Shown: positions 1-64,000 of the stretch, in pieces | Layout of the letters: the number at the start of each line of letters is the position of its first letter | Numbering within the stretch: the first letter of the stretch is position 1 | NCBI RefSeq assembly: GCF_000469545.1 | Contig: NZ_KI273060.1 | Location: forward strand, 1-64,000 | Direction of reading: 5' to 3' | Length of the DNA: 64,000 nucleotides | DNA from: Mitsuokella sp. oral taxon 131 str. W9106 | Lineage (GTDB): Bacteria > Bacillota > Negativicutes > Selenomonadales > Selenomonadaceae | Made by a program: the position numbers and the translations under genes | The notes under the pieces: generated by a model | Told to the model about the DNA's origin: nothing | The model's database searches: none | What the model saw: the letters and a program-made list of their open reading frames with translations, nothing else

Positions 1-25
1 CGCAGTGACGCAAGGCGTCGCTGCG
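1..25 (-). terminator. probable hairpin downstream of ychF
   Basis: Two 11-base arms (1-11 and 15-25) pair around a three-base loop with a single G-U type mismatch, just past the ychF stop on the minus strand. The expected T-run would lie beyond the window edge, so terminator function is inferred from position only. Confidence 0.5.
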
Positions 26-37
26 CCCGCTCCCACA

Positions 38-1144
38 TCAAACGTTAAAGCGGAAATGGACGACATCCCCGTCCTGCATGACATAGTCCTTGCCCTCGAC
101 GCGCACCTGCCCCTTTTCGCGCGCCGCCGCGACGCTGCCCGCCGCGATGAGATCCTCGTAACCGACGATCTCCGCACGGATAAAGCCGCGCTCGAAGTCG
201 GTATGGATCTTGCCCGCCGCCTTCGGCGCCGTCGTTCCCTTTACGATCGTCCACGCGCGGCACTCGTCGGGTCCCGCCGTGAGGAACGTCTGAAGTCCGA
301 GAAGATCGAACGCCGCATGGATGAGGCGGTCGAGCCCGCTCTGCTCCTCGCCGAGATCTTCGAGGAAGGCCTTCGCCTCCTCGGGATCGAGCTCGGCGAT
401 CTCCGACTCGACCTTCGCCGCGATCGCGACGACCTGCGCGCCCTCTTTCGCCGCGTACTCCCTGACCTTCTGCACGAAGGGATTTTCGTCGAACGCCGTC
501 GCGACTTCGTCCTCGGCGACGTTGGCGACGTAGAGCGTCGGCTTCAGCGTCAGAAGATTCATCTCGCGGATCATCGCGCGCTCGTCATCCGTCAGAGCGA
601 CTTGCCGCGCAGGGCATCCCGCATCGAGCGATGCCTTGATGCGGCGCAGGATCCCGTCCTCGACCTTCGCTTCCTTATTGCCCGACTTTGCGATCTTCGC
701 GAGGCGCATGATGCGCTTTTCGATGACTTCGAGATCGGCAAGGCACAGCTCCGTCTGGATGATGCCGATGTCGCGCAGGGGATCGATGCCGCCCTCGACG
801 TGCGTGATGTCCGCGTCTTCAAAGCAGCGGACGACGTGCGCGACGGCATCGACCTGCCGGATGTGCTCCAAGAACTTGTTGCCGAGTCCCTCGCCCTTCG
901 ACGCGCCCTTGACGAGGCCCGCGATGTCGACGAAGCGGACGGACGCGGGCGTCGTCTTCTTCGATTGGTACAGCTCGTGCAGGACGCCGAGGCGCGGGTC
1001 TGGCACGGCGACGACGCCGACGTTCGGCTCAATCGTGCAGAACGGGAAATTCGCCGCCTCCGCGCCTGCCTTTGTGATCGCATTGAAAAGCGTGCTCTTG
1101 CCGACATTCGGCAGGCCGACGATGCCGACTTCTAAATTACTCAA
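38..1144 (-). CDS. ychF: YchF/OLA1-family ribosome-associated ATPase
   Basis: Obg-related P-loop NTPase of the YchF family, a cytosolic, ribosome-binding protein that prefers ATP to GTP. The product of 368 residues matches the usual length of about 365. The P-loop GLPNVGKS is at residues 10-17, the G3 region DIAGLVKGAS follows, and the usual NKxD specificity motif is replaced by NVAED, as is normal for YchF. A C-terminal TGS domain closes the protein. I chose the TTG at 1144 because GAGAGG lies upstream at good spacing and the product then begins directly at the G domain; a longer in-frame reading adds non-homologous residues. It is the last gene of the rpiB-glyA-upp-ychF run, 40 bases after upp. 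Confidence 0.95.
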   Translation of the reverse strand: MSNLEVGIVGLPNVGKSTLFNAITKAGAEAANFPFCTIEPNVGVVAVPDPRLGVLHELYQSKKTTPASVRFVDIAGLVKGASKGEGLGNKFLEHIRQVDAVAHVVRCFEDADITHVEGGIDPLRDIGIIQTELCLADLEVIEKRIMRLAKIAKSGNKEAKVEDGILRRIKASLDAGCPARQVALTDDERAMIREMNLLTLKPTLYVANVAEDEVATAFDENPFVQKVREYAAKEGAQVVAIAAKVESEIAELDPEEAKAFLEDLGEEQSGLDRLIHAAFDLLGLQTFLTAGPDECRAWTIVKGTTAPKAAGKIHTDFERGFIRAEIVGYEDLIAAGSVAAAREKGQVRVEGKDYVMQDGDVVHFRFNV

Positions 1145-1184
1145 CTTGCTTACCCTCTCCCAGTGAATCCCAGTGAACCGATAC

Positions 1185-1823
1185 TTACAGCGTCCCAAAA
1201 ATGCGGTCGCCCGCATCGCCGAGGCCGGGCACGATATAGCCCCTGTCATTGAGCCTTTCGTCAATCGCGGCGACGTAGACGGGCACGTCGGGATGCTTCT
1301 GATTGATGCAGCGAATGCCCTCAGGCGCCGACACGAGGCACATGAGGATCATGCCCTTCGCCCCTTTTTCCTTGAGCATCGTGAGCGCCGCCGAGGCGCT
1401 GCCGCCCGTCGCGAGCATCGGATCGACGACGATGAGCGTACGCTCCGCGACATCGCCCGGCAGCTTGCAGTAATACTCGACGGGCTTCAGCGTCGCCGGG
1501 TCCCGGTAGAGGCCGATGTGCCCGACGCGCGCTGCCGGAATGAGGTTCAGGACGCCTTCGACCATGCCGAGCCCCGCGCGCAGGATCGGCACGAGCCCGA
1601 CCTTCTTGCCCGCGAGCACCTTCGCCTTGCACTTCGCGACAGGCGTCTCGATCGCAATCTCGCGCAGCGGGAAATCACGCGTGATTTCGTACGCCATGAG
1701 CATGGCGATCTCTTCGAGCAGATCGCGGAAATCCTTCGTGCCCGTCTCCTTTTGGCGCATGAGCGTGAGCTTATGCTGGACGAGCGGATGATCGACGACG
1801 TGAACGTGCAGTTCCTCTGACAT
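1185..1823 (-). CDS. upp: Uracil phosphoribosyltransferase
   Basis: Pyrimidine salvage enzyme that makes UMP from uracil and PRPP in the cytosol. The 212-residue product is close to the usual 209. The PRPP-binding loop [12 protein letters not shown] is at about residues 132-143, and the C-terminal uracil-binding segment [12 protein letters not shown] is present. The ATG at 1823 is preceded by GGAGG at 1831-1835, which decides the start over an upstream in-frame codon. It sits 13 bases after glyA in an arrangement common in Firmicutes and is probably cotranscribed with it. Confidence 0.96.
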
Positions 1824-1836
1824 GGATGAGCCTCCT

Positions 1837-3084
1837 TTATTCGTAAAGCGGATACTTCCGGCAGAGCGCGGCAACGCGCTCCCTCGCCTCTTCCCTCTTC
1901 CCTGCATCATGCGGTGCATGCAGCACGAGCGCGATGATGTCGGCGACTTCCCTCATATCGGCTTCCTTGAAGCCGCGCGTCGTAAGCGCGGGCGAGCCGA
2001 GTCGGATGCCGCTCGTCACAAATGGAGAGAGCGGTTCAAACGGGATCGTGTTGCGGTTCGCCGTGATGTTGGCCGCATCGAGTGCCGTCTGCGCTTCCTT
2101 GCCCGTGATGCCCTTGCTCGTGAGGTCGACGAGCATGAGGTGCGTGTCCGTGCCGCCCGAGACGATGCGGAAGCCATCCGCCTGCAGCTCTGCTGCGAGC
2201 GCCGCCGCATTCTTTTTGATCGCGCTGGCGTATGCCTTGAACGACGGGTCGAGCGCCTCGCCGAGCGCCACGGCCTTTGCCGCGATGACGTGCATCAAGG
2301 GACCGCCCTGGACGCCAGGAAATACCGCCTTGTCGAACTGCTTGCCGAATGCCGCATCGCGGCAGAGGATCATGCCGCCGCGCGGCCCGCGCAGCGTCTT
2401 GTGTGTCGTCGTCGTCACGACGTCGGCATACGGCATGGGACTCGGATGCTCGCCTGCCGCGACGAGCCCGGCAATGTGCGCGATGTCGGCCATGAGATAC
2501 GCGCCCGCTTTCTTCGCGATCTCCGAGAGGCGCGGGAAATCGAGCGTGCGCGCGTAGGCCGACGCGCCCGCCACGATGAGCTTCGGCTTCACTTCGAGCG
2601 CCTTCGCTTCAAGCGCATCGTAATCGATCTGCTCCGTCTCGCGCGCGACGCCGTAAGGCACGATCCGAAAATACTTGCCGCTCATGTTGACGGGGCTGCC
2701 GTGCGTGAGGTGGCCGCCGTCCGTGAGCTTCATGCCCATGACGGTGTCGCCGGGCTGAAGGAGCGCGAAGAACACCGCCATGTTCGCCTGCGCCCCCGAA
2801 TGCGGCTGCACGTTCGCGTACGCCGCGCCGAAGAGCTTCTTCGCGCGCTCGATTGCGAGCGACTCGACGACGTCCACGCACTCGCAGCCGCCGTAGTAAC
2901 GCTTGCCGGGGTACCCCTCTGCGTACTTGTTCGTCAGCACGCTGCCCTGCGCCTCCATGACCGCCTTGGAGACGATATTCTCCGACGCGATGAGCTCGAG
3001 CTTCGTGCGCTGACGCCGAAGCTCGCCGTCGACTGCTGCCGCGACCTTCGGATCGGCCTGCTTCAGCGTATCCATCCCATTCAT
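1837..3084 (-). CDS. glyA: Serine hydroxymethyltransferase
   Basis: PLP enzyme that interconverts serine and glycine while charging tetrahydrofolate with a one-carbon unit. The 415-residue length is typical. The PLP lysine lies in [14 protein letters not shown] (Lys at about 229), and the N-terminal SENIVSK and [13 protein letters not shown] signatures are intact. The ATG at 3084 follows AAAGGGG by six bases. It is second in the rpiB-glyA-upp-ychF run, with gaps of 14 and 13 bases to its neighbours, and supplies folate C1 units also used by the methionine and purine genes elsewhere in the window. Confidence 0.97.
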
Positions 3085-3098
3085 AAAAGGCCCCTTTC

Positions 3099-3575
3099 TC
3101 ACTCGCCCAGGATCTCCTCCTGCACGTTCGCGCGTTTTTTTTCGATGTCCATGATCTTGCCAACGCGGCGCGCGTGGCGGCCGCCCGCGAACTTCGTCTC
3201 GAGGAAGGCACGGACGATTTCCCCCGCAGGACCGAACCCGATCACGCGCCCGCCCATCGCGAGGACATTTGCATCATTGTGCGCGCGCGCTTTCTTCGCC
3301 GAGTAGACGTCATGGCAGAGCGCGCAGCGGATGCCCGCGACCTTGTTTGCCGCGATCGAGATGCCGATGCCCGTGCCGCACAGCACGATGCCGAAGTCCG
3401 ACTTGCCGCGCGCGACATCCGCGCAGACCGCCTCCGCAATGTCTGGGTAGTCCACGGAATCCGCACCGAACGTGCCGACGTCCTTGACGGTCATGTTGTC
3501 GTACTCTTTCAGCACCATCTTAACCTCGTCCTTGAGCGCCACCGCGCCGTGATCGCTGCCAATCGTGATTTTCAT
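3099..3575 (-). CDS. rpiB: Ribose-5-phosphate isomerase B
   Basis: RpiB/LacAB-family isomerase that interconverts ribose 5-phosphate and ribulose 5-phosphate in the pentose phosphate pathway. The 158-residue product has the N-terminal GSDHG motif (Asp8, His9) and the catalytic cysteine in [14 protein letters not shown] (Cys66). AAAGGCGGGG precedes the ATG. It is the first gene of the minus-strand run leading into glyA. The tail of about 15 residues is slightly longer than in many homologues and Lys-rich. Confidence 0.93.
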
Positions 3576-3606
3576 TCTGTCCCCGCCTTTCTCAAACCTC
3601 CCTTCT

Positions 3607-3615
3607 ATTCTAGCA
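3607..3615 (-). promoter_or_regulatory. extended -10 promoter for rpiB operon
   Basis: On the minus strand TGCTAGAAT forms an extended -10 about 35 bases before the rpiB ATG. No good -35 is visible; a T-rich run lies at that distance. Confidence 0.4.
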
Positions 3616-3722
3616 TAGAACCCGAAAAAAAAATACCGCTCGCATCAGATTCGCGGATGGCTGCGCCCTCCCAATTCCTGCGCCTTGCGAATCGAGGCGT
3701 AGATTTTTACGCGTCCGCATTG

Positions 3723-3728
3723 TATAAT
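3723..3728 (+). promoter_or_regulatory. -10 element for the ABC importer operon
   Basis: A perfect TATAAT lies 46 bases before the start of the lipoprotein gene. The matching -35 is weak. Confidence 0.4.
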
Positions 3729-3774
3729 GGTAGCGTATTTCATCGCAAGAAATAAGGAAAAGGTGGGATTTGCT

Positions 3775-4782
3775 ATGAACTTATCCAGACTGAAACAGGG
3801 TCTCGCCCTTGCCGTCTGCGCGCTTTCGATGACGGCGCTTGCGGCAGGGTGCGGCTCAGAGGGAGCAGGCTCGTCCTCCGAAAACGGCAAGCAGTACAAG
3901 GTCGGCATCGTCCAGCTCGTCGAGCACAACGCGCTCGATTCGGCGAACAAGGGATTCGTCGACGGGCTCAAGGAGCGCGGCTTCGAAGAGGGCAAGAACC
4001 TCACGATTGACCGCCAGAATGCACAGGCAGACCAATCGAACCTCCAAAACATCGCACAGCGCTTCGTCTCGGGAAAGATGGATCTCGTCTGCGCGATCGC
4101 GACGCCTGCGGCGCAGACGATCGCCAATGCGACGAAGGATATCCCCATCGTCGGCACGGCGATCACGGACTACGTCGGCGCGAAGCTCGCCGCCAGCAAC
4201 GACAAGCCGGGCGCAAATGTGACGGGCACGAGCGACATGAACCCGATCCAAGAGCAGATCGACCTCCTCTTGAAACTAAAGCCGGACGCAAAGGTCATCG
4301 GCACGATCTACACATCGAGCGAAGTCAACTCCGAAGTGCAGGTCAAGGCGATGAAGGCGTACGCCGAGAGCAAGGGGCTGACCGTAAAGGTCGCGACGAT
4401 CTCGACGGTCAATGACATCCAGCAGGCGGCGCAGAGCCTCGTCGGCTCGGTCGACGCATTCTACGAGCCGACGGACAACGTCATCGCGTCCGCCATACCG
4501 ACGCTCGTCGCCATCACGGATGCGGCGAAGGTCCCCGTCATCGGCGGCGAGCCGTATCAGGTCAAATCCGGCGCGCTCGCGACCTACGGCATCGACTACT
4601 ACCAGCTCGGCGTGCAGACGGGGCATATGGCAGCCGATATCCTGGCGGGCAAGAAGAAGCCTGCCGACATGCCGATCGAGACGGCGAAAACGCTCAGGAT
4701 CTGCATCAACAAGAAGGATGCGGAAGCGCTCGGCATCACCATTCCCGCCGACGTCCTGAAGGACGCGGATATCGTGGAGTAA
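3775..4782 (+). CDS. ABC transporter substrate-binding lipoprotein (TrpX-like)
   Basis: Extracytoplasmic solute-binding lipoprotein of the ABC_sub_bind (PF04392) family, which in Firmicutes is linked to tryptophan or other amino-acid-like ligands. The 335-residue product begins with a lipoprotein signal peptide ending in LAAGC (Cys26), followed by a Gly/Ser-rich linker and a two-lobed periplasmic-binding fold (KVGIVQLVEH onward). The ATG at 3775 is preceded by AAGGTGGG; an earlier in-frame start would put a charged extension before the signal peptide. The permease begins four bases after its stop, so the three genes form one operon. The ligand cannot be read from the sequence; tryptophan is a guess from the TrpXYZ family. 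Confidence 0.88.
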   Translation: MNLSRLKQGLALAVCALSMTALAAGCGSEGAGSSSENGKQYKVGIVQLVEHNALDSANKGFVDGLKERGFEEGKNLTIDRQNAQADQSNLQNIAQRFVSGKMDLVCAIATPAAQTIANATKDIPIVGTAITDYVGAKLAASNDKPGANVTGTSDMNPIQEQIDLLLKLKPDAKVIGTIYTSSEVNSEVQVKAMKAYAESKGLTVKVATISTVNDIQQAAQSLVGSVDAFYEPTDNVIASAIPTLVAITDAAKVPVIGGEPYQVKSGALATYGIDYYQLGVQTGHMAADILAGKKKPADMPIETAKTLRICINKKDAEALGITIPADVLKDADIVE

Positions 4783-4786
4783 GCGC

Positions 4787-5665
4787 ATGGATCTCGTAAT
4801 CTCTACCATCTCACAAGGCTTCCTCTGGGCGCTGCTCGCGATCGGCGTCTACCTGACGTTCCGCGTGCTCGATATCGCCGACCTCACCGTCGAGGGAAGC
4901 TTTCCCCTCGGCGCGGCGACGGCGGCGACGCTGCTCACGGCGGGCTTCCATCCCATCGCCGCGATCCTCGCCGCCTGCATCGCGGGCATGATCGCGGGTG
5001 TCGTGACGGGCTTTCTCTGCACAAAGCTCAAGATCCCCGCGCTGCTCGCGGGCATCCTCACGATGATCGCCCTCTACTCCGTCAACCTGCGCATCATGGG
5101 CAAGGCGAACCTGCCGCTTTTGCAGCAGGACACGATTTTCACGATCTGGCACTTTGGCATGGACAAGATGACGGCGACGCTCGTCATCGGCGCCGTCATC
5201 GTCCTCATCGTCGCTGCGGCGAACTACTGGTTCTTCGGTACGGAAATCGGCGCTGCCGTCCGCGCGACGGGCGACAACCCGCACATGATCCGCGCGAACG
5301 GCATCAACACCGACGCAATGGTCGTGCTCGGCCTTTTGATGTCGAACGGGCTCGTCGCCATCTCGGGCGCGCTCGTCGCCGAGAGCAACGGATTCGCGGA
5401 CGTCGGCATGGGCGTCGGCACGATCGTCATCGGTCTCGCCTCCGTCATCATCGGCGAGGTGCTGTTCGGCACGCGCAGTTTCTTCAACTGCCTCATTTCC
5501 GTCATTTTAGGCTCGATCGTATACCGCGCCGTCATCGCGATCGTCCTGCAAATGGGCATGCCGCCGAATGACCTCAAGCTCTTCACGGCGATCCTCGTCG
5601 CGATCGCGCTCTCGATGCCGCTCATCAAGGCGCGCTTCGCCTCCATGCGAAAGGCGGTGAGGTGA
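4787..5665 (+). CDS. ABC transporter permease (TrpY-like)
   Basis: Integral membrane permease of the branched-chain/ribose-type (BPD_transp_2) superfamily, partner of the upstream lipoprotein and downstream ATPase. The 292-residue product has about eight to nine hydrophobic segments, starting with a helix at residues 8-27 and the characteristic VLDIADLTVEGSFPLG stretch seen in this subfamily. The GGAG overlapping the preceding stop serves as ribosome binding site. Its stop overlaps the ATP-binding gene by one base (TGATG), indicating translational coupling. Confidence 0.9.
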   Translation: MDLVISTISQGFLWALLAIGVYLTFRVLDIADLTVEGSFPLGAATAATLLTAGFHPIAAILAACIAGMIAGVVTGFLCTKLKIPALLAGILTMIALYSVNLRIMGKANLPLLQQDTIFTIWHFGMDKMTATLVIGAVIVLIVAAANYWFFGTEIGAAVRATGDNPHMIRANGINTDAMVVLGLLMSNGLVAISGALVAESNGFADVGMGVGTIVIGLASVIIGEVLFGTRSFFNCLISVILGSIVYRAVIAIVLQMGMPPNDLKLFTAILVAIALSMPLIKARFASMRKAVR

Positions 5666-6459
5666 TGCTCCGGATCGAGAACATCTCCAAGACATTCAAC
5701 CCCGGCACGATGACCGAAAAGCGCGCGCTCGAAGGCGTGAGCCTTCACCTCGCGCCCGGCGACTTCGTCACCGTCATCGGCGGCAACGGCGCGGGCAAGA
5801 GCACGCTCATGAACTCCATCGCAGGCTCGTTTCCCGTCGATGCGGGCAGCATCTTGATCGCGGGCACGGACATCACGAAATGGCCGGAGCACAAGCGCGC
5901 GAAATTCATCGGACGCGTCTTCCAGGACCCGATGATGGGCACGGCGGCGAACATGATGATCGAGGAGAACCTCGCGATCGCCGCGCGGCGCGGCCGTACG
6001 CCGACGCTCCGCTGGAGCAGCTCCCAAAAAGAGCAGGCGCACTACCGCGAGCTGCTCGCCGGGCTCGGCCTCGGCCTTGAAGACCGCCTCGAATCGAAAG
6101 TCGGCCTGCTCTCCGGCGGTCAGCGGCAGGCGCTCACGCTCCTCATGGCGACCCTGGAGAGCCCAAAGCTCCTGCTGCTCGACGAGCACACGGCGGCGCT
6201 CGATCCGAAGACGGCGGGAAAAGTCCTCGCGCTCACGGAGAAAATCGTCACCGAAAGCCGGCTCACCACACTCATGATCACGCACAACATGCGCGATGCC
6301 CTGCGCCTCGGCAACCGCCTCATCATGATGTTCGGCGGCCGCATCCTCTTCGACGTCGGCGGCGAGGAAAAAAAGCACCTGACCGTAAAAGACCTGCTCG
6401 CCATGTTCGAAAAAGCCGCCGGAAGCGAGCTCGCAAACGACAGCCTGCTGCTTAGCTGA
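5665..6459 (+). CDS. ABC transporter ATP-binding protein (TrpZ-like)
   Basis: Cytoplasmic ATPase energising the importer encoded by the two genes before it. The 264-residue product has Walker A GGNGAGKST (about 39-47), a Q-loop in VFQDPMMGT, signature LSGGQRQ (about 150) and Walker B LLLLDEHTAALD, followed by the switch His in MITHN. It starts at the ATG of a TGATG overlap with the permease stop; a GTG one codon earlier is also possible. A bidirectional-looking hairpin follows at 6489-6518. Confidence 0.93.
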   Translation: MLRIENISKTFNPGTMTEKRALEGVSLHLAPGDFVTVIGGNGAGKSTLMNSIAGSFPVDAGSILIAGTDITKWPEHKRAKFIGRVFQDPMMGTAANMMIEENLAIAARRGRTPTLRWSSSQKEQAHYRELLAGLGLGLEDRLESKVGLLSGGQRQALTLLMATLESPKLLLLDEHTAALDPKTAGKVLALTEKIVTESRLTTLMITHNMRDALRLGNRLIMMFGGRILFDVGGEEKKHLTVKDLLAMFEKAAGSELANDSLLLS

Positions 6460-6488
6460 CCAGGATACGGAAAAGGAAAGACAGAAAC

Positions 6489-6518
6489 GAACCGCATCTC
6501 CACAGCGAGACGCGGTTC
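6489..6518. terminator. bidirectional hairpin between ABC operon and GGDEF genes
   Basis: Arms 6489-6500 and 6507-6518 pair with one mismatch. T-rich sequence follows on both strands, and the hairpin lies between converging genes. Confidence 0.65.
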
Positions 6519-6536
6519 TTCCATATCTGGCATAAC

Positions 6537-7901
6537 CTATTTGTTCGGTCTTCCTTCGCGCGCCGCCTTTTCGCGGTGGTAGCGTTCCTTCTCCGCATAC
6601 ATCGCCTGATCGGCGCGGTCAATGACGTCCTGCACGCGTTTTGGGTGCGCTTCCCATGCGACGCCGATGGAGATGGAGAGCGAATCGTCCTTTGCGAGGC
6701 ATTTCCGCATCGCGCCGATTTTCCCAAGGAGCGCCTCCTCGCGCTCCCCGACGCTGAGCACGACGAACTCGTCGCCGCCGACACGGTAGATTTCCTTTGC
6801 CGGGAAAATGCGATGGAACAGTTCGCCCGCTTGAGCGATCATCCTGTCCCCGTACTCATGTCCGAGCGTGTCGTTCGTTTCCTTGAGATTGTTGAGGTCG
6901 AAATACGCGACACCGAGCGAGCAGTCGATGCGGCTGTTTTCGAGCCGCGTCTTTTCGCGCATGAAGGCATTGCGGTTGCCGCAGCCCGTCATCGCGTCGT
7001 AAAAGCTCATCTTTTCCAGCAGCGACGTATACGCCTGCATGAGGATGCGCGTCGAGACGTAGTACGCAATGGAGAGCAGCAGCGGCTCGATGTTCTGCAT
7101 CTTTTCGAGCGGCGGATTGTCGAGCCCGATATAGCCGACAAGCTTGCTGCGCACGCGGATCGGCGCGACGATATAGCTGTGTATGCCGCGCGCGACAATC
7201 ATTTCGTATTCCTCCCGCCACGAATCCCGGATGTCTTCGACATCGGGGATCAGGATGCAGCGATTTTCCTCCATGATCGGCAGCCAATGCTTGAAGCGGG
7301 ACACATCAATCCCCTGCCGCTCCGGCATATAGGAAGGGACGCCCTGCATGCACCACTCGTGCGTGTTGTAGAGCAGTCCATGCCGCAGTTCAAAGACAAA
7401 CGCGCGCTTCGCCCGAAGCGTCTCCCCAAGATTCTGCAGGATGAGATTGTACGCCTTTTCCAGGCTATCGCACTCCGCGAGGATATGGAGGGTATGCCCG
7501 AGCATGTCCTGTGCCTCGAGCGCGTTCTGCAGCGCGCGCTTTTCCTGCTCGATCTCGGACACGTCGATGGAGAGAACGAGATGGGCGAGCCGCCCTTCCA
7601 AACGAATGCCGCGCATCTTGATGTAAACATGGCGCTTCGTCGCGGGATTGTATCCCTGCGACTCCCTCACCTCGCCGATCGCGAGCGGCATGGTGCAGCA
7701 ATTCACGCAAGGCACGTGAATGCCCGCGAGCATCTTATGGCACGTGAGGGACTCCGCAGCAAGGGATGAAACGCCCGTGCGTTCCCGCTCCGCCCGGTTC
7801 ACAAACAGGATGCGCTGTGTCTTCGCATCCGTAATATGTACCATTTCGTCGAGGAGGTCGAACGCTGCGACATCCGCCAAGGAAAGTGCATTCAGATCCA
7901 T
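6537..7901 (-). CDS. PAS-GAF-GGDEF diguanylate cyclase (first of tandem pair)
   Basis: Predicted soluble diguanylate cyclase of 454 residues. An N-terminal PAS-like region (about 10-125) carries a cysteine cluster, Cys54, Cys65, Cys68 and Cys69. A GAF-like region follows (about 135-295), then a GGDEF domain with intact GGDEF near residue 374 and the DLNNLKETND segment. The RxxD inhibitory site expected just before GGDEF is absent (KEIYR there), so product inhibition may be lost. Its ATG overlaps the stop of the paralogous upstream gene by one base, so the two are translationally coupled. No transmembrane segment is evident; the ligand of the sensory part is unknown. Confidence 0.9.
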   Translation of the reverse strand: MDLNALSLADVAAFDLLDEMVHITDAKTQRILFVNRAERERTGVSSLAAESLTCHKMLAGIHVPCVNCCTMPLAIGEVRESQGYNPATKRHVYIKMRGIRLEGRLAHLVLSIDVSEIEQEKRALQNALEAQDMLGHTLHILAECDSLEKAYNLILQNLGETLRAKRAFVFELRHGLLYNTHEWCMQGVPSYMPERQGIDVSRFKHWLPIMEENRCILIPDVEDIRDSWREEYEMIVARGIHSYIVAPIRVRSKLVGYIGLDNPPLEKMQNIEPLLLSIAYYVSTRILMQAYTSLLEKMSFYDAMTGCGNRNAFMREKTRLENSRIDCSLGVAYFDLNNLKETNDTLGHEYGDRMIAQAGELFHRIFPAKEIYRVGGDEFVVLSVGEREEALLGKIGAMRKCLAKDDSLSISIGVAWEAHPKRVQDVIDRADQAMYAEKERYHREKAAREGRPNK

Positions 7902-9256
7902 CAGCGGCTCCCCTCCTGCTTCCTATGATATCGCACCTTTTCTTCGTACATCGCTTCATCGGCACGATCCACGAGCGCCTGCATATCGTGCGGAGCATCC
8001 TCCCATGCCATGCCGACGGAGACGGAAAGCGTCGCATCGTTCCGAACGGCCGCCTTGATGGCGTCGACGAGAGCGGAAACTTCCTGCTCTCCCTTATCGA
8101 CGAGGAGCGCGACGAACTCGTCGCCGCCCGTGCGGTAGACCAACTCCTGCGGCATCACGCTGCACATGATCCGCGCCGCTTTTTGGATCAGCTTGTCCCC
8201 ATACTCATGTCCGAGCGTGTCATTCGTCTCCTTGAGCTTGTTGAGATCAAAAAAAATGACACCGACAGTGTGGCGGCTCGCGCTTCGTTCGAGTTGGTCC
8301 TTGCGCCGCATGTAGGCGTTACGGTTGCCGCAGCCCGTCATCGCATCGTGGAAGCTCATCGTTTCGAGCAGTGCCGTATGCTCATTCATGCGGATGCGCA
8401 CGGCAATGTAATACGCGACGGATGCAAGAAGCGGCTCGATGTCCTGCGCAAGATCCTGCGGCGCATTCTCGATGCCCAAAAGCCCAATGACATGACCGTG
8501 CATGCGGATCGGCGCCACGATGTAGCTGCGCGCCCCCCTGCTCGCCATGATGCGATATTCGATGCGGTCGACGCCGCGCACTTCCTCCACGTCCTCGACG
8601 CACACGCAGTGATTCCCGCGGAAACGATCCATCCACCGCGCGAAAAGCTGCGGGCTCATTCCCTGCTCCTCCTCCTTTTGCGATGCCGCGCCTTCCGCAC
8701 ACCACTCGGCCGTCGTGTAAAACAGCCCGCGGCGGAGAATGCAGAGATACGCCCGACTCGCGCGCAGCGTCTCGCCAAAGTTCTGCAGGATGAGTGCATA
8801 GGCCTTGCTGGGATCAGGCATCTCATTCAGGATATGCAGCGATTCGCTGATCATCTCCTGCACCATCAGGGCATTCGAAAGGCGCCCTTTTTCCCGCTCC
8901 ACGCGCGAAACGTCGAACCCAATGACGAGGCGGGCAAGGCGTCCGTTCAGATCGATGACCCGGCTCTTGATGTAGACGTCACATTTCGCCATGCTGTTAT
9001 AGGCACGCGCCGCCGTGAGCATGCCGGCAGAAAGCGCCTTGAACTTGCAATGCTCGCAGCGTTGGGTGCGCCCATGCATGAGCTCGTAGCAGTAGCGCTT
9101 CCCTTCCGTCTGGCCTGCCGATGCGATCCGCTGGCGCAGTGCGTCATTGAGGAAAATCACCTCGCACGTATCCACGTACGCGATGTATACCATTTCGCTT
9201 AGGAGATTGAAGATCTCCGCATCCTCCAGTGACCGCAGCGCATATTCCAACGGCAT
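7901..9256 (-). CDS. PAS-GAF-GGDEF diguanylate cyclase (second of tandem pair)
   Basis: A 451-residue paralogue of the gene directly downstream, colinear over its whole length: PAS-like region with Cys56, Cys67 and Cys70 in the pattern C-x10-C-x2-C, GAF-like region, and a GGDEF domain with intact GGDEF preceded by QELVYRT. Again no RxxD inhibitory site is seen. AAAGGA precedes the ATG at 9256; a GTG one codon upstream sits too close to it. It is first in a two-gene operon behind a promoter at 9318-9346. The pair most likely arose by tandem duplication and then diverged, since the sensory parts differ more than the cyclase parts. Confidence 0.9.
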   Translation of the reverse strand: MPLEYALRSLEDAEIFNLLSEMVYIAYVDTCEVIFLNDALRQRIASAGQTEGKRYCYELMHGRTQRCEHCKFKALSAGMLTAARAYNSMAKCDVYIKSRVIDLNGRLARLVIGFDVSRVEREKGRLSNALMVQEMISESLHILNEMPDPSKAYALILQNFGETLRASRAYLCILRRGLFYTTAEWCAEGAASQKEEEQGMSPQLFARWMDRFRGNHCVCVEDVEEVRGVDRIEYRIMASRGARSYIVAPIRMHGHVIGLLGIENAPQDLAQDIEPLLASVAYYIAVRIRMNEHTALLETMSFHDAMTGCGNRNAYMRRKDQLERSASRHTVGVIFFDLNKLKETNDTLGHEYGDKLIQKAARIMCSVMPQELVYRTGGDEFVALLVDKGEQEVSALVDAIKAAVRNDATLSVSVGMAWEDAPHDMQALVDRADEAMYEEKVRYHRKQEGSR

Positions 9257-9317
9257 CACATCCTTTCATCCAAGCCAAAACCAACAGGGATCCATGGACT
9301 CTCAAATATACGCTCTC

Positions 9318-9346
9318 ATTCTACTACATACAAAAAACCATTTCAA
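9318..9346 (-). promoter_or_regulatory. promoter for the GGDEF gene pair
   Basis: On the minus strand TTGAAA (9341-9346) and TAGAAT (9318-9323) are separated by 17 bases, about 60 bases before the start codon. Confidence 0.55.
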
Positions 9347-9387
9347 TAGATCCTGTCCCAAATGCCTTTCGCAAATTGCCCGGTTAA

Positions 9388-9416
9388 TTGCCCTTTGCCC
9401 CAACCTGCTATATAAT
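9388..9416 (+). promoter_or_regulatory. promoter for the PHP-domain gene
   Basis: TTGCCC (9388-9393), a 17-base spacer and TATAAT (9411-9416), about 55 bases before the ATG at 9471. A second TATAAT follows at 9422. Confidence 0.55.
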
Positions 9417-9470
9417 TGCTATATAATAATTAAAAACATAGAAACACGAACCGGACAGGAGGAAGATTCC

Positions 9471-10187
9471 ATGCAGATACCCGATTTGCTCGACGTCCAC
9501 ATGCACACGGTCGCGAGCGTTCACGCCTACAGCACGATCCGTGAAATGGTCATGGCGGCAAAGGGAAAAGGACTCCAGATCGTCGGCATATCCGACCATG
9601 CGCCCGCGATGCCTGGCTGCTTCTCCCCCATGTACTTCTGCAATTTCAAGGTCATCCCGCGAGACTGGGGCGGCATCGCGGTCTTTATGGGCGCCGAGCT
9701 CAACGTGATGGACTTCTGCGGCAGCACCGACCTTCCTGGGCACCTCACGCGCCGTCTTGACTACGCGATCGCGAGCCTGCACGACAACTGCATCCGTCCC
9801 GGCACGCGCGAAGAGAACACCGCCGCTCTCATCGGCGCGATGCAAAATCCACAGGTCAAGATCATCGGGCATCCCGACAACCCCGTCTTTCCCGTCGACT
9901 ACGAGGCGCTCGCATGCGCGGCAAAAGAGCGCCACGTCCTCCTGGAGGTCAACAACAGCTCCTACGCGCCGAACGGCAGCCGCAAGGGATCGCGCGAAAT
10001 CGTCGGCGAGATGCTCGCCGCCTGCAAGCGCCACGCGGCCAAGGTCATCCTAGACAGCGATGCGCACATCGAATTCGACGTCGGCAACCACGTCTATGCG
10101 CAGGAAATGATAAAAAAATACGAATTCCCGCAGGAACTCGTAATCAATTCGTCTCCGGACGCCTTCAAGGCGTGGATCGGCGCATGA
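9471..10187 (+). CDS. PHP-domain phosphatase, YcdX-like
   Basis: Metal-dependent phosphoesterase of the PHP family, 238 residues, close to YcdX-type proteins of about 245. Metal ligands are visible in DVHMHT (His10, His12), GISDHAP, the later ASLHDN and GHPDNP segments, and DSDAH near the C-terminus. AGGAGG lies eight bases before the ATG. It stands alone between the GGDEF pair and the EAL gene. The substrate is unknown; YcdX relatives have been described as phosphatases and have a motility link in enteric bacteria. Confidence 0.87.
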   Translation: MQIPDLLDVHMHTVASVHAYSTIREMVMAAKGKGLQIVGISDHAPAMPGCFSPMYFCNFKVIPRDWGGIAVFMGAELNVMDFCGSTDLPGHLTRRLDYAIASLHDNCIRPGTREENTAALIGAMQNPQVKIIGHPDNPVFPVDYEALACAAKERHVLLEVNNSSYAPNGSRKGSREIVGEMLAACKRHAAKVILDSDAHIEFDVGNHVYAQEMIKKYEFPQELVINSSPDAFKAWIGA

Positions 10188-10220
10188 CGCGAAAGCAACC
10201 GGCGCGGGCAGCCCTTAGCC

Positions 10221-11618
10221 TTAGATATGCGCTGCGAGGAACGCCTCAAATTCCTCTTCCGGCATCGGCTTTCCGTAGAGGAATCCCTGCCCGAACAGGC
10301 AGCCGCTCGCGAGCAGGAGATGCTCCTGCGCCACCGTCTCGATGCCCTCGCATATCACTTTCATGCCGAGCCCATGTCCGAGCTCGATGGCCTTCTTGAG
10401 AAGCACGTGCATGCGGTCCGAGCTCTCCGCCGCGAGCAGCAGCGAGCGGTCGATCTTCATGACGTCGAGCGGCAGGAGGCTGAGCAGCGCGAAATCCGAG
10501 TAGCCCGTGCCGAAGTCATCCATGGAAATCGAATAGCCCATTTCCTTCAGCGCCTTCACGACTTCGATGGCGCATTTTTTCTGCTCTTTTCCCGAAAAAT
10601 CGAACGCCGTTTCCGTGAGCTCAATCTCGATGCCGTCCGACGTGCCGAAGTACTCGATCATCTTCTGCATGTGCTCGATGTAAGCGCGCTCGCCGACGTG
10701 CATGCGGCTCTGATTGACCGAGATCGGCACGAGGGGCAGCTTTGCGAGACGGCGATTCTGCTGGAACCGATAGACCTGGCCGATGATGTAGTAATCGAGC
10801 TGGAGCTGGAAGCCCGTGCGCTCGAACGTATCGATAAACGCGCCCGGCATCAGAAAGCCGAGATCCCGGCTGTCCCAGCGCACGAGGGACTCCGCACCGA
10901 TACATTTCCTCGTGCGGATATCGTACTTCGGCTGGTAGTATATCTTGAACTCCTGCCGGCGCAGACCGTCTCTCATGCAGCTCTCGATGCGATTCTCGAA
11001 CGCCGCCGTATCGCGGATGCCCGTGCTGTAGAACTGCACGGGCGCACCGTGCTGCGCCGCGAGTCCCGCGTGCGTGAGCGCCTTTTCAGGCGTCGCGCTC
11101 GACAGGCCGAGCCCGTAGATGCCCGCCTGTATCGTGACGTGCACCGTCGTGCCGCCAAACTCCAAAAACTCGCAGTGGCGCAACAGATTCGTGACATTTT
11201 GTTTCAGCGTGTCCCGGTCTTCCATACGGACGAGCGCAGCGACCTGCGCCGCGCCGCTGCGCACGCAGGCCGAAATCGACCAGTCCGCACGTTCATCGAG
11301 CTCGTGCCATAGGTGCTCGAGTATCTTCTGCACCGTCTTGCGCCCGTACGTGCTCACGAGCGCGTCGTACGTCGGCAGGAAAAAGACGGCCACCGCAAAC
11401 GGCTCAGACCCTTTTGCCCCTTTTTCGCTCATGAGATCGGCGATGCGCTGCTCCAGCATGGCGCGTCCCGGCAGCCCCGTATGGCGATCCTGCAGGAGCA
11501 GCTCCTTCAGCCGCTTCGTCAGGGCGCGCTCACGCCTCAGCGCACGGACGGCCCAGACGAGCGCCCCCACACTCGCACCAAAACCAATCGCAACAATCGT
11601 CTCAATTCCAATATCCAT
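10221..11618 (-). CDS. Membrane-anchored degenerate-GGDEF/EAL cyclic-di-GMP phosphodiesterase
   Basis: Predicted c-di-GMP phosphodiesterase. One N-terminal membrane helix (IETIVAIGFGASVGALVW) is followed by a GGDEF-like domain whose signature has decayed to SGAAQ, so it is not a cyclase. The EAL domain is at about residues 205-460 and keeps ESLVRW (ESL for EAL), ELTET, MDDFGTGYS, KIDRS, CEGIET and GQGFLYGKPM, so catalysis looks possible. I start at the ATG at 11618; a reading from 11663 adds 15 residues but has no ribosome binding site and runs into the divergent permease promoter. The start remains uncertain. It probably opposes the two cyclases nearby. Confidence 0.88.
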   Translation of the reverse strand: MDIGIETIVAIGFGASVGALVWAVRALRRERALTKRLKELLLQDRHTGLPGRAMLEQRIADLMSEKGAKGSEPFAVAVFFLPTYDALVSTYGRKTVQKILEHLWHELDERADWSISACVRSGAAQVAALVRMEDRDTLKQNVTNLLRHCEFLEFGGTTVHVTIQAGIYGLGLSSATPEKALTHAGLAAQHGAPVQFYSTGIRDTAAFENRIESCMRDGLRRQEFKIYYQPKYDIRTRKCIGAESLVRWDSRDLGFLMPGAFIDTFERTGFQLQLDYYIIGQVYRFQQNRRLAKLPLVPISVNQSRMHVGERAYIEHMQKMIEYFGTSDGIEIELTETAFDFSGKEQKKCAIEVVKALKEMGYSISMDDFGTGYSDFALLSLLPLDVMKIDRSLLLAAESSDRMHVLLKKAIELGHGLGMKVICEGIETVAQEHLLLASGCLFGQGFLYGKPMPEEEFEAFLAAHI

Positions 11619-11644
11619 ATCCTGCACGATCCTTTCGTACGGAA

Positions 11645-11673
11645 TTGACATCTGTATATCCATTTCTTATAAT
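11645..11673 (+). promoter_or_regulatory. consensus promoter for the amino acid permease
   Basis: TTGACA (11645-11650), a 17-base spacer and TATAAT (11668-11673): a perfect sigma-70-type match about 80 bases before the permease ATG. Confidence 0.75.
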
Positions 11674-11678
11674 CATTC

Positions 11679-11707
11679 ATGATATATTTTTTTTCGTCAT
11701 TTGTAAA
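11679..11707 (-). promoter_or_regulatory. promoter for the EAL gene
   Basis: On the minus strand TTTACA (11702-11707), a 17-base spacer and TATCAT (11679-11684). It overlaps the leader of the divergent permease. Confidence 0.45.
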
Positions 11708-11708
11708 G

Positions 11709-11729
11709 TACGGGGATTTCTTTCCCGTA
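11709..11729 (+). other. small hairpin in the permease leader
   Basis: TACGGG and CCCGTA pair around a short loop between the permease promoter and its ribosome binding site. No T-run follows, so a role is not established. Confidence 0.3.
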
Positions 11730-11754
11730 TCCCCCACAAGAGAGGAGCTGCTCC

Positions 11755-13188
11755 ATGGGAAAACCACCCATCAACATGGATCTCTTCCGCACGAAGAGCA
11801 TCGCCCAAATGCGCGAGGCGGCGGCCAATTCCGGCATGGCAAAGACGCTCGGCGCACTCGATCTCGTCCTCTTAGGCATCGGCTGCGTCATCGGCACGGG
11901 CATCTTCGTCCTCACGGGCGTCGCCGCCGCGAAATACGCAGGGCCCGCCGTCACGTTCTCGTTCATCCTGTCGGGCCTCGCCTGCGCGCTCGCCGGCCTC
12001 GCCTACGCAGAATTCGCCTCGATCGTGCCGGCGTCCGGCAGCGCCTACACCTATACGTACGCGTCGCTCGGCGAATTCATCGCCTTCATCGTCGGCTGGA
12101 ACCTCATTCTCGAATACACCGTCACGGCAAGCGCCGTCGCCTCCGGATGGTCCGGCTACGTCACGGGGCTTCTGCTCTCAGCCGGGCTTGACGTGAGCCA
12201 CGCGCTCACACACGTTCCAGCAGACGGCGGCATCATCAACCTGCCCGCGATCTTCATCACGCTCCTGCTGACCTTCTTTCTCATCCGAGGCACGCAGGAA
12301 AGTTCGAAGCTCAACCGCATCCTCGTCTTGATCAAGCTCGCCGCCGTCTTCATCTTCCTTCTCCTCGCGGGCCCGCACGTCGACACGGCGAACTGGTCGC
12401 CCTACATGCCGTTCGGCGCGCAGGGCATCGCGGCGGGTGCGGCGATCGTCTTCTTCGCCTACATCGGCTTCGACGCCGTCGCAACAAGCGCCGAGGAGTG
12501 CAAGCGCCCCTCACGCGACGTGCCCATCGGCATCATCGGCTCCCTTCTCGTCTGCACGGCGCTCTACGTCGTCGTCGCCGCCGTGCTCACAGGCGTCGTG
12601 CCCTACACGGATCTGAACAACCCGGAGCCCGTCGCCTTCGCGCTTCGCTACATCGGCTACAATCTCGGCTCGGCGCTCGTCGGCGTCGGCGCGATCGCGG
12701 GCATCACGACGGTGCTCCTCGTCCTGCTCTACGCGCAGGCGCGCATCTTCTTCGCGATGAGCCGCGACGGCATGGTGCCGGCGAACGTCTGCAAGATCCA
12801 CAAGCGCTACCACACGCCTTACATCGTGACAGTCGCGGGCGCGATCTTCGTCTCCGTCATCGCCGGCTTTGCGCCGATCGGCCTCATCGCCGAGATGGCG
12901 AACATCGGCACGCTCTCCGCCTTCACCGTCGCCGCGCTCGGCGTCATGGTACTGCGCGTGACGAAGCCTGGCCTGCCGCGCGCATTCCGCTGCCCCGCCG
13001 TCTGGATCATCGCTCCGCTCGCAGTCCTGGCGTGCGTCTACCTCATGCTCCACCTGCCGATGGAAACGTGGATCCGCTTCATCGTCTGGTGCGTCTTCGG
13101 CTGCCTCGTCTACTTCGGCTACAGCTACCAGCACAGCATTCTCGGCCACCAAAAAGAAGAACCCCGCGCAAAAAGAAAGGAAGAATAA
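11755..13188 (+). CDS. APC-family amino acid permease (YfnA/CAT type)
   Basis: Proton-coupled amino acid transporter of the APC superfamily, 477 residues with about twelve membrane helices. The first helix carries GIGCVIGTGIF, the conserved substrate-binding kink of this family, and FFAYIGFDAVATSAEE marks helix 6. GAGAGGAG lies before the ATG. The acyl-CoA ligase begins two bases after its stop, so they are cotranscribed. The YfnA/cationic-amino-acid group is the closest match by pattern; the actual amino acid cannot be read from sequence. Confidence 0.92.
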   Translation: MGKPPINMDLFRTKSIAQMREAAANSGMAKTLGALDLVLLGIGCVIGTGIFVLTGVAAAKYAGPAVTFSFILSGLACALAGLAYAEFASIVPASGSAYTYTYASLGEFIAFIVGWNLILEYTVTASAVASGWSGYVTGLLLSAGLDVSHALTHVPADGGIINLPAIFITLLLTFFLIRGTQESSKLNRILVLIKLAAVFIFLLLAGPHVDTANWSPYMPFGAQGIAAGAAIVFFAYIGFDAVATSAEECKRPSRDVPIGIIGSLLVCTALYVVVAAVLTGVVPYTDLNNPEPVAFALRYIGYNLGSALVGVGAIAGITTVLLVLLYAQARIFFAMSRDGMVPANVCKIHKRYHTPYIVTVAGAIFVSVIAGFAPIGLIAEMANIGTLSAFTVAALGVMVLRVTKPGLPRAFRCPAVWIIAPLAVLACVYLMLHLPMETWIRFIVWCVFGCLVYFGYSYQHSILGHQKEEPRAKRKEE

Positions 13189-13190
13189 AT

Positions 13191-14690
13191 ATGTACGTAC
13201 ACGATCTCGTGCGCCAAGGCGCGCCCGACGCCATCGCCCTCGTCGACCACAAGCGACGCTTTGCCTACAGCGAGCTCGCGGCGGCGACGAGGAACTGCCG
13301 CAACCGTCTCTACGCGGCTGGCGTGCGGCAGGGCGACCGCGTCGCCATCTTCTCACGCAACAGCGCGGAGTTCATCTTCGCCTACTTCGGCATCGCTTCG
13401 CTCGGCGCGATCGCCGTTCCGATCAACTTCCAGCTCGCGAGCCGCGAGATCGCCTACATCATCAAAGACGCGGTCATCAAGCATTTCCTGACGTACGAGC
13501 CATTGAATCTCGTCGATCCGCTCGCTGCGCTGCGCTGCGACCTCAAGGTCGCGCAGCACGACATCAAGACAATGGGAAATCCGAAGAAAGACCTTCCCGA
13601 AGCGCCTGCACTCCCCGCCGATTTTGACGAGAACGCGCCCTGCGCCCTCATCTACACGTCGGGCACGACGGGCTCGCCGAAAGGCGCCGTGCTCTCGCAC
13701 AAGAACCTCATCACGAACGCCAAGCAGATGCGCATCATGGGATGCGAGCCGAAACACCATGTCCTCGCCGTTTTGCCGATGTACCACTGCTTCGGCTGGA
13801 CGTGCTCCGTGCTCTTCCCGCTCTACTGCGGCGCAGAGGTCGTCATCCTCGACAGCTTCACGCCAAAAGAGACGATCCGCGTCATCCGCGAGGAAGAAGT
13901 CAACGATCTCTATGTGGTTCCGTCCATTTGCAGCCTCCTCACGAAGCTCGCGACGCCGGAGGACATGAAGAACCTCCGCCTCGTCGTCAGCGGCGGCACG
14001 ACGCTGCCGCTCAAGATCGAGCAGGATTTCATCGAGAAATTCGGCGTCGATATATGCGAAGGCTACGGCCTCTCGGAAGCCTCTCCCGTCGTCGCGATGA
14101 ATCCGGCCGGAAAGGCCGTCGTCGGCTCCATCGGTCCCGTCGTCCCCGGCATCGAGTGGAAGCTCGTCGACGCCACGGGACACGAAGTGCCGAAAGGCGC
14201 GTGCGGCGAGCTCATCGTGCGCGGCGACAACGTCATGCTCGGCTACTGGAATATGCCGGAAGCGACGCAGGATACGCTGCGCGGCGGCTGGCTCCATACG
14301 GGCGACGTCGCGCGCGCGGACGAAAACGGCTACCTCTACATCATCGATCGCCTCAAGGACATGATCATCAGCATGGGCGAGAACATCTACCCGCGCGAAG
14401 TGGAGGAGCTCATCTACCAGTTCCCTGGCATCTACGAGGCCGCCGTCATCGGCGTCGAAGACAAGCTGCGCGGACAGGCGGGCGCGTGCTTCTACAGCCT
14501 GCACGAGGGCGCCTCCATCAACATCCGCGAGCTCAAGAAGTTTCTCCAGGCAAACCTCGCACTCTTCAAGATCCCGCGTGAGTTCCACGAGATGGACGCC
14601 CTGCCGCGCACGTCGACGGGCAAGATCGCGAAACGCCTGATTTGGGAGAAATTCACCGAAAAGAAAAAGGATTCTTCTTGTCCATTATAA
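13191..14690 (+). CDS. Acyl-CoA ligase of the AMP-binding family
   Basis: ANL-superfamily adenylate-forming enzyme, 499 residues, most like long-chain fatty-acid-CoA ligases. The P-loop-like YTSGTTGSPKG is at 155-165, CEGYGLSEASP follows, WLHTGDVARADENGYLYI and the hinge DRLKDMI come next, and the catalytic lysine region is TSTGKIAKR near the C-terminus. The ATG at 13191 follows AAAGGAAG. It begins two bases after the amino acid permease stop; why a permease and an acyl-CoA ligase share an operon is unclear. An aryl or amino acid substrate is an alternative. Confidence 0.9.
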   Translation: MYVHDLVRQGAPDAIALVDHKRRFAYSELAAATRNCRNRLYAAGVRQGDRVAIFSRNSAEFIFAYFGIASLGAIAVPINFQLASREIAYIIKDAVIKHFLTYEPLNLVDPLAALRCDLKVAQHDIKTMGNPKKDLPEAPALPADFDENAPCALIYTSGTTGSPKGAVLSHKNLITNAKQMRIMGCEPKHHVLAVLPMYHCFGWTCSVLFPLYCGAEVVILDSFTPKETIRVIREEEVNDLYVVPSICSLLTKLATPEDMKNLRLVVSGGTTLPLKIEQDFIEKFGVDICEGYGLSEASPVVAMNPAGKAVVGSIGPVVPGIEWKLVDATGHEVPKGACGELIVRGDNVMLGYWNMPEATQDTLRGGWLHTGDVARADENGYLYIIDRLKDMIISMGENIYPREVEELIYQFPGIYEAAVIGVEDKLRGQAGACFYSLHEGASINIRELKKFLQANLALFKIPREFHEMDALPRTSTGKIAKRLIWEKFTEKKKDSSCPL

Positions 14691-14709
14691 AAAACGGCTA
14701 GACCCAGTC

Positions 14710-14726
14710 GCAGCGTTTAGCTGCTT
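14710..14726 (+). terminator. weak hairpin after the acyl-CoA ligase
   Basis: GCAGC and GCTGC pair around GTTTA, followed by TTT only. It is the best candidate between two converging genes but is weak. Confidence 0.3.
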
Positions 14727-14743
14727 TGCATGCAGATCCCTAA

Positions 14744-16099
14744 TTAGAAAAACGTCGCCATCACGAAGGAGACAAGAAGTGCGATTGCCATAGGAATCGC
14801 AGTGCGCTTTACCAAGTCAACTGGCGATACCTCTGCCACGCCTGCTACAGCGACAACGGCCGCTGTAATCGGCGATGCACTACGGGCAATACTTGCTGCC
14901 ATCTGCATAGGCGTGATCATCGCTACCGGCAGAATGCTCATCTTAACTGCTATATCCGGCACCAGTGCACCGAATGAATAAAACGGCGCATTTCCGGAAC
15001 CCATGATAACAGCAGCTGCAGCAACAATAATTGTCATAACAAGCGTAATGCCAACAGCCCCTACACCTAAATTTTCTGCCCCGCCAATCAGTGCGTCAAT
15101 CGCACCGATCTTCGTTAAACCATAGGCAAACGTTTCACCGGCAACGATAAGCGTGACCACCGTCGCAAACAGCTTTCCCATGCCATCAAAGACGACCTGT
15201 ATGCTTCCTAGCACCATCTTCAAATTACGCGTGTGGACAATCTCAAATAGCATCGCGACAACAATACTAATCAGCATAGCCGTCACAACAGGCATCTTGA
15301 TCGAGGAGATGACAAGTTTGCTGAATACCAATACGAGTGCAATCGGAATAATTGGCAGGATCGCATAATACCGTGGCGGCAATGCATTGGACTTCACTTT
15401 GCTGTCAAACCTCATTTCGACCTGCTCCGTTCCGTCGCGGCGATCAAACCAACGCTGCACAAAAAAGTGCGATACAGCAATTGCGATCATCGTAACGATG
15501 GCAATCGGTATTTGTTCACTGACGAAATAATCGGTCACGTCCAATCCGGCGGTTTTGGCAGCAAAGGCGGCTGTTCCCGAAGCGGGGCCTAGATCAAGGC
15601 ATGGCGTAGTCGCAATGACGCCTGCTGCAGAAAGCCGGCTGATGCCCAAACTGATCAGAATAGGGTACATCGTCGCCATAAGCAGGACACAAAGTCCTGC
15701 TGCACTTGGAATCACGATATTGAGCATTTGCCCGATTATATAACAAACGGCCAGCAAAATATAGGGAGATTTGATAAGTGACAACGGGTGAGCTGTAATA
15801 TGAACCAGTATGCGGCTCGCGCCAATATGCTCCATGTACTTCGCAAATCCGCCTACTGTCATAATCAAAAGCCCGATACCTGCTACACGCGTGCTAAATG
15901 TATCTTCTATAAATTTGAACATATCAAACCAAGCAAATCCCGTTGTCATTTTTCCATCTAAAATCGGATAACCAAACAAAATCGTGGCTGACATAAGAAT
16001 CAATCCACCAATGAACAAAACCGTTTGAGCCTTGAATTTCTTTAAGATGAACCATGCCGTGACAAGCGTCACAAGCAGTGCCAATAGAATTTTAAGCAT
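14744..16099 (-). CDS. DcuC-family C4-dicarboxylate transporter
   Basis: Membrane carrier of the DcuC family, 451 residues with about twelve hydrophobic segments. MGSGNAPFYSFGALVP and SPITAAVVAVAGVAEVSP match the conserved DcuC segments that contain the substrate-binding loop. DcuC proteins export succinate or exchange dicarboxylates in anaerobes. AGGAGG precedes the ATG. It lies 28 bases downstream of an M20 peptidase gene in one operon, so the real substrate could be a carboxylate released by that enzyme. Codon and base use are clearly poorer in GC than in flanking genes, which suggests transfer of this module. Confidence 0.88.
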   Translation of the reverse strand: MLKILLALLVTLVTAWFILKKFKAQTVLFIGGLILMSATILFGYPILDGKMTTGFAWFDMFKFIEDTFSTRVAGIGLLIMTVGGFAKYMEHIGASRILVHITAHPLSLIKSPYILLAVCYIIGQMLNIVIPSAAGLCVLLMATMYPILISLGISRLSAAGVIATTPCLDLGPASGTAAFAAKTAGLDVTDYFVSEQIPIAIVTMIAIAVSHFFVQRWFDRRDGTEQVEMRFDSKVKSNALPPRYYAILPIIPIALVLVFSKLVISSIKMPVVTAMLISIVVAMLFEIVHTRNLKMVLGSIQVVFDGMGKLFATVVTLIVAGETFAYGLTKIGAIDALIGGAENLGVGAVGITLVMTIIVAAAAVIMGSGNAPFYSFGALVPDIAVKMSILPVAMITPMQMAASIARSASPITAAVVAVAGVAEVSPVDLVKRTAIPMAIALLVSFVMATFF

Positions 16100-16127
16100 A
16101 GCTATATCCTCCTAAGCATACACATGC

Positions 16128-17267
16128 TTAATGCTGTACGATATGTCGAATCACCTCATGAAGCAGTTGGCAACGTGGCTCAATCGATGCGAGCTCTAAA
16201 TATTCTGCCTCGCTGTGCGCGCCTCCTCCAACCGGTCCCAATGCATCGATGGTCGGAATGCCTGCGGCAGCGGAAAAACTGCCATCTGATCCACCGCCAC
16301 TCGCCATCCACCCAAAGGAAACGCCAATTTCTCGACCGATTTGATCAATCGTTCGGCAAAGCTTTTTCGTTTCTGCGCTGGGAATCATCGGTGGACGTGT
16401 TATGCCGCCTTCTACCTTTGCTGTCGTTCCCTCTACACGAGGCATTTCCTGCAGTTTCCGCATAACTGCTTCAATCCTTGCCACTTCCTCATGTTCATAA
16501 TACCGAACATCAACCGCCGCATGAGCCTCACCAGGAACGGCACTAATCGATGTTCCGCCCGATACAGTTCCTACATTGACAGTCGTTTCTCTCGTCAGAT
16601 CCGTTGCTTCCTGCAGTGCCAATATCCATCTCGCAATCTCTTCGATAGCACTTCTGCCACTCGTGTAATCAATGCCGGCATGGGCGCTCTTCCCTTTGAT
16701 CGCGATATGGTAACGGGCAATTCCTTTTCGCTGATTGACTAAATCCCCATTTGCTCGACCCGCTTCGAGAACAAGAACACATCGGCTTTTCTTGGCAAGC
16801 GATACCGAATATGCTTTTGAGTACCGCGAACTGATGCCTTCATGATCGCTGTTTAGAAACACACAAATATTTGCATTGTTAAGCAACTGCTCAGATTGCA
16901 ATGCAGATAATACATACAAACCGCTTAATAAGCCTGCTTTGCAATCAATCACCCCAGGTCCCATTGCGCGGCCATCTCGCTTTGAAAACGGGCATTTCTT
17001 CGCCGTTCCAAGCGGGAACACTGTATCCATATGTGCCAAAATTAGCACATCGTATCGCTCTGCAGGATGATTGACGATATGCAGGCAGGGCCCGATCGAA
17101 TCGAAAAACTTTTTCTCCGTGATCTTCCATCCCAAATCCTCGTAACGCTCACGCATAAAAGCGGCAATTTTTCCAGCCCCATCTGGCTCTGATGAAACGC
17201 TGTCAATATTTACTAAATATTCCAGTTGTCTCAGGTAGCGTTTTATATCCACGATTTCCATAAGCAT
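16128..17267 (-). CDS. M20-family metallopeptidase (CPG2-like)
   Basis: Cytoplasmic zinc-dependent peptidase or deacylase of the M20 family, 379 residues, closest in layout to glutamate carboxypeptidase-type enzymes. Metal ligands are seen in LAHMDTVF (His), GPGVIDCKAG (Asp), LEAGRANG (Glu) and GGAHSEAEY (His). The catalytic pair, normally Asp-Glu-Glu, reads NSDHEG: the first Glu, the usual general base, is His. A dimerisation domain occupies about 180-290. AAGGA precedes the ATG at 17267. It is first in an operon with the DcuC-type carrier and divergent from a LysR gene. GC content is low compared with flanks. Confidence 0.85.
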   Translation of the reverse strand: MLMEIVDIKRYLRQLEYLVNIDSVSSEPDGAGKIAAFMRERYEDLGWKITEKKFFDSIGPCLHIVNHPAERYDVLILAHMDTVFPLGTAKKCPFSKRDGRAMGPGVIDCKAGLLSGLYVLSALQSEQLLNNANICVFLNSDHEGISSRYSKAYSVSLAKKSRCVLVLEAGRANGDLVNQRKGIARYHIAIKGKSAHAGIDYTSGRSAIEEIARWILALQEATDLTRETTVNVGTVSGGTSISAVPGEAHAAVDVRYYEHEEVARIEAVMRKLQEMPRVEGTTAKVEGGITRPPMIPSAETKKLCRTIDQIGREIGVSFGWMASGGGSDGSFSAAAGIPTIDALGPVGGGAHSEAEYLELASIEPRCQLLHEVIRHIVQH

Positions 17268-17346
17268 TCTTTCTTCCTTTCTTCTTTTTTCTTCTTTCTT
17301 CCTTCCGATACATATCCCAATCGAATGGACTCCTGCCTTTATGCTT

Positions 17347-17375
17347 ATTATAAAGGTTGTAAATGGTTCTGTATA
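17347..17375 (-). promoter_or_regulatory. promoter for the M20-DcuC operon
   Basis: On the minus strand TATACA (17370-17375), a 17-base spacer and TATAAT (17347-17352), about 80 bases before the M20 start codon. Confidence 0.55.
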
Positions 17376-17387
17376 ATTCGTGTTTCT

Positions 17388-17402
17388 TCTAATGTTATTA
17401 GA
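17388..17402. promoter_or_regulatory. 15-bp perfect dyad, candidate LysR operator
   Basis: TCTAAT-GTT-ATTAGA is a perfect inverted repeat centred about 55 bases upstream of the predicted start of the M20-DcuC transcript and just upstream of its -35. A second palindrome, ATTCGAAT, lies next to it at 17404-17411. The position suits an activating LysR-type regulator encoded by the divergent gene. Confidence 0.5.
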
Positions 17403-17479
17403 TATTCGAATTGACTCTGAATCTATGAAAATGCTAGGCTATAAAATAGAGTGAATTTATCGATAAAGGATGTGTGCCT

Positions 17480-18388
17480 ATGCTATTCAAACAGTTACAG
17501 TATTTTATGTCTGTGGCAGAATGTCGCCACTTTACGAAAGCCAGTGAACGATTATTTGTATCACAATCCGCCCTTTCGCAGCAAATTACAAAGCTCGAAA
17601 ATGACCTTGGCATCACTTTAATCAATCGCGATTCACACCCCATCGAGCTAACGCCTGCCGGCAGAGTCTTTGCAAAACAGGCAAGCATCATTTTAGCTGA
17701 CCTGAAAACACTGGAAGAGCAAATGGAACAATGGCGCGATACCGACTCTTCCTCGCTTCGAATTGGCATTATTGCAGGCCTATCCAATCTTCCGCTTACG
17801 GAGATTCTATCGGATTTCAATACGCATCACCGCAGCGTAAAGCTTTCTCTCGTCAACCACCTTAGCAAAAAGCTATGCTATCTGCTAGACGAAGAATTGC
17901 TAGACGTTGCAATATTCGCAATGCCAGCTAACATTCAGTCGTATGACTTCGATGTTATTCCATTGCAAAAGGAGCCTTTTTTCGCAATCTTTCCGGAGAA
18001 GCATCCGCTCGCAAAAAACGAACTTTTTGATATTGCTTCGGCCAAAAACGAAAATTTTATCTTTCCGTCTCCTGAAAATGTATCCCATGATTCCATCCTA
18101 TCGGATTGTAAAAAACATGGTTTTCAGCCTAAAATCATAAGCTATTGCAACCGCCCTAGACATCGAATCAATCTCGTCCAAGCTGGTTTTGGAATTTCTT
18201 TGATTTCCGCTAGCGGCTTAATGAACCATCCGACAAAAGAGGGAATCATTGTACGTCCGCTTACAGAACCATTTCATAAAACCATCGTCATCGCGCGCAA
18301 AAAAATAAGACATGCACATGGTACAGTACAAGCTTTTTGGCAATATATCGAAACGTATGCAAAAAAAAAGCCGAATCTCATAATATGA
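17480..18388 (+). CDS. LysR-family regulator of the M20-DcuC operon
   Basis: LysR-type transcription factor of 302 residues: winged helix-turn-helix at about 1-60 (FTKASERLFVSQSALSQQI) and a periplasmic-binding-like effector domain from about 90. AAAGGA is nine bases before the ATG at 17480; a GTG two codons earlier is too close to it. It is divergent from the M20-DcuC operon and shares the low GC of that module, so it very likely controls it and senses a substrate of the peptidase or carrier. The effector is unknown. Confidence 0.9.
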   Translation: MLFKQLQYFMSVAECRHFTKASERLFVSQSALSQQITKLENDLGITLINRDSHPIELTPAGRVFAKQASIILADLKTLEEQMEQWRDTDSSSLRIGIIAGLSNLPLTEILSDFNTHHRSVKLSLVNHLSKKLCYLLDEELLDVAIFAMPANIQSYDFDVIPLQKEPFFAIFPEKHPLAKNELFDIASAKNENFIFPSPENVSHDSILSDCKKHGFQPKIISYCNRPRHRINLVQAGFGISLISASGLMNHPTKEGIIVRPLTEPFHKTIVIARKKIRHAHGTVQAFWQYIETYAKKKPNLII

Positions 18389-18403
18389 TAAGATCCGGTT
18401 TTT
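18371..18403. terminator. bidirectional terminator overlapping the LysR stop
   Basis: Arms 18371-18378 and 18391-18398 pair with one mismatch, with a T-run on the plus strand and nine As before the left arm giving a T-run on the minus strand. The LysR stop codon lies in the loop. Confidence 0.75.
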
Positions 18404-18455
18404 GTATGTCATGTAAGCGGAAGTTCCATCGAAATGCGATACGGAAATCAAGCCT

Positions 18456-19172
18456 TCAATCGTCGCTGCCCTGAATCTGGCGCAGGAGGCTGAGGATCTC
18501 GACGTAGAGCCAGACGAGCGTCACGAGAAGCGAGAACGCGCAGTACCACTCGTACTCCTTCGGCATGCCTTCGCGGACGGCCTCGCTTATCATCTCGTAG
18601 TCGATGAAGAGCGACAGTGTCGCGACGCCGATGACGATGAGACTGATGCCGATGCCGATCGCGCCGCCGTTATGAATGGGGAGCATGACGCCGAAGAGCC
18701 CGAGGACGATCTGCGCCGCGTACAGGATGAGGATGCCAAGGAGCGCAATCATCGTGATGCGCATGAATTTCGCATTGACCGTCACGATGCCGCGCGAGTA
18801 GACGATGCCCGCCGCGATCGCAACGCCGAACGTCGCCATGACGGCGCTCACGGCGATGCCGGGGATCATCCGCTCCAGCATAAAGGAGAGGCAGGCGAGG
18901 CACATGCCCTCCAGGATCGCGTAGAGCGGTGCGAGGAATCCCGCCGTCTGCGGGCGGAACGAGACGATGCATGCGACAATGAACGCCATGATTGCCGTGA
19001 CGCCGGTCGTGACGGGCGTCGCATAGCCGAAGTGCCACGTCGTGATGGCAGAGAGCGCGACGAGCACGACGAGCCCGATGCTCTTTCCGGCGACGCCGCC
19101 GTAGGACGCCGTCTCGCTGAGCGCGCTGCGCGATATGCCGTTTTCGAGTCTGGATAGCATTGGATTGTTCAA
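18456..19172 (-). CDS. Bax inhibitor-1/YccA-family membrane protein
   Basis: Integral membrane protein of the BI-1 (TMBIM) family, 238 residues with seven hydrophobic segments and an acidic C-terminal end. Related proteins are pH-sensitive calcium leak channels or, like YccA, modulators of FtsH; the bacterial role here is unknown. I start at the TTG at 19172 because AGGAG lies nine bases before it, while the in-frame ATG three codons earlier directly abuts AGGAG. It has its own promoter at 19224-19253, downstream of the DUF815 gene. Confidence 0.87.
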   Translation of the reverse strand: MNNPMLSRLENGISRSALSETASYGGVAGKSIGLVVLVALSAITTWHFGYATPVTTGVTAIMAFIVACIVSFRPQTAGFLAPLYAILEGMCLACLSFMLERMIPGIAVSAVMATFGVAIAAGIVYSRGIVTVNAKFMRITMIALLGILILYAAQIVLGLFGVMLPIHNGGAIGIGISLIVIGVATLSLFIDYEMISEAVREGMPKEYEWYCAFSLLVTLVWLYVEILSLLRQIQGSDD

Positions 19173-19223
19173 AAAAATCATCTCCTGTTTTCTTTCTGAA
19201 ATAGACGGGTTGGAACAAATCTT

Positions 19224-19253
19224 ATTATAGTGGGTCGCAGGCATTTTGTCCAA
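19224..19253 (-). promoter_or_regulatory. promoter for the Bax-inhibitor-like gene
   Basis: On the minus strand TTGGAC (19248-19253), an 18-base spacer and TATAAT (19224-19229). Confidence 0.5.
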
Positions 19254-19279
19254 TCCCGTCAAAAATGTGGTTGACTGAG

Positions 19280-20521
19280 TCAATATAATGTGTTCTGTCC
19301 CAAGTAATGCATGACGAACTGCTGCGCCGTCCGTCCGCTCCTGCCGCTGTGCGTCATCTCCCAGCGCACGCCCGCGATGCGAAGTTCTTCCGGCGTGAGC
19401 GCGATGCCCTCTTTGCGCAGCATGTGGTCGATGATCGAAAGGTACTCCTTTTGGTCGGGCGCGTAGTAATGGATGATGAGCCCGAAGCGGTCGCTGAGCG
19501 AAATCGTCTCGTTCATGCTGTCCTCACGGTACAGCTCATCCTGCGCACCGTCGCGGTCGCGCCAGCTCTCATGGATGAGGTGGCGTCGGTTCGACGTCGC
19601 ATAGAGCAGCACATTTTCGGGGCGCGCGGCGACGCCGCCCTCGATCGCCGACTTCAGGCGCTTGTACGCGGGGTCGTGTTCCTCGAACGAAAGATCGTCG
19701 AGGAACACGATGAAGCGCTTGCCCGCATGGATTCGCAGCGCTTCCATGACCGCGGGCAGGTCGGAAAGCTGTGATTTTTTTAGCTGCACAAGACGCAGCC
19801 CCTGCCCGTAATACACCTTTGCAAGCGCCTTGACGATGGAGGACTTGCCCGTGCCGCGCGCGCCGACGAGCAGCACGTTGTTCGCCGTTCGTCCCGCGAC
19901 GAATGCCTCCGTGTTTCCGAGGATCTGCTCCTTCTGATGCGCGTAGCCGATGATGTCCGCGAGATCCATTGCCGCAAACGACGGGATACCGCGCAGACGA
20001 TGCGCCGCATCCTCCCACTCCAATGCCGCACAGGAGGCGATATCGCCGTAGCCGTAGCGCCGATAGTAGGCGAGAAATGCCGCTGCGGCCTCCTCCGCCG
20101 TCTGAACGCCTGCAAGCGATTCCGTGAGCGATTTCGCCGCCTCCGTCCCCATCCCATGGGTCGGCTTGTAATCGTCGAAGAACGGGATGCCGAGCCACAT
20201 GTGCGCAGGCTCCGTGATGAGCGGCAGGAGCACCTCGATATCGCGGACGAAAGCAGCCCGCAGGCTCTCGCCGAGCGCTCCTTTTTTCGCCTCAATCGTT
20301 TCCGAGACGAGATTCGCTTCCTGCACAAGCCCGTGAATGACGGCGCCGCGCACGAGACTCCCTGCCATGCCGAGCCGTTCCGCCTCCCTCATGAGGGCAG
20401 CGGCGCACGCCCCGACAGCCGTCTCGTCCCCTTCCAACACGCGCTTCAGCATACGAAAAACCGGTGTATCGAGGAGGCTGCGGCAAACGGTGAGCGACGA
20501 TAAGTCCTTTCCATACGTCAT
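19280..20521 (-). CDS. DUF815-family ATP-binding protein
   Basis: AAA-like P-loop ATPase of the DUF815 family, 413 residues. Walker A VGARGTGKSS lies at about 224-233 and Walker B FIVFLDDLSFEE at about 275; a conserved N-terminal region of unknown function precedes them. Sensor-like ATSNRRHLI follows. AAAGGA lies before the ATG. It begins four bases after the tmcAL stop, so the two are cotranscribed. The cellular role of DUF815 proteins is not established. Confidence 0.9.
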   Translation of the reverse strand: MTYGKDLSSLTVCRSLLDTPVFRMLKRVLEGDETAVGACAAALMREAERLGMAGSLVRGAVIHGLVQEANLVSETIEAKKGALGESLRAAFVRDIEVLLPLITEPAHMWLGIPFFDDYKPTHGMGTEAAKSLTESLAGVQTAEEAAAAFLAYYRRYGYGDIASCAALEWEDAAHRLRGIPSFAAMDLADIIGYAHQKEQILGNTEAFVAGRTANNVLLVGARGTGKSSIVKALAKVYYGQGLRLVQLKKSQLSDLPAVMEALRIHAGKRFIVFLDDLSFEEHDPAYKRLKSAIEGGVAARPENVLLYATSNRRHLIHESWRDRDGAQDELYREDSMNETISLSDRFGLIIHYYAPDQKEYLSIIDHMLRKEGIALTPEELRIAGVRWEMTHSGRSGRTAQQFVMHYLGQNTLY

Positions 20522-20525
20522 GGTA

Positions 20526-21827
20526 TCATCCTTTCATGCGCCCCGCACATTCGCTGCGCACAACGAATCGCGGGGCGCGCAAAAAATCATTTTCTTCCTG
20601 ACGCGCACGCGCGTCGCGCACGCAGAGTGCGCGCAATTCCGTCGCCTCTGTATCGAGCGCCAGCATTTCCTGCAAGGCGGAAAGCCTGCCGCCACGCCGC
20701 GTCTTCGTCGTAAGCGCCGCGCTCGTCTTCGTGATGAGCGGGATAGCCGACCTCCTCTTCGCGCGGTGCAGAAGCGCGCGCCCCGCCTCGCTGAAGGCGA
20801 GCACGCGCGCGTAGCGCGGTCCTATGGCATCCATCTCCGCCGCCTGCCGTGCCTGCACGCCGAGCAGGAGATGCGGGATAAGCCGTCGGATGCGGCTCGC
20901 GGGGTAACGGCTCGTCACGGTCTGGGACACGAGCCCATCGAGCGAGTCTGCTTTTCGCGCCACCTTGAGCAGGCGATTCTCAAGCCCCTCGCCCATGCCG
21001 AGCACGGCGCGCAGGCTCTTTGCGCGCGCTGGGATGAGGGACGCGAGCAGCGGGCAAAAGAGCCGCTCCTCGTCCGCGATACAGTTCGGCGTGGATTCGC
21101 GCAGCACCGTATAGACGGGCGCGGGAACGGCTGCCTGCACGGCCGCCCAGTCCGGCTGCGCGGCGCGCACGGCATGGCGTATCGCGCTGCCGCTCGCCAT
21201 CGCGCCCGCGCTCCCGTCTGCGGCATTTCGGATCGCGATGGTGCCGTGGGGTGCGCCGTGCCGGGCGATGAGGATCGGCGCGAGCGGCAAAGAGAACGCG
21301 GCGCACGCGCGCAGGTACTCGACTGCGAGGATATTATTCGGTGCACGGAGCAATGCGCGCGGAATCCGTGCCGCTTCCTCAAGCGCCTCTGCGAGCGCCC
21401 GGGCGTACGCGTTTCCATCCTGCATGTGCGCGTGCAATATCGCCTGTACCTGCGGTGAAGAAACCGCCTCCGACGCCCGTTTGAGCAGGGGGAGATCGTC
21501 ACATTCCGCGCCGAACGCGAACGCATCGACGATGCCGAGTGCCCCGAAAAGCCGCAGTGCGCCGCGCGCGAAATCCTGCGCGCTGCGGCAGGCGAATACG
21601 AACGGCAGTTCCAGCACGAGATCGACGCCGCCGCGCACGGCAAGCCCTGCCCGCTGCCACTTATCCAAGAGAGCCGCCTCGCCGCGCTGCGTGAAGCTGC
21701 CGCTCATGACGGCGACGATGGCCGCATGCGGGCATCGTTCGCGCACGGCGCGAATCTGCCATGCATGGCCATTGTGGAACGGATTGTACTCCGCCACGAT
21801 ACCGACTGCGCGTGCGCTCATTTCCAT
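20526..21827 (-). CDS. tmcAL: tRNA(Met) cytidine acetate ligase
   Basis: YlbM/TmcAL-family nucleotidyltransferase-like enzyme that uses acetate and ATP to make N4-acetylcytidine at the wobble position of elongator tRNA-Met in Firmicutes. The 433-residue product has GIVAEYNPFHNGH near residues 9-21, the nucleotidyltransferase signature, then SGSFTQRGE. GGAGGG is six bases before the ATG at 21827. It is promoter-proximal in a two-gene operon with the DUF815 ATPase. Confidence 0.92.
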   Translation of the reverse strand: MEMSARAVGIVAEYNPFHNGHAWQIRAVRERCPHAAIVAVMSGSFTQRGEAALLDKWQRAGLAVRGGVDLVLELPFVFACRSAQDFARGALRLFGALGIVDAFAFGAECDDLPLLKRASEAVSSPQVQAILHAHMQDGNAYARALAEALEEAARIPRALLRAPNNILAVEYLRACAAFSLPLAPILIARHGAPHGTIAIRNAADGSAGAMASGSAIRHAVRAAQPDWAAVQAAVPAPVYTVLRESTPNCIADEERLFCPLLASLIPARAKSLRAVLGMGEGLENRLLKVARKADSLDGLVSQTVTSRYPASRIRRLIPHLLLGVQARQAAEMDAIGPRYARVLAFSEAGRALLHRAKRRSAIPLITKTSAALTTKTRRGGRLSALQEMLALDTEATELRALCVRDARARQEENDFLRAPRFVVRSECAGRMKG

Positions 21828-21867
21828 CGCGTTCCCTCCCATCCGGCGAATTGCCCGTCCTATTCCC

Positions 21868-21876
21868 ATTATACCA
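21868..21876 (-). promoter_or_regulatory. extended -10 promoter for tmcAL
   Basis: TGGTATAAT on the minus strand, about 40 bases before the tmcAL ATG; no clear -35. Confidence 0.5.
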
Positions 21877-21934
21877 TGAAGCTTTCCCGCATAATCGAAA
21901 TTTATTTCCGCATCAAAAGACCATATTGCACAAA

Positions 21935-21971
21935 AATGCGGCGCATCCCGTACGCAGGGAAGCGCCGCATT
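21935..21971 (-). terminator. rho-independent terminator of the glucose PTS gene
   Basis: A perfect 10-bp stem, AATGCGGCGC with GCGCCGCATT, is followed by TTTTTG on the minus strand, 70 bases past the PTS stop. Confidence 0.85.
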
Positions 21972-22040
21972 CCGGTTCAGCAAGGGACGGCTGCGCGCGG
22001 CGCGACCGCCCTTTGCCAAACGATTCCTCAGCGGGAAATC

Positions 22041-24197
22041 TTAGTGGTAAACGGCCACGTCATCCAGTGCATGGACGTGATAGCTCTTCTTCACCTGCAC
22101 GGACTGCCCGCCGGTGAAGACCACGAGACATACATCGCTCGGTGCATGTGCGCGGATGTAATCGAGATCCACCTGCATGAGCTTGTCGCCTTTCTTGACC
22201 TTCTGCCCGTTTTGGACGAAGACCTCGAAGCCCTGCCCGCCGAGCTTGACCGTATCCACGCCGTAATGAATGAGATACTCCGTGCCGTCCGCCGCCTTCA
22301 TGCCGATAGCGTGCTTCGTGTCAAAGACGAACATCACTTCCCCGTCCGTCGGCGCGACGACGGCGCCATCGGCAGGTGCGACGAAGAATCCGTCCCCCAT
22401 CATCTTGCCGGCGAAGCCATCGTCTGGCGCCTCCGTGATGGGATGCACCGTGCCGTTTGCAGGCGAGGCAAACGGCTTGCCTTCCGTCGTAGGATTCGCT
22501 TCCGCCGCAGGCGCTTCCGGCTCTGCTTCTGCAAGCGGTCCGGGCGCCTTTTTCGCATCGTCCGGCTCGACCTCCGGCGCGGTCTCGAGATACTCCTCCA
22601 GATTGGACTTGATGACCGCGACCTTCGGGCCGTAGATGACCTGCACGCCCGTGCCCTTGACGATGACGCCTGCCGCGCCCGTAGCCTTTAAGAGCGTTTG
22701 GTCAACCAAGGAGGAATCCGCCACGGAGCAGCGGAGCCGCGTTGCGCAGCAATCCACCGATGTGATATTGTGTTTGCTGCCGAGCGCCTTTGCAATGCAC
22801 CGGCTCACCTCGTCGCCGCCGATCGCTCCGGTGGATTCATGCTGCGCCGCCTTGCGGGCATTGACATCGGCTTTCGTGTAGAGCTTCGTCTCCTCATCGT
22901 CGTCCTCACGGCCCGGCGTCTTGAAGTCGAACTTCTGGATAAGAAAGCGGAATGCCGCATAGTAAAGGAAGAAGTAGACAATGCCGACCGGAATGAGCAG
23001 CATCCAGCTCGTCTTGTCGTTGCCCTGCAGGATGCCGAAGATAAAGAGATCGAGCAAGCCGCCCGAGAACGTCAGTCCTACCGCCACGCCCAGCATATGC
23101 GCGATCATGTAGGCCGCACCGGCTAGGATCACCTGCACGCCGAAAAGCACCGGCGCAACGAAGAGGAAGCTGAACTCAATCGGCTCGGTAATGCCGGTGA
23201 GCATGGACGTCAGCGCCGCCGACAACAAGAGACCGCCCGCGACCTTCTTCTTTTCGGGGCGCGCACAGTGATACATGGCGAGCGCCGCGCCCGGAAGGCC
23301 GAAGATCATGAAGATGAACTCGCCGGAGAAATACCGCGTCGCATCGGCACTGAAATGCGTAACGTTCGGCGAAGCGAGCTGCGCGAAGAAGATATTCTGA
23401 CCGCCTTGGATCAGTTGCCCGTCCACCATCATGGAACCGCCGACACCCGTCTGCCAAAACGGCAAGTAGAACACATGGTGAAGCCCGAATGGGATCAGGG
23501 CGCGTTTAATGATACCGAAAATGAGCGTGCCGACATAGCCCGTTCCCGTCACAAGGCTGCCGAGGGCGAATATGCCCTGCTGCACCACCGGCCAAATGAA
23601 GGTCATGGCGATGCCGACAAAGAGGAAGACAACCGTTGAAACGATGGGGATGAAACGCGAACCGCCGAAGAAAGAAAGCGCGTCCGGCAATACGATCTTA
23701 TGATAGCGATTGTGCAGCCACGCCACGCCGATGCCGACGATGATGCCGCCGAACACGCCCATCTGCAGGGACATGATACCGCAGCTAGAGGCGATGGTTC
23801 CTTCCAGCACGTCGGGGGATATCGAGCCGTCCGCCAGGATCTTCCCCGTGGCTTTCAGCATGGAATTACAGGAAACGTGCATGACGAAGAACGCGATCAT
23901 GGCAGCAAGGCCTGCCACTTCCTTTTCCGCCTTCGCCATGCCGACGGCAACGCCCACGGCAAAAATGATCGGCAGATTGCCAAAGATCGTCCCACCTGCC
24001 GCGCTCATGACCGACAGCAAGGTGTGGAGCACCGTGCCGCTGCCCAGGATCCCTTCCAGTCCGTATGTCTCGATGGTCGTGGGATTCGTGAAGGACGCGC
24101 CGAGCCCGAGCAACAGGCCGGCGATCGGCAGCACGGCCACAGGCAGCATGAAACTGCGTCCGACGCGCTGCAAGACACTAAAAATTTCGTCTTTCAA
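22041..24197 (-). CDS. ptsG: PTS glucose-type transporter EIICBA
   Basis: Phosphotransferase permease that imports and phosphorylates a hexose, most likely glucose, with C, B and A domains in one 718-residue chain. The EIIC membrane domain spans about 1-425 and has GLHHVFYLPFWQ, as in glucose permeases. EIIB carries the phospho-cysteine in VDCCATRLR (Cys483 by alignment, next to an extra Cys482). EIIA carries KHAIGM (His629) and IHYGVDTV (active His644). An acidic Ala/Pro/Glu linker joins B to A. I start at the TTG at 24197, which follows GGGAG by eight bases. It is monocistronic with its own promoter and terminator. GlcNAc specificity is the main alternative. Confidence 0.88.
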   Translation of the reverse strand: MKDEIFSVLQRVGRSFMLPVAVLPIAGLLLGLGASFTNPTTIETYGLEGILGSGTVLHTLLSVMSAAGGTIFGNLPIIFAVGVAVGMAKAEKEVAGLAAMIAFFVMHVSCNSMLKATGKILADGSISPDVLEGTIASSCGIMSLQMGVFGGIIVGIGVAWLHNRYHKIVLPDALSFFGGSRFIPIVSTVVFLFVGIAMTFIWPVVQQGIFALGSLVTGTGYVGTLIFGIIKRALIPFGLHHVFYLPFWQTGVGGSMMVDGQLIQGGQNIFFAQLASPNVTHFSADATRYFSGEFIFMIFGLPGAALAMYHCARPEKKKVAGGLLLSAALTSMLTGITEPIEFSFLFVAPVLFGVQVILAGAAYMIAHMLGVAVGLTFSGGLLDLFIFGILQGNDKTSWMLLIPVGIVYFFLYYAAFRFLIQKFDFKTPGREDDDEETKLYTKADVNARKAAQHESTGAIGGDEVSRCIAKALGSKHNITSVDCCATRLRCSVADSSLVDQTLLKATGAAGVIVKGTGVQVIYGPKVAVIKSNLEEYLETAPEVEPDDAKKAPGPLAEAEPEAPAAEANPTTEGKPFASPANGTVHPITEAPDDGFAGKMMGDGFFVAPADGAVVAPTDGEVMFVFDTKHAIGMKAADGTEYLIHYGVDTVKLGGQGFEVFVQNGQKVKKGDKLMQVDLDYIRAHAPSDVCLVVFTGGQSVQVKKSYHVHALDDVAVYH

Positions 24198-24262
24198 TAA
24201 AGTCACTCCCTTTTGCACTAAATCGATAATATCGCGCGGCATCCATGCCGCTCACCTTTGTC

Positions 24263-24271
24263 ATTATACCA
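24263..24271 (-). promoter_or_regulatory. extended -10 promoter for the glucose PTS gene
   Basis: TGGTATAAT on the minus strand, about 65 bases before the TTG start; the -35 is poor. Confidence 0.5.
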
Positions 24272-24378
24272 TGTTTTCGCCTAGACGACACCGTTCCGCC
24301 GAAACCCTGTGTTTCAACTTTTGTACCAAAGAACCCGCATCAGAATCCGCATCGGCGCAAACCCAAACGGCATGAAAA

Positions 24379-24405
24379 GACGCCGCAGCAAAACGCTGCG
24401 GCGTC
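24379..24405 (-). terminator. rho-independent terminator of the cupin gene
   Basis: Perfect 11-bp stem, GACGCCGCAGC with GCTGCGGCGTC, and TTTT on the minus strand, 26 bases past the cupin stop. Confidence 0.82.
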
Positions 24406-24431
24406 CGATAAAGTCCAAACGATTTGCGCCG

Positions 24432-24791
24432 TCAGAGCGCCTTGTACCCCGGCGGCACTGGCGCAACCACACTGACAAAAATGAAATCCTCCGTCCCCGT
24501 GTTCCTCAGCCCATGGCACATGCCCTTTGCCGAGATGATGAGATCCCCCTTAGCGACCGGCACCTCCTCGCCGGGCGCGGGGAAAAACACGCCCTCGCCC
24601 TGCACGCAGACCCAAAAATCGTCGCCTTCTGGGTGCTCGTGCGCCGCAACCTCCTGCCCCGGACGAATCCCCCAGACCGACCCGCTCGTCGCATCCGTCT
24701 TGTAGAACACCGTCTTTACCGCCTTGTCACCAAACTGCACCACGTCCGCAAGCTTGAAGCATCGCGTCTTGAAATCCTTCGTCACAGCCAT
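24432..24791 (-). CDS. Single-domain cupin protein
   Basis: Small 119-residue beta-barrel protein of the cupin_2 family. The metal-binding motif reads HEHPEGDDFWVCVQGEG (about 52-68) and a second histidine comes in GMCHGLRN, giving a plausible metal site. AAAGGAGGG lies before the ATG. It is monocistronic, with its own terminator. No function can be assigned; such proteins include small sugar or oxidised-ligand sensors and isomerases. Confidence 0.85.
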   Translation of the reverse strand: MAVTKDFKTRCFKLADVVQFGDKAVKTVFYKTDATSGSVWGIRPGQEVAAHEHPEGDDFWVCVQGEGVFFPAPGEEVPVAKGDLIISAKGMCHGLRNTGTEDFIFVSVVAPVPPGYKAL

Positions 24792-24931
24792 AAAAAGCCC
24801 TCCTTTTTCATTGTATCACGCCACCATTCTATCTTATTCTTGCAGAAAAGTCTATCCATAATTTCAGACGAGGGCGTTTTTTCTGCCCGCCCTGCTGAAA
24901 TCATGTATGGACAGAAGGGAACCATCGAGCG

Positions 24932-27274
24932 TCATACTTTTGAGCCGGTCGAGTACATGAGAATCTTCTCCGGGTTATCCTCGATGCTCCAAACGCCGCA
25001 AGGGCAGACGCCCGCGCAGATGCCGCAGCCGATGCAGCGGTCGGGATCGCTCGTATACGCCCACGAGCCATCCTCGTATTCCTCGCGCGTGATTGCCTTT
25101 TCGGGGCATGACTCAAGGCACATCTTGCAGTCGCGGCACGTGCCGCAGCTCACGCAGCGCGCATGGTCGCTCACGGGGTCGCCGATGGCGCAGTGGTGCC
25201 ACTTGTCGAAGTACGCTTTCGAAAGGCGCTCCGCAGGGATCTGCGGGCGTTCGGGAAAGGGCTGCACCTCCTCGCCCATGACGTATTGATGGACGAACCA
25301 AGCCGCCTTTCTGCCGCTGCCGATCGCGTCGGTCAGGCGGCCGGGCTTTATCGTATCGCCTGCCGTGAAGACGCCTTTCGCGATGGACTGGTCTGCCTTC
25401 GGCACAACCCAGCTCTTGCGGAAGAACGCGATGCCCTCGTCCTCGGGCAAGAAGTCCATCTCAGGTTCTTCGCCGATGGAGACGATGACCTGGTCAGCAG
25501 GGATAAACGTTCCGTCCTTTGCATAGACGCCCTCGGACGTGATTTTCGCGGTGAAAAACGGCCAGACGATCTTTCCGCCGAGGCTTTCGAAGTGTGCGAT
25601 CTCGTGTGCGAATGCCGCAGGCCTTTGCACGTCTACAGCAACGACGCTTTCGGCGCCCATCCCGTACGCGCCACGGCAGGTGTCCATGCCGCTGTTGCCC
25701 GCGCCGATGACGACGACGTGCCTGCCCGTGTGCGGCTTCTCGCCGCGATTGACGGCTTTGAGATAGGAAAGCCCCATCGTGAGGTGTCCTGTGCCTTCCC
25801 ACGGGAAGAAGCGCGATTTCGTGCCGCCCGTCGCGACGACGACGGCATCGTTTTCCCTTCGGATCGCGGCGAACTTCTCGCCGTCGACCTTGCAGGAGGA
25901 AACGAATTGCACGCCGACGCTTTCGATGCGCCTGAGCTCCGATTCTAGGAGCTCGTGGCTCAGGCGGCCGCGCGGAATGACTTGTTCGAGCTTGCCGCCG
26001 ATGTGCTCCGCATCATCGTAAACGGTGACGCCATGCCCTTTGCGCGCAAGCTGCCATGCCGCCGAAAGACCGGCTACGCCACCGCCGATGACCGCGATTT
26101 TCTTGCCCGTATGTTCCTTCGGCGGCGCAACCTTCGCAAATGCCGCGCTGTAGCCCAAGGGACCGATCTGGATCGGCTCGTCAATCGTGCCGCGCGTGCA
26201 GGCGTCCATGCAGGGGTTCGGGCAGACCGAGCCGCAGACCGAGCCGGGGAACGGCGTGTAGTCGAGTTCGAGCTGGATGGCCTCTTCCTCGCGCCCCATG
26301 CGGATGAGATCGTAGCGAAGCTGCGTCGGGATGCCCGTCGGGCAGTTCGCCTCGCACGGTGCGGCGAATTTCGCATTGTCCCAATGCGGAACGCGCAGGC
26401 GGTAAAGCCCCGTCGAAACCGTCGTGTGCACGGCGAAGTCGTCGTGTGCGACGTCGGCGAAAATGCCGCCCTTGACCCATTCGCTTACGCGGAAGGCGTG
26501 CATGTCCGAACCGTTTTTCGCCTTTGCCTTTTTCTCTTCGGGCGAAAGCGGGCGCAGCTTCTTCCACTCGCTCCACTTCGTGAGCCCTTCCATGAGTTCC
26601 TCGCGCTCGATATGTGCGAGGAAGTCCTCCATGCCAGCCGCGAGGAAGTCGATATCCGCCTGCGTGAGTTCCTCCGCAAGGATGTCCGCCGGGTGCGTGC
26701 CAATGGGACCGCGCACGTAGACGCAGCCGCCGACCATGCCGACACAGGAGCGCGCGCCGAGGACAGACTCGTACGCCGCGCTGTCATAGCCGCAGACGAC
26801 GGCGCGCCCGCCGCCCATGAACTCAAAGGAGAAGGAGCCGACATTCTTGAGGATCCAAAGCTCCGGCGCCTCGTAAAGCGGGTCGTGCTTCATCAGCGAG
26901 CCCGTGCGCGTGCCGCCGCGCCCGCCGATAAATATCTTGCCGCCCGAGGAACAGTGCCCCGCCGTGTCGCCTGCATCGCCCTTTACGGTGATGATGCCGC
27001 CTGCATTCAGCCAGCCGACGTCTGCCGACGCCGACTCCTCGACGACGATCTCCGTGCCGGGAAGCGCCATCGAGCCGACGCGCTGACCGGCATTTTTGAC
27101 ATGAAAACGGAGCGGCTTGCCCTCCGGGTGCCAGAGCGGGCCGCCGATGTCGTGCTGGCCGGACGCCTCGATGTCGAAATCCGTTTCCCCGCTGCGCACC
27201 GCCTCCTCAATCGCGAGAAGCAGGTCTTGGGTGGACATGCGTTCATGTCCTTTCATCGTGTTGATCTTGAGCAT
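24932..27274 (-). CDS. Fused GltB gamma-domain / GltD-type oxidoreductase / ferredoxin
   Basis: Third subunit of an archaeal-type glutamate synthase, 780 residues. Residues of about 20-225 form the GXGXG beta-helix (gamma) domain that ends normal GltB. Then comes a GltD-like unit with N-terminal Fe-S cysteines (CEANCPTGIP, SVCGSVCPNPCMDAC), an FAD fold (AVIGGGVAGLSAAW) and an NADPH fold (VVIGAGNSGMDTC). The C-terminus carries two 4Fe-4S ferredoxin motifs (CRDCKMCLESCP and CIGCGICAGVCP). GGGGGGA lies seven bases before the ATG. It starts 14 bases after the FMN-subunit gene. Electrons from NAD(P)H would pass through FAD and Fe-S centres to the FMN subunit. Confidence 0.9.
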   Translation of the reverse strand: MLKINTMKGHERMSTQDLLLAIEEAVRSGETDFDIEASGQHDIGGPLWHPEGKPLRFHVKNAGQRVGSMALPGTEIVVEESASADVGWLNAGGIITVKGDAGDTAGHCSSGGKIFIGGRGGTRTGSLMKHDPLYEAPELWILKNVGSFSFEFMGGGRAVVCGYDSAAYESVLGARSCVGMVGGCVYVRGPIGTHPADILAEELTQADIDFLAAGMEDFLAHIEREELMEGLTKWSEWKKLRPLSPEEKKAKAKNGSDMHAFRVSEWVKGGIFADVAHDDFAVHTTVSTGLYRLRVPHWDNAKFAAPCEANCPTGIPTQLRYDLIRMGREEEAIQLELDYTPFPGSVCGSVCPNPCMDACTRGTIDEPIQIGPLGYSAAFAKVAPPKEHTGKKIAVIGGGVAGLSAAWQLARKGHGVTVYDDAEHIGGKLEQVIPRGRLSHELLESELRRIESVGVQFVSSCKVDGEKFAAIRRENDAVVVATGGTKSRFFPWEGTGHLTMGLSYLKAVNRGEKPHTGRHVVVIGAGNSGMDTCRGAYGMGAESVVAVDVQRPAAFAHEIAHFESLGGKIVWPFFTAKITSEGVYAKDGTFIPADQVIVSIGEEPEMDFLPEDEGIAFFRKSWVVPKADQSIAKGVFTAGDTIKPGRLTDAIGSGRKAAWFVHQYVMGEEVQPFPERPQIPAERLSKAYFDKWHHCAIGDPVSDHARCVSCGTCRDCKMCLESCPEKAITREEYEDGSWAYTSDPDRCIGCGICAGVCPCGVWSIEDNPEKILMYSTGSKV

Positions 27275-27288
27275 TGGCAAGTCCCCCC

Positions 27289-28920
27289 TTAGCAGACGTA
27301 CTGGATGCCGAGCTTGTCGGCGATGGCGCGATCGGTCGAGACGAGCGCGTCGCTTCGGCCGATCGGAAGCGACGAGTTGCCGATCGGCGCCATGAGCTTC
27401 TTGAGCTCGGCGTCAAATGCGAGCACGTAGTCGACGATCTTCTGTGCGCCGCGGTCGACATCGAGGCGCTTGACGAGACGCGGGTCCTGCGTGCAGATGC
27501 CCGTCGGGCACTTTCCCGTGTTGCACGAGTTGCAGCGTCCCTGCTCGTTGCCGATGCAGCCTAAAAGCTGGATGAGCACCTTGCCGACGAAGACGCCGTT
27601 CGCGCCGAGACACATCATCTTGAAGGCGTCTGCCGCCGCGTTGCCCGTCATGCCGATGCCGCCGCCGCCGTAGAGCGGGATCTGCCCCTGAAGCCCCTGC
27701 TTCACCGCCGCGAGGTAGCAGTCGCGGATCTTCGAGACGACGGGATGCCCCGTGTGGTCAAGCGAGACTTCGTTCGCTGCGCCCGTGCCGCCCTGGATGC
27801 CGTCGATGAAGAAGCCGCCGCAGATCTTGTACGGATCGCGCAGCAGGTTGTTGTAGACGGAAACGGACGTAGAGGACGCCGCGCACTTGATCGCGACCGG
27901 CACGCGGAAGCCGAATGCCGCATTCATCGAGAGGTGCATCTTCTGCACGCTTTCCTCGATGGAGTAAAGGCCCTGATGATTCGGCGGCGAGGCGAGCGTC
28001 GCCTTCGGCACGCCGCGGATCGCCTGCACGTGCTCGGCGACCTTGGCCTCCATCAAAAGCCCGCCGTCGCCAGGCTTCGCGCCCTGCCCGATCTTGATGA
28101 GGACGCCAGCAGGGTCCGTGACCATCTTCGGCAGCGCCTTCACGATGCGGTTCCAGCCGAAATGCCCCGATGCGATCTGGATGATGAAGTACTTCAGATA
28201 GTCCGACTCAAGGAGCCTTACCGGCATGCCGCCCTCGCCCGAGCTCATGCGCACGGGCAGGCCGCACTTCTCATTGAGATAGCCGACCGCGAGCGCGACG
28301 GCTTCCCACGCGCGCGTTGAGAGCGCGCCGATCGACATATCGGAGAAGATGAGCGGATAGATCCAGTGGACCGGCGGCGTGTGCTTCGTCTGCTTGAGCC
28401 TGCCGCCTTCGATGGAAAACGGCAGCTCCTTCGCCGCGAGTACACGGCCGAACGGCGCGCGGATATCGAACGTATGGCGCGCCGCGTCGAGCGACGGGTC
28501 GGTCATCTGCGAGATGCGCCCGACGACGATGGCGTCGAGCGTGCGCTGCGCGTTGAGGTTTGTGCGGCCGCCGCGCTTGATGGGGCCATGATCCTTCGAG
28601 AGCAGCGTCTTTCTCGTATCGGCGTTTCGCACGGGACGGATCGCGTCATTCGGGCAGACTTTCTCGCAGAATCCACAGCCACGGCAGAAATCCGTGAGAC
28701 TGCGGGTTTGGCGAATGACGGGACGCGCGGCGTGCGTATGCTTCGGCACGGGCTGCGCCTCCTCGGACACCGTCAGCGACTGACGGCGCATCTCGACGTG
28801 GATTGCCTTGAAGGAGCACGTGGCGACACAGCTCCCGCACATCGTGCAGCGTTCTGGCTTGTAATCGATGATCCACGGCAAGTCGTTGATGGCAACGTCC
28901 TGCGACCTTACTGCTTCCAT
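27289..28920 (-). CDS. Glutamate synthase FMN domain subunit with ferredoxin head
   Basis: Synthase subunit of a split glutamate synthase, 543 residues: the FMN-binding alpha/beta-barrel that reduces 2-iminoglutarate to glutamate. Two 4Fe-4S motifs open the chain (CTMCGSCVATC at about 25-35 and CRGCGFCEKVC at about 79-89). The barrel carries SSGEGGMPVRL, IGQGAKPGDGG, FIDGIQGGTGAA and a 3Fe-4S-like cysteine set CIGNEQGRCNSC. GGAGG lies before the ATG. It overlaps the amidotransferase gene by 13 bases and is followed by the fused oxidoreductase gene. Confidence 0.93.
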   Translation of the reverse strand: MEAVRSQDVAINDLPWIIDYKPERCTMCGSCVATCSFKAIHVEMRRQSLTVSEEAQPVPKHTHAARPVIRQTRSLTDFCRGCGFCEKVCPNDAIRPVRNADTRKTLLSKDHGPIKRGGRTNLNAQRTLDAIVVGRISQMTDPSLDAARHTFDIRAPFGRVLAAKELPFSIEGGRLKQTKHTPPVHWIYPLIFSDMSIGALSTRAWEAVALAVGYLNEKCGLPVRMSSGEGGMPVRLLESDYLKYFIIQIASGHFGWNRIVKALPKMVTDPAGVLIKIGQGAKPGDGGLLMEAKVAEHVQAIRGVPKATLASPPNHQGLYSIEESVQKMHLSMNAAFGFRVPVAIKCAASSTSVSVYNNLLRDPYKICGGFFIDGIQGGTGAANEVSLDHTGHPVVSKIRDCYLAAVKQGLQGQIPLYGGGGIGMTGNAAADAFKMMCLGANGVFVGKVLIQLLGCIGNEQGRCNSCNTGKCPTGICTQDPRLVKRLDVDRGAQKIVDYVLAFDAELKKLMAPIGNSSLPIGRSDALVSTDRAIADKLGIQYVC

Positions 28921-30014
28921 CTCTGTACCTCCAAGTCATTGCCGATGACGACGATCTCGCGCTCATTCGGGTAAATATCCCGCGTCTCGTCGCGCTCCGG
29001 CAGGATCGCATTGAGGCCGCAGACTTCCGACGAAATCGCGACCATGTCGTCTGTCTGGCCGACGACGACAGGGCGCAGTTTCTTCGAGTCGCAGCACGTA
29101 ATCATGCTGCGGTCGGGGAGCACGCCGATGATCGTGTTCGGCCCGTTGATTTCGAGGTTTGCAAGGCTTTGGCGGATCGCCGTCAGGACGTCCTTGTCCT
29201 CGCGCTCCTCGATCTCTTCGAACGGCAGCGGCGTGATGACGTGCTTGTAGTACGTGAGCGGCCACTTGAGCTCGTGATGGATGTAGTGGAGCGTGTTCAG
29301 GAAGCACTGCGAATCGGACTCAAAGCCGATGTAGCCGCGGTGCAGCGTGCGCTGGAACTCCTTGTTCTTCGTGTAGAATGTGTTTTCGCCGTTCGCGCAG
29401 AGCGTGTATCCCTGCAGGAAGAACGGGTGCGCCGCATAGCGCACGATGTCGTAGTTCGTATTCTGGCGGCACTGCGCGACGATGCTCTTCGCCACGAGGC
29501 AGCCATTGTCATCCCAGAGATGGAAGTATGTCGCGATGTCGCGCGGGTCGCCGATCTCCTTGAGCGTCAGCACGTCCGGCCAGAAGGAGTAGACATAGCC
29601 TGCCTCTTCCTTCTCCAAGAGCGCGCGAAGCGCGAGGCGGGTATCGAGCAGGAGATTCTCCTTCTCCGCCTTTGTCATGTGTGCTGCATCCTCAGGATAG
29701 TCGTAGTTGCGGAAGATGTAGTACGGCATCGCCTTGATGTCGAGCCCTTCCTGCTTGTCCGGAACGGGAAGCCACTCCGCGAGCTGGACGAAGTTGTGCG
29801 CATCCATGTAGCGCTCGACGATCTGCGCGCCCTGCTGCGTGCAGGCCAGCGAGAGAAGCGGCTTGTCCTTGTAGTTGGAAAAGATCCCATAGAGATCCTG
29901 CATGACCATCGCGAAGCCCGAATTGTCATGCCCTTCCTGCTGCGGCAGCATCAGATGAAGCGCCTTCGACGGCTGGATGGGAACCTTGCTCTTGATTGAC
30001 CCGATACGGCACAT
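28908..30014 (-). CDS. Glutamate synthase glutaminase (class II amidotransferase) subunit
   Basis: First gene of the glutamate synthase operon, 368 residues. The product starts MCRIG, so removal of Met exposes Cys2 as the N-terminal nucleophile that takes ammonia from glutamine. GHDNSGFA and later class II glutaminase segments follow. AAAGGGGAG precedes the ATG at 30014; an earlier in-frame start would block the N-terminal Cys. In ordinary bacterial GltB this domain, the FMN barrel and the GXGXG domain are one chain; here they are spread over three genes. It is transcribed from the strong promoter at 30078-30106. Confidence 0.92.
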   Translation of the reverse strand: MCRIGSIKSKVPIQPSKALHLMLPQQEGHDNSGFAMVMQDLYGIFSNYKDKPLLSLACTQQGAQIVERYMDAHNFVQLAEWLPVPDKQEGLDIKAMPYYIFRNYDYPEDAAHMTKAEKENLLLDTRLALRALLEKEEAGYVYSFWPDVLTLKEIGDPRDIATYFHLWDDNGCLVAKSIVAQCRQNTNYDIVRYAAHPFFLQGYTLCANGENTFYTKNKEFQRTLHRGYIGFESDSQCFLNTLHYIHHELKWPLTYYKHVITPLPFEEIEEREDKDVLTAIRQSLANLEINGPNTIIGVLPDRSMITCCDSKKLRPVVVGQTDDMVAISSEVCGLNAILPERDETRDIYPNEREIVVIGNDLEVQRWKQ

Positions 30015-30077
30015 AGTGCTCTCCCCTTTGTACAATACACAGATGTTTCCTCATGTATATAAATCAGTGTAATTCCT

Positions 30078-30106
30078 ATTATAAAAAAGCATAGATAGTC
30101 TGTCAA
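30078..30106 (-). promoter_or_regulatory. consensus promoter of the glutamate synthase operon
   Basis: On the minus strand TTGACA (30101-30106), a 17-base spacer and TATAAT (30078-30083): a perfect match. Confidence 0.8.
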
Positions 30107-30182
30107 CGCATGATAGCGATGTATACATGAATACGATAAAAACATCCCTCTATCAGAGTCTCGTATTTGGCAGGAGAACAAA

Positions 30183-30219
30183 AAACCGCAGCTCATGTAC
30201 AAACATAAAGCTGCGGTTT
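30183..30219 (-). terminator. rho-independent terminator of the M23 peptidase gene
   Basis: Perfect 11-bp stem, AAACCGCAGCT with AGCTGCGGTTT, followed by TTTTT on the minus strand, 13 bases after the stop codon. Confidence 0.82.
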
Positions 30220-30232
30220 CCCCTATGCGATT

Positions 30233-31168
30233 TTACAAGTAGCCGACGGGATTGACCGGCGTGCCATTGACGCGCACCTCATAGTGCACGTGCGGGCCTG
30301 TCGAAAAGCCCGTGCTGCCCATGTAGGCGATGATCTGCCCGCGGCGGACGTGCTCGCCTGCTGTCACGACGACCTGCATCGCATGCCCATAGCGCGTCAT
30401 GATGCCATTGCCGTGGTCGATATCGACCATGTTGCCGTAGCCGCCCGCGTTCCAGCCTGCGGCTGTCACGGTTCCGTCCGCCGTCGCGCAGATCGGCGTT
30501 CCCATGTCATTCGCGATATCGATGCCGGGATGGAAGTCCGTGCCATTCCAGCGAAGGCCGTACGGCGAGCTGACCGTCCCCCTTGCCGGCCAAATGCTCG
30601 GCGTCGTGGCCGGTGCGCCGAGCGCAAGGGGCTCGACGGTGCTGAGCTCCTCGCGCTGCGCTTCCAGCTCCTGCTTCAGCGCGAGGAGCGATTCGCGCCG
30701 TCTCGCAATGCCCTTTTCGAGATTTGCGAGCGTCGCATCGACATTTTGGAAGTCCGGTGAGACGTGCGGGCCGCCCTGCCCGCCATGCGTGCCGTCTGCC
30801 TCCTGTCCATCCGCAGCGCCAGCCGGACCGTCTTCCTGCACAGAGCTGCCCGATATGCGGCGCAGTTCCGTTTCCATCTGCGTGAGCTGGTCGAGCTGAT
30901 CCTGCAGTGCGTTCGCCTTTTTGGACAGTTGAAGGAGCTGTTCCTGCTGGATTCCACCCACGCGCTGAAGCTCCTCGATCTCATTCGCGCGATTCGCATT
31001 CGTGAGCGCTCCGTATACGGCATAGCCCGTCGCGCCGACGAAGAGAAGCGCACCTGCCGCAAGCGTCGCCACACCGTATTTGACCCTGCGTGCCGACAGG
31101 CAGATGCTCTTTGTCGCCCCGCCGTCGCCTGGAATCAATTTGATGGTATAACCGGCCATCTCCTTCAA
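30233..31168 (-). CDS. M23-family cell wall endopeptidase
   Basis: Membrane-anchored peptidoglycan peptidase or divisome-type activator, about 311 residues: a short cytoplasmic head, one membrane helix (GVATLAAGALLFVGATGYAV), a coiled coil (about 75-195) and a C-terminal LytM/M23 domain. Zinc ligands are visible in FHPGIDIAND and HVHYEV, so it looks catalytic rather than degenerate. The start is uncertain: the TTG at 31168 lies ten bases after AAGGAG, the TTG at 31174 four bases after it, and the ATG at 31159 directly abuts another GAAGGAG. It follows the DUF4446 gene. Confidence 0.87.
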   Translation of the reverse strand: MKEMAGYTIKLIPGDGGATKSICLSARRVKYGVATLAAGALLFVGATGYAVYGALTNANRANEIEELQRVGGIQQEQLLQLSKKANALQDQLDQLTQMETELRRISGSSVQEDGPAGAADGQEADGTHGGQGGPHVSPDFQNVDATLANLEKGIARRRESLLALKQELEAQREELSTVEPLALGAPATTPSIWPARGTVSSPYGLRWNGTDFHPGIDIANDMGTPICATADGTVTAAGWNAGGYGNMVDIDHGNGIMTRYGHAMQVVVTAGEHVRRGQIIAYMGSTGFSTGPHVHYEVRVNGTPVNPVGYL

Positions 31169-31191
31169 GCTCAACAATCTCCTTCCACTCA

Positions 31192-31227
31192 AAAGACCTT
31201 GTGCCATCATTATAGCACAAGGTCTTT
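31192..31227 (-). terminator. terminator of the parAB-DUF4446 transcript
   Basis: A perfect 13-bp inverted repeat (31192-31204 with 31215-31227) and TTTT on the minus strand follow the DUF4446 gene. Its ten-base loop contains the TATAAT of the next gene. Confidence 0.75.
31209..31217 (-). promoter_or_regulatory. extended -10 of the M23 gene inside a terminator loop
   Basis: TGCTATAAT on the minus strand, about 40 bases before the M23 start. The -35 is weak. Confidence 0.5.
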
Positions 31228-31300
31228 GTTCCTATCGTTAAATTTTTATGGAATCTGCATGGAATTGGCCTGAATGCGCTCCCATCATCACACGAGCCGA

Positions 31301-31816
31301 TCAGTCGGCCGATGCGGATGCGATCGCCTTGTGGAGCGCCTCTTCCTCTTCCTTCGTCAGCGTGTAGCTCGAATGGCCGTTTTCGATCGGCTTGACGTAG
31401 CTGCGCGAATCCTCACGGCCGAACAGACTCGACAGGATGACGCCGTTATCGTGCGCATCGAGCAGCGCGACGGCATAGCTGAGGTCGCTGCCCATGTTCT
31501 CAAATGCGCAGAACCGGACGACGCCGACGCGCGTGATGGCCTGCTGCAGGAGTGTGTCGATGCGCTTGTTCTCATGATCGATCCGCGCATTCTCCTCTTC
31601 GACGGCTTTGACCTTCTCGATATGGCCGACGAGCATCGTTTCGAGATTGTCGCCCGTCGCCCCCGTCATGATCTTTTTGTGCTGCTTTTTCATATAGCTC
31701 AGGCTCATCCAAAGGTGAATGATAATGGCATACATGACGATAACGAGGACGCCTAGCCCGCCGATGAGATAGAGTACATTATTTAGTACAAACTTGCTGA
31801 CTGTCTGAACTTCCAT
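31301..31816 (-). CDS. DUF4446-family membrane protein
   Basis: Single-pass membrane protein of 171 residues with one helix at about 10-35, a short coiled coil (about 65-95) and a conserved C-terminal domain (VVRFCAFENMGSDLSYAVALLD). This family is often found next to parAB in Firmicutes; its function is not known. AAGGAG lies 12 bases before the ATG, a slightly long spacing. It follows parB across a 72-base gap that holds a perfect parS site. Confidence 0.88.
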   Translation of the reverse strand: MEVQTVSKFVLNNVLYLIGGLGVLVIVMYAIIIHLWMSLSYMKKQHKKIMTGATGDNLETMLVGHIEKVKAVEEENARIDHENKRIDTLLQQAITRVGVVRFCAFENMGSDLSYAVALLDAHDNGVILSSLFGREDSRSYVKPIENGHSSYTLTKEEEEALHKAIASASAD

Positions 31817-31852
31817 GATCTATAACTGCTCCTTCTGTCCTGTTGGGAGGAA

Positions 31853-31868
31853 TGTTTCACGTGAAACA
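31853..31868. promoter_or_regulatory. parS: parS site 1 (perfect)
   Basis: TGTTTCACGTGAAACA, the canonical ParB-binding palindrome, sits between parB and the DUF4446 gene. Confidence 0.97.
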
Positions 31869-31888
31869 GTTCCTCCCCCACTTCCCTG

Positions 31889-32825
31889 TCATACCGTAAA
31901 GTTCTGTGCGAGCGACACCTTGCGCAGGGCTTCGATCTTTTCCTGATTCGTTTGATTCCTGCGCGCAAGCATCATGCCCATGATGCGCTCAAGATCCTCC
32001 GGCCCGTAGAATTCGATCTCAATGCGGCTCTTCTTCTTGCCCGATTGGATGCGTACCTGCGTGCCAAAGGCTTCCGTAAGGCGCTCCACGGCATCGCGGA
32101 CGAAGACATCCATCTTTTCTTCCGGCGCAGCCGCCTTCTCCTCGCGCTCCAAATGCTTCGGATTCTGTGCGAGTTTCTTGACGAGCGCCTCGGCCTGCCG
32201 CGCGGAAAGTTCCTCGGACTGGATATACTCCGCCGCATCGCGCTGCAATTTCGGATCCTCGATCGTGATAAGCGGGCGCGCCTGCCCCATCGTGAGGCTG
32301 CCGTTGGCAACGTACGCCTGCACCTGTGCCGTGAGCTTCAACAAGCGGAGGAAGTTCGCGATATGCGAGCGGCTGCGTCCGATCTTTTTCGCCATTTCCT
32401 CCTGCGTCATGCCGAAGTCCTTCATGAGATGGTCGTAGGCACGCGCTTCCTCCATCGCGTTCAGGTTTTCACGCTGTACGTTCTCGATGAGCGCGACTTC
32501 ACTGACCTGCGTATCGCTGTACTCACGCACGATCGCGGGGACGGTGGCAAGCCCTGCAAGGCGTGCCGCGCGCAGGCGGCGCTCGCCTGCGATAACCTCG
32601 TAGCCGCCCTCTGGCAGGCGCCGCACGAGCAGCGGCTGCAAGACGCCGTACTGCTTGACCGAGGTGCATAGCTCCTCCAGCGCCGCTTCGTCAAAATCCG
32701 TGCGTGGCTGATAGCGGTTCGCCCGGATTTCCGCTTCTTTGATTTCCTGCACGCCATTTCGCCCAGCACCCGCCTTCACAGGCGTAAGGCCGAACGCACC
32801 GAGTCCCTTGCCGAGCCCTCCATGC

Positions 32826-32836
<11 letters not shown>
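31889..32836 (-). CDS. parB: ParB/Spo0J chromosome partitioning protein
   Basis: CTP-dependent DNA clamp that loads at parS and spreads. The 315-residue product has an N-terminal GKGLGAFG box for ParA contact, the CTPase motif GERRLRAARLAG, the ENVQREN motif, a helix-turn-helix (MTQEEMAKKIGRSRSHIANFLRL) that reads parS, and a C-terminal dimerisation region. Its ATG overlaps the end of parA by 11 bases. Five parS sites lie within 10 kb. Confidence 0.97.
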
Positions 32837-33587
<751 letters not shown>

Positions 33588-33701
33588 TTCTGTCACCCTT
33601 TCATCCGCCCTGTCCATTTTATCATTGTATGCCTGTGCCGTGGCGGGTATAATGAAATTGTTCACTCTCTTATCATAATATGAAACGCGGATTTTTTCCA
33701 T

Positions 33702-33717
33702 TGTTTCACGTGAAACA
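33702..33717. promoter_or_regulatory. parS: parS site 2 (perfect)
   Basis: TGTTTCACGTGAAACA between the divergent parA and MetH-reactivation genes. Confidence 0.97.
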
Positions 33718-33753
33718 TTTTATTTTTTCTTTCTATTCCGAGGAAGTGATTCG

Positions 33754-34428
33754 ATGCCCGTTTATCATGCACCGCTCCTAGCCATCGATCCGAAAGAGAC
33801 GCGCCGCTATGCGGGGCTTATGCGCGCAAAGGATTTCGACGAGGGCCTCATCTTGGAGGCATGCCAGGACGCGCGCCTGCTCGCCGCGCCGCGCGGGATA
33901 TGGCAGCTCTACGACTACGACGCAAAAACGCAGGAAGTCAAGGCCGACCCGCCGTTCCTCATCGAGGGCAAGAAGATCGGCAAGCATCTCGAAGCGTGCG
34001 ACAAAGTCATCCTGCTCTCTGCGACGGTCGGCGACGACATCGAGGAGGAGGTCACGAAGCGGTTCCAAAGCGGCGAATACGCGACAAGCGTCCTCTTGGA
34101 CGCCGCCGCGACGACAGCCGTCGAGCAGATCGCCGACGGCATGGAAAAGGCGATAAAGCCACAGATGGCAGCGCAGGGCTACAGCATGCGCTGGCGCTTC
34201 TCCCCCGGCTACGGCGACTGGCCACTCGACCAGCAGCCCGAACTCATCCGCACGACGCATGCAGAGGAGATCGGCGTCTCGCTCTCCGAGTCGAAGATGC
34301 TCGTGCCAAGAAAGAGCATCACCGCCATCATCGGCCTATATAAGGAGGGCGCGGCGGACGTCCCGGCGCACGAGAAAAAAGACTGCGCCGCCTGTGCCCA
34401 AAAGGACTGCCCCTCTAGAAAAGCATAG
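33754..34428 (+). CDS. Stand-alone MetH reactivation (AdoMet-binding) domain protein
   Basis: Protein of 224 residues equivalent to the C-terminal activation domain of B12-dependent methionine synthase, which binds AdoMet and helps methylate oxidised cob(II)alamin back to the active form. The diagnostic RFSPGYGDWPL lies at about 149-159. A short Cys-rich tail (CAACAQKDCPS) ends the chain and is not part of the usual domain. The metH gene in this window lacks the domain, so the two proteins probably work as a split enzyme. It converges with the LysR gene five bases away. Confidence 0.9.
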   Translation: MPVYHAPLLAIDPKETRRYAGLMRAKDFDEGLILEACQDARLLAAPRGIWQLYDYDAKTQEVKADPPFLIEGKKIGKHLEACDKVILLSATVGDDIEEEVTKRFQSGEYATSVLLDAAATTAVEQIADGMEKAIKPQMAAQGYSMRWRFSPGYGDWPLDQQPELIRTTHAEEIGVSLSESKMLVPRKSITAIIGLYKEGAADVPAHEKKDCAACAQKDCPSRKA

Positions 34429-34433
34429 CCGCT

Positions 34434-35363
34434 TCATATCGAATCTGCCGCATCTTCCGCCTCAGACGGCAGACGCCGCTTCAGGCATGCAATGTAGCGG
34501 CGCGCATAATTGCTTGCCCGCACCCGTCCATGCTGCACCACGCCGACCTCCATATAGTCCGTGACACGCAGCGGGCGCGCGATGATATCCGCGCCATTCA
34601 GCTCCGCATTGATGACGCCACTCGAAATCGTGTAGCCACCCAGCCCGATAAGAAGATTGAACAGCGTCGCACGGTCGGTCACGATGAGTTCCTTGTCTGC
34701 GGGAAGCGTGCTCTGGAGCTCCTCGGCGAAATAGAATGCATTGTGGTCGCCCTGCTCGTAGGAGAGACGCGGAAAGTCACGCAAGTCGGCGAGCGTCACC
34801 TCTTCCTTGGCGGCGAGCGGATTGCGCTTGCTGATGAAAACGTGCGGCCTCGCCCGAAAGAGCGGCGTGAAGCGAAGCCCATGTGCGGCTATGGCACGCA
34901 TGATGACCGTCGCATTATAGGGGCTTCGATATAGCACGCCGACCTCGCTGCGAAGCGTTCCCACATCCTCCAGAATGCGATACGTCTCCGTCTCGCGCAT
35001 ATGGAACTCATAGCGCGTTTCGCCCACCTCGCGCAGGAGGTCTACGAACGCCTCGATGGCAAAGGAATAGTGCTGCGCCGAAACCGAAAAGCGCGGCTTG
35101 CCATCCTGCCGCTTGCCGTAGCGTTGGTGCATCAGCCGTTCCTGCCAAAGCATCTGCCGCGCGTAGGCGAGAAATTCCTCGCCGTCTGCCGTGACGCGGA
35201 TCCCCTTGTTCGTACGTGTGAAAATCCGAATGCCGAGCTCCTCCTCCAATGCATGGATGGCACTCGTGAGGGATGGCTGCGTGATAAAAAGGCGCGCCGC
35301 TGCCTCCGTGATGGAATGCGCTTCTGCCGTCTCGACGACGTAGCGCAGTTGGTTCAAAGTCAA
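34434..35363 (-). CDS. LysR-family regulator, probably of methionine genes
   Basis: LysR-type regulator of 309 residues, with an N-terminal winged helix (SITEAAARLFITQPSLTSAI) and an effector domain from about 90. The TTG at 35363 is five bases after GGGAGGGG and gives the standard MTLNQLRYVVETAE start. It is divergent from the MetE-like gene and surrounded by methionine genes, so it probably controls sulfur amino acid metabolism in the manner of MetR or CysB-type proteins; the effector is not known. Confidence 0.88.
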   Translation of the reverse strand: MTLNQLRYVVETAEAHSITEAAARLFITQPSLTSAIHALEEELGIRIFTRTNKGIRVTADGEEFLAYARQMLWQERLMHQRYGKRQDGKPRFSVSAQHYSFAIEAFVDLLREVGETRYEFHMRETETYRILEDVGTLRSEVGVLYRSPYNATVIMRAIAAHGLRFTPLFRARPHVFISKRNPLAAKEEVTLADLRDFPRLSYEQGDHNAFYFAEELQSTLPADKELIVTDRATLFNLLIGLGGYTISSGVINAELNGADIIARPLRVTDYMEVGVVQHGRVRASNYARRYIACLKRRLPSEAEDAADSI

Positions 35364-35383
35364 AGGATCCCCTCCCGCTACCA

Positions 35384-35412
35384 CTATATCATAGATTCAG
35401 ACTATGGCATAG
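35384..35412. promoter_or_regulatory. paired CTAT-N3-ATAG dyads, candidate LysR operator
   Basis: Two short palindromes, CTATATCATAG (35384-35394) and CTATGGCATAG (35402-35412), are centred 18 bases apart between the divergent LysR and MetE-like genes and upstream of the promoter at 35449. Confidence 0.45.
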
Positions 35413-35448
35413 CCAAAGTTAAACGTATTTTTATCGTACGCGCATTTA

Positions 35449-35457
35449 TGGTACAAT
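35449..35457 (+). promoter_or_regulatory. extended -10 promoter for the MetE-like gene
   Basis: TGGTACAAT about 60 bases before the ATG; the -35 is weak, as expected if an activator is needed. Confidence 0.4.
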
Positions 35458-35518
35458 CGTAGATAACATGTCCGAGACGCACAGACACGAACACACGGAT
35501 CTACCTAGGAGGCATCCC

Positions 35519-36634
35519 ATGGAAAAAAGAACGACACCCCCCTTCCGATACGATATCGTCGGCAGCTTCCTGCGCCCACCCAAACTGCAGAAGGCACGCG
35601 CCGATTTTGCGGCCGGCAAGGTGGATGCCACCGCCCTAAAGACCTGCGAGGACGAAGCGATCCGTGACCTCGTCGCCAAGGAGAAAGCCGTCGGCCTCCT
35701 GGCCGTCACCGACGGCGAATTCCGCCGCCGCTACTGGCACCTCGACTTCCTCGCCGCCCTCGAAGGTGTCACGGAAGTCAAGGCCAAGCACTGGTCGGTC
35801 CACTTCAAAGGGCATCAGCCGAAGGCCGCAACCATTCAGATTACGGGTCGTCTCGGCTTTGGCGACCATCCATTTCTCGAACATTTCCGCTTCATGAAGT
35901 CGATCGCCGGCGACACGCTCGTGAAATTCACGATCCCATCGCCGAGCATGCTTCACCTCATCCCATGCGTCCGTGCCGAAGGCTATGAGCCGATCGCGAT
36001 GTATGCGGACGAGCGCACCCTCTTCGACGCGATTGCGCGCACGTATCGGGAAGCCGTCCGCGCGTTTTACGACGCGGGCTGCCGCTACCTCCAGTTCGAC
36101 GACACGTCGTGGGGCGAGTTCTGCGATGTGGCGAAGCGCAAAGCGTATGCGGCACGCGGCATCGACCTCGACCACGTCGCGCGCGAATACGTGCGCATGC
36201 TGAACAAGGTTCTTGCGGCAAAGCCTGCAGACATGACGGTCACGATGCACATCTGCCGCGGCAACTTCCGCTCGACTTGGTTCTCCTCGGGCGGCTACGA
36301 CCCGATTGCCGAAGTCCTCTTCGGCGGCTGCGCAGTCGACGGCTTTTTCCTCGAATACGATTCCGACCGTGCCGGCGGGTTCGAGCCGCTGCGCTACATC
36401 CAAGATCAGATGGTCGTCCTCGGCCTCATCACCTCAAAATCGCCAGAGCTCGAATCCAAGGACGCGATTCGCCGCCGCATTGAGGAAGCGAGCCGGTACG
36501 TTCCCCTCAAAAAGCTTGCACTGAGCCCGCAATGCGGCTTCTCTTCGACCGAAGAGGGCAACCTCCTGACCGAGGACGAGCAATGGGCAAAGCTTCGTCT
36601 CATCAAGGAAATTGCCGACGAAGTTTGGGCATGA
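35519..36634 (+). CDS. MetE C-terminal-like methyltransferase (YxjG/YxjH family)
   Basis: Cobalamin-independent methionine synthase-type zinc methyltransferase of 371 residues, containing only the catalytic barrel. YxjG-type proteins transfer a methyl group to homocysteine. Zinc ligands are visible in MHICRGN (His, Cys), a glutamate in FFLEYDSDRAG, and SPQCGFSS (Cys). The N-terminal VGSFLRPPKL is typical. AGGAGG precedes the ATG. It lies between the LysR gene and metH, giving the cell two unlike routes to methionine. The methyl donor is unknown. Confidence 0.9.
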   Translation: MEKRTTPPFRYDIVGSFLRPPKLQKARADFAAGKVDATALKTCEDEAIRDLVAKEKAVGLLAVTDGEFRRRYWHLDFLAALEGVTEVKAKHWSVHFKGHQPKAATIQITGRLGFGDHPFLEHFRFMKSIAGDTLVKFTIPSPSMLHLIPCVRAEGYEPIAMYADERTLFDAIARTYREAVRAFYDAGCRYLQFDDTSWGEFCDVAKRKAYAARGIDLDHVAREYVRMLNKVLAAKPADMTVTMHICRGNFRSTWFSSGGYDPIAEVLFGGCAVDGFFLEYDSDRAGGFEPLRYIQDQMVVLGLITSKSPELESKDAIRRRIEEASRYVPLKKLALSPQCGFSSTEEGNLLTEDEQWAKLRLIKEIADEVWA

Positions 36635-36647
36635 CACCAAAAACGAA

Positions 36648-36663
36648 TGTTTCACGTGAAACA
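36648..36663. promoter_or_regulatory. parS: parS site 3 (perfect)
   Basis: TGTTTCACGTGAAACA directly after the MetE-like gene and abutting its terminator. Confidence 0.97.
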
Positions 36664-36696
36664 AAGGCAGCCTCTCCTGCGGATCGGCTGCTTTTG
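36662..36696 (+). terminator. terminator after the MetE-like gene
   Basis: CAAAGGCAGCC and GGCTGCTTTTG pair with one mismatch, followed by T-rich sequence. Its left arm touches parS site 3. Confidence 0.7.
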
Positions 36697-36735
36697 TCTT
36701 CCTCTTAATACGCCATGCAAGAAAGGACTTTCTCC

Positions 36736-39126
36736 ATGTTTCACATTTTTGACGGCGCGTGCGGCACGATGCTGCAGGCAAACGGTCTGACGCCGGGCGG
36801 CTGCCCCGAACTCATGAATGTCGAGCGCCCCGAAGTCATGCGGATGATCCACGAGAAGTATATCGCGGCAGGCGCAAGCATCATCGAGACGAACACCTTC
36901 GGCGCGAGCCGCCTAAAACTCGACCACTACGGGCTTGAGGACCGCGTCACAGAGATCAACACCGCTGCCGTGGAAATCGCCAAAGCGGCGATCGCCGCAT
37001 CGGGCAGGACCGTCAAAATCGCAGGCTCGATGGGGCCGACAGGGCGCTTCGTCACGCCGCTCGGCGATCTGGACTTCGAGAACGCCTACGAAACGTTTCA
37101 CGAGCAGGCGAAAGCGCTTGCAGATGCAGGCGTCGACTACCTCATCATCGAAACGTGCATCGATATCCAGGAAATGCGCGCCGCACTGCTCGCTGCAAAG
37201 GCGGCCGCCCCCGGCGTCCCCGTCATCTGCCAGCTCACCTACAGCGACGACGGGCGCACTGTCACGGGCACCGATCCGCAGAGCGCCGCGATCATCCTGT
37301 CGGCGATGGGCGCCTCCATCATCGGCGTCAACTGTTCGCTCGGACCGGAGCAGCTCGTGCCGATTGTCAAGACACTTGCGGAAAATACCGACCTCCCCAT
37401 CAGCGTGCAGCCGAATGCAGGCATGCCGACGCTCGTGGACGGCGTGACCCGCTTCCCCATGGGGGCAGAAGAATTCGGCTCGTGGGCGCCGAAGCTCGTA
37501 GCGGCGGGCGCGACGTACCTCGGCGGCTGCTGCGGCACGACTCCCGACCACATCCGCGCGCTTGCCGCCGCGCTCCATGGCGTAAAAGAACCCGTCCGCG
37601 CACCGCGCGAAAAGCGCCTCTGGCTCGCGAGCCGCAGCCGCTCCGTCTGCATCGACAAAGACCTCCCGACCGTGCTCATCGGCGAGCGCATCAACCCGAC
37701 GGGGCGCAAGACGCTCGCCGCTGAGATCAAGGAAGGATCGCTTCTCTCCGTCAAGAAAGAAGCCGTCAATCAGGTCAAGGCAGGGGCGAGCCTATTGGAT
37801 GTCAACATGGGCGTCGCGGGCATCGCCCAAGCACCGGCGATGAAGCAGGCGGTCACGGAGATCGCCCAGCTCACCGACGCGCCGCTCTCTATCGATACGA
37901 GCGATCCCGCCGCGCTTGAGGCAGGGCTTCGCGCCTACCCCGGCCGTGCGCTCATCAACTCCGTCACGGGCGAGGACGACCGCATAAGGGACTTCCTGCC
38001 GCTCGCCAAGAAGTACGGTGCGGCGATCCTCTGCCTGCCCGTCACCGAAGAGGACGGCGTGCCGAAGACGGCAAAAGGCCGTCTCGCTGCCATGCACTAC
38101 ATCATCGGCAAGGCGAAGGAAGCGGGGCTCACAGACGGCGACTTCCTGCTCGACGCGCTCGTCATGACCGTGTCTGCCGACAAGAACGCCTGCCGCGAGG
38201 TGCTGAATACCCTTCAGGGATACCGCGCGGACTTCGGCTATCCATCTACCATGGGACTCTCGAACATCTCGTTCGGCCTGCCGAACCGCCCGCTCATCAA
38301 CAGCACATTCTTCTCCATGTGCCTCGCGGCGGGACTCGATGCGCCCATCATGAATCCCTACGACGACAAGATGCAGCGTGCGCTCAAGGCAAGCGCCGCG
38401 CTCCTCGGGCACGATCCGAACGGCATCGCCTTCAGCCAGGACGAAGCGAACCTCGCCGTGCCGAAAAAGGCGGCCGTCATGAAGACGACCGACCTCCCCA
38501 TTTTGGACGCCATCAAGCAGGCCGTCATCGAAGGGGAAAAGGATGCTATCGTTCCATTCGTCGAGCAGGCGCTCAAGGAAGGCAAGACGGGAAACGAAAT
38601 CACAGAATACGGCCTCACCGCCGCCATGACAGAGATCGGCGAGGACTTCGGCTCGGGACGCATGTTCCTGCCGCAGGTGCTGCTCTCCGCCGAAACGATG
38701 CGCGCCGCCTTCGATAAGCTCAAGGAACGCATCCCCGCGAGCGCGACAGCCGACAAAGGCACGGTCGTCATCGCGACCGTCAAGGGCGACGTCCACGACC
38801 TCGGCAAGAACATCACGGGCGCACTCCTCGCGAACTCCGGCTTCAAGCTCATCGACCTCGGCAAGGATGTCGACTCCGATACCGTCGTCGCCGCCGCCAT
38901 CGAGCACAAGGCGGACATCGTCGGGCTCGCCGCCCTCATGACGACGACCATGCCGCAGATCGACCGAACCATCGAAAAGCTGAAGGCAGCAAACTGCGCC
39001 GCCAAGGTCATGGTCGGCGGCGCCGCCGTCACACGGGACTACGCTGCAAGCTGCGGCGCCGACTGCTATGCCGCCGACGGCGTCAAGGCCGTCAAACTCG
39101 CGAAAGAAATCGTCGGCGCAAGATAA
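36736..39126 (+). CDS. metH: B12-dependent methionine synthase lacking the reactivation domain
   Basis: Cobalamin-dependent homocysteine methyltransferase of 796 residues. The homocysteine domain (about 1-290) has zinc cysteines in GVNCSLGPEQ and GGCCGTTPDH. The methyltetrahydrofolate (pterin) domain follows (about 310-580, with LIGERINPTGRK). The B12 cap and Rossmann domain (about 590-796) have the cobalt-ligand histidine in DVHDLGKN near residue 685. The chain stops there; the AdoMet reactivation domain is encoded separately at 33754-34428. GAAAGGA lies eight bases before the ATG at 36736. No B12 riboswitch is visible in the short leader. Confidence 0.94.
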   Translation: MFHIFDGACGTMLQANGLTPGGCPELMNVERPEVMRMIHEKYIAAGASIIETNTFGASRLKLDHYGLEDRVTEINTAAVEIAKAAIAASGRTVKIAGSMGPTGRFVTPLGDLDFENAYETFHEQAKALADAGVDYLIIETCIDIQEMRAALLAAKAAAPGVPVICQLTYSDDGRTVTGTDPQSAAIILSAMGASIIGVNCSLGPEQLVPIVKTLAENTDLPISVQPNAGMPTLVDGVTRFPMGAEEFGSWAPKLVAAGATYLGGCCGTTPDHIRALAAALHGVKEPVRAPREKRLWLASRSRSVCIDKDLPTVLIGERINPTGRKTLAAEIKEGSLLSVKKEAVNQVKAGASLLDVNMGVAGIAQAPAMKQAVTEIAQLTDAPLSIDTSDPAALEAGLRAYPGRALINSVTGEDDRIRDFLPLAKKYGAAILCLPVTEEDGVPKTAKGRLAAMHYIIGKAKEAGLTDGDFLLDALVMTVSADKNACREVLNTLQGYRADFGYPSTMGLSNISFGLPNRPLINSTFFSMCLAAGLDAPIMNPYDDKMQRALKASAALLGHDPNGIAFSQDEANLAVPKKAAVMKTTDLPILDAIKQAVIEGEKDAIVPFVEQALKEGKTGNEITEYGLTAAMTEIGEDFGSGRMFLPQVLLSAETMRAAFDKLKERIPASATADKGTVVIATVKGDVHDLGKNITGALLANSGFKLIDLGKDVDSDTVVAAAIEHKADIVGLAALMTTTMPQIDRTIEKLKAANCAAKVMVGGAAVTRDYAASCGADCYAADGVKAVKLAKEIVGAR

Positions 39127-39220
39127 AACCGCATGCACACCTGCAAGAACGGGCTTTTAGCCTAAACGTTGCGAAAGAATGATCGCTTCCAAGCAAACCC
39201 GTGACATTTGGCAGCCCCAG

Positions 39221-39253
39221 AAGAGGCACGCCTTTGCCAAAGGCGTGCCTCTT
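39221..39253 (+). terminator. rho-independent terminator of metH
   Basis: A perfect 15-bp stem (39221-39235 with 39239-39253) around a three-base loop, followed by TT. It is flanked by As on its left, so it could also act on the minus strand. Confidence 0.8.
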
Positions 39254-39305
39254 TTGGGTCTGCGCTGGATGCCTGCATGCTTGCATTTACAGCCTTTTGC
39301 CTATA

Positions 39306-39321
39306 TGTTTCCCGTGAAACA
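39306..39321. promoter_or_regulatory. parS: parS site 4 (one mismatch)
   Basis: TGTTTCCCGTGAAACA differs from the canonical site at one inner position. It lies in the 295-base gap between metH and pfkA, which otherwise holds only the metH terminator and unassigned sequence. Confidence 0.7.
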
Positions 39322-39421
39322 CGTAAGCCCGCTCACCATCTTTCGTCGGATTGCCGCAGATCACCGGGCAAAAACCGAAAAGAAAGGAACGGGCTTGCCT
39401 ATTTCGCGCTAAGCTTCTGTA

Positions 39422-40384
39422 TCAGAACAAGACCTTGGAAAGGTGCAGATAGTCGGGGTCGAGCTTCTTCTTATTGTTGACCGAGTCATGGAGGTCGATG
39501 GACACGACATGCCCCTTGCTGAAGCCGAAGACGATATTCGACAGCCCCGAAATGAGGGCGAGCGCCGCCTGCTCGCCGAGCTGGCTCGCGCGTACGCGAT
39601 CGATGACCGTAGGCGATCCCCCACGCTGGATATGGCCGAGCACGGAAATGCGCGTCTCAAGCTGCGTGCGCTCCGCGATGAAGTCGCCGACTTCCTTCGC
39701 GCTGCCCGCTCCCTCTGCGACGACGACGAGGATGTAGCGCTTGCCCTTCTCATACGCCTTCTTCATATCCTCGCAAATCGCTTCGAGATCGTACGGCGCC
39801 TCCGGCACGAGAATGTACTCCGCGCCGCCCGAAATGCCGGAAATGAGCGCCAGCCAGCCGCTGTTCCTGCCCATGACCTCAAGGACGATGACACGGCGAT
39901 GTGCCGATGCCGTATCGCGCAGCTTGTTGATCGCATCGATGATCGTATTCGCCGCCGTGTCACAGCCGATCGTGTAGTCCGAGCCCCAGACGTCGTTGTC
40001 GATCGTGCCGGGAAGCCCGACGATGGGAATGCCCGTCTCCTTCGAGAGGAGCGACGCACCGCGCAGGGAGCCGTCACCGCCGATGACACAGAGTCCCTCG
40101 ATATCGCGGTCAATGAGGTGCTTGTAGCCGAGCTGACGCCCCTCGGGTGTCTTCCAACGCGCACAGCGAGCCGTACCGAGGAACGTACCGCCACGCTGAA
40201 TAATATCGCCGACATCCTTCGACTCCATCTTGACCATATTCTCTTCCAGCAGGCCGTGATAGCCGTCGTGGATGCCCCAGACCGTCACGCCCTCATATAA
40301 AGCAGTACGCACGACGGCACGCGCTGCCGCGTTCATTCCGGGGCTGTCGCCGCCGCTCGTCATGACTGCAATGCTTTTCAACAT
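39422..40384 (-). CDS. pfkA: ATP-dependent 6-phosphofructokinase
   Basis: Glycolytic enzyme that phosphorylates fructose 6-phosphate, 320 residues, the usual length of bacterial PfkA. ATP-site TSGGDSPGMN at the N-terminus, VIGGDGSL, and the catalytic PGTIDNDVWGSD are intact. The glycine after GGDG in GGDGSL points to ATP rather than pyrophosphate as donor. AAGGGGG lies before the ATG at 40384. It is divergent from the riboswitch-controlled AICAR formyltransferase gene. Confidence 0.96.
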   Translation of the reverse strand: MLKSIAVMTSGGDSPGMNAAARAVVRTALYEGVTVWGIHDGYHGLLEENMVKMESKDVGDIIQRGGTFLGTARCARWKTPEGRQLGYKHLIDRDIEGLCVIGGDGSLRGASLLSKETGIPIVGLPGTIDNDVWGSDYTIGCDTAANTIIDAINKLRDTASAHRRVIVLEVMGRNSGWLALISGISGGAEYILVPEAPYDLEAICEDMKKAYEKGKRYILVVVAEGAGSAKEVGDFIAERTQLETRISVLGHIQRGGSPTVIDRVRASQLGEQAALALISGLSNIVFGFSKGHVVSIDLHDSVNNKKKLDPDYLHLSKVLF

Positions 40385-40459
40385 GGATATATCCCCCTTG
40401 CCTTGACTCGGATCTTTACCTGCAGCTTCCTGTTGTTCCACAAAGGAATCGTCTCCCTA

Positions 40460-40468
40460 ATCATACCA
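40460..40468 (-). promoter_or_regulatory. extended -10 promoter for pfkA
   Basis: TGGTATGAT on the minus strand, about 75 bases before the ATG. Confidence 0.4.
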
Positions 40469-40497
40469 TAAAACAGGGAAAGAAAACAGGTTTTTAT

Positions 40498-40526
40498 TTG
40501 ACAAGATGGAACGGAAATGATAGATT
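40498..40526 (+). promoter_or_regulatory. promoter for the AICAR formyltransferase gene
   Basis: TTGACA (40498-40503), a 17-base spacer and TAGATT (40521-40526) with an extended TG, placing the transcript start just before the riboswitch. Confidence 0.65.
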
Positions 40527-40535
40527 GAGACCGTA

Positions 40536-40602
40536 AGCTGTGCGACTGACGGAAGTGGAGCACCACGGGGAGCACAGGGAAGAGAGCCGACCGTCTGGGC
40601 AT
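40536..40602 (+). ncRNA. ZTP (pfl) riboswitch aptamer
   Basis: The leader has the pfl/ZTP layout. P1 pairs CTGTGC (40538-40543) with GCACAG (40572-40577). Inside it are GACTGACGG and a small hairpin GTGG/CCAC with a GGGG run. After a linker comes the conserved 3' hairpin GCCGACCGTCTGGGC (40586-40600). This class senses ZMP/ZTP, which builds up when 10-formyltetrahydrofolate is short. It sits before the gene for the enzyme that consumes ZMP, exactly the expected context. Confidence 0.88.
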
Positions 40603-40625
40603 CGTCTGGATTTTGTCGGCTTTTT
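40585..40625 (+). terminator. intrinsic terminator of the ZTP riboswitch
   Basis: AGCCGAC (40585-40591) pairs with GTCGGCT (40615-40621) followed by TTTTT. The left arm is shared with the conserved 3' hairpin of the aptamer, so ligand binding should block the terminator and switch the gene on. Confidence 0.82.
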
Positions 40626-40659
40626 GTCGTCGTTTTCTGCGCAAGAAAAGGAGCACATC

Positions 40660-41832
40660 ATGAAGGAACTCGAACTCAAGTACGGCTGCAATCCCAACCA
40701 AAAACCCGCACGCGTATTGATGGAGCATGGCGGCCTCCCCTTTACGGTGCGGAACGGCAAGCCCGGCTACATCAACCTCTTAGATGCGCTCAACGGCTGG
40801 CAGCTCGTGCGCGAGCTCAAGGCAGCAACAGGGCTTCCTGCGGCAGCATCGTTCAAGCACGTCAGTCCGGCAGGCGCAGCCGTCGCCGTGCCGCTCGATG
40901 AGACGCTCAAGAAAGTCTACTTCGTCGAGAGTATCGAGCTGTCGCCCGTCGCGACGGCATACACGCGCGCGCGCGGCGCTGACCGCATGAGCTCCTACGG
41001 CGACTTCGTCTCGCTCTCCGATGCGTGCGACGCCCAAACGGCATCGTTCCTCGCACGCGAGGTCTCCGACGGCATCATCGCGCCCTCCTACTCCGCCGAA
41101 GCGCTCGACATTCTCAAGAAGAAGCGCAAGGGAACGTACCTCGTGCTCCAGATGGACGAGGCATACGCGCCGGGCACGCTGGAGCGCAGGCAGGTCTTCG
41201 GCGTCACATTCGAGCAGCAGCGCAACACGATCGCCATCACGAGAGATTGTCTCGCTGACCGCCCGACGAAGAACAAGGATATTCCCGAAGCCGCAAAGCG
41301 CGACCTCCTCATCGCACTCATCACGCTGAAGTACACGCAAAGCAACTCCGTATGTTACGCGAAGGACGGGCAGGCGATCGGCATCGGCGCAGGGCAGCAG
41401 AGCCGCGTCCACTGCACGCGCCTTGCGGGGCAGAAGGCGGACAACTGGCATTTGCGCCACGCGCCGCAGGTGCTCGCGCTCCCATTCAGAGATGACGTGC
41501 GCCGTCCCGACCGCGACAACGCCATCGACGTCTACATCGGCGAAGAGTGGGAAGACCTGCTCGAAACGGACGACTGGAAGCGCGTCTTCACCGAAAAGCC
41601 ACCTGTCTTTACGCGCGCGGAAAAGAAGGCTTGGATCGCAAAAGCGCACGGCGTCGCGCTCGGATCGGATGCCTTCTTCCCTTTCGGCGACAACATCGAG
41701 CGTGCCCATAAGAGCGGCGTCAGCTTCATCGCGCAGTCTGGCGGCTCGATCCGCGATGATAACGTCATCGCGGCCTGCGACAAGTACGGAATCGCCATGG
41801 CAATGACGCATATCCGCCTCTTCCATCATTGA
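40660..41832 (+). CDS. Monofunctional AICAR formyltransferase (PurH C-terminal type)
   Basis: Purine synthesis enzyme that formylates AICAR (ZMP) with 10-formyltetrahydrofolate, 390 residues. It matches only the transformylase half of PurH; the N-terminal IMP cyclohydrolase domain is absent. LKYGCNPNQKPA opens the chain, SFKHVSPAGAAV carries the catalytic Lys-His pair, and GIGAGQQSRV and SDAFFPFGDNI follow, all typical. GAAAAGGAG precedes the ATG. It is controlled by a ZTP riboswitch. IMP cyclohydrolase must be encoded elsewhere. Confidence 0.94.
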   Translation: MKELELKYGCNPNQKPARVLMEHGGLPFTVRNGKPGYINLLDALNGWQLVRELKAATGLPAAASFKHVSPAGAAVAVPLDETLKKVYFVESIELSPVATAYTRARGADRMSSYGDFVSLSDACDAQTASFLAREVSDGIIAPSYSAEALDILKKKRKGTYLVLQMDEAYAPGTLERRQVFGVTFEQQRNTIAITRDCLADRPTKNKDIPEAAKRDLLIALITLKYTQSNSVCYAKDGQAIGIGAGQQSRVHCTRLAGQKADNWHLRHAPQVLALPFRDDVRRPDRDNAIDVYIGEEWEDLLETDDWKRVFTEKPPVFTRAEKKAWIAKAHGVALGSDAFFPFGDNIERAHKSGVSFIAQSGGSIRDDNVIAACDKYGIAMAMTHIRLFHH

Positions 41833-41841
41833 CATGCATTT

Positions 41842-41857
41842 TGTTCCACGTGAAACA
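41842..41857. promoter_or_regulatory. parS: parS site 5 (one mismatch)
   Basis: TGTTCCACGTGAAACA, within the accepted degeneracy of parS, lies just after the AICAR formyltransferase stop and abuts a terminator. Confidence 0.85.
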
Positions 41858-41859
41858 AG

Positions 41860-41888
41860 AAGCCCGCTGCAAATAGCAGCGGGCTTTT
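41860..41888. terminator. bidirectional terminator between AICAR formyltransferase and Sua5 genes
   Basis: Perfect 11-bp stem, AAGCCCGCTGC with GCAGCGGGCTT, loop AAATA, with TTTT on the plus side and TTCTTGTTT on the minus side. Two bases from parS site 5. Confidence 0.82.
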
Positions 41889-41924
41889 CCGATTCACTCG
41901 CAAGAACCCAGCTTGCGCGATAAT

Positions 41925-42986
41925 CTAGGCAAGCTCCCGTACGCGCCCACCGCTCGCTTTTCTGAGACGGTTCATGATGGCGAGCCCGAGCCCGCCCTCC
42001 GCGACGCCCTCGGCGAGCAGCACGTCCGCATCGGTCGCATCAAAGGCGATAAGCCCCTCGTAGATATGCGAGGCTATCGCGGAGAGATCGCCCTGCGCCC
42101 CGTAATCCCGCACGCGGCTCTCAGGCAAGAGCCCAGCGACACCGCTGCACGTCTCATGGCTGGCGAGCACCCCCGGCTTCCTGCCCTCTTTCAGCAGGCG
42201 GCGCACTTCGCGTCGAAACGCTGCCGCCATTTTGGCCGGTGCGCCGCAGTAGAGCGTCATGTCCGCCTTTGGCGCGTAGTGGCGGTACTTCATGCCCGGC
42301 GCACGCGGCACGGTCTTTGCCCCAACGAGCGCAGGGTCTAGATTGCAGCCGCCGAGGACTTCCGTCAGCATTTCGCGCGTGATCGCGCCGGGACGCAGGA
42401 TCGTCGCGACGGCGCCCGTGCAGTCGACGATTGTCGATTCGATGCCAACGCGGCACGTGCCGCCGTCGAGGATGAGCGGGATGCGCCCCTCCATGTCGCG
42501 CAGGACGGAGGATGCCGTCGTGGGGCTCGGCCTGCCCGAGCGATTCGCCGACGGCGCGGCAATCGGCACGCCTGCCGCGCGGATGAGCGCACGTGCGACA
42601 GGATGCTCGGGGGCACGGATGCCGACGGTGTCAAGACCACCCGTGATGCGATCCGGCACGAGGGGCTTCCGCGGAAGGATGAGCGTCAAAGGGCCCGGCA
42701 TGAACGCCGCCATGAGTTTCTCCGCCATCGGCGGAATCCCCGCCGCAGCCTCTTCCACCATCGCGCGCCCCGCGACGTGCAAAATGAGCGGGTTGTCGGA
42801 TGGCCGCCCCTTCGCCTCGTAGATGCGCGCACACGCCACTCTATCGAATCCGTTTGCGCCGAGCCCGTAGACCGTCTCCGTCGGAAAGGCGACGAGCCGG
42901 CCTGCGCGGATCAGTGCTCCCGCGCGGCGAACCGCCGCGCAGTTCTCCGAATCCGATGCCAGTACACGCAGGACCTCTGTTTCCAA
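41925..42986 (-). CDS. L-threonylcarbamoyladenylate synthase (Sua5/YwlC type)
   Basis: First enzyme of t6A tRNA modification, making threonylcarbamoyl-AMP from threonine, bicarbonate and ATP. The 353-residue product has both the YrdC-like catalytic domain (PTETVYGLG, EAKGRPSDNPLILH, APSANRSGRPSPT) and the C-terminal Sua5 domain. The APGMKYRHYAPKA linker is typical. I start at the TTG at 42986, which lies nine bases after AGGAGG; the longer in-frame reading has that ribosome binding site inside it. Confidence 0.93.
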   Translation of the reverse strand: METEVLRVLASDSENCAAVRRAGALIRAGRLVAFPTETVYGLGANGFDRVACARIYEAKGRPSDNPLILHVAGRAMVEEAAAGIPPMAEKLMAAFMPGPLTLILPRKPLVPDRITGGLDTVGIRAPEHPVARALIRAAGVPIAAPSANRSGRPSPTTASSVLRDMEGRIPLILDGGTCRVGIESTIVDCTGAVATILRPGAITREMLTEVLGGCNLDPALVGAKTVPRAPGMKYRHYAPKADMTLYCGAPAKMAAAFRREVRRLLKEGRKPGVLASHETCSGVAGLLPESRVRDYGAQGDLSAIASHIYEGLIAFDATDADVLLAEGVAEGGLGLAIMNRLRKASGGRVRELA

Positions 42987-43033
42987 TTCGACTTTCCTCC
43001 TCTTGTGCCGCGCGGGCATTCCGATCAAAATAA

Positions 43034-43059
43034 AACCGCCACCACTGGGGTAGGCGGTT
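43034..43059 (-). terminator. terminator of the DUF3290-DUF421 operon
   Basis: AACCGCC pairs with GGCGGTT, and the minus strand continues TTTTATTTTG. It lies between the DUF421 stop and the Sua5 start. Confidence 0.75.
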
Positions 43060-43092
43060 GTCCCGCGCAGCCAGACAAGCCGCTGGTTCCCA

Positions 43093-43734
43093 TCATTTCG
43101 GGTACGGATAGACCTCGAGCCGATCATGCACCCACTCCGCCATGAACAGCTCGCTCACGTCATAGCCGTAGTCGCGGACGGTTTCCCGCAGCCACTCCTC
43201 GCTCCGATCCATGATTTCGAGGATGCCCGTATCGATGCGGCCGTCGACGATGAGCGGGTAGCGCACAGTCTGCGTGCCGTAGGGAATGACGGTGAGCTGG
43301 CCGTTCTGCTCCAAGATGGCGCGGCGCACCTGCCGAATCTCGCTGACGTTGTTCATGCGAAGCTTGAGGTGCAGGTCGTTCGCGCCGATCCCGTGGCGCA
43401 GGCATTCCTCGATGAGAATGTCTCCCTTTTCAATCAGGACGACGGGCGAGCCGTCGATATTGCGCTTGATGAAGGCGTAATGCGTCGTGCCGAAGCGCAC
43501 GATGAGCACGAGAATCGTCCAAATCAAGAGGACGAGCGTGAACTTGATGAGGCCGATGGCATCATTGTAGACGACGCCGCCGATGATCGCGCCGAGCACG
43601 TAGTTCTGCACCTGGTCAAAGGCAGAGCTCGGTGCGAGATTGCCCTTGCCCATGATATTGATCTGCACGATGAGCGTCAGGATGCCGACGGCAAACTTCA
43701 CAGCGATCAGGGCGTACCCCGTAAGAACCAGCAT
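43093..43734 (-). CDS. DUF421 (YetF-like) membrane protein
   Basis: Membrane protein of 213 residues: three hydrophobic segments in the first 85 residues and a cytoplasmic C-terminal DUF421 domain (NIDGSPVVLIEKGDI, then LRMNNVSEIRQVRRAILEQ). The family is widespread in Firmicutes and its function is unsettled. Its ATG overlaps the stop of the DUF3290 gene, so the two are translationally coupled and probably form one complex. A terminator follows at 43034-43059. Confidence 0.9.
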   Translation of the reverse strand: MLVLTGYALIAVKFAVGILTLIVQINIMGKGNLAPSSAFDQVQNYVLGAIIGGVVYNDAIGLIKFTLVLLIWTILVLIVRFGTTHYAFIKRNIDGSPVVLIEKGDILIEECLRHGIGANDLHLKLRMNNVSEIRQVRRAILEQNGQLTVIPYGTQTVRYPLIVDGRIDTGILEIMDRSEEWLRETVRDYGYDVSELFMAEWVHDRLEVYPYPK

Positions 43735-44192
43735 CAGCGTGCCTCTTTCTTGTCCACGACCTTCACGTCATCCGGCAGGAACTTGACGGGCAGGAGCTGG
43801 TACGCAGCAAAGTCCTTGTCAAACTGCACCTCGTACATCGTGTCCCTGTACTTCATGAGCATCCCCGGCCGAAGCCGTCTGGCGTTCACGAGCACGGAAT
43901 CGGGGTCGAACCCTTCCTTTTCGCTGACCTTCTGCACGAAGCCGACCATGTGCGAGGAGGCATCGAGCGAATCGATGGCCTGCGTGTAGTCGTCGAGCTT
44001 GCTGCCGATCAGAAAGAGCACGCAGAGGAACAGGATGATGCCAAGCTCGCGATACTTCGTGTCAAACCGATGCCGGCTGAACTGCCATGCGAGGACGAGC
44101 ATGGCAAACAGGAGGACGGCCGTCGCCCCCCACTGCAGCAGCGAATTTCCATGCGCCTGCTCCTCTAGGGCAGCGAGCGTGTAAAACTCCAT
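43734..44192 (-). CDS. DUF3290 membrane protein
   Basis: Small membrane protein of 152 residues with two hydrophobic segments (about 20-38 and 50-65) followed by a soluble domain containing GMLMKYRDTMYEV. DUF3290 proteins occur as partners of DUF421 proteins. GGGAGG lies six bases before the ATG. A promoter is predicted at 44288-44317, with a hairpin and T-run inside the leader. Confidence 0.86.
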   Translation of the reverse strand: MEFYTLAALEEQAHGNSLLQWGATAVLLFAMLVLAWQFSRHRFDTKYRELGIILFLCVLFLIGSKLDDYTQAIDSLDASSHMVGFVQKVSEKEGFDPDSVLVNARRLRPGMLMKYRDTMYEVQFDKDFAAYQLLPVKFLPDDVKVVDKKEAR

Positions 44193-44230
44193 AAGAACCT
44201 CCCTTGTGGGTCACCCTTTTCAACGAAAAG

Positions 44231-44260
44231 AAAACCGTCCTCCTAACGGCAGACGGTTTT
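44231..44260 (-). terminator. terminator of the SIS gene, or attenuator before DUF3290
   Basis: AAAACCGTC pairs with GACGGTTTT, and TTTTCTTTTC follows on the minus strand. It lies downstream of the SIS gene but also downstream of the predicted DUF3290 promoter. Confidence 0.65.
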
Positions 44261-44287
44261 TCCCTTACAGAAAAATCCCTTGCGTGC

Positions 44288-44317
44288 ATTATACTACGAC
44301 GTACGAACGGTTGGCAA
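44288..44317 (-). promoter_or_regulatory. promoter for the DUF3290-DUF421 operon
   Basis: On the minus strand TTGCCA (44312-44317), an 18-base spacer and TATAAT (44288-44293), just past the SIS gene stop. Confidence 0.5.
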
Positions 44318-44326
44318 GCCATGCCC

Positions 44327-44983
44327 TCATGCCCCGAAAAACTCGTTTTCTGCCGCAATGCACAACATGTGGTAGACGGGCAGATGGTACTCCTGGATGC
44401 GGTACGTCTCATCCGAGGGGACGCGGATCGCGATATCGGCAAGATTCCGCTCGGCAATCCTGCCGCCCGTCCTGCCCGTGAGCGCGATGACCTTCATGCT
44501 GCGGACGTGCGCCATCTGAATCGCGTAGAGGACATTCTTCGAGTTGCCCGACGTCGAGATCGCGAGCAGCACGTCCCCTGGCTCTCCCATGCCGAGGATC
44601 TGCTGGGCGAATGACAGGTCCGGCGCCTGGTCGTTCGCAAACGCCGTATTCAGCGCGACCTGGTTCACGAGCGAGAGCGCGGGAAGCGTTCCCTGCAAAT
44701 TTTCGAGGAAGTAGTCCGCTTCCTCCGGGCAAACCGCACGGATCTTTTCCGCAATCCTTCCGTCGAGCCTGCGCGGGAGAAGGAATCCCTTCATGAGCTC
44801 GCCGACGATGTGCTCCGAGTCGGATGCACTGCCGCCGTTTCCGCAGACGATGAGCTTATGCCCGGCGCGGTAGCTTTCACATAACGCGATGACCGCTTCG
44901 CGCAAATCTTTCTCGCAGGCAGCGAGCGGCGCATAGTGCGCGATGAGCGCAGGAACAGCGGCGAGTGTGGATTCCTTTACCAT
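44327..44983 (-). CDS. SIS-domain protein, GmhA-like phosphosugar isomerase
   Basis: Sugar isomerase domain protein of about 218 residues, most like sedoheptulose 7-phosphate isomerase (GmhA) and DiaA. CGNGGSASDSEHIVGELMKG and LLAISTSGNSKNVLYAI are the family signatures, with the Ser/His set that binds phosphosugar. The start is uncertain: the ATG at 44983 has GAAAGAAG upstream, and two further in-frame ATGs lie within 75 bases upstream. GmhA would feed heptose for lipopolysaccharide, fitting a diderm cell, but no other heptose gene is nearby. Confidence 0.82.
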   Translation of the reverse strand: MVKESTLAAVPALIAHYAPLAACEKDLREAVIALCESYRAGHKLIVCGNGGSASDSEHIVGELMKGFLLPRRLDGRIAEKIRAVCPEEADYFLENLQGTLPALSLVNQVALNTAFANDQAPDLSFAQQILGMGEPGDVLLAISTSGNSKNVLYAIQMAHVRSMKVIALTGRTGGRIAERNLADIAIRVPSDETYRIQEYHLPVYHMLCIAAENEFFGA

Positions 44984-45082
44984 GGGCACGCTTCTTTCTA
45001 TGGGATTCATTGTCAAGGGATTCGTTTCCATGGCGCGCCTAGACGACGTGGATGCCGCACGTGCATTTGGCACGCGATGCAA

Positions 45083-45760
45083 TCAGCGATTGCGGTAGCG
45101 GTCTGCCGTCTGGCGCGCATTGTAGCCCGCGTCCGCCGGCGGCTGGATATCCTGGACCTTCTGGCGCGGCGTCACGTCAATCGTCTCGCGCGGTGCAGGC
45201 GCAGAGAAGTTCTGACGATACGGCGAAGGCTCCTCCTCCCGACGGCCGCGGAACTTATTCCAAAGCCAGCGGATGACGAAGATCGCGGCGACGAGCAGGA
45301 CGACATTCATGAGCAAGCCCATGATATCCCCCATCATGCCGCCCATCATGCCCCCCATGCCAAAGAGGTGCGAGAGCATCGAGCCGAGGAACATGCCGCC
45401 CGCGAAAAGACCGATGCCGCGCATGATGCTGCCGAGACGGCTGGAACTCTGGTTCGCCTGCGCGCCTGCCGCATTCGATCGGGTTGCCGCATTCGGCGCA
45501 GGCGCATTCTTGTCGAGACTCTTGGCGTCCTTCGACGGCGCGTACCCTGAGCCGTTGCCCGATACGGACTTGCCCGCATTCCCCGTGCTCGCTTTCGGTG
45601 CGACAGGCGCCACCCTCGGCGCAGCCTTTGGTGCAAATTTCGCGCCGCCCTTTGCGGCATACGCCGTCGAAGTGAGATCCACGGACGCAGGCAGGACGGG
45701 CGAAGCCGTGAGCACCATGGCGCCTGCCAGTGCCGCGGCAAGTATTTTCTTTCGATTCAT
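45083..45760 (-). CDS. Secreted/membrane protein of unknown function, Tim44-N-like
   Basis: Unassigned protein of about 225 residues. A signal peptide (residues 1-30, ending near STAYA) is followed by an Ala/Pro/Ser-rich linker, a Gly/Met-rich hydrophobic hairpin (GGMFLGSMLSHLFGMGGMM) and a second membrane segment (LLMNVVLLVAAIFVIRWLW), then a basic and proline-rich tail. This layout resembles the N-terminal half of bacterial Tim44-like proteins but the C-terminal Tim44 domain is missing. AAGGAG lies 11 bases before the ATG. It follows a small gene, with a 50-base gap. Confidence 0.7.
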   Translation of the reverse strand: MNRKKILAAALAGAMVLTASPVLPASVDLTSTAYAAKGGAKFAPKAAPRVAPVAPKASTGNAGKSVSGNGSGYAPSKDAKSLDKNAPAPNAATRSNAAGAQANQSSSRLGSIMRGIGLFAGGMFLGSMLSHLFGMGGMMGGMMGDIMGLLMNVVLLVAAIFVIRWLWNKFRGRREEEPSPYRQNFSAPAPRETIDVTPRQKVQDIQPPADAGYNARQTADRYRNR

Positions 45761-45810
45761 GGGATAAGATTCTCCTTTTCTGTTGGATCTGTTTATGTTG
45801 GATTTGCTGC

Positions 45811-46089
45811 TCATTCTTCCCTGTATGATTTGATATCATCGGGGAATGCGTAGATCTCCCCGACCGTGTCGAGCTCGCCCGAAAGGTAGCGGTCGATGTC
45901 GTCGACGTCGATATAGAGCTTGCAGTCGACATCGAGATAGCCCTGCTCGCGCGCGTTCGAGAGATCGCGGATCGCGATGAGCTTCTCGCGCAGCTTCAGA
46001 AGCTCGGAGCGCGTCGCGTGCACATCGAGCTTGATTTGCGGCACGCCGTACTCCTTGAGCACTTCATCCATCGTCATGCGCTGTGACAT
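45811..46089 (-). CDS. Small conserved-looking protein of unknown function
   Basis: Acidic 92-residue protein with no signal peptide or membrane segment. The middle (ATRSELLKLREKLIAIRDL) is a probable helix, and the C-terminal part has the acidic run YIDVDDIDRYLSGELD. AAAGGA lies before the ATG at 46089, and a weak promoter (CAGACA-18-TATACT) lies about 45 bases further upstream. I do not recognise the family. It is followed by the signal-peptide protein. Confidence 0.65.
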   Translation of the reverse strand: MSQRMTMDEVLKEYGVPQIKLDVHATRSELLKLREKLIAIRDLSNAREQGYLDVDCKLYIDVDDIDRYLSGELDTVGEIYAFPDDIKSYREE

Positions 46090-46183
46090 AATATGTTCCT
46101 TTCTACATTTTGACCTTTTGATGTTTATAGTATACGGATCGAGCATGAAGATTGTCTGAAAGGCACCGGATTTGCCGTATATT

Positions 46184-46366
46184 TCATCGTGCTTGTGGCT
46201 TCTCCCGCGCCTTCATGCGGTCGAGCACGCGCTGAAGCTGTTTCTTCTGCCGCAGGTGCGACTCGTATTCCATGTCGCCCGAATCCACCTGCATTCGCTT
46301 TTCAAGCAGGTCAATGCTCGTCTGAACACGGCGCATCGCATCCCTACGCCGCATATCGTCCTGCAT
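46184..46366 (-). CDS. Short coiled-coil protein of unknown function
   Basis: Very short, highly charged protein of 60 residues, helical throughout (RVQTSIDLLEKRM, LRQKKQLQRVLDRMK). The start at 46366 is decided by GGAGG seven bases upstream and a promoter at 46398-46426; an earlier in-frame ATG has no such site. No family is recognised, and no function can be proposed. Confidence 0.6.
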   Translation of the reverse strand: MQDDMRRRDAMRRVQTSIDLLEKRMQVDSGDMEYESHLRQKKQLQRVLDRMKAREKPQAR

Positions 46367-46397
46367 GCAGGCACCTCCATTCATACGATTTAGATTC

Positions 46398-46426
46398 ATT
46401 ATAGCGGAAACGATGGACAAGCACAA
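46398..46426 (-). promoter_or_regulatory. promoter for the short coiled-coil gene
   Basis: On the minus strand TTGTGC (46421-46426), a 17-base spacer and TATAAT (46398-46403). Confidence 0.45.
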
Positions 46427-46496
46427 GGAATGCCGCCTGCATGGGCACGTCTATCCGACCATTCCGATGCAAGCTGCCGCGACGGAACGAACAAAA

Positions 46497-46530
46497 AAGA
46501 ACCAAGGCATTTCCCACTGCCTTGATTCTT
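46497..46530 (-). terminator. terminator at the end of the acid-sugar operon
   Basis: Thirteen-base arms (46497-46509 and 46518-46530) pair with one mismatch, and TTTTTTG follows on the minus strand, directly after the cytidylate-kinase-like gene. Confidence 0.8.
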
Positions 46531-46542
46531 TCTTTGCCGTCC

Positions 46543-47151
46543 TTATGCCTGCACCGATTCGATGTAGTGCACGATGAGGCCAGCCGCCTGTTCGAGCGAA
46601 CAGGTTCCTGTATTGATGGAAAGATTGTAGTATTTGGGGTCGCCCCACTTGCGGTTCGTGTAGTGGCTGTAGTAGCCGCCGCGCTTCAAATCCTCCGCAT
46701 TGAGATCGCTCAGCGTACGACCCTCGTACGTTTCTTTTCCGCGTTTCGCACGAAACGCATCGTCAGCGCAGATATAGAAGGAATACGTATCGGGACGGTC
46801 GCGCAGCACGTAGTCGGCACAGCGTCCGAGAAGGATGCACGGCGCGTCCTCTGCGAGGCGGCGAATGACCTCGCTCTCCGTCTCAAACATCTTATCGTTG
46901 AGCGAATGCGGGCTTTCCTTCACGCCGAACAGGTAGAACGGCGTAAAGGAAAGCGGCAGCGGCGGGACTTCCTCCTCAAACTTCTTCAGTTTCTCAAAAC
47001 CCATGTCGCCGACACCAAGCTTTTCTGCCGCCTGGCTCACAATCTGGCGGTCGTAGAGACGCCAGCCGAGCTTCTTTGCAAGGATCTGGCTGAGCTCGCG
47101 CCCGCCCGAACCGTATTCGCGGCTTATGGCAATGACGGTGCTTTCTTTCAT
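46543..47151 (-). CDS. Cytidylate-kinase-like protein
   Basis: P-loop kinase-like protein of 202 residues of the cytidylate_kin2 family. The N-terminus reads AISREYGSGGRELSQILAKKLG, a glycine-rich loop that lacks the classical GKS/T lysine arrangement; CILLGRCADYVLRD is the second family signature. GAGGAGG lies before the ATG. It begins 14 bases after tctC, so it is probably the last gene of the transport operon. Its substrate is unknown; the family is distinct from true Cmk and often sits beside transporter genes. Confidence 0.84.
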   Translation of the reverse strand: MKESTVIAISREYGSGGRELSQILAKKLGWRLYDRQIVSQAAEKLGVGDMGFEKLKKFEEEVPPLPLSFTPFYLFGVKESPHSLNDKMFETESEVIRRLAEDAPCILLGRCADYVLRDRPDTYSFYICADDAFRAKRGKETYEGRTLSDLNAEDLKRGGYYSHYTNRKWGDPKYYNLSINTGTCSLEQAAGLIVHYIESVQA

Positions 47152-47165
47152 GGAAAGGCCTCCTC

Positions 47166-48164
47166 TTATTTCAAGTACTGCTCAAACTTCATAAAGTGGT
47201 CGAGCTGTTTCTGAAGCTCTGCCTTCGACTCTTCCACGCTTAAGACCCACGGCGCCTGGAAGTTCATCTTCTCGACTTCTGCCTTGTATTCGGCGTTTTC
47301 CTTGACGATCTTCGTGATGGCTTTGTTGAGCTTTTCGACGATGGCAGGATCCGTCCCCTTCGGCGCAAGCACGACATAATATGTGTCAACGGAAAGTTCC
47401 GGGTACGTCTCATCGACGGCAGGCGTATTCGGAAGCATTTCCGAGCGTGCTGAGAGGAGTGTTCCGAGTGACTTCAACTGTCCGCTCTCAATGTATTCCT
47501 TCGCGCCGCTATATGGGATGGAGGTCGCATCGACATGACCGCCGAGCAGCGCCGTCAGCCGATTTGAAGCATCGCCCGTATCGACGACGTTGAACTTCGC
47601 TCCGATGGACTTATCCATGATGACCGAAGCAATGTAGACTCCGCCGCCCATCGAAACACCGTACTTGATGATATTCGGATTCTGCTTCGACGCCTCGACG
47701 AGATCCGCGATGGAATTGTACGGCGAATCGGCGCGTACGACGACGTTCTCGCCTGCCGACTTGCCGTATACGGCAATCGGCTCGAACGACTCATAACTGA
47801 AATCGGAAAGCCCCGTCGCCTTGTTGCCGATGAGCGCCGCCGAATTCGTTGCGATAATCGTATAGCCGTCCTTGTCGCCGTCTTTGTATTGCTCAAGTGC
47901 GATCGACCCATTTGCGCCCGTCACATTGTTCGGCACAACGCTCTGCCCGAGTTCCTTTTCGAGCAAGCGGGCGAGAAGCCTTGCATTGTAATCCGTATCG
48001 CCGCCTGCTCCGTGCGTGACGATGAGATTGATCGGCTTGTTGGGATAATTGCCCACATCCCCGCCCGCGCGCTCGCTGCCGCCTCCGCAGCCCGCTGCTG
48101 CCAGGAGGCACGCGCCGATCACAATGGTCCCGAACATTCTTTTTGCCTTTGCTGTCCATTTCAT
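47166..48164 (-). CDS. tctC: Tripartite tricarboxylate transporter substrate-binding protein
   Basis: Extracytoplasmic binding protein of the TTT (TctC/Bug) family, 332 residues. A lipoprotein signal peptide ends in LAAAGCGGG. YPNKPINLIVTHGAGGDTD is the family signature at the start of the mature part and holds the loop that contacts a carboxylate ligand. The ATG at 48164 has AAAGAGG upstream. It follows tctA closely and completes a B-A-C order. The ligand is unknown but by context is a sugar acid or related carboxylate. Confidence 0.92.
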   Translation of the reverse strand: MKWTAKAKRMFGTIVIGACLLAAAGCGGGSERAGGDVGNYPNKPINLIVTHGAGGDTDYNARLLARLLEKELGQSVVPNNVTGANGSIALEQYKDGDKDGYTIIATNSAALIGNKATGLSDFSYESFEPIAVYGKSAGENVVVRADSPYNSIADLVEASKQNPNIIKYGVSMGGGVYIASVIMDKSIGAKFNVVDTGDASNRLTALLGGHVDATSIPYSGAKEYIESGQLKSLGTLLSARSEMLPNTPAVDETYPELSVDTYYVVLAPKGTDPAIVEKLNKAITKIVKENAEYKAEVEKMNFQAPWVLSVEESKAELQKQLDHFMKFEQYLK

Positions 48165-48204
48165 ATCAATCGCCTCTTTCTTTCCATTCCTATGATTCCT
48201 TTTC

Positions 48205-49734
48205 CTATGCATTCCCTTTTGATTCCTGCTCCGCCGCCGCGAGCTTTTTCGCCTCGCGGCGGTTCATGACGAAAGAGAATATGAGCGCCGCCACGGCGAT
48301 CGCCGTAAGCACGGCTGCAATGGGGTGATCGAGCAGCCCTTCGCCCGTCCCCGTGAGCTGCATGACACGGCGGAAGTTCATCTCAAAGATAGGTCCCAGG
48401 ATGACGCCCATGATCACGGGGACGGACGGGATGTGCGTCTTGACCATGGCATAGCCCAGGACGCCGAATGCCATGATGCTGTAGACATCGAAGATACGGT
48501 TGCTGTTTCCGAACGCGCCAATCGCGCAGAGCACCATGATAATCGGCAGGAGGAAGTATTTTGGCACGGTCAGCACGCGAATGAAGACGCGTATGCCGAA
48601 AAGCTCGATGAAGAGCATGGCAATCGCCGAAAGGAAGAGCGCCGTGAAGAGCCCGTAGATGACGGCTCCGCTCTTCTCAAAGATGAGCGGTCCGGGCGCG
48701 ATGTTGTGCACCATGAGACCGCCGAGCAGGATTGCCGTGACCGCATCGCCGGGGATACCGAGCGTCAAGAGCGGGATCATCGCGCCGCCGATCCCCGCAT
48801 TGTTCGCCGTCTCGGATGCGACGACGCCGTCGATGATGCCCGTTCCGTACTTCTCCGGTGTCTTGGACTGGTTCTTCGCCGCCGTGTATGAGAGCATGCC
48901 CGAAATCGCACCGCCGATCCCCGGCAGGATGCCGATGATACAGCCGATGACAGACGAGCGCAGCGCGTTGAACTTCTGTCCGAAGAACTCGTGCAGCGTG
49001 AAGCCAAAACCTTTGATATGGACGTTCGTCTCGATGCGCATATCCCGTTTCTCGCGCACTTCTTCCGCCGCTTTCGCGATCTCCGTGATGGCAAACAGCC
49101 CAATGAGGATTGTGAGAAGCGCAAAGCCGCTCGTGAGCTCACTCATGCCGAACGTGAATCGCTTCATCGAATCGACAGGGGAAAGTCCGACTGTCGCAAT
49201 CATGAGTCCGAGGAATGCCCCCATGAGCCCTTTGACGAGGTCGCGCCCCGCAAGGCTGATGACGAGCGCGAGAGCACAGGCCGCAACGGCGCAATACTCA
49301 AACGCGCCGAACTGGATCGCGACGCTCGCAAGCGCCGGCGAGATTGTCACGAGCATGAGAAGCCCGAAAATTGTGCCGACAAAAGAAAAGACAACGCCGA
49401 CGCCGAGCGCCTTTCCGGCCTCGCCCTTTGCCGCGAGCGGCGCTCCGTCAAATGTCGTTGCGATCGAGGACGGCGTGCCGGGGATATTCAGCAGGATCGC
49501 GGCGACGAGACCGCCGGATATGCCGCCGACATAGAGTGCGATCAAGGTCGAGAGCCCCTGCACGGGCGTCATCGTATAGGTGACGGGCAGGAACATGATG
49601 AGCGCGAGTGTCGCCGTGAGTCCCGGCACAGCGCCGAAGATGATGCCGATGAAGACGCCGAGCACGATAAAGCCGAGTGTCAGCGGATCGGTCACGACGG
49701 ACAACGCGCCTTGAAGCATAATCGAAGGATCCAT
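48205..49734 (-). CDS. tctA: Tripartite tricarboxylate transporter large membrane subunit
   Basis: TctA-family carrier, 509 residues with about twelve hydrophobic segments. LNIPGTPSSIATTFDGAPLA and the related TLGIPGDAVTAILLGGLMVH are the two conserved loops of this family. It starts at the ATG at 49734 with a moderate GGTGAG site. It lies 25 bases after tctB and 40 before tctC. With TctB and TctC it forms a cation-coupled, binding-protein-dependent importer. Confidence 0.94.
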   Translation of the reverse strand: MDPSIMLQGALSVVTDPLTLGFIVLGVFIGIIFGAVPGLTATLALIMFLPVTYTMTPVQGLSTLIALYVGGISGGLVAAILLNIPGTPSSIATTFDGAPLAAKGEAGKALGVGVVFSFVGTIFGLLMLVTISPALASVAIQFGAFEYCAVAACALALVISLAGRDLVKGLMGAFLGLMIATVGLSPVDSMKRFTFGMSELTSGFALLTILIGLFAITEIAKAAEEVREKRDMRIETNVHIKGFGFTLHEFFGQKFNALRSSVIGCIIGILPGIGGAISGMLSYTAAKNQSKTPEKYGTGIIDGVVASETANNAGIGGAMIPLLTLGIPGDAVTAILLGGLMVHNIAPGPLIFEKSGAVIYGLFTALFLSAIAMLFIELFGIRVFIRVLTVPKYFLLPIIMVLCAIGAFGNSNRIFDVYSIMAFGVLGYAMVKTHIPSVPVIMGVILGPIFEMNFRRVMQLTGTGEGLLDHPIAAVLTAIAVAALIFSFVMNRREAKKLAAAEQESKGNA

Positions 49735-49759
49735 TTTCTCACCTCATTTCCTACTTCTC

Positions 49760-50251
49760 CTACTTCAAAATGCCGGGCGGCAGCATGACCATCAGGTATT
49801 TCGTAAAGACGAAGTACAGGCTGATGGAAAAAAATACGGCAAGCCCCGCTGCAATGCCAAGCACGCGCCGCGAGTGCTTCTCCAGCGGCGTCAGCACCCA
49901 AATCTGCAAGAGGATGTAGGCAATGCTCGTCAAAATAAAGCCGACGGGTCGCATGAGTGCGGCGTAAAGGATCAGCAGGACGAAGGTGCAGACGACCTCG
50001 CGCCGATGCCGAATCGCCTCCAAGATCTCCCGCAAGCCCTTCGTCTCCTTCTCTTTGCGCATCGCGAGGAGCGCGCGGACGATGAGGACGAGAGAGAGTG
50101 CGAGCAGGCATCCGCCCCAAATCTTCGGCACGGTCTGCGCGTTGACACCTGCCGTCGCTGCCCCGCCGAAAACCTTGACCGTCGTCGCCTGAACGAGGTA
50201 AAACCCGGAAAACACCGCACCGGCAATGCCGGTCATCAAATCGCTTTTCAT
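49760..50251 (-). CDS. tctB: Tripartite tricarboxylate transporter small membrane subunit
   Basis: TctB-family protein of 163 residues with four hydrophobic segments, the small partner of TctA. The family is poorly conserved, so the call rests on length, topology and its place directly before tctA. GGAGCGG lies before the ATG. Separated from the upstream alcohol dehydrogenase gene by 53 bases. Confidence 0.87.
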   Translation of the reverse strand: MKSDLMTGIAGAVFSGFYLVQATTVKVFGGAATAGVNAQTVPKIWGGCLLALSLVLIVRALLAMRKEKETKGLREILEAIRHRREVVCTFVLLILYAALMRPVGFILTSIAYILLQIWVLTPLEKHSRRVLGIAAGLAVFFSISLYFVFTKYLMVMLPPGILK

Positions 50252-50304
50252 CGTTATCCGCTCCGTTTCCTATGGGCATTCGCTTTCTTTTGGCTCTCCA
50301 TCTC

Positions 50305-51453
50305 TCACATGACTTTCGCGTAAATGGAACGGATATCGTCGAGCGAAAGCTTCTTGCAGTTGTTAACGAGCAGGCGCTGCTGCTGGCTGCCCGCATCGAC
50401 GAGGAAGTCGATGTCGCCTGCCGCAACGCCGAACTCCTTGAGGCTCGTCGGAATCTTCGTATCGCGGACGATGGAGGCAATCTCCTCGATGATATGGTCC
50501 GCCTTTTCCCCCTGCGCCCTTTCCGCAAGCTCCGGATAGACGATATCCGAGAGCATCGCGAGGCGATCCGTGCAGGCATCCTCGTTGAACGCCATGACGT
50601 GTGCGAAGAGAATCGCATTCGATACGCCGTGCGCGATATGGTACTTGCCGCCGAGCGGGTACGAGAGCGCATGGACGGCCGTCGTTCCAGAGCCCGTGAT
50701 GGCAACGCCGCCGTAGAATGCGCCGAGCATCATGTTCATCTTCGCTTCGAGATCGCCGGCATCCGCCCAAGCCCGGCGGATGTTGTGGAAGATTTTCTTT
50801 GCACCCTCGCCCGCGTAGGCATCGCTCAATGCCGTCGCCTTGTTCGAGGTGAAGCACTCGACGCAGTGCGCAAGCGCGTCGATGCCCGTCGCCGCGATGA
50901 TCTTCGGCGGCAATTTCGCAATCATCTGCACATCGAGAATAACGTAATCGGGAATCATGCAGTCGTTTACGATGCCCTGCTTCGATTCCTTTTCGGGAAT
51001 GGCGACGATCGCGTTGCAGGTCGCTTCAGACCCCGTTCCGCATGTCGTCGGGAGCATGACCGTCTTCGTCTGCTTCTTCGCGATAGCGCTGTCCGCGAGG
51101 AGATCCCTAAGCGTGTAGGGCGCGCCGACGATGAGGCTCGCGAGCTTCGCTGCGTCCATGACGCTGCCGCCGCCCACGCCGACGATGAGCTCCGGCTTTT
51201 CCCGGACTTCGCCAAGGACGCGCTCGATATCGGCGACGGCCGGCTCTGCCGTGAGATCGTCCACGACCGTGACCGAAGCCGCCTCCCCGCAGAGCGCTTC
51301 GACGCCCTTTGTGAGCCCCGCGCCGCGAATCCCCCTGTCCGTGAAAATCAAAACGTTTTTCACGTTTTCCTTTGCGAGAATCTCCGCGAGCTTCTCGCTG
51401 CTCCCCTGTCCTGCAAACAGCACGGACGGGATGGTGATTTGACCGTTCTTCAT
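50305..51453 (-). CDS. Iron-containing (group III) alcohol dehydrogenase
   Basis: NAD(P)-linked dehydrogenase of the Fe-ADH family, 382 residues. NAD-binding GVGGGSVMDAAK is at about residues 95-106, and PTTCGTGSEAT follows. Metal ligands are seen in TGIDALAHCVE and KYHIAHGVSNAILF. AGGAG lies before the ATG at 51453. In this operon it could reduce an aldehyde from acid-sugar cleavage (for example glycolaldehyde) or oxidise a hydroxy acid; the substrate cannot be told from sequence. Confidence 0.9.
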   Translation of the reverse strand: MKNGQITIPSVLFAGQGSSEKLAEILAKENVKNVLIFTDRGIRGAGLTKGVEALCGEAASVTVVDDLTAEPAVADIERVLGEVREKPELIVGVGGGSVMDAAKLASLIVGAPYTLRDLLADSAIAKKQTKTVMLPTTCGTGSEATCNAIVAIPEKESKQGIVNDCMIPDYVILDVQMIAKLPPKIIAATGIDALAHCVECFTSNKATALSDAYAGEGAKKIFHNIRRAWADAGDLEAKMNMMLGAFYGGVAITGSGTTAVHALSYPLGGKYHIAHGVSNAILFAHVMAFNEDACTDRLAMLSDIVYPELAERAQGEKADHIIEEIASIVRDTKIPTSLKEFGVAAGDIDFLVDAGSQQQRLLVNNCKKLSLDDIRSIYAKVM

Positions 51454-51512
51454 TCGAATCGCTCCTAACATAACATAAAAAATAAAATGATTTGTGTTTT
51501 TGGTATATTTGC

Positions 51513-52661
51513 TCAAAATGGAAAAGATAAACTTTTCCATCGAACAATACCATTGATAATCGTAACTTGCGGCAAAATCATCTGCGTGCCATCGAAGGAT
51601 TCTCCCATGCGATTTTGCAAATGGAATGGATGTTTTTCAACGCGAAAAATAGTCAAGTTTGCCCGTGCCTGTTCTTTCCACGTTCCAATCCCATCTGACA
51701 GGCGATGGATAGCAGCAGGATTCACGGTGCAAGCAGCAATTACGTCTAGAAGTGAGACCCCTAGATTCAACCATTTCGACAGAACAACAGGCAGCCCCCA
51801 GCACATATTATGAAACAGTCCATTTTTTGTCATATCCGTTGAAATGATGTCCGGCAAGAACCCGCCTTTAATAGCAGGTCGAATGACATGATAACAATGA
51901 TTGATTCGCGCATCTGCCGAGTCGAAATAAACCCCGCGTTCTCTCGCCTCGAAAACGGCGCGTTTTACCTGTCCATCGTCATCTATTATCGTACTTCCTT
52001 TGCCTTGGTAGATATGACATAATAAATCCCCAGGACGCATTTTCTCCACAATCTCCTCCATAGGACAAGGTGGATTTGTAACGTGAACTGTAATGGAACA
52101 GCCGAGCTCATCTGCGAGAGCAAGTGCTTTATCAAGTACGTTATCCGAAAATCCTGCTACGACCTCTGCCCCATATCGAAGCTTCAATCCTCGCGCATGT
52201 TCTGCATCCTCCATAAAGATTGTACGCAATGCCTCCACGTCATACGCGGCAGGATCAACATTTTCAGGATAAAATTCGGTAATCTGCCCAGATCGTGATA
52301 CATTAACGGAATAGAAAATAGGGATTATACTGCGATCCACGATTTCTCGCTTGAAACTAGCCCAGTTTCCGGTACCAGAACTACCACCATCTATGGCGGC
52401 TGTAACGCCCATCGGAATCAGTGCCAGATCCGCTGCAAAGCCAGGCTCTGTTCCATCCTTGAACACGTGGACATGAGAATCGATCCAACCAGGACTGATA
52501 TAGCACCCCGTTGCGTCAATTCGTTCTCTCGCTTCAATTGGTTCATCTGTCGAAACACGAATAAGTTTTCCCTTAGAAATACCAAGTGTCCTTTGTTCAA
52601 TTGTTTTCGCTTCTGGATCGATGATACGTCCATTCTCAATCACGAGATCAAGCTGCGCCAT
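51513..52661 (-). CDS. Amidohydrolase of the EF_0837/AHA_3915 type
   Basis: Metal-dependent hydrolase of the amidohydrolase superfamily, 382 residues, most like a subfamily of putative deacetylases or amidohydrolases found next to sugar-acid genes. IDSHVHVFKDG supplies the first two His ligands, VHVTNPP and LCHIYQGKG later His ligands, and STDMTKNG the catalytic Asp. Base composition is clearly poorer in GC than that of the genes before and after, like the adjoining MFS remnant. A weak ribosome binding site (GGAG) precedes the ATG. Confidence 0.84.
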   Translation of the reverse strand: MAQLDLVIENGRIIDPEAKTIEQRTLGISKGKLIRVSTDEPIEARERIDATGCYISPGWIDSHVHVFKDGTEPGFAADLALIPMGVTAAIDGGSSGTGNWASFKREIVDRSIIPIFYSVNVSRSGQITEFYPENVDPAAYDVEALRTIFMEDAEHARGLKLRYGAEVVAGFSDNVLDKALALADELGCSITVHVTNPPCPMEEIVEKMRPGDLLCHIYQGKGSTIIDDDGQVKRAVFEARERGVYFDSADARINHCYHVIRPAIKGGFLPDIISTDMTKNGLFHNMCWGLPVVLSKWLNLGVSLLDVIAACTVNPAAIHRLSDGIGTWKEQARANLTIFRVEKHPFHLQNRMGESFDGTQMILPQVTIINGIVRWKSLSFPF

Positions 52662-52688
52662 AATTCAATTTCTCCTTCCGAAACGATC

Positions 52689-53415
52689 TCAATCTTCCAC
52701 CCCAATCTTTTTTGTGAAGTTAATGAGCAATGAGAACAGCCCAATGCCAACGCCAAAACAAGCAAAGAGCACAAGTGCAAGGAAGTATGAACCAGTCGAT
52801 CCTACGATTGCACCGATAACGAGTGGAATAATAGCACCGCCAACATTGCCGACGCAGTTCATGCAACCACCGACCGTGCCGATGCTTTCACGTTGTGCGA
52901 GTGCAGCAGGGACAGTCCAATACAAACAGCCCGACCACTTTTGGAAGAACAAGATTGCCAAGTGACGAGCCTACATCGACGAGCGCACTGCCGCGTGAAC
53001 GCTCTGTGACGGGCAACCAAATAGATTGAAGCTTCGCTCCCGCAGGATAAATAGGCGCTTCTGAAACACCAAGCAAAACGCGAATGAACATAAACGCCTT
53101 GCTACTGCTAATAAGCCCTGTAATGACTTGAAACACGCCCCAACAAAGACCTCCAATAAGGAGAATCTTACCGGGTTTGAAGCGATCACAAAGCCAACCG
53201 CAAGGAATCTGCATGATAGCGTATCCCCAGAAAAACGCCGATAAAATCGCGCCAACTATCTCAGGAGAGAATTGAAGTTCCTCTTTGATTTGCGGCATAC
53301 AGACGGAAATTACCGCACGGTCAATGTAATTGATTGTGCATATGATCGCTAGCATGAAAAAAATTCTCCATCGTGCGTTTGATCGTTTGGTCATTTCTAA
53401 AGACGGTTGTTCCAC
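52689..53415 (-). pseudogene. MFS sugar-acid transporter remnant (internal deletion and frameshift)
   Basis: Broken gene of the anion:cation symporter group of MFS carriers. The N-terminal 150 or so residues (GTG start after AAGGAG, with YIDRAVISVCMPQIKEEL and CDRFKPGKI loop) cover about the first five helices. The reading then shifts frame near 52940 and continues as the last three helices (GTVGGCMNCVGNVGG, then FLALVLFACFGVGIG). About 180 residues expected between them are missing. Neither piece could work as a carrier. It shares low GC with the amidohydrolase gene. A sequencing error could explain the frameshift but not the missing middle. Confidence 0.85.
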
Positions 53416-53473
53416 TGCTTGTCACTCCTTTATTTAATTTTCTTAATGAACTATCGATATAAGACAACCTTCT

Positions 53474-54457
53474 TTATTTTTCCCATCTGCCATGCCGATA
53501 GGCGTCCGGATTGCAGACCTTGTCCCATTTCTCCCCGCGGATGACGGCGAGGACCCCTTCCGCTGCAAGGGTCGCGACGCCCGATGCCGCCTCCTTCGTC
53601 TGTCCTGCCATATGCGGCGTGACGATGAGGTTGTCGCAGGAAAAGAGCGGATCGTCCGTCCGGATCGGCTCCTGCACGACGACGTCAGTCGCAGCAGCTT
53701 GGATCCAGCCTTCATGAAGTGCGCGTACGAGCGCCGCTTCATCGATGATACCGCCGCGCGCGCAGTTGACGAGGATCGCCGTCTTCTTCATGAGCTGAAG
53801 CTCACGCGCGCCGATCATGCCGCGCGTCGCGTCCGTAAGCGGCGTATGGACGGAGACGGCATCGGCTTCCTTCAGGATGTCCTCCATCTCGGCACGGTAT
53901 CCGTAGCCCCAGTCCGCAACGGTCTCCGCCTTGAGGAAGGGGTCGTAGACGAGGACTTTCATGCCGACGCCCGTCGCCAGCTCGGCGAGGATCTTGCCAA
54001 TATGCCCGCAGCCGATGAGACCGAGTGTCTTGCCGTACAGCTCGTACGCCTTGTACTCGCTTCGTATGCCGAAATTCCCCTTGCGCATTTCATGGTCGCA
54101 TACGAGCATGTTCTTCGCGCAGGCGAAAATCATCGCCATCGCGTGTTCGGCAACGGAGCGCGTATTCGCGCCCGGTGCGATGACGACAGGGATGCCGAGC
54201 TCCGTCGCGGCCGCGACGTCCACGTCGTCGACGCCGACGCCGGGGCGGCCGATCGCCTTTAGGTTTTTGCACTGCAGCATCGTCCCCTTGTCAATCGAGC
54301 CGATGCGGATGATGACGCCGTCCGCATCCTTAAGCGCGGGGAGCATGTCCTCCGGCTTTCCTGAGCCGATGATGGCGACGTCTGCGCCTGCCGTTTCGAG
54401 GACGGCCATGCCGGCATCGTGCAGGCGATGGGAAATTACGATTTTGGGTGCTGCCAT
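53474..54457 (-). CDS. D-2-hydroxyacid dehydrogenase (SerA-like)
   Basis: NAD-dependent dehydrogenase of the D-isomer 2-hydroxyacid family, 327 residues. The dinucleotide fold has LGLIGCGHIGKILAE near residue 145, and the catalytic residues lie in NCARGGIIDE (Arg), a glutamate near QEPIRTDDP, and TPHMAGQT (His). There is no ACT domain, so it is unlike full-length biosynthetic SerA. GAGGAGG lies before the ATG. It starts ten bases after the DapA-like gene. By context it oxidises or reduces a sugar acid. Confidence 0.9.
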   Translation of the reverse strand: MAAPKIVISHRLHDAGMAVLETAGADVAIIGSGKPEDMLPALKDADGVIIRIGSIDKGTMLQCKNLKAIGRPGVGVDDVDVAAATELGIPVVIAPGANTRSVAEHAMAMIFACAKNMLVCDHEMRKGNFGIRSEYKAYELYGKTLGLIGCGHIGKILAELATGVGMKVLVYDPFLKAETVADWGYGYRAEMEDILKEADAVSVHTPLTDATRGMIGARELQLMKKTAILVNCARGGIIDEAALVRALHEGWIQAAATDVVVQEPIRTDDPLFSCDNLIVTPHMAGQTKEAASGVATLAAEGVLAVIRGEKWDKVCNPDAYRHGRWEK

Positions 54458-54467
54458 TTCTTCCTCC

Positions 54468-55343
54468 TCAGTACTGCCTGAACACTTCCGTCAGCGCGTC
54501 TTTTATCGCAGGATTCGTGCAGTTCGACGGACGGCGCGCAGGACCGACTTTCCAGCCGCGCATGTTGACGGCGAGCTTGACGACGGAGTTCGGATTGCCC
54601 ATCTGCATGACGTTGCGGAAGGGGCGGATCTTCTTCTGCGCTTCATTTGCCTTTTCGATATTTCCCTCTTTCCAGTATTGGTAGATGCTGACCATGAGCT
54701 CGGGGAAGACGTTGGAGCAGCCCGAGATCGCGCCCGTGCCGCCCGCCATGAGCGTCCAGAGGATGAGGGAGTCGCTGCCTGCGAGGACGTTGATGCCGGC
54801 CTTCGTATTCTCGATGTACTTGAGCGTGTTGTCGAAGCTGCCGCTCGAGTCCTTGATCCCGATGATATTTTCATGGGATTCCATGAGCTTCCTGACCGTC
54901 GTAAAGGCGATATTGTTGCCTGTGCGCGCGGGGATGTTGTAGAGGAGCATCGGGAGCTTCGTCGACGCGGCGACAGCGGAAAAATGCTCCAATAGATCGT
55001 CCTGCGTAACGGCGACGAAGTACGGGGAGATGACGGAGAGGCAATCGACGCCGAGCGCTTCCACGCGCTTGGTGAATTCCACCGTCTCCTTGGTCGTGAT
55101 GCAGCCCGTGCCCGCATAGACCGGGACGCGCCCGCCTACCGCCTCGACCGCCGTCTTGATGACGGCAAGCTTCTCCTCCGAATCGAATGCGTAGAACTCG
55201 CCATTCGTTCCCATCGGAAAAATGCCGTCTACCCCCGCCTCGATGAGATGTTGGATAAATTCCCGGTACATCCCTGCATCGAAGGTTTCCTCTTCCGTCA
55301 GTGCCGTGACGACAGGGGTAATCAATCCTTTTGCTTCAAACAT
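54468..55343 (-). CDS. DapA/NAL-family aldolase or lyase
   Basis: Class I aldolase-type TIM barrel, 291 residues. The Schiff-base lysine lies in GIKDSSGS (about 161) and the catalytic tyrosine in LYNIPARTGNN (about 133); FPMGTNGEF matches the carboxylate-binding loop. The family includes dihydrodipicolinate synthase, but also 2-keto-3-deoxy-sugar-acid aldolases. Its place between pdxA2 and a hydroxyacid dehydrogenase favours a catabolic 2-oxo-acid aldolase here. AAGGAG lies before the ATG. Confidence 0.9.
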   Translation of the reverse strand: MFEAKGLITPVVTALTEEETFDAGMYREFIQHLIEAGVDGIFPMGTNGEFYAFDSEEKLAVIKTAVEAVGGRVPVYAGTGCITTKETVEFTKRVEALGVDCLSVISPYFVAVTQDDLLEHFSAVAASTKLPMLLYNIPARTGNNIAFTTVRKLMESHENIIGIKDSSGSFDNTLKYIENTKAGINVLAGSDSLILWTLMAGGTGAISGCSNVFPELMVSIYQYWKEGNIEKANEAQKKIRPFRNVMQMGNPNSVVKLAVNMRGWKVGPARRPSNCTNPAIKDALTEVFRQY

Positions 55344-55412
55344 CTTGCACGCTCCTTTTTTTCTCTCTATTGAATCATATTGGTATGGCGAACTGCTTGA
55401 AGAATATATCTT

Positions 55413-56426
55413 TTAATCCTTCAGGTCAGCAGCAAAGCGAACCTTTGCCATCTGTGCGCCGAGCTTCAGCGCCTCGACCATGCTGTCAGGGCTTGCCTTT
55501 CCCGTGCCGGCAACGGCGAATGCCGTGCCGTGGTCAACCGAGGTACGGATGATCGGCAGTCCGACCGTGACGTTCACGCCGCAGTCGAAGCCGAGCACCT
55601 TGATGGGAATATGCCCTTGATCGTGGTACATGACAACGACGATATCAAATGCATCGAGGTTTGCCGCACGGTGAAACACGCTGTCGGGCGGAATCGGGCC
55701 CTGCACGTTCCAGCCCTTCTCCTGCACTTCGCGCACGGCGGGTGCGATTTCCCGCTCGTCCTCGTCGCCGAAGAGCCCGCCCTCGCCGCAGTGCGGATTG
55801 AGTCCTGCGACGGCAATGCGTGGTTTTTGGATGCCCATGAGCGTGAGCGTCTCTTGTGCAAGGCCGATGACCTTTGCGACGCGCTCCTTTTTGACTGCAT
55901 CCGGCACATCGCGAAAGGCAATGTGCGTCGTCACATGGATAACGCGCAGCTTTGGGCTCGTCAGCATCATCGAGAAATCCTTCGTCCCCGTCAGATGGGC
56001 GAGGATTTCCGTGTGACCGGGAAAGTGAACGCCGCCCAGATTGAGCGCCTCCTTATTGAGCGGCGCCGTGACGACGGCGTGCACCGCATGAGCCATCGCA
56101 TGCCTGCAGGCGCTTTCGATGTACGCGTACGCCGCGCGCCCTGCCCTGCCGTCTACCTTTGCAAACGGAAGGTCTTGCGGCAGATTGTGCAGGTCGATGA
56201 CGTCGATCATGCCGCTGTCCCCGCCGCCCTCTGCCGGCGCATCCACGGCGCGGCATTTCAGCGGCACGCCTGTGATGGAGACGGCCCGCTCCATCATGCC
56301 GAGATCGCCGAACACGACAGGGCGTGCGAGCCCGTACATCTCCTTCTTTGCGAGCGCCTTTGCGATGATCTCAGGGCCGATGCCTGCCGCATCGCCCATC
56401 GTGATCCCGAGAATTGGTTTTTTCAT
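55413..56426 (-). CDS. pdxA2: PdxA2-type 4-phospho-sugar-acid dehydrogenase
   Basis: Divalent-metal, NAD-dependent oxidative decarboxylase of the PdxA family, 337 residues. ITMGDAAGIGPEI is the start signature, with HFPGHTE and MYHDQGHIPIK supplying metal-binding His residues. The PdxA2 subgroup acts on 4-phospho-D-threonate or -erythronate, giving dihydroxyacetone phosphate, rather than in vitamin B6 synthesis. The ATG overlaps the stop of the kinase gene by four bases (ATGA), strong evidence that the two act in sequence. Confidence 0.92.
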   Translation of the reverse strand: MKKPILGITMGDAAGIGPEIIAKALAKKEMYGLARPVVFGDLGMMERAVSITGVPLKCRAVDAPAEGGGDSGMIDVIDLHNLPQDLPFAKVDGRAGRAAYAYIESACRHAMAHAVHAVVTAPLNKEALNLGGVHFPGHTEILAHLTGTKDFSMMLTSPKLRVIHVTTHIAFRDVPDAVKKERVAKVIGLAQETLTLMGIQKPRIAVAGLNPHCGEGGLFGDEDEREIAPAVREVQEKGWNVQGPIPPDSVFHRAANLDAFDIVVVMYHDQGHIPIKVLGFDCGVNVTVGLPIIRTSVDHGTAFAVAGTGKASPDSMVEALKLGAQMAKVRFAADLKD

Positions 56427-57736
56427 GCTGTCGTTTCCTTCCTTTCGCCCTTTTCGCCCACATGCGTTCCACGGATTGCGGCAAGCGCATGGACGAATGC
56501 GCGGGGGCTTCCGAACGCGCCCGCTTTCGTCACGATGCAGAGCGGCTCCCGTGCGCCCTCGATGCGTCCGAGCGGAACGCCCGGCTCGACTTCCCGGAGC
56601 ACTTCGATCTGCTGCACGCCCATGGCGCGGCAGATATGCACCGCCGTATCGCCGCCCGTCGCGACGATTCCGGCTACGTCCGCGAAATCGAGCCGCTTTG
56701 CGATCGCTGCGATGTGCGCTGCGACGCGCTCGCTGACCGCCCGCCCCGATAGGCCATGCGTGCGGCCGATGCGCACCGCCTCCGCCACGTCCGCATCGCT
56801 TTCGGCAGAGGCGAGAAGCACATCCTCGCCTGCTGCAACCAGCGATTCGATTGCCTTCGCATCCGCCGCTGCCGCACCTTCGTCTTCCAAAATGTGCCGA
56901 GCCGAAAGGCGCAGCGTCCGCACGCCGCACATTTCGTTCAGCGTGCGGATCTGCCGCTGCGTCGTATGGCTGACGCTCCCCGCAAAGACGAGCACCGAAC
57001 CATCCCGAACCGGCATGGGCTTCGGCTCGCTTCCCTTCCATCCATAAAAGGAGGCAAGCGAGCCCGCAAGCCCTGCCGAGCCAACCCAGAGGATATTGCC
57101 CTTGCCGCGGAGCGCTGCGAGCAGCCGCGCGAAGTCCGCATCCTCGGCGATGTCGGACACAATCCATCGACGCCCTTCTGCGAGTGCCTCCGCCATTCGT
57201 CTTCTCGCTTCTTCTTCGCCCGCACGGAGCGTTTGGAGCGGAAGCACCGTGACGGACTTGCCCGGCGCTTGCTGCGCAAGCATGGCAGGAAGGTCGGACT
57301 CATGGACAGGCGTCTTCGGCGCATGGCCGATTTCCGTCCGCTCGATGGGGACGCCGTGCAGCAGGTGTACCCCGTCCACTGTCGTGCGCCCCTGTGCGGG
57401 ATAGGCAGGCGCAATCACGACGAGCGAAGGGGCAAGCGCATCGTCGGCCGCCGCGACCTCTGCCCCCCAGTTGCCGCGCAGCGTCGAATCGATCTTCTTG
57501 TAGATGCAGGACGGCTTGCTTTCGCGCAGGGAACGGCATATCGCGTGCATCCGCCGATACGCCTCCCCGCACGCGAGTTCCCGGCTGTCCGTATCGACGA
57601 CGACGACCTCCCCGTCTCCAGGGAACCCATCCTCTATGCCGAGCTGGACGAACGCGTGCATGCCTTGCCTCGCAAACTGCAACGCTGTGTCATTCGCCCC
57701 GGTCAAATCATCTGCAATCACGGCTAAGCGCAACAT
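56423..57736 (-). CDS. Four-carbon acid sugar kinase (DUF1537, DtnK-like)
   Basis: Kinase of the four-carbon acid sugar family (DtnK/DenK/OtnK group), 437 residues. The N-terminal signature IADDLTGANDTALQFARQG (residues 7-25) and YKKIDSTLRGNWG are intact, as is the C-terminal VATGGDTAV nucleotide motif. Known members phosphorylate D-threonate, D-erythronate or oxo-tetronates at C4. It is first in the operon behind a sigma-54 promoter and coupled to pdxA2, matching the D-threonate/D-erythronate degradation design. The exact substrate is inferred. Confidence 0.91.
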   Translation of the reverse strand: MLRLAVIADDLTGANDTALQFARQGMHAFVQLGIEDGFPGDGEVVVVDTDSRELACGEAYRRMHAICRSLRESKPSCIYKKIDSTLRGNWGAEVAAADDALAPSLVVIAPAYPAQGRTTVDGVHLLHGVPIERTEIGHAPKTPVHESDLPAMLAQQAPGKSVTVLPLQTLRAGEEEARRRMAEALAEGRRWIVSDIAEDADFARLLAALRGKGNILWVGSAGLAGSLASFYGWKGSEPKPMPVRDGSVLVFAGSVSHTTQRQIRTLNEMCGVRTLRLSARHILEDEGAAAADAKAIESLVAAGEDVLLASAESDADVAEAVRIGRTHGLSGRAVSERVAAHIAAIAKRLDFADVAGIVATGGDTAVHICRAMGVQQIEVLREVEPGVPLGRIEGAREPLCIVTKAGAFGSPRAFVHALAAIRGTHVGEKGERKETTA

Positions 57737-57776
57737 GCCATCACCTTTCTTCCCGTTCTCTCACTCCTATACTCAC

Positions 57777-57792
57777 GCAAGAATCGTGCCAA
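57777..57792 (-). promoter_or_regulatory. sigma-54 promoter of the acid-sugar operon
   Basis: On the minus strand TTGGCACGATTCTTGC matches the -24/-12 consensus (TGGCAC-N5-TTGC) exactly, about 40 bases before the kinase start. Confidence 0.9.
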
Positions 57793-57827
57793 CTTGAAAG
57801 ATGCGATTCTTGCGTATTTTCTGCACA

Positions 57828-57886
57828 CAAAAAAAGCAGGCTTGTTGCAAGAAGAAACATATTGTATCTTTCTGCAACAAGCCTGC
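57828..57886 (-). terminator. terminator of the regulator gene; possible activator site
   Basis: A perfect 14-bp stem (57836-57849 with 57873-57886) is followed by a run of Ts on the minus strand, directly after the sigma-54 activator gene. The arms contain TTGTTGCA/TGCAACAA, and a further TGCAACA lies at 57884-57890, about 80-110 bases upstream of the sigma-54 promoter, where an activator would bind. Confidence 0.75.
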
Positions 57887-57906
57887 AACAGCTTTTTCGT
57901 CATACG

Positions 57907-59808
57907 TTATGGATTGTCTCGATTTTCCTTTCTCTTGATTTTCCGCCAAAGCGTCGTGCGGTGAATGCCTAGGCGCTTTGCCGCGCGGCTGCAGCTGCCG
58001 CCTTCCTCCGCAAGGATGCGCCGCACGGTTTCCTCCTCCACATCGCGGAGCTCGCCATGCAGCGCGCCATCTCCTTCCCGCGGGGAGCCCGGCACGTTTC
58101 CCCGGTTCTCTTCCCCATCGTCCGCCCATGCGGCAAGGACGGCATCGCGCGTGATTTCCGCCCCGTCCGAGAGGAGCATGAGCCGCTCCATCACATTGGC
58201 GAGCTGGCGGATATTGCCCGGCCATGCATGCGCGGCAAGCGCGCTTTCCGCATCTTCCGCGATTCCCGCAATCGCGGGATTGAGCTTTTTCATCTTGACG
58301 ATCATGGCGCGCGCGAGCAGCGGGATGTCTGCCCGCCGCTCGGCAAGCGTCGGCATGTGGATGCGCAGGATGTTGAGCCGATAGTAGAGATCGGCGCGGA
58401 ATGTCCCTTCCTCCACCATGCGGGCGAGGTCCTGGTTCGTCGCCGCCACGATGCGCACGTCGACGGGGATGACGCTCTCGCCGCCGAGCTTCATGACCTC
58501 GTGCTCCTGCAAGACGCGCAGGAGACGCGACTGGAGCGAGGTCGGCACCTCGCCGATCTCGTCGAGAAAAATCGTCCCGCCGTGCGCGAGCTCGAAGAGG
58601 CCTTGCCTGCCGCCGCGCCGTGCCCCCGTGAATGCGCCGTCCACATAGCCGAACAGCTCGCTTTCCAAGAGATTTTCGGGCAGCGCCGCGCAGTTGACCG
58701 CGACAAACGGGCCGCTCCTGCGGCTGCTCCGATTGTGGATGCCCTGTACGAGCATTTCCTTGCCCGTACCCGACGCGCCCGTTATGAGAATCGTCGAATC
58801 GGTCAGCGCATACCGCATCGCCTTTCTCTTCATCGCCTCGCAGGGCGCAGACGAGCCGATGATATCTTCCATGTGGTACTTCGCCGTCAGTCCCTTCGCC
58901 GCAAGCTTTTGGCGGATGCGCTGCTCGGTCCGCTGCACCTCCGATATGCGCTGCACGCGGTAAATCGTCATGCCGTCAGGCAGATCCGACGTTTTCACGA
59001 GCGCCTTTGTCCCGTAAAGATCAAGGAAGTCTTCCTCAGAAGGCTTGGCGAGAAGCGCAGGGCAGATGCGTGCGAGCGGCTTTCCGATCACTTCGCAGCG
59101 CACGCGGCGCACAAGGCGCTCCGCCTCCGGGTTGAAAATCGTAATGCGCCCCTCGTGATCCGTCGCGATGATCGCGTCCTGGGACTGATGGACGACCGCG
59201 CACAGCATTTCCGACTTGGCTTCGTCCTGCTGCACGACGCGCGCGATGAGGAGTGCCTCCGTGAGCGCCTGAAAAATCGCCTGCCGACCCGAATCGATTG
59301 TCTTCGCCGCAAGTCCCTGCGCACGCGCGACGCGCACCGAAACGGCATCGCCGATGAGGAGATCGACGCCGTCCTCCATCGCATGCGCGATCTTCTCTTT
59401 GGCCTCCGCCTCGCCCTTGATCTTGATTTCGACGAGCTTCATGCGCAGGAGCGCGCCGAGATCATCGCAGCCATAGACCATATTCTCAAAGCCCGACACG
59501 CCCACCTTTTTCGCCTTGCTCCCCGCGCCGGAGGCGAGCACGGCGCGCATGATATCGACGAGCGAGACCTGGATGCGCACGACGGGAACATGCGTCGTCT
59601 CCTCGATGAGGCCTGCCGTGCCGCCACGGCTCACGATGACCTTGATGCTGTCCTGCATCTCCCGCTGCACGATATCCTTTGCCGCCGCGAGGTCGGCGAC
59701 GACGACGCGGAACAGACCGCGCCGCTTCCCCATGCGCTCGTCGAGTACCCGGCGCACCTCGTCCGCGAGCGCAGGAAATGGCGCGATGACCAAAATCCTT
59801 GCCTGCAA
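57907..59808 (-). CDS. PrpR_N/PAS/AAA+/Fis sigma-54-dependent activator
   Basis: Enhancer-binding protein of 633 residues. An N-terminal PrpR_N sensor domain (about 1-180, binds small carboxylates or sugar-acid phosphates in relatives) is followed by a PAS domain (about 200-300), an AAA+ domain with Walker A GASGTGKE (about 343), the sigma-54-contact loop GAFTGA and Walker [11 protein letters not shown], and a Fis-type helix-turn-helix ([19 protein letters not shown]). The TTG at 59808 lies six bases after AGGAGG. It lies just upstream of the sigma-54 promoter and is the obvious activator of the kinase operon. Confidence 0.93.
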
Positions 59809-59889
59809 AGCGCACCTCCTCCTTTAAAATGCCGCACCCCAAATATGCATTCGCCAGCGCGCACGACAGTGCCAGAAAAGCAGGCGCCG

Positions 59890-60765
59890 CTACCCCCGCC
59901 ATCCCACGACGACGCGTTCTATGCCGGCGTAGTCACGCAAAATTTCCGTCCGCCCAATGCGGGGATTCGCCTTCATGAGTGCGACGACCGCTTTTGCCTG
60001 ATGAATGCCGACCTCCAGCGCCATGAATCCGCCCGCTTCGAGCATGGCAGGCGCGTCTTTTGTGAGCCGGCGGTAAAAGTCGAGCCCGTCCGCGCCGCCC
60101 GAAAGAGCCGCATGCGGCTCGAACCGCTGCACCTCGGGCGCAAGCGATGCGATATCGGCGTCTGGAATGTAGGGCGGATTCGATAGGATCGCGTCGAACG
60201 TCTTTCCTGCGAGCGGCGCGAGGAGGTCGCCCGTATGGAACGTGATCCGATCCGTGAGCGCGAGCGCGGCAGCGTTTCGCTGCGCGACCTCGCATGCCGC
60301 GCTCGATATGTCCACCGTCTCCGCCGTGCTCTTTGCGAGGTAGTGGAGCACGGCGAGCGCAACGGCGCCCGTGCCCGTGCCGATGTCGGCGAAGTGCGCA
60401 GGCGCTCCCTTTTCCTCCTGCCGCGCCTTTAGGCGGTCGATCGCCGCCTGCACGAGGATTTCCGTATCGGGACGCGGCACGAGCGTCGCCTCTGTGACCG
60501 AGAGCCGAAGCCCCATGAACTCCTTCTCGCCGAGGATGAGCGCGACGGGGATATGCGCTGCCCGCTTTCGGACGAGCGCGCGAAAAGCGGCGAGCTCGCG
60601 CATCTCCAGCGGCTCGTCGAAGTGGACGTAGAGGTAAATGCGCTCCTTCTTGAGCAGATGGACGAGCAGCACCTCCGCGTCAAGGCGCGGGTTTTCGATG
60701 CCCTTCGCCGAAAAAAATTGCTCGGTCCATTTCAGCAGACGCCCAATCGTCCAAACCTCAGCCAA
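59890..60765 (-). CDS. prmC: Release factor glutamine methyltransferase
   Basis: AdoMet-dependent enzyme that methylates the GGQ glutamine of peptide release factors, 291 residues. Motif I reads ADIGTGTGAVALAV, and the diagnostic NPPYIP lies at about 193-198; the N-terminal helical domain holds RPDTEILV. The start is the TTG at 60765 with AGGTAGG upstream. It lies five bases after a secreted-protein gene. The usual partner prfA is not in this window. Confidence 0.93.
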   Translation of the reverse strand: MAEVWTIGRLLKWTEQFFSAKGIENPRLDAEVLLVHLLKKERIYLYVHFDEPLEMRELAAFRALVRKRAAHIPVALILGEKEFMGLRLSVTEATLVPRPDTEILVQAAIDRLKARQEEKGAPAHFADIGTGTGAVALAVLHYLAKSTAETVDISSAACEVAQRNAAALALTDRITFHTGDLLAPLAGKTFDAILSNPPYIPDADIASLAPEVQRFEPHAALSGGADGLDFYRRLTKDAPAMLEAGGFMALEVGIHQAKAVVALMKANPRIGRTEILRDYAGIERVVVGWRG

Positions 60766-60770
60766 TGTGC

Positions 60771-61388
60771 CTACCTATCCTTTTCCTGAATCGCGCTATG
60801 CCCTTGCCCTTTTCGCGCCCATAGGAGTGCGTGAAGGCCCGTGCGGCGAAGGGCGGTGTCCATGCATTCGATCGCCATATTGCCGACCTCGCCGCGTGGT
60901 GTGGCCTCGTCGTCGTAGGTGTCGGACGCGCCTTTATCGATGACGCGGTCACCTCGGCGGTCATAGACGATGACGCGCACGGCGGCGTAGCTATGGAGGA
61001 TCCTGCCGCGCATGAAGTCCCAACTGCTGCGCGTGTAGCTCTCGTAACCCGTCAAGAGGGGAAGCACGACGAGGCCGGCGTCCATGCGGCGCGCGATCTC
61101 CCGCACGATTTCCTTGGGATCGCGGCTCTGGCTCTCGGCAAGTGCCAAAGCCACGGCGTCTTTCGGCAGGAAGTCGGCATAGTGCATCGTCTCGTTGAGC
61201 GGAAGGTGGGGCGCACGGCTCACCTTCTCCTCCATACCGCGTACGACGCTTTCAGAAGGCGCGTGATACGTGCCGATCTGGAGCGGGACGCGTGCGACGC
61301 GAAGCGGCGTGCGCTCTGCCGCCGACGCCGCAGCCGGCAGCAGCAGCACGAACAGCACGCATAGAACCATGCCAAGGCGTTTTCTCAT
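60771..61388 (-). CDS. Secreted protein of unknown function
   Basis: Protein of 205 residues with a clean signal peptide (residues 1-23, ending AAASAAE). The mature part begins TPLRVARVPLQIG and has alternating hydrophobic and charged stretches with no recognised motif; it ends in a basic tail. GAGGGAAG lies before the ATG. It is followed five bases later by prmC. The family is not recognised. The pattern of a short lead strand followed by helix-rich sequence recalls periplasmic proteins but no function can be named. Confidence 0.75.
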   Translation of the reverse strand: MRKRLGMVLCVLFVLLLPAAASAAERTPLRVARVPLQIGTYHAPSESVVRGMEEKVSRAPHLPLNETMHYADFLPKDAVALALAESQSRDPKEIVREIARRMDAGLVVLPLLTGYESYTRSSWDFMRGRILHSYAAVRVIVYDRRGDRVIDKGASDTYDDEATPRGEVGNMAIECMDTALRRTGLHALLWARKGQGHSAIQEKDR

Positions 61389-61462
61389 GGCACTTCCCTC
61401 CTCTTTCCATTTCCATTTCCCATGGCGGACGCTTGGCTCGAAGCGGCGACAGACAGCCTCCC

Positions 61463-62389
61463 TCAGTGGATCGCCTTCTTCTTGAACCTGCCGCCGACGA
61501 TGTCGTGGACGGCATTGATCGTGACGAAGGCGCTCTCGTCCTTTTCGAGGACGATTTCCTTGAGCTTGTCGACTTCCAGGCGCGTGACGACGCAGTATAG
61601 GACTTCCTTCGGCTCGCCCGTGTAGCCGCCTGCGCCGTGCAGCAGCGTGACGCCGCGCCCCAGGCGGTCGTTCAGCGCATCGGTCACTTCGTCATGCTCG
61701 CTCGTGACGATCATGACGGCATAGCTCTCGTCGAGTCCCTTGATGACGACGTCGATCATCTTGGCAATGATGAAGTACGCGACGAGCGAGTACATCGCCT
61801 TGTCCCAGCCGAAGAGCAGTCCCGCGCTCGACAGGATGAACAGGTTGATGAACATGACGACTTCGCCGACGGAAAACATCGACTTGCGGTCCATGATGAT
61901 CGCGACGATTTCCGTTCCGTCGAGCGAGCCGCCCGCGCGCATGATGAGCCCCACGCCGAGACCGTCGATGATGCCGCCGAAAACCGCCGCGAGGAACGGA
62001 TCGGCCGTGACGGGCGGAACCGGCTCGAATACCGTTGTCCAAAAGGAAAGAATGCAGATCGCGATGACCGTTGCGATCGCGAAGTTCCTGCCGATCTGCT
62101 TGTAGCCGAGATATAAAAACGGGATGTTGAGAACGATGAGGAATACGCCGACCTTCCAACCCGTGACCGCGCTCATCATGATGGAAATGCCGACGACGCC
62201 GCCGTCGATGACGTTGTTCGGAATGAGGAAAAGTTCGAGTCCGACTGCCGCGATGACTGCTCCGATGAGAATGGTCACGTACCTTTTGATGTAAAACGAA
62301 GCGGGACGTTTCTGCGTGCCCTTCCGCGCCGGCGGCTTTGGCTGCTCGGATGCAGCAAGCGACGGATGGACGGGCTGTGTTTCGGTCAT
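61463..62389 (-). CDS. YitT-family membrane protein (DUF161/DUF2179)
   Basis: Membrane protein of 308 residues with five or six hydrophobic segments (about 35-195; LELFLIPNNVIDGGVVGIS is typical) and a cytoplasmic DUF2179 domain (VMIVTSEHDEVTDAL, LEVDKLKEIV). The N-terminal 30 residues are proline- and lysine-rich. The function of YitT proteins is not known. AAAAGGAG lies before the ATG, and A/T-rich upstream sequence holds two TATAAT copies (62428-62433 and 62438-62443, minus strand). Confidence 0.9.
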   Translation of the reverse strand: MTETQPVHPSLAASEQPKPPARKGTQKRPASFYIKRYVTILIGAVIAAVGLELFLIPNNVIDGGVVGISIMMSAVTGWKVGVFLIVLNIPFLYLGYKQIGRNFAIATVIAICILSFWTTVFEPVPPVTADPFLAAVFGGIIDGLGVGLIMRAGGSLDGTEIVAIIMDRKSMFSVGEVVMFINLFILSSAGLLFGWDKAMYSLVAYFIIAKMIDVVIKGLDESYAVMIVTSEHDEVTDALNDRLGRGVTLLHGAGGYTGEPKEVLYCVVTRLEVDKLKEIVLEKDESAFVTINAVHDIVGGRFKKKAIH

Positions 62390-62508
62390 GTGGTCTGCTC
62401 CTTTTCGAATCTATATCTTGTATTTGTATTATAGAATATTATAGAAGAAATTCCATCATTTCGCCATGAAAATTGGCTGAAATATTTGCTTTGGCACATC
62501 GCGATGCC

Positions 62509-62536
62509 TTGCAATCCTCTCCCGCTATGATAGAAT
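62509..62536 (+). promoter_or_regulatory. promoter of the fructose operon
   Basis: TTGCAA (62509-62514), a 16-base spacer and TAGAAT (62531-62536) with an extended TG. Confidence 0.5.
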
Positions 62537-62564
62537 AATTCTTAGAATGGAGGGATTGCAAAAC

Positions 62565-63473
62565 ATGATTTATACGGTGACATTCAACCCTGCACTCGAC
62601 TACATCGTGCGCCTCGACGCATTCACGGCAGGTGCGATCAACCGCGTGAACTACGAGCAGGTATTAGGCGGCGGCAAGGGGATAAACGTATCCATCGTGC
62701 TCGGAAACATGGGCATCAAAAGCACGGCGCTCGGCTTCCTCGCAGGCTTTACGGGCGAGGAAATCAAGCGTCAGCTCGAAGGCTTCGGCGTCGCACATGA
62801 CTTCGTCCACCTCGAAAGCGGTTTCTCGCGCATCAACGTCAAGATCAAGGCAAACCGGGAAACGGAAATCAACGGGCAAGGTCCGGATATCCCTGCCGCG
62901 AAGCGGGACGAGCTTTTCAAGAAGCTCGACCGCCTGAAGGAGAACGACACGCTCGTGCTCGCAGGCTCGATCCCAAAGACCCTGCCCGACGACATCTACG
63001 AGCGCATCATGGAACGCGTCGACGGACGTGGCATCCGCATCGTCGTCGACGCGGAGAAAAAGCTCCTCCTAAACGTCCTCACGTACCATCCGTTCCTCAT
63101 CAAGCCGAACAACCACGAGCTCGGCGATATGTTCGGCGTCGTCCTGAAGTCGGACGAAGAACTCCTCGCCCACGCGAAGAAGCTTCAGAAAAAGGGCGCG
63201 CGCAACGTGCTCATCTCGATGGCGGGAGATGGCGCCCTCTTCCTCGGCGAAGACGGCACGACGTACAAGAGCCCTGCGCCGAAAGGCAGGCTCGTAAACT
63301 CCGTCGGCGCCGGCGACTCAATGGTCGCAGGTTTTCTGACGGGCTTTGAGGAGAGCGGCGGCGACTATCGCCGCGCTTTCTTCCAAGGCGTTGCGACGGG
63401 CAGCGCTTCGGCGTTCAGCGAGGATCTCGCGACGCGTCCCGAAGTCGAAGCACTCTTGAAGACGATTCTATGA
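62565..63473 (+). CDS. fruK: 1-phosphofructokinase
   Basis: PfkB-family kinase that turns fructose 1-phosphate into fructose 1,6-bisphosphate, 302 residues. NPALDY near the N-terminus, LGGGKGINVS, IKPNNHEL and the C-terminal catalytic VNSVGAGDSMVAGF are all intact. GGAGGG lies ten bases before the ATG at 62565. It is followed 43 bases later by a fructose PTS gene. A DeoR-type fruR, often first in such operons, is not present. Confidence 0.94.
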   Translation: MIYTVTFNPALDYIVRLDAFTAGAINRVNYEQVLGGGKGINVSIVLGNMGIKSTALGFLAGFTGEEIKRQLEGFGVAHDFVHLESGFSRINVKIKANRETEINGQGPDIPAAKRDELFKKLDRLKENDTLVLAGSIPKTLPDDIYERIMERVDGRGIRIVVDAEKKLLLNVLTYHPFLIKPNNHELGDMFGVVLKSDEELLAHAKKLQKKGARNVLISMAGDGALFLGEDGTTYKSPAPKGRLVNSVGAGDSMVAGFLTGFEESGGDYRRAFFQGVATGSASAFSEDLATRPEVEALLKTIL

Positions 63474-63516
63474 CCCTGATTTCAATTCTCAGTTTCCAGT
63501 AGAAAAGGAGTGTATC

Positions 63517-64000
63517 ATGCGCATTACCGATTTGCTGAAGAGGGAAAGCATCGCGCTCGGCACGAAACCGGCCGACAAGGCGGCCGCGATCCGCGAGCTC
63601 GCCGACCTCATGGACAAGGGCGGCAACCTCTCCGATAAGGAGCAGTACACGAAGGACGTATTCACGCGCGAAGCATCGGGCACGACGGGTCTCGGCGACG
63701 GCATCGCGACGCCGCACGCAAAGAGCGCGGGCGTCAAGTCGGCAGGTCTCGCCGCAATGACCGTGCCGGACGGCATGGATTTCGAGTCGATGGACGGCAA
63801 GCCCGCCCGTCTTTTCTTCATGATCGCCGCGCCGGACTCGGCGAATGACGAGCACCTCACGATCCTATCGAGTCTCGCGACGATGATCATGGATCCCGAC
63901 TTCAAGGAAGCGCTCATCGCCGCCAAGACGAAAGACGAGTTCCTGCATCTCATCGACCGCAAGGAGGACGGCAAATTCGAGGCGCCGAAGGCAGAGGACA
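63517..64000 (+). CDS. fruA: PTS fructose transporter, N-terminal EIIA domain (cut by window edge)
   Basis: First 161 residues of a fructose-type PTS protein; the gene runs past the window end. The EIIA domain of the fructose/mannitol type has its phosphorylated histidine in GIATPHAKS (His67). The last visible residues (EDGKFEAPKAED) look like the acidic linker leading to an EIIB domain, which favours a full FruA with fused A-B-C domains. AAAAGGAG lies before the ATG. It follows fruK in the same operon. Confidence 0.88.
   Translation, partial: MRITDLLKRESIALGTKPADKAAAIRELADLMDKGGNLSDKEQYTKDVFTREASGTTGLGDGIATPHAKSAGVKSAGLAAMTVPDGMDFESMDGKPARLFFMIAAPDSANDEHLTILSSLATMIMDPDFKEALIAAKTKDEFLHLIDRKEDGKFEAPKAED

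Follow-up and report, generated by a model that had tools for sequence, protein, structure and literature searches.

The window, a stretch of 64,000 nucleotides that forms part of contig C11 in the 2.3 Mb genome of Mitsuokella sp. oral taxon 131 str. W9106, carries a long putative operon on its minus strand, extending from 57736 down to 46543 (Table 1). In minus-strand order, the locus comprises a transcriptional activator, a DUF1537 kinase, PdxA2, a DapA-family aldolase, a SerA-like dehydrogenase, a broken MFS transporter gene, an amidohydrolase, an Fe-type alcohol dehydrogenase (Fe-ADH), the TctB, TctA and TctC subunits of a TTT importer and a Cytidylate_kin2 protein. All of the genes named in an earlier, sequence-only reading of this DNA are present, and the ATGA coupling that it described is confirmed: the stop codon of the kinase gene and the start codon of PdxA2 overlap (gap of -4). 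The remaining intergenic gaps measure 10-69 bp, except for 812 bp between the SerA and amidohydrolase genes. Terminator-like sites within the operon are no commoner than in shuffled sequences (16 compared with 12.4, sd 4.1), and therefore indicate no clear split. The TctB-A-C order is retained in 12 related loci, and a Cytidylate_kin2 gene at the operon end is shared by the window and the relative L022 only (75% orthologue). The closest named relatives of the DapA protein are from Mitsuokella and from another Selenomonadaceae MAG.

Table 1. Features of the locus, listed in minus-strand order.
Feature	Position	Strand	Basis
REG, sigma-54-dependent activator: PrpR_N sensor-PAS-AAA+ (GAFTGA)-HTH_8	57907..59808	-	Pfam; translation
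Inverted repeat TTGTTGCA-N22-TGCAACA(A), proposed activator site	57842..57880	-	Single copy genome-wide
-24/-12 (sigma-54) promoter element TTGGCACGATTCTTGC	57777..57792	-	Strict pattern TTGGCAY-N5-TTGC
KIN, four-carbon acid-sugar kinase (DUF1537), with D-threonate kinase as best-scoring model	56423..57736	-	Pfam SBD_N/NBD_C; NF047819
PdxA2, D-threonate-4-phosphate-dehydrogenase-like	55413..56426	-	Scores against solved PdxA2 proteins
Class I aldolase of the DapA family, putatively cleaving a 4-hydroxy-2-oxo diacid by retro-aldol reaction	54468..55343	-	Residues; structure model
SerA-like D-2-hydroxyacid dehydrogenase, 327 aa, not long enough to include an ACT domain	53474..54457	-	Pfam
Broken D-galactonate-type MFS transporter gene	52689..53415	-	tblastn
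cog3964-type amidohydrolase, full length, judged foreign	51513..52661	-	Megasphaera identity; GC3
Fe-type alcohol dehydrogenase, proposed D-threuronate reductase	50305..51453	-	Pfam
TctB, small membrane subunit of TTT importer	49760..50251	-	Precedes TctA; L022 orthologue 73%, others in same place
TctA, large membrane subunit	48205..49734	-	90% to L022 TctA
TctC, solute-binding lipoprotein	47166..48164	-	Solved TctC/Bug proteins, E 8e-35
Cytidylate_kin2 protein at operon end	46543..47151	-	PF13189

The proposal that sigma-54 controls this acid-sugar operon is supported by the core of the promoter element, by an RpoN encoded in the genome and by a GAFTGA activator lying directly upstream of the kinase gene, which the sequence-only reading had overlooked. 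This activator scores 402 bits on TIGR02329 (PrpR), below the cut-off of 499, and on this measure is PrpR-like and not PrpR. The promoter element, TTGGCACGATTCTTGC, is located about 40 bp ahead of the kinase gene and is the sole site in the window with the strict pattern, for which there are nine sites in the whole genome compared with two for a control pattern. It had been described as exact, which is valid for the conserved core alone, since one mismatch (TTGCG) appears when the last base is required to be A/T. The identical 16-base element also occurs at G000:C9:194173 and G000:C12:87631 in the same genome. In many Negativicutes the activator gene likewise adjoins the kinase gene, and of 14 distinct loci that have the activator next to the kinase, 12 show a strict site upstream of the latter, compared with none of the 24 loci that lack such a neighbour (Fisher p of 3e-8, the relatedness of loci being ignored); DeoR-type regulators occur in many of these 24. 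The inverted repeat lies at about -88/-57 relative to the sigma-54 element, inside a strong terminator-like hairpin at the end of the REG gene (hairpin z of -6.8). The relative L022 has two sigma-54 promoters, one before the kinase gene and one between the SerA and ADH genes, and the same repeat precedes both at nearly the same distance (about -88/-57). It is therefore likely to be the activator site.

The 812 bp gap is accounted for by the broken MFS gene, from which about 186 codons are missing internally and in which the frame changes near 52917. In tblastn, residues 3-162 and 349-434 of the intact Megasphaera MFS protein of L023 are matched at 87 and 94%, respectively, in different frames. 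The amidohydrolase encoded next to it is 65-67% identical to Megasphaera copies. Its GC3 is 0.39 and that of the MFS-amidohydrolase piece is 0.39-0.45, compared with 0.69-0.80 for the other genes of the operon. The insert has its relatives in Megasphaera (L023, L026 and L038), where an MFS and an amidohydrolase gene likewise lie side by side. In L022 the order is activator-kinase-PdxA2-DapA-SerA-ADH-TctBAC-CMK, with neither of these two genes, and homology to the window ends near the end of SerA and restarts at the ADH start codon. Low GC3, Megasphaera relatives and absence from L022, whose operon is otherwise identical, mark the MFS-amidohydrolase piece as foreign, a later arrival from another bacterium and the sole foreign part of the operon. 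Among the genes previously listed, the amidohydrolase alone proves to be a lineage-specific addition, and it arrived together with the MFS gene, which had been missed. The insert occupies the place of the spacer that bears the second sigma-54 promoter in L022, so that the ADH-Tct half of the operon may now rely on read-through. The broken MFS gene also shows that the locus is now in partial decay, a point that weighs against the serial scheme favoured below.

To see the operon among its relatives, 44 DapA-like loci were found, of which the 41 close ones, from Negativicutes, Succinivibrionaceae and Pasteurellaceae, were used for counts. Fe-ADH is present in 40 of these, PdxA2 in 39 and the kinase in 37 (in two cases fused to PdxA2), some of the absences being due to contig ends; the transporters differ and are of the TTT, MFS, DASS, SSF or TRAP type. 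The same core is found with a sialidase-like protein in Klebsiella, Pantoea and Caballeronia, and in a different layout in Agrobacterium and Sinorhizobium. No kinase was seen in the stretches examined from Pantoea, Agrobacterium and Sinorhizobium, and the Caballeronia cluster encodes a kinase-PdxA2 fusion. Fusions of kinase and PdxA2, of about 770-830 residues, are encoded in L032, L033, L006 and L101. The gene set had been called unusual and the aldolase had been considered an addition outside the pathway; neither view is borne out, as the kinase, PdxA2, aldolase and Fe-ADH recur throughout the 41 related loci, and DapA and Fe-ADH are found in nearly every one. This recurrence indicates that the aldolase and Fe-ADH belong with the kinase and PdxA2, and on gene content the most plausible view is that they make up the first half of a single pathway, upstream of that pair, and are not extras. 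The earlier suggestion of a wider or different substrate range is supported. The gene content is widespread, and the function of the operon is without assignment in the literature searched.

Kinase and PdxA2 alone constitute the known D-threonate module, and one may wonder whether the operon serves D-threonate or D-erythronate and has simply collected enzymes for side substrates, with the aldolase and the dehydrogenases working in parallel and not upstream, a view close to that of the sequence-only reading. Pairs without DapA, accompanied by a LarA-type racemase (L078-L080) or by GntP (in the genome itself, L072), would fit such an arrangement. We nevertheless consider it rather unlikely, given that DapA and Fe-ADH accompany kinase-PdxA2 in different phyla, where SerA, the transporters and the regulators are exchanged for others.

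The sequence of the aldolase offers indications as to its substrate. The protein scores 221 bits on TIGR00674 (DHDPS), above the cut-off of 206, and a structural search with its model (pLDDT of 91) returned DHDPS-fold chains at tied Z, which does not discriminate the substrate. DHDPS builds a C7 keto diacid from pyruvate and aspartate semialdehyde, which is a C4 aldehyde acid; run in reverse on a trihydroxy C7 keto diacid, an enzyme of this type would release pyruvate and 2,3-dihydroxy-4-oxobutanoate. Asn45, Ser163, Arg138 and Phe107 (E. coli numbering) are invariant in 38 of 38 aligned orthologues; with Phe at position 107, the DHDPS triad Thr44-Tyr133-Tyr107 is incomplete. Positions 45 and 163 are the equivalents of Asn78 and Ser198 of human 4-hydroxy-2-oxoglutarate aldolase (HOGA), a cleaving enzyme; these two residues are reported to be specific to it, to bind the distal carboxylate and the 4-OH and to distinguish HOGA from DHDPS (PMC3188589). 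Position 138 is an arginine in the window protein and in DHDPS, and a leucine in E. coli NanA and YagE. The arginine is also present in Pantoea, Agrobacterium and Sinorhizobium homologues. One Caballeronia homologue has a lysine at this position, which speaks against the scheme favoured below, and a homologue encoded in a PTS context in Enterococcus has an asparagine. The other DapA homologues of the genome are of the DHDPS type with a full triad (contig C8) and of the NanA type (contig C9). As for Fe-ADH, 4-hydroxybutyrate dehydrogenase is among its best NCBIfam matches, none of which is above its own cut-off.

The solved proteins closest to DapA in sequence include YagE, which is a KDG aldolase, and D-galactonate-type MFS and KdgT-type transporters lie beside some of the loci. 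A KDG-type aldolase would cleave a hexonate-derived 2-keto-3-deoxy acid into pyruvate and glyceraldehyde, Fe-ADH would reduce the glyceraldehyde and the kinase branch would handle a separate acid. This is improbable in our view: Arg138 is kept where YagE has a leucine, the genes of the window operon include no sugar-acid dehydratase, and the constant kinase-PdxA2 partners would be left without a reason.

The kinase obtains 264 bits on NF047819 (D-threonate kinase DtnK; cut-off of 450), which is still its best DUF1537 model, and PdxA2 obtains 357 bits on PRK03371 (D-threonate 4-phosphate dehydrogenase; cut-off of 583). The latter protein scores 314-316 bits against the solved PdxA2 proteins 6e85 and 2hi1, compared with 198 against E. 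coli-type PdxA. That the kinase, PdxA2 and ADH all score below what NCBIfam requires for the functions named speaks against a serial scheme ending in D-threonate breakdown. The genome encodes two PdxA proteins and no PdxJ was found in it, so that neither of the two would serve the standard B6 route. A B6-related salvage, in which kinase and PdxA recycle 4-hydroxythreonine, is hardly credible here, even though the DUF1537 kinase STM0162 can phosphorylate this compound (review PMC10971088) and a 2026 paper reads the kinase-PdxA pair of an E. coli sister cluster in this way (PMC12928451), because without PdxJ the route through that enzyme is closed to the product of PdxA, and because the presence of an importer, an aldolase and an activator speaks for a catabolic role.

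The genome has a second DUF1537 kinase and PdxA pair (G000:C25, L072 7789-12281), with a GntP transporter and no adjoining aldolase. In L078, L079 and L080, kinase and PdxA2 are found under the same kind of activator with a LarA-type nickel racemase; L078 and L080 also have a PanB-type gene, and L078 and L079 a strict sigma-54 site. By their gene content, these three loci look like a variant for the C2-epimerisation of D-erythronate to D-threonate.

The reading that we favour, with a probability of roughly 0.55, is that aldolase, reductase, kinase and PdxA2 act in series on a C7 2-keto-3-deoxy sugar diacid. The operon would thus ensure the substrate-induced, sigma-54-driven catabolism of this seven-carbon compound, and the route that we infer, inducer and substrate included, would run as follows. 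The PrpR_N activator would sense an acid of the pathway and open the -24/-12 promoter, and TctABC would import the diacid. SerA would convert the C2 hydroxyl, where present, to yield the keto acid, which DapA would cleave between C3 and C4 into pyruvate and D-threuronate (2,3-dihydroxy-4-oxobutanoate). Fe-ADH would then reduce the aldehyde of D-threuronate with NAD(P)H to give D-threonate, the DUF1537 kinase would form D-threonate 4-phosphate, and PdxA2 would oxidize and decarboxylate the latter to DHAP, CO2 and NADH. In net terms, the core would turn the diacid and ATP into pyruvate, DHAP and CO2 (with ADP), and would be redox-neutral if the reductase uses NADH.

The likeliest substrate would be Dha (3-deoxy-D-lyxo-2-heptulosarate), a rare sugar of the pectin RG-II, either unmodified or else acylated or reduced at C2; Dha itself is a tentative choice, suggested by stereochemistry and gene content. 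By Fischer bookkeeping, only the D-lyxo and D-xylo forms among the eight heptulosaric stereoisomers yield D-threonate, and plant Dha is D-lyxo (PMC12168206). Plants have no sialic acid, but they do have Kdo and Dha, two similar sugars that are confined in them to RG-II (PMC12168206). Several hosts of the cluster are plant-associated. Two other candidates were rejected: cleavage of Kdo would give D-arabinose and not a C4 acid, and cleavage of 3-deoxy-hexarates would give a C3 acid. Dha would yield the C4 acid required by the remaining enzymes of the operon. We know of no natural source of 3-deoxy-heptarate, and no pathway linking heptulosaric acid with an aldolase or with threonate was found in the literature searched.

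SerA is encoded in 28 of the 41 loci and a sialidase-fold protein in ten: 27 loci have SerA only, nine GH33 only, one both and four neither, an alternation with a Fisher p of 2e-5 when the relatedness of loci is ignored. The protein found in place of SerA adopts the sialidase fold of GH33 (Z of 37, rmsd of 2.1 over 309 residues) with no visible RIP-motif arginine, and usually goes together with a YhcH protein. A studied YhcH member opens the sialic acid ring, supplying the open ulosonic acid to the aldolase (PMC8141875). By analogy, the sister operons with the GH33 fold and YhcH support an ulosonic acid as the substrate. Since SerA alternates with this ring-opening cassette, we infer that it also feeds DapA, by oxidizing the C2 hydroxyl; this is the weakest part of the scheme, and the role of SerA is uncertain. 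The Megasphaera/Pectinatus loci add a LarA-type isomerase and a cog3964 amidohydrolase, which is consistent with C2 chemistry; some cog3964 amidohydrolase members hydrolyse 2-acetoxy acids. Against the scheme, the SerA, LarA-type and cog3964 proteins could instead act on C2 of a tetronate. C2 epimerization of erythronate by SerA and ADH as the core role was rejected, because there are loci with the kinase, PdxA2, DapA and ADH but no SerA. In L021, from the same genus, positions 5172-6347 encode a GH33-like protein of a kind labelled exo-alpha-sialidase elsewhere, which probably does not act on sialic acid.

If the substrate is Dha, the operon family could represent the first recognized catabolic pathway for this plant-specific heptulosaric acid, via D-threuronate and D-threonate and with interchangeable front ends, a possibility that we put forward with reserve. 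With the same reserve, SerA might serve C2-reduced forms, and the sialidase-fold protein with YhcH ketosidic forms. RG-II, a component of plant cell walls, is common in the diet; for its sugar Dha, the literature searched contained no described breakdown route and no paper on what becomes of it once it is released. The recurrent gene set, with its stereochemically exact prediction, makes this fate testable with four purified enzymes. Were the scheme correct, it would amend the labels of lysine biosynthesis, B6 synthesis and exo-alpha-sialidase now given to clusters of this kind in bacteria that live in the gut or rumen, spoil beverages, associate with plants or cause disease; D-threonate would also gain a natural source.

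Finally, the operon can be compared with known systems. The D-threonate pathway consists of DtnK and PdxA2 (Zhang et al., 2016, cited in PMC10971088). The window shares with it the kinase and PdxA2 families and their coupling, which goes as far as fusion in some relatives; however, it scores under the DtnK and PdxA2 model cut-offs and adds an upstream aldolase and reductase, D-threonate being a proposed intermediate and not the nutrient. Region GR6 of the pathogenic E. coli BEN2908 is a sister cluster, related by its authors to B6 synthesis, and the available part of their paper proposes no catabolic route (PMC12928451). GR6 and the Klebsiella, Pantoea, Caballeronia and rhizobial clusters have in common with the window DapA, Fe-ADH, PdxA2 and, in most, the DUF1537 kinase. 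They carry a sialidase-like protein (with YhcH in several), DASS, SSF or ABC importers and, where a regulator is seen, one of the DeoR type, whereas the window has SerA, a TTT importer and a sigma-54 activator. Sialic acid catabolism (NanA, YhcH and sialidase) likewise relies on an ulosonic acid aldolase of the same superfamily, and its anomerase and GH33 fold recur in the sister operons; the window differs in the proposed aldehyde product, a C4 acid that would be reduced and then phosphorylated, and in Arg138, where NanA has a leucine. With human HOGA and bacterial DHDPS, the aldolase shares the fold and the Schiff-base lysine, as well as the Asn/Ser pair of the former and the Arg138 of the latter. 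It departs from them by a phenylalanine in place of Tyr107 and by a proposed substrate that is longer than 4-hydroxy-2-oxoglutarate and devoid of the amino group of DHDPS chemistry.
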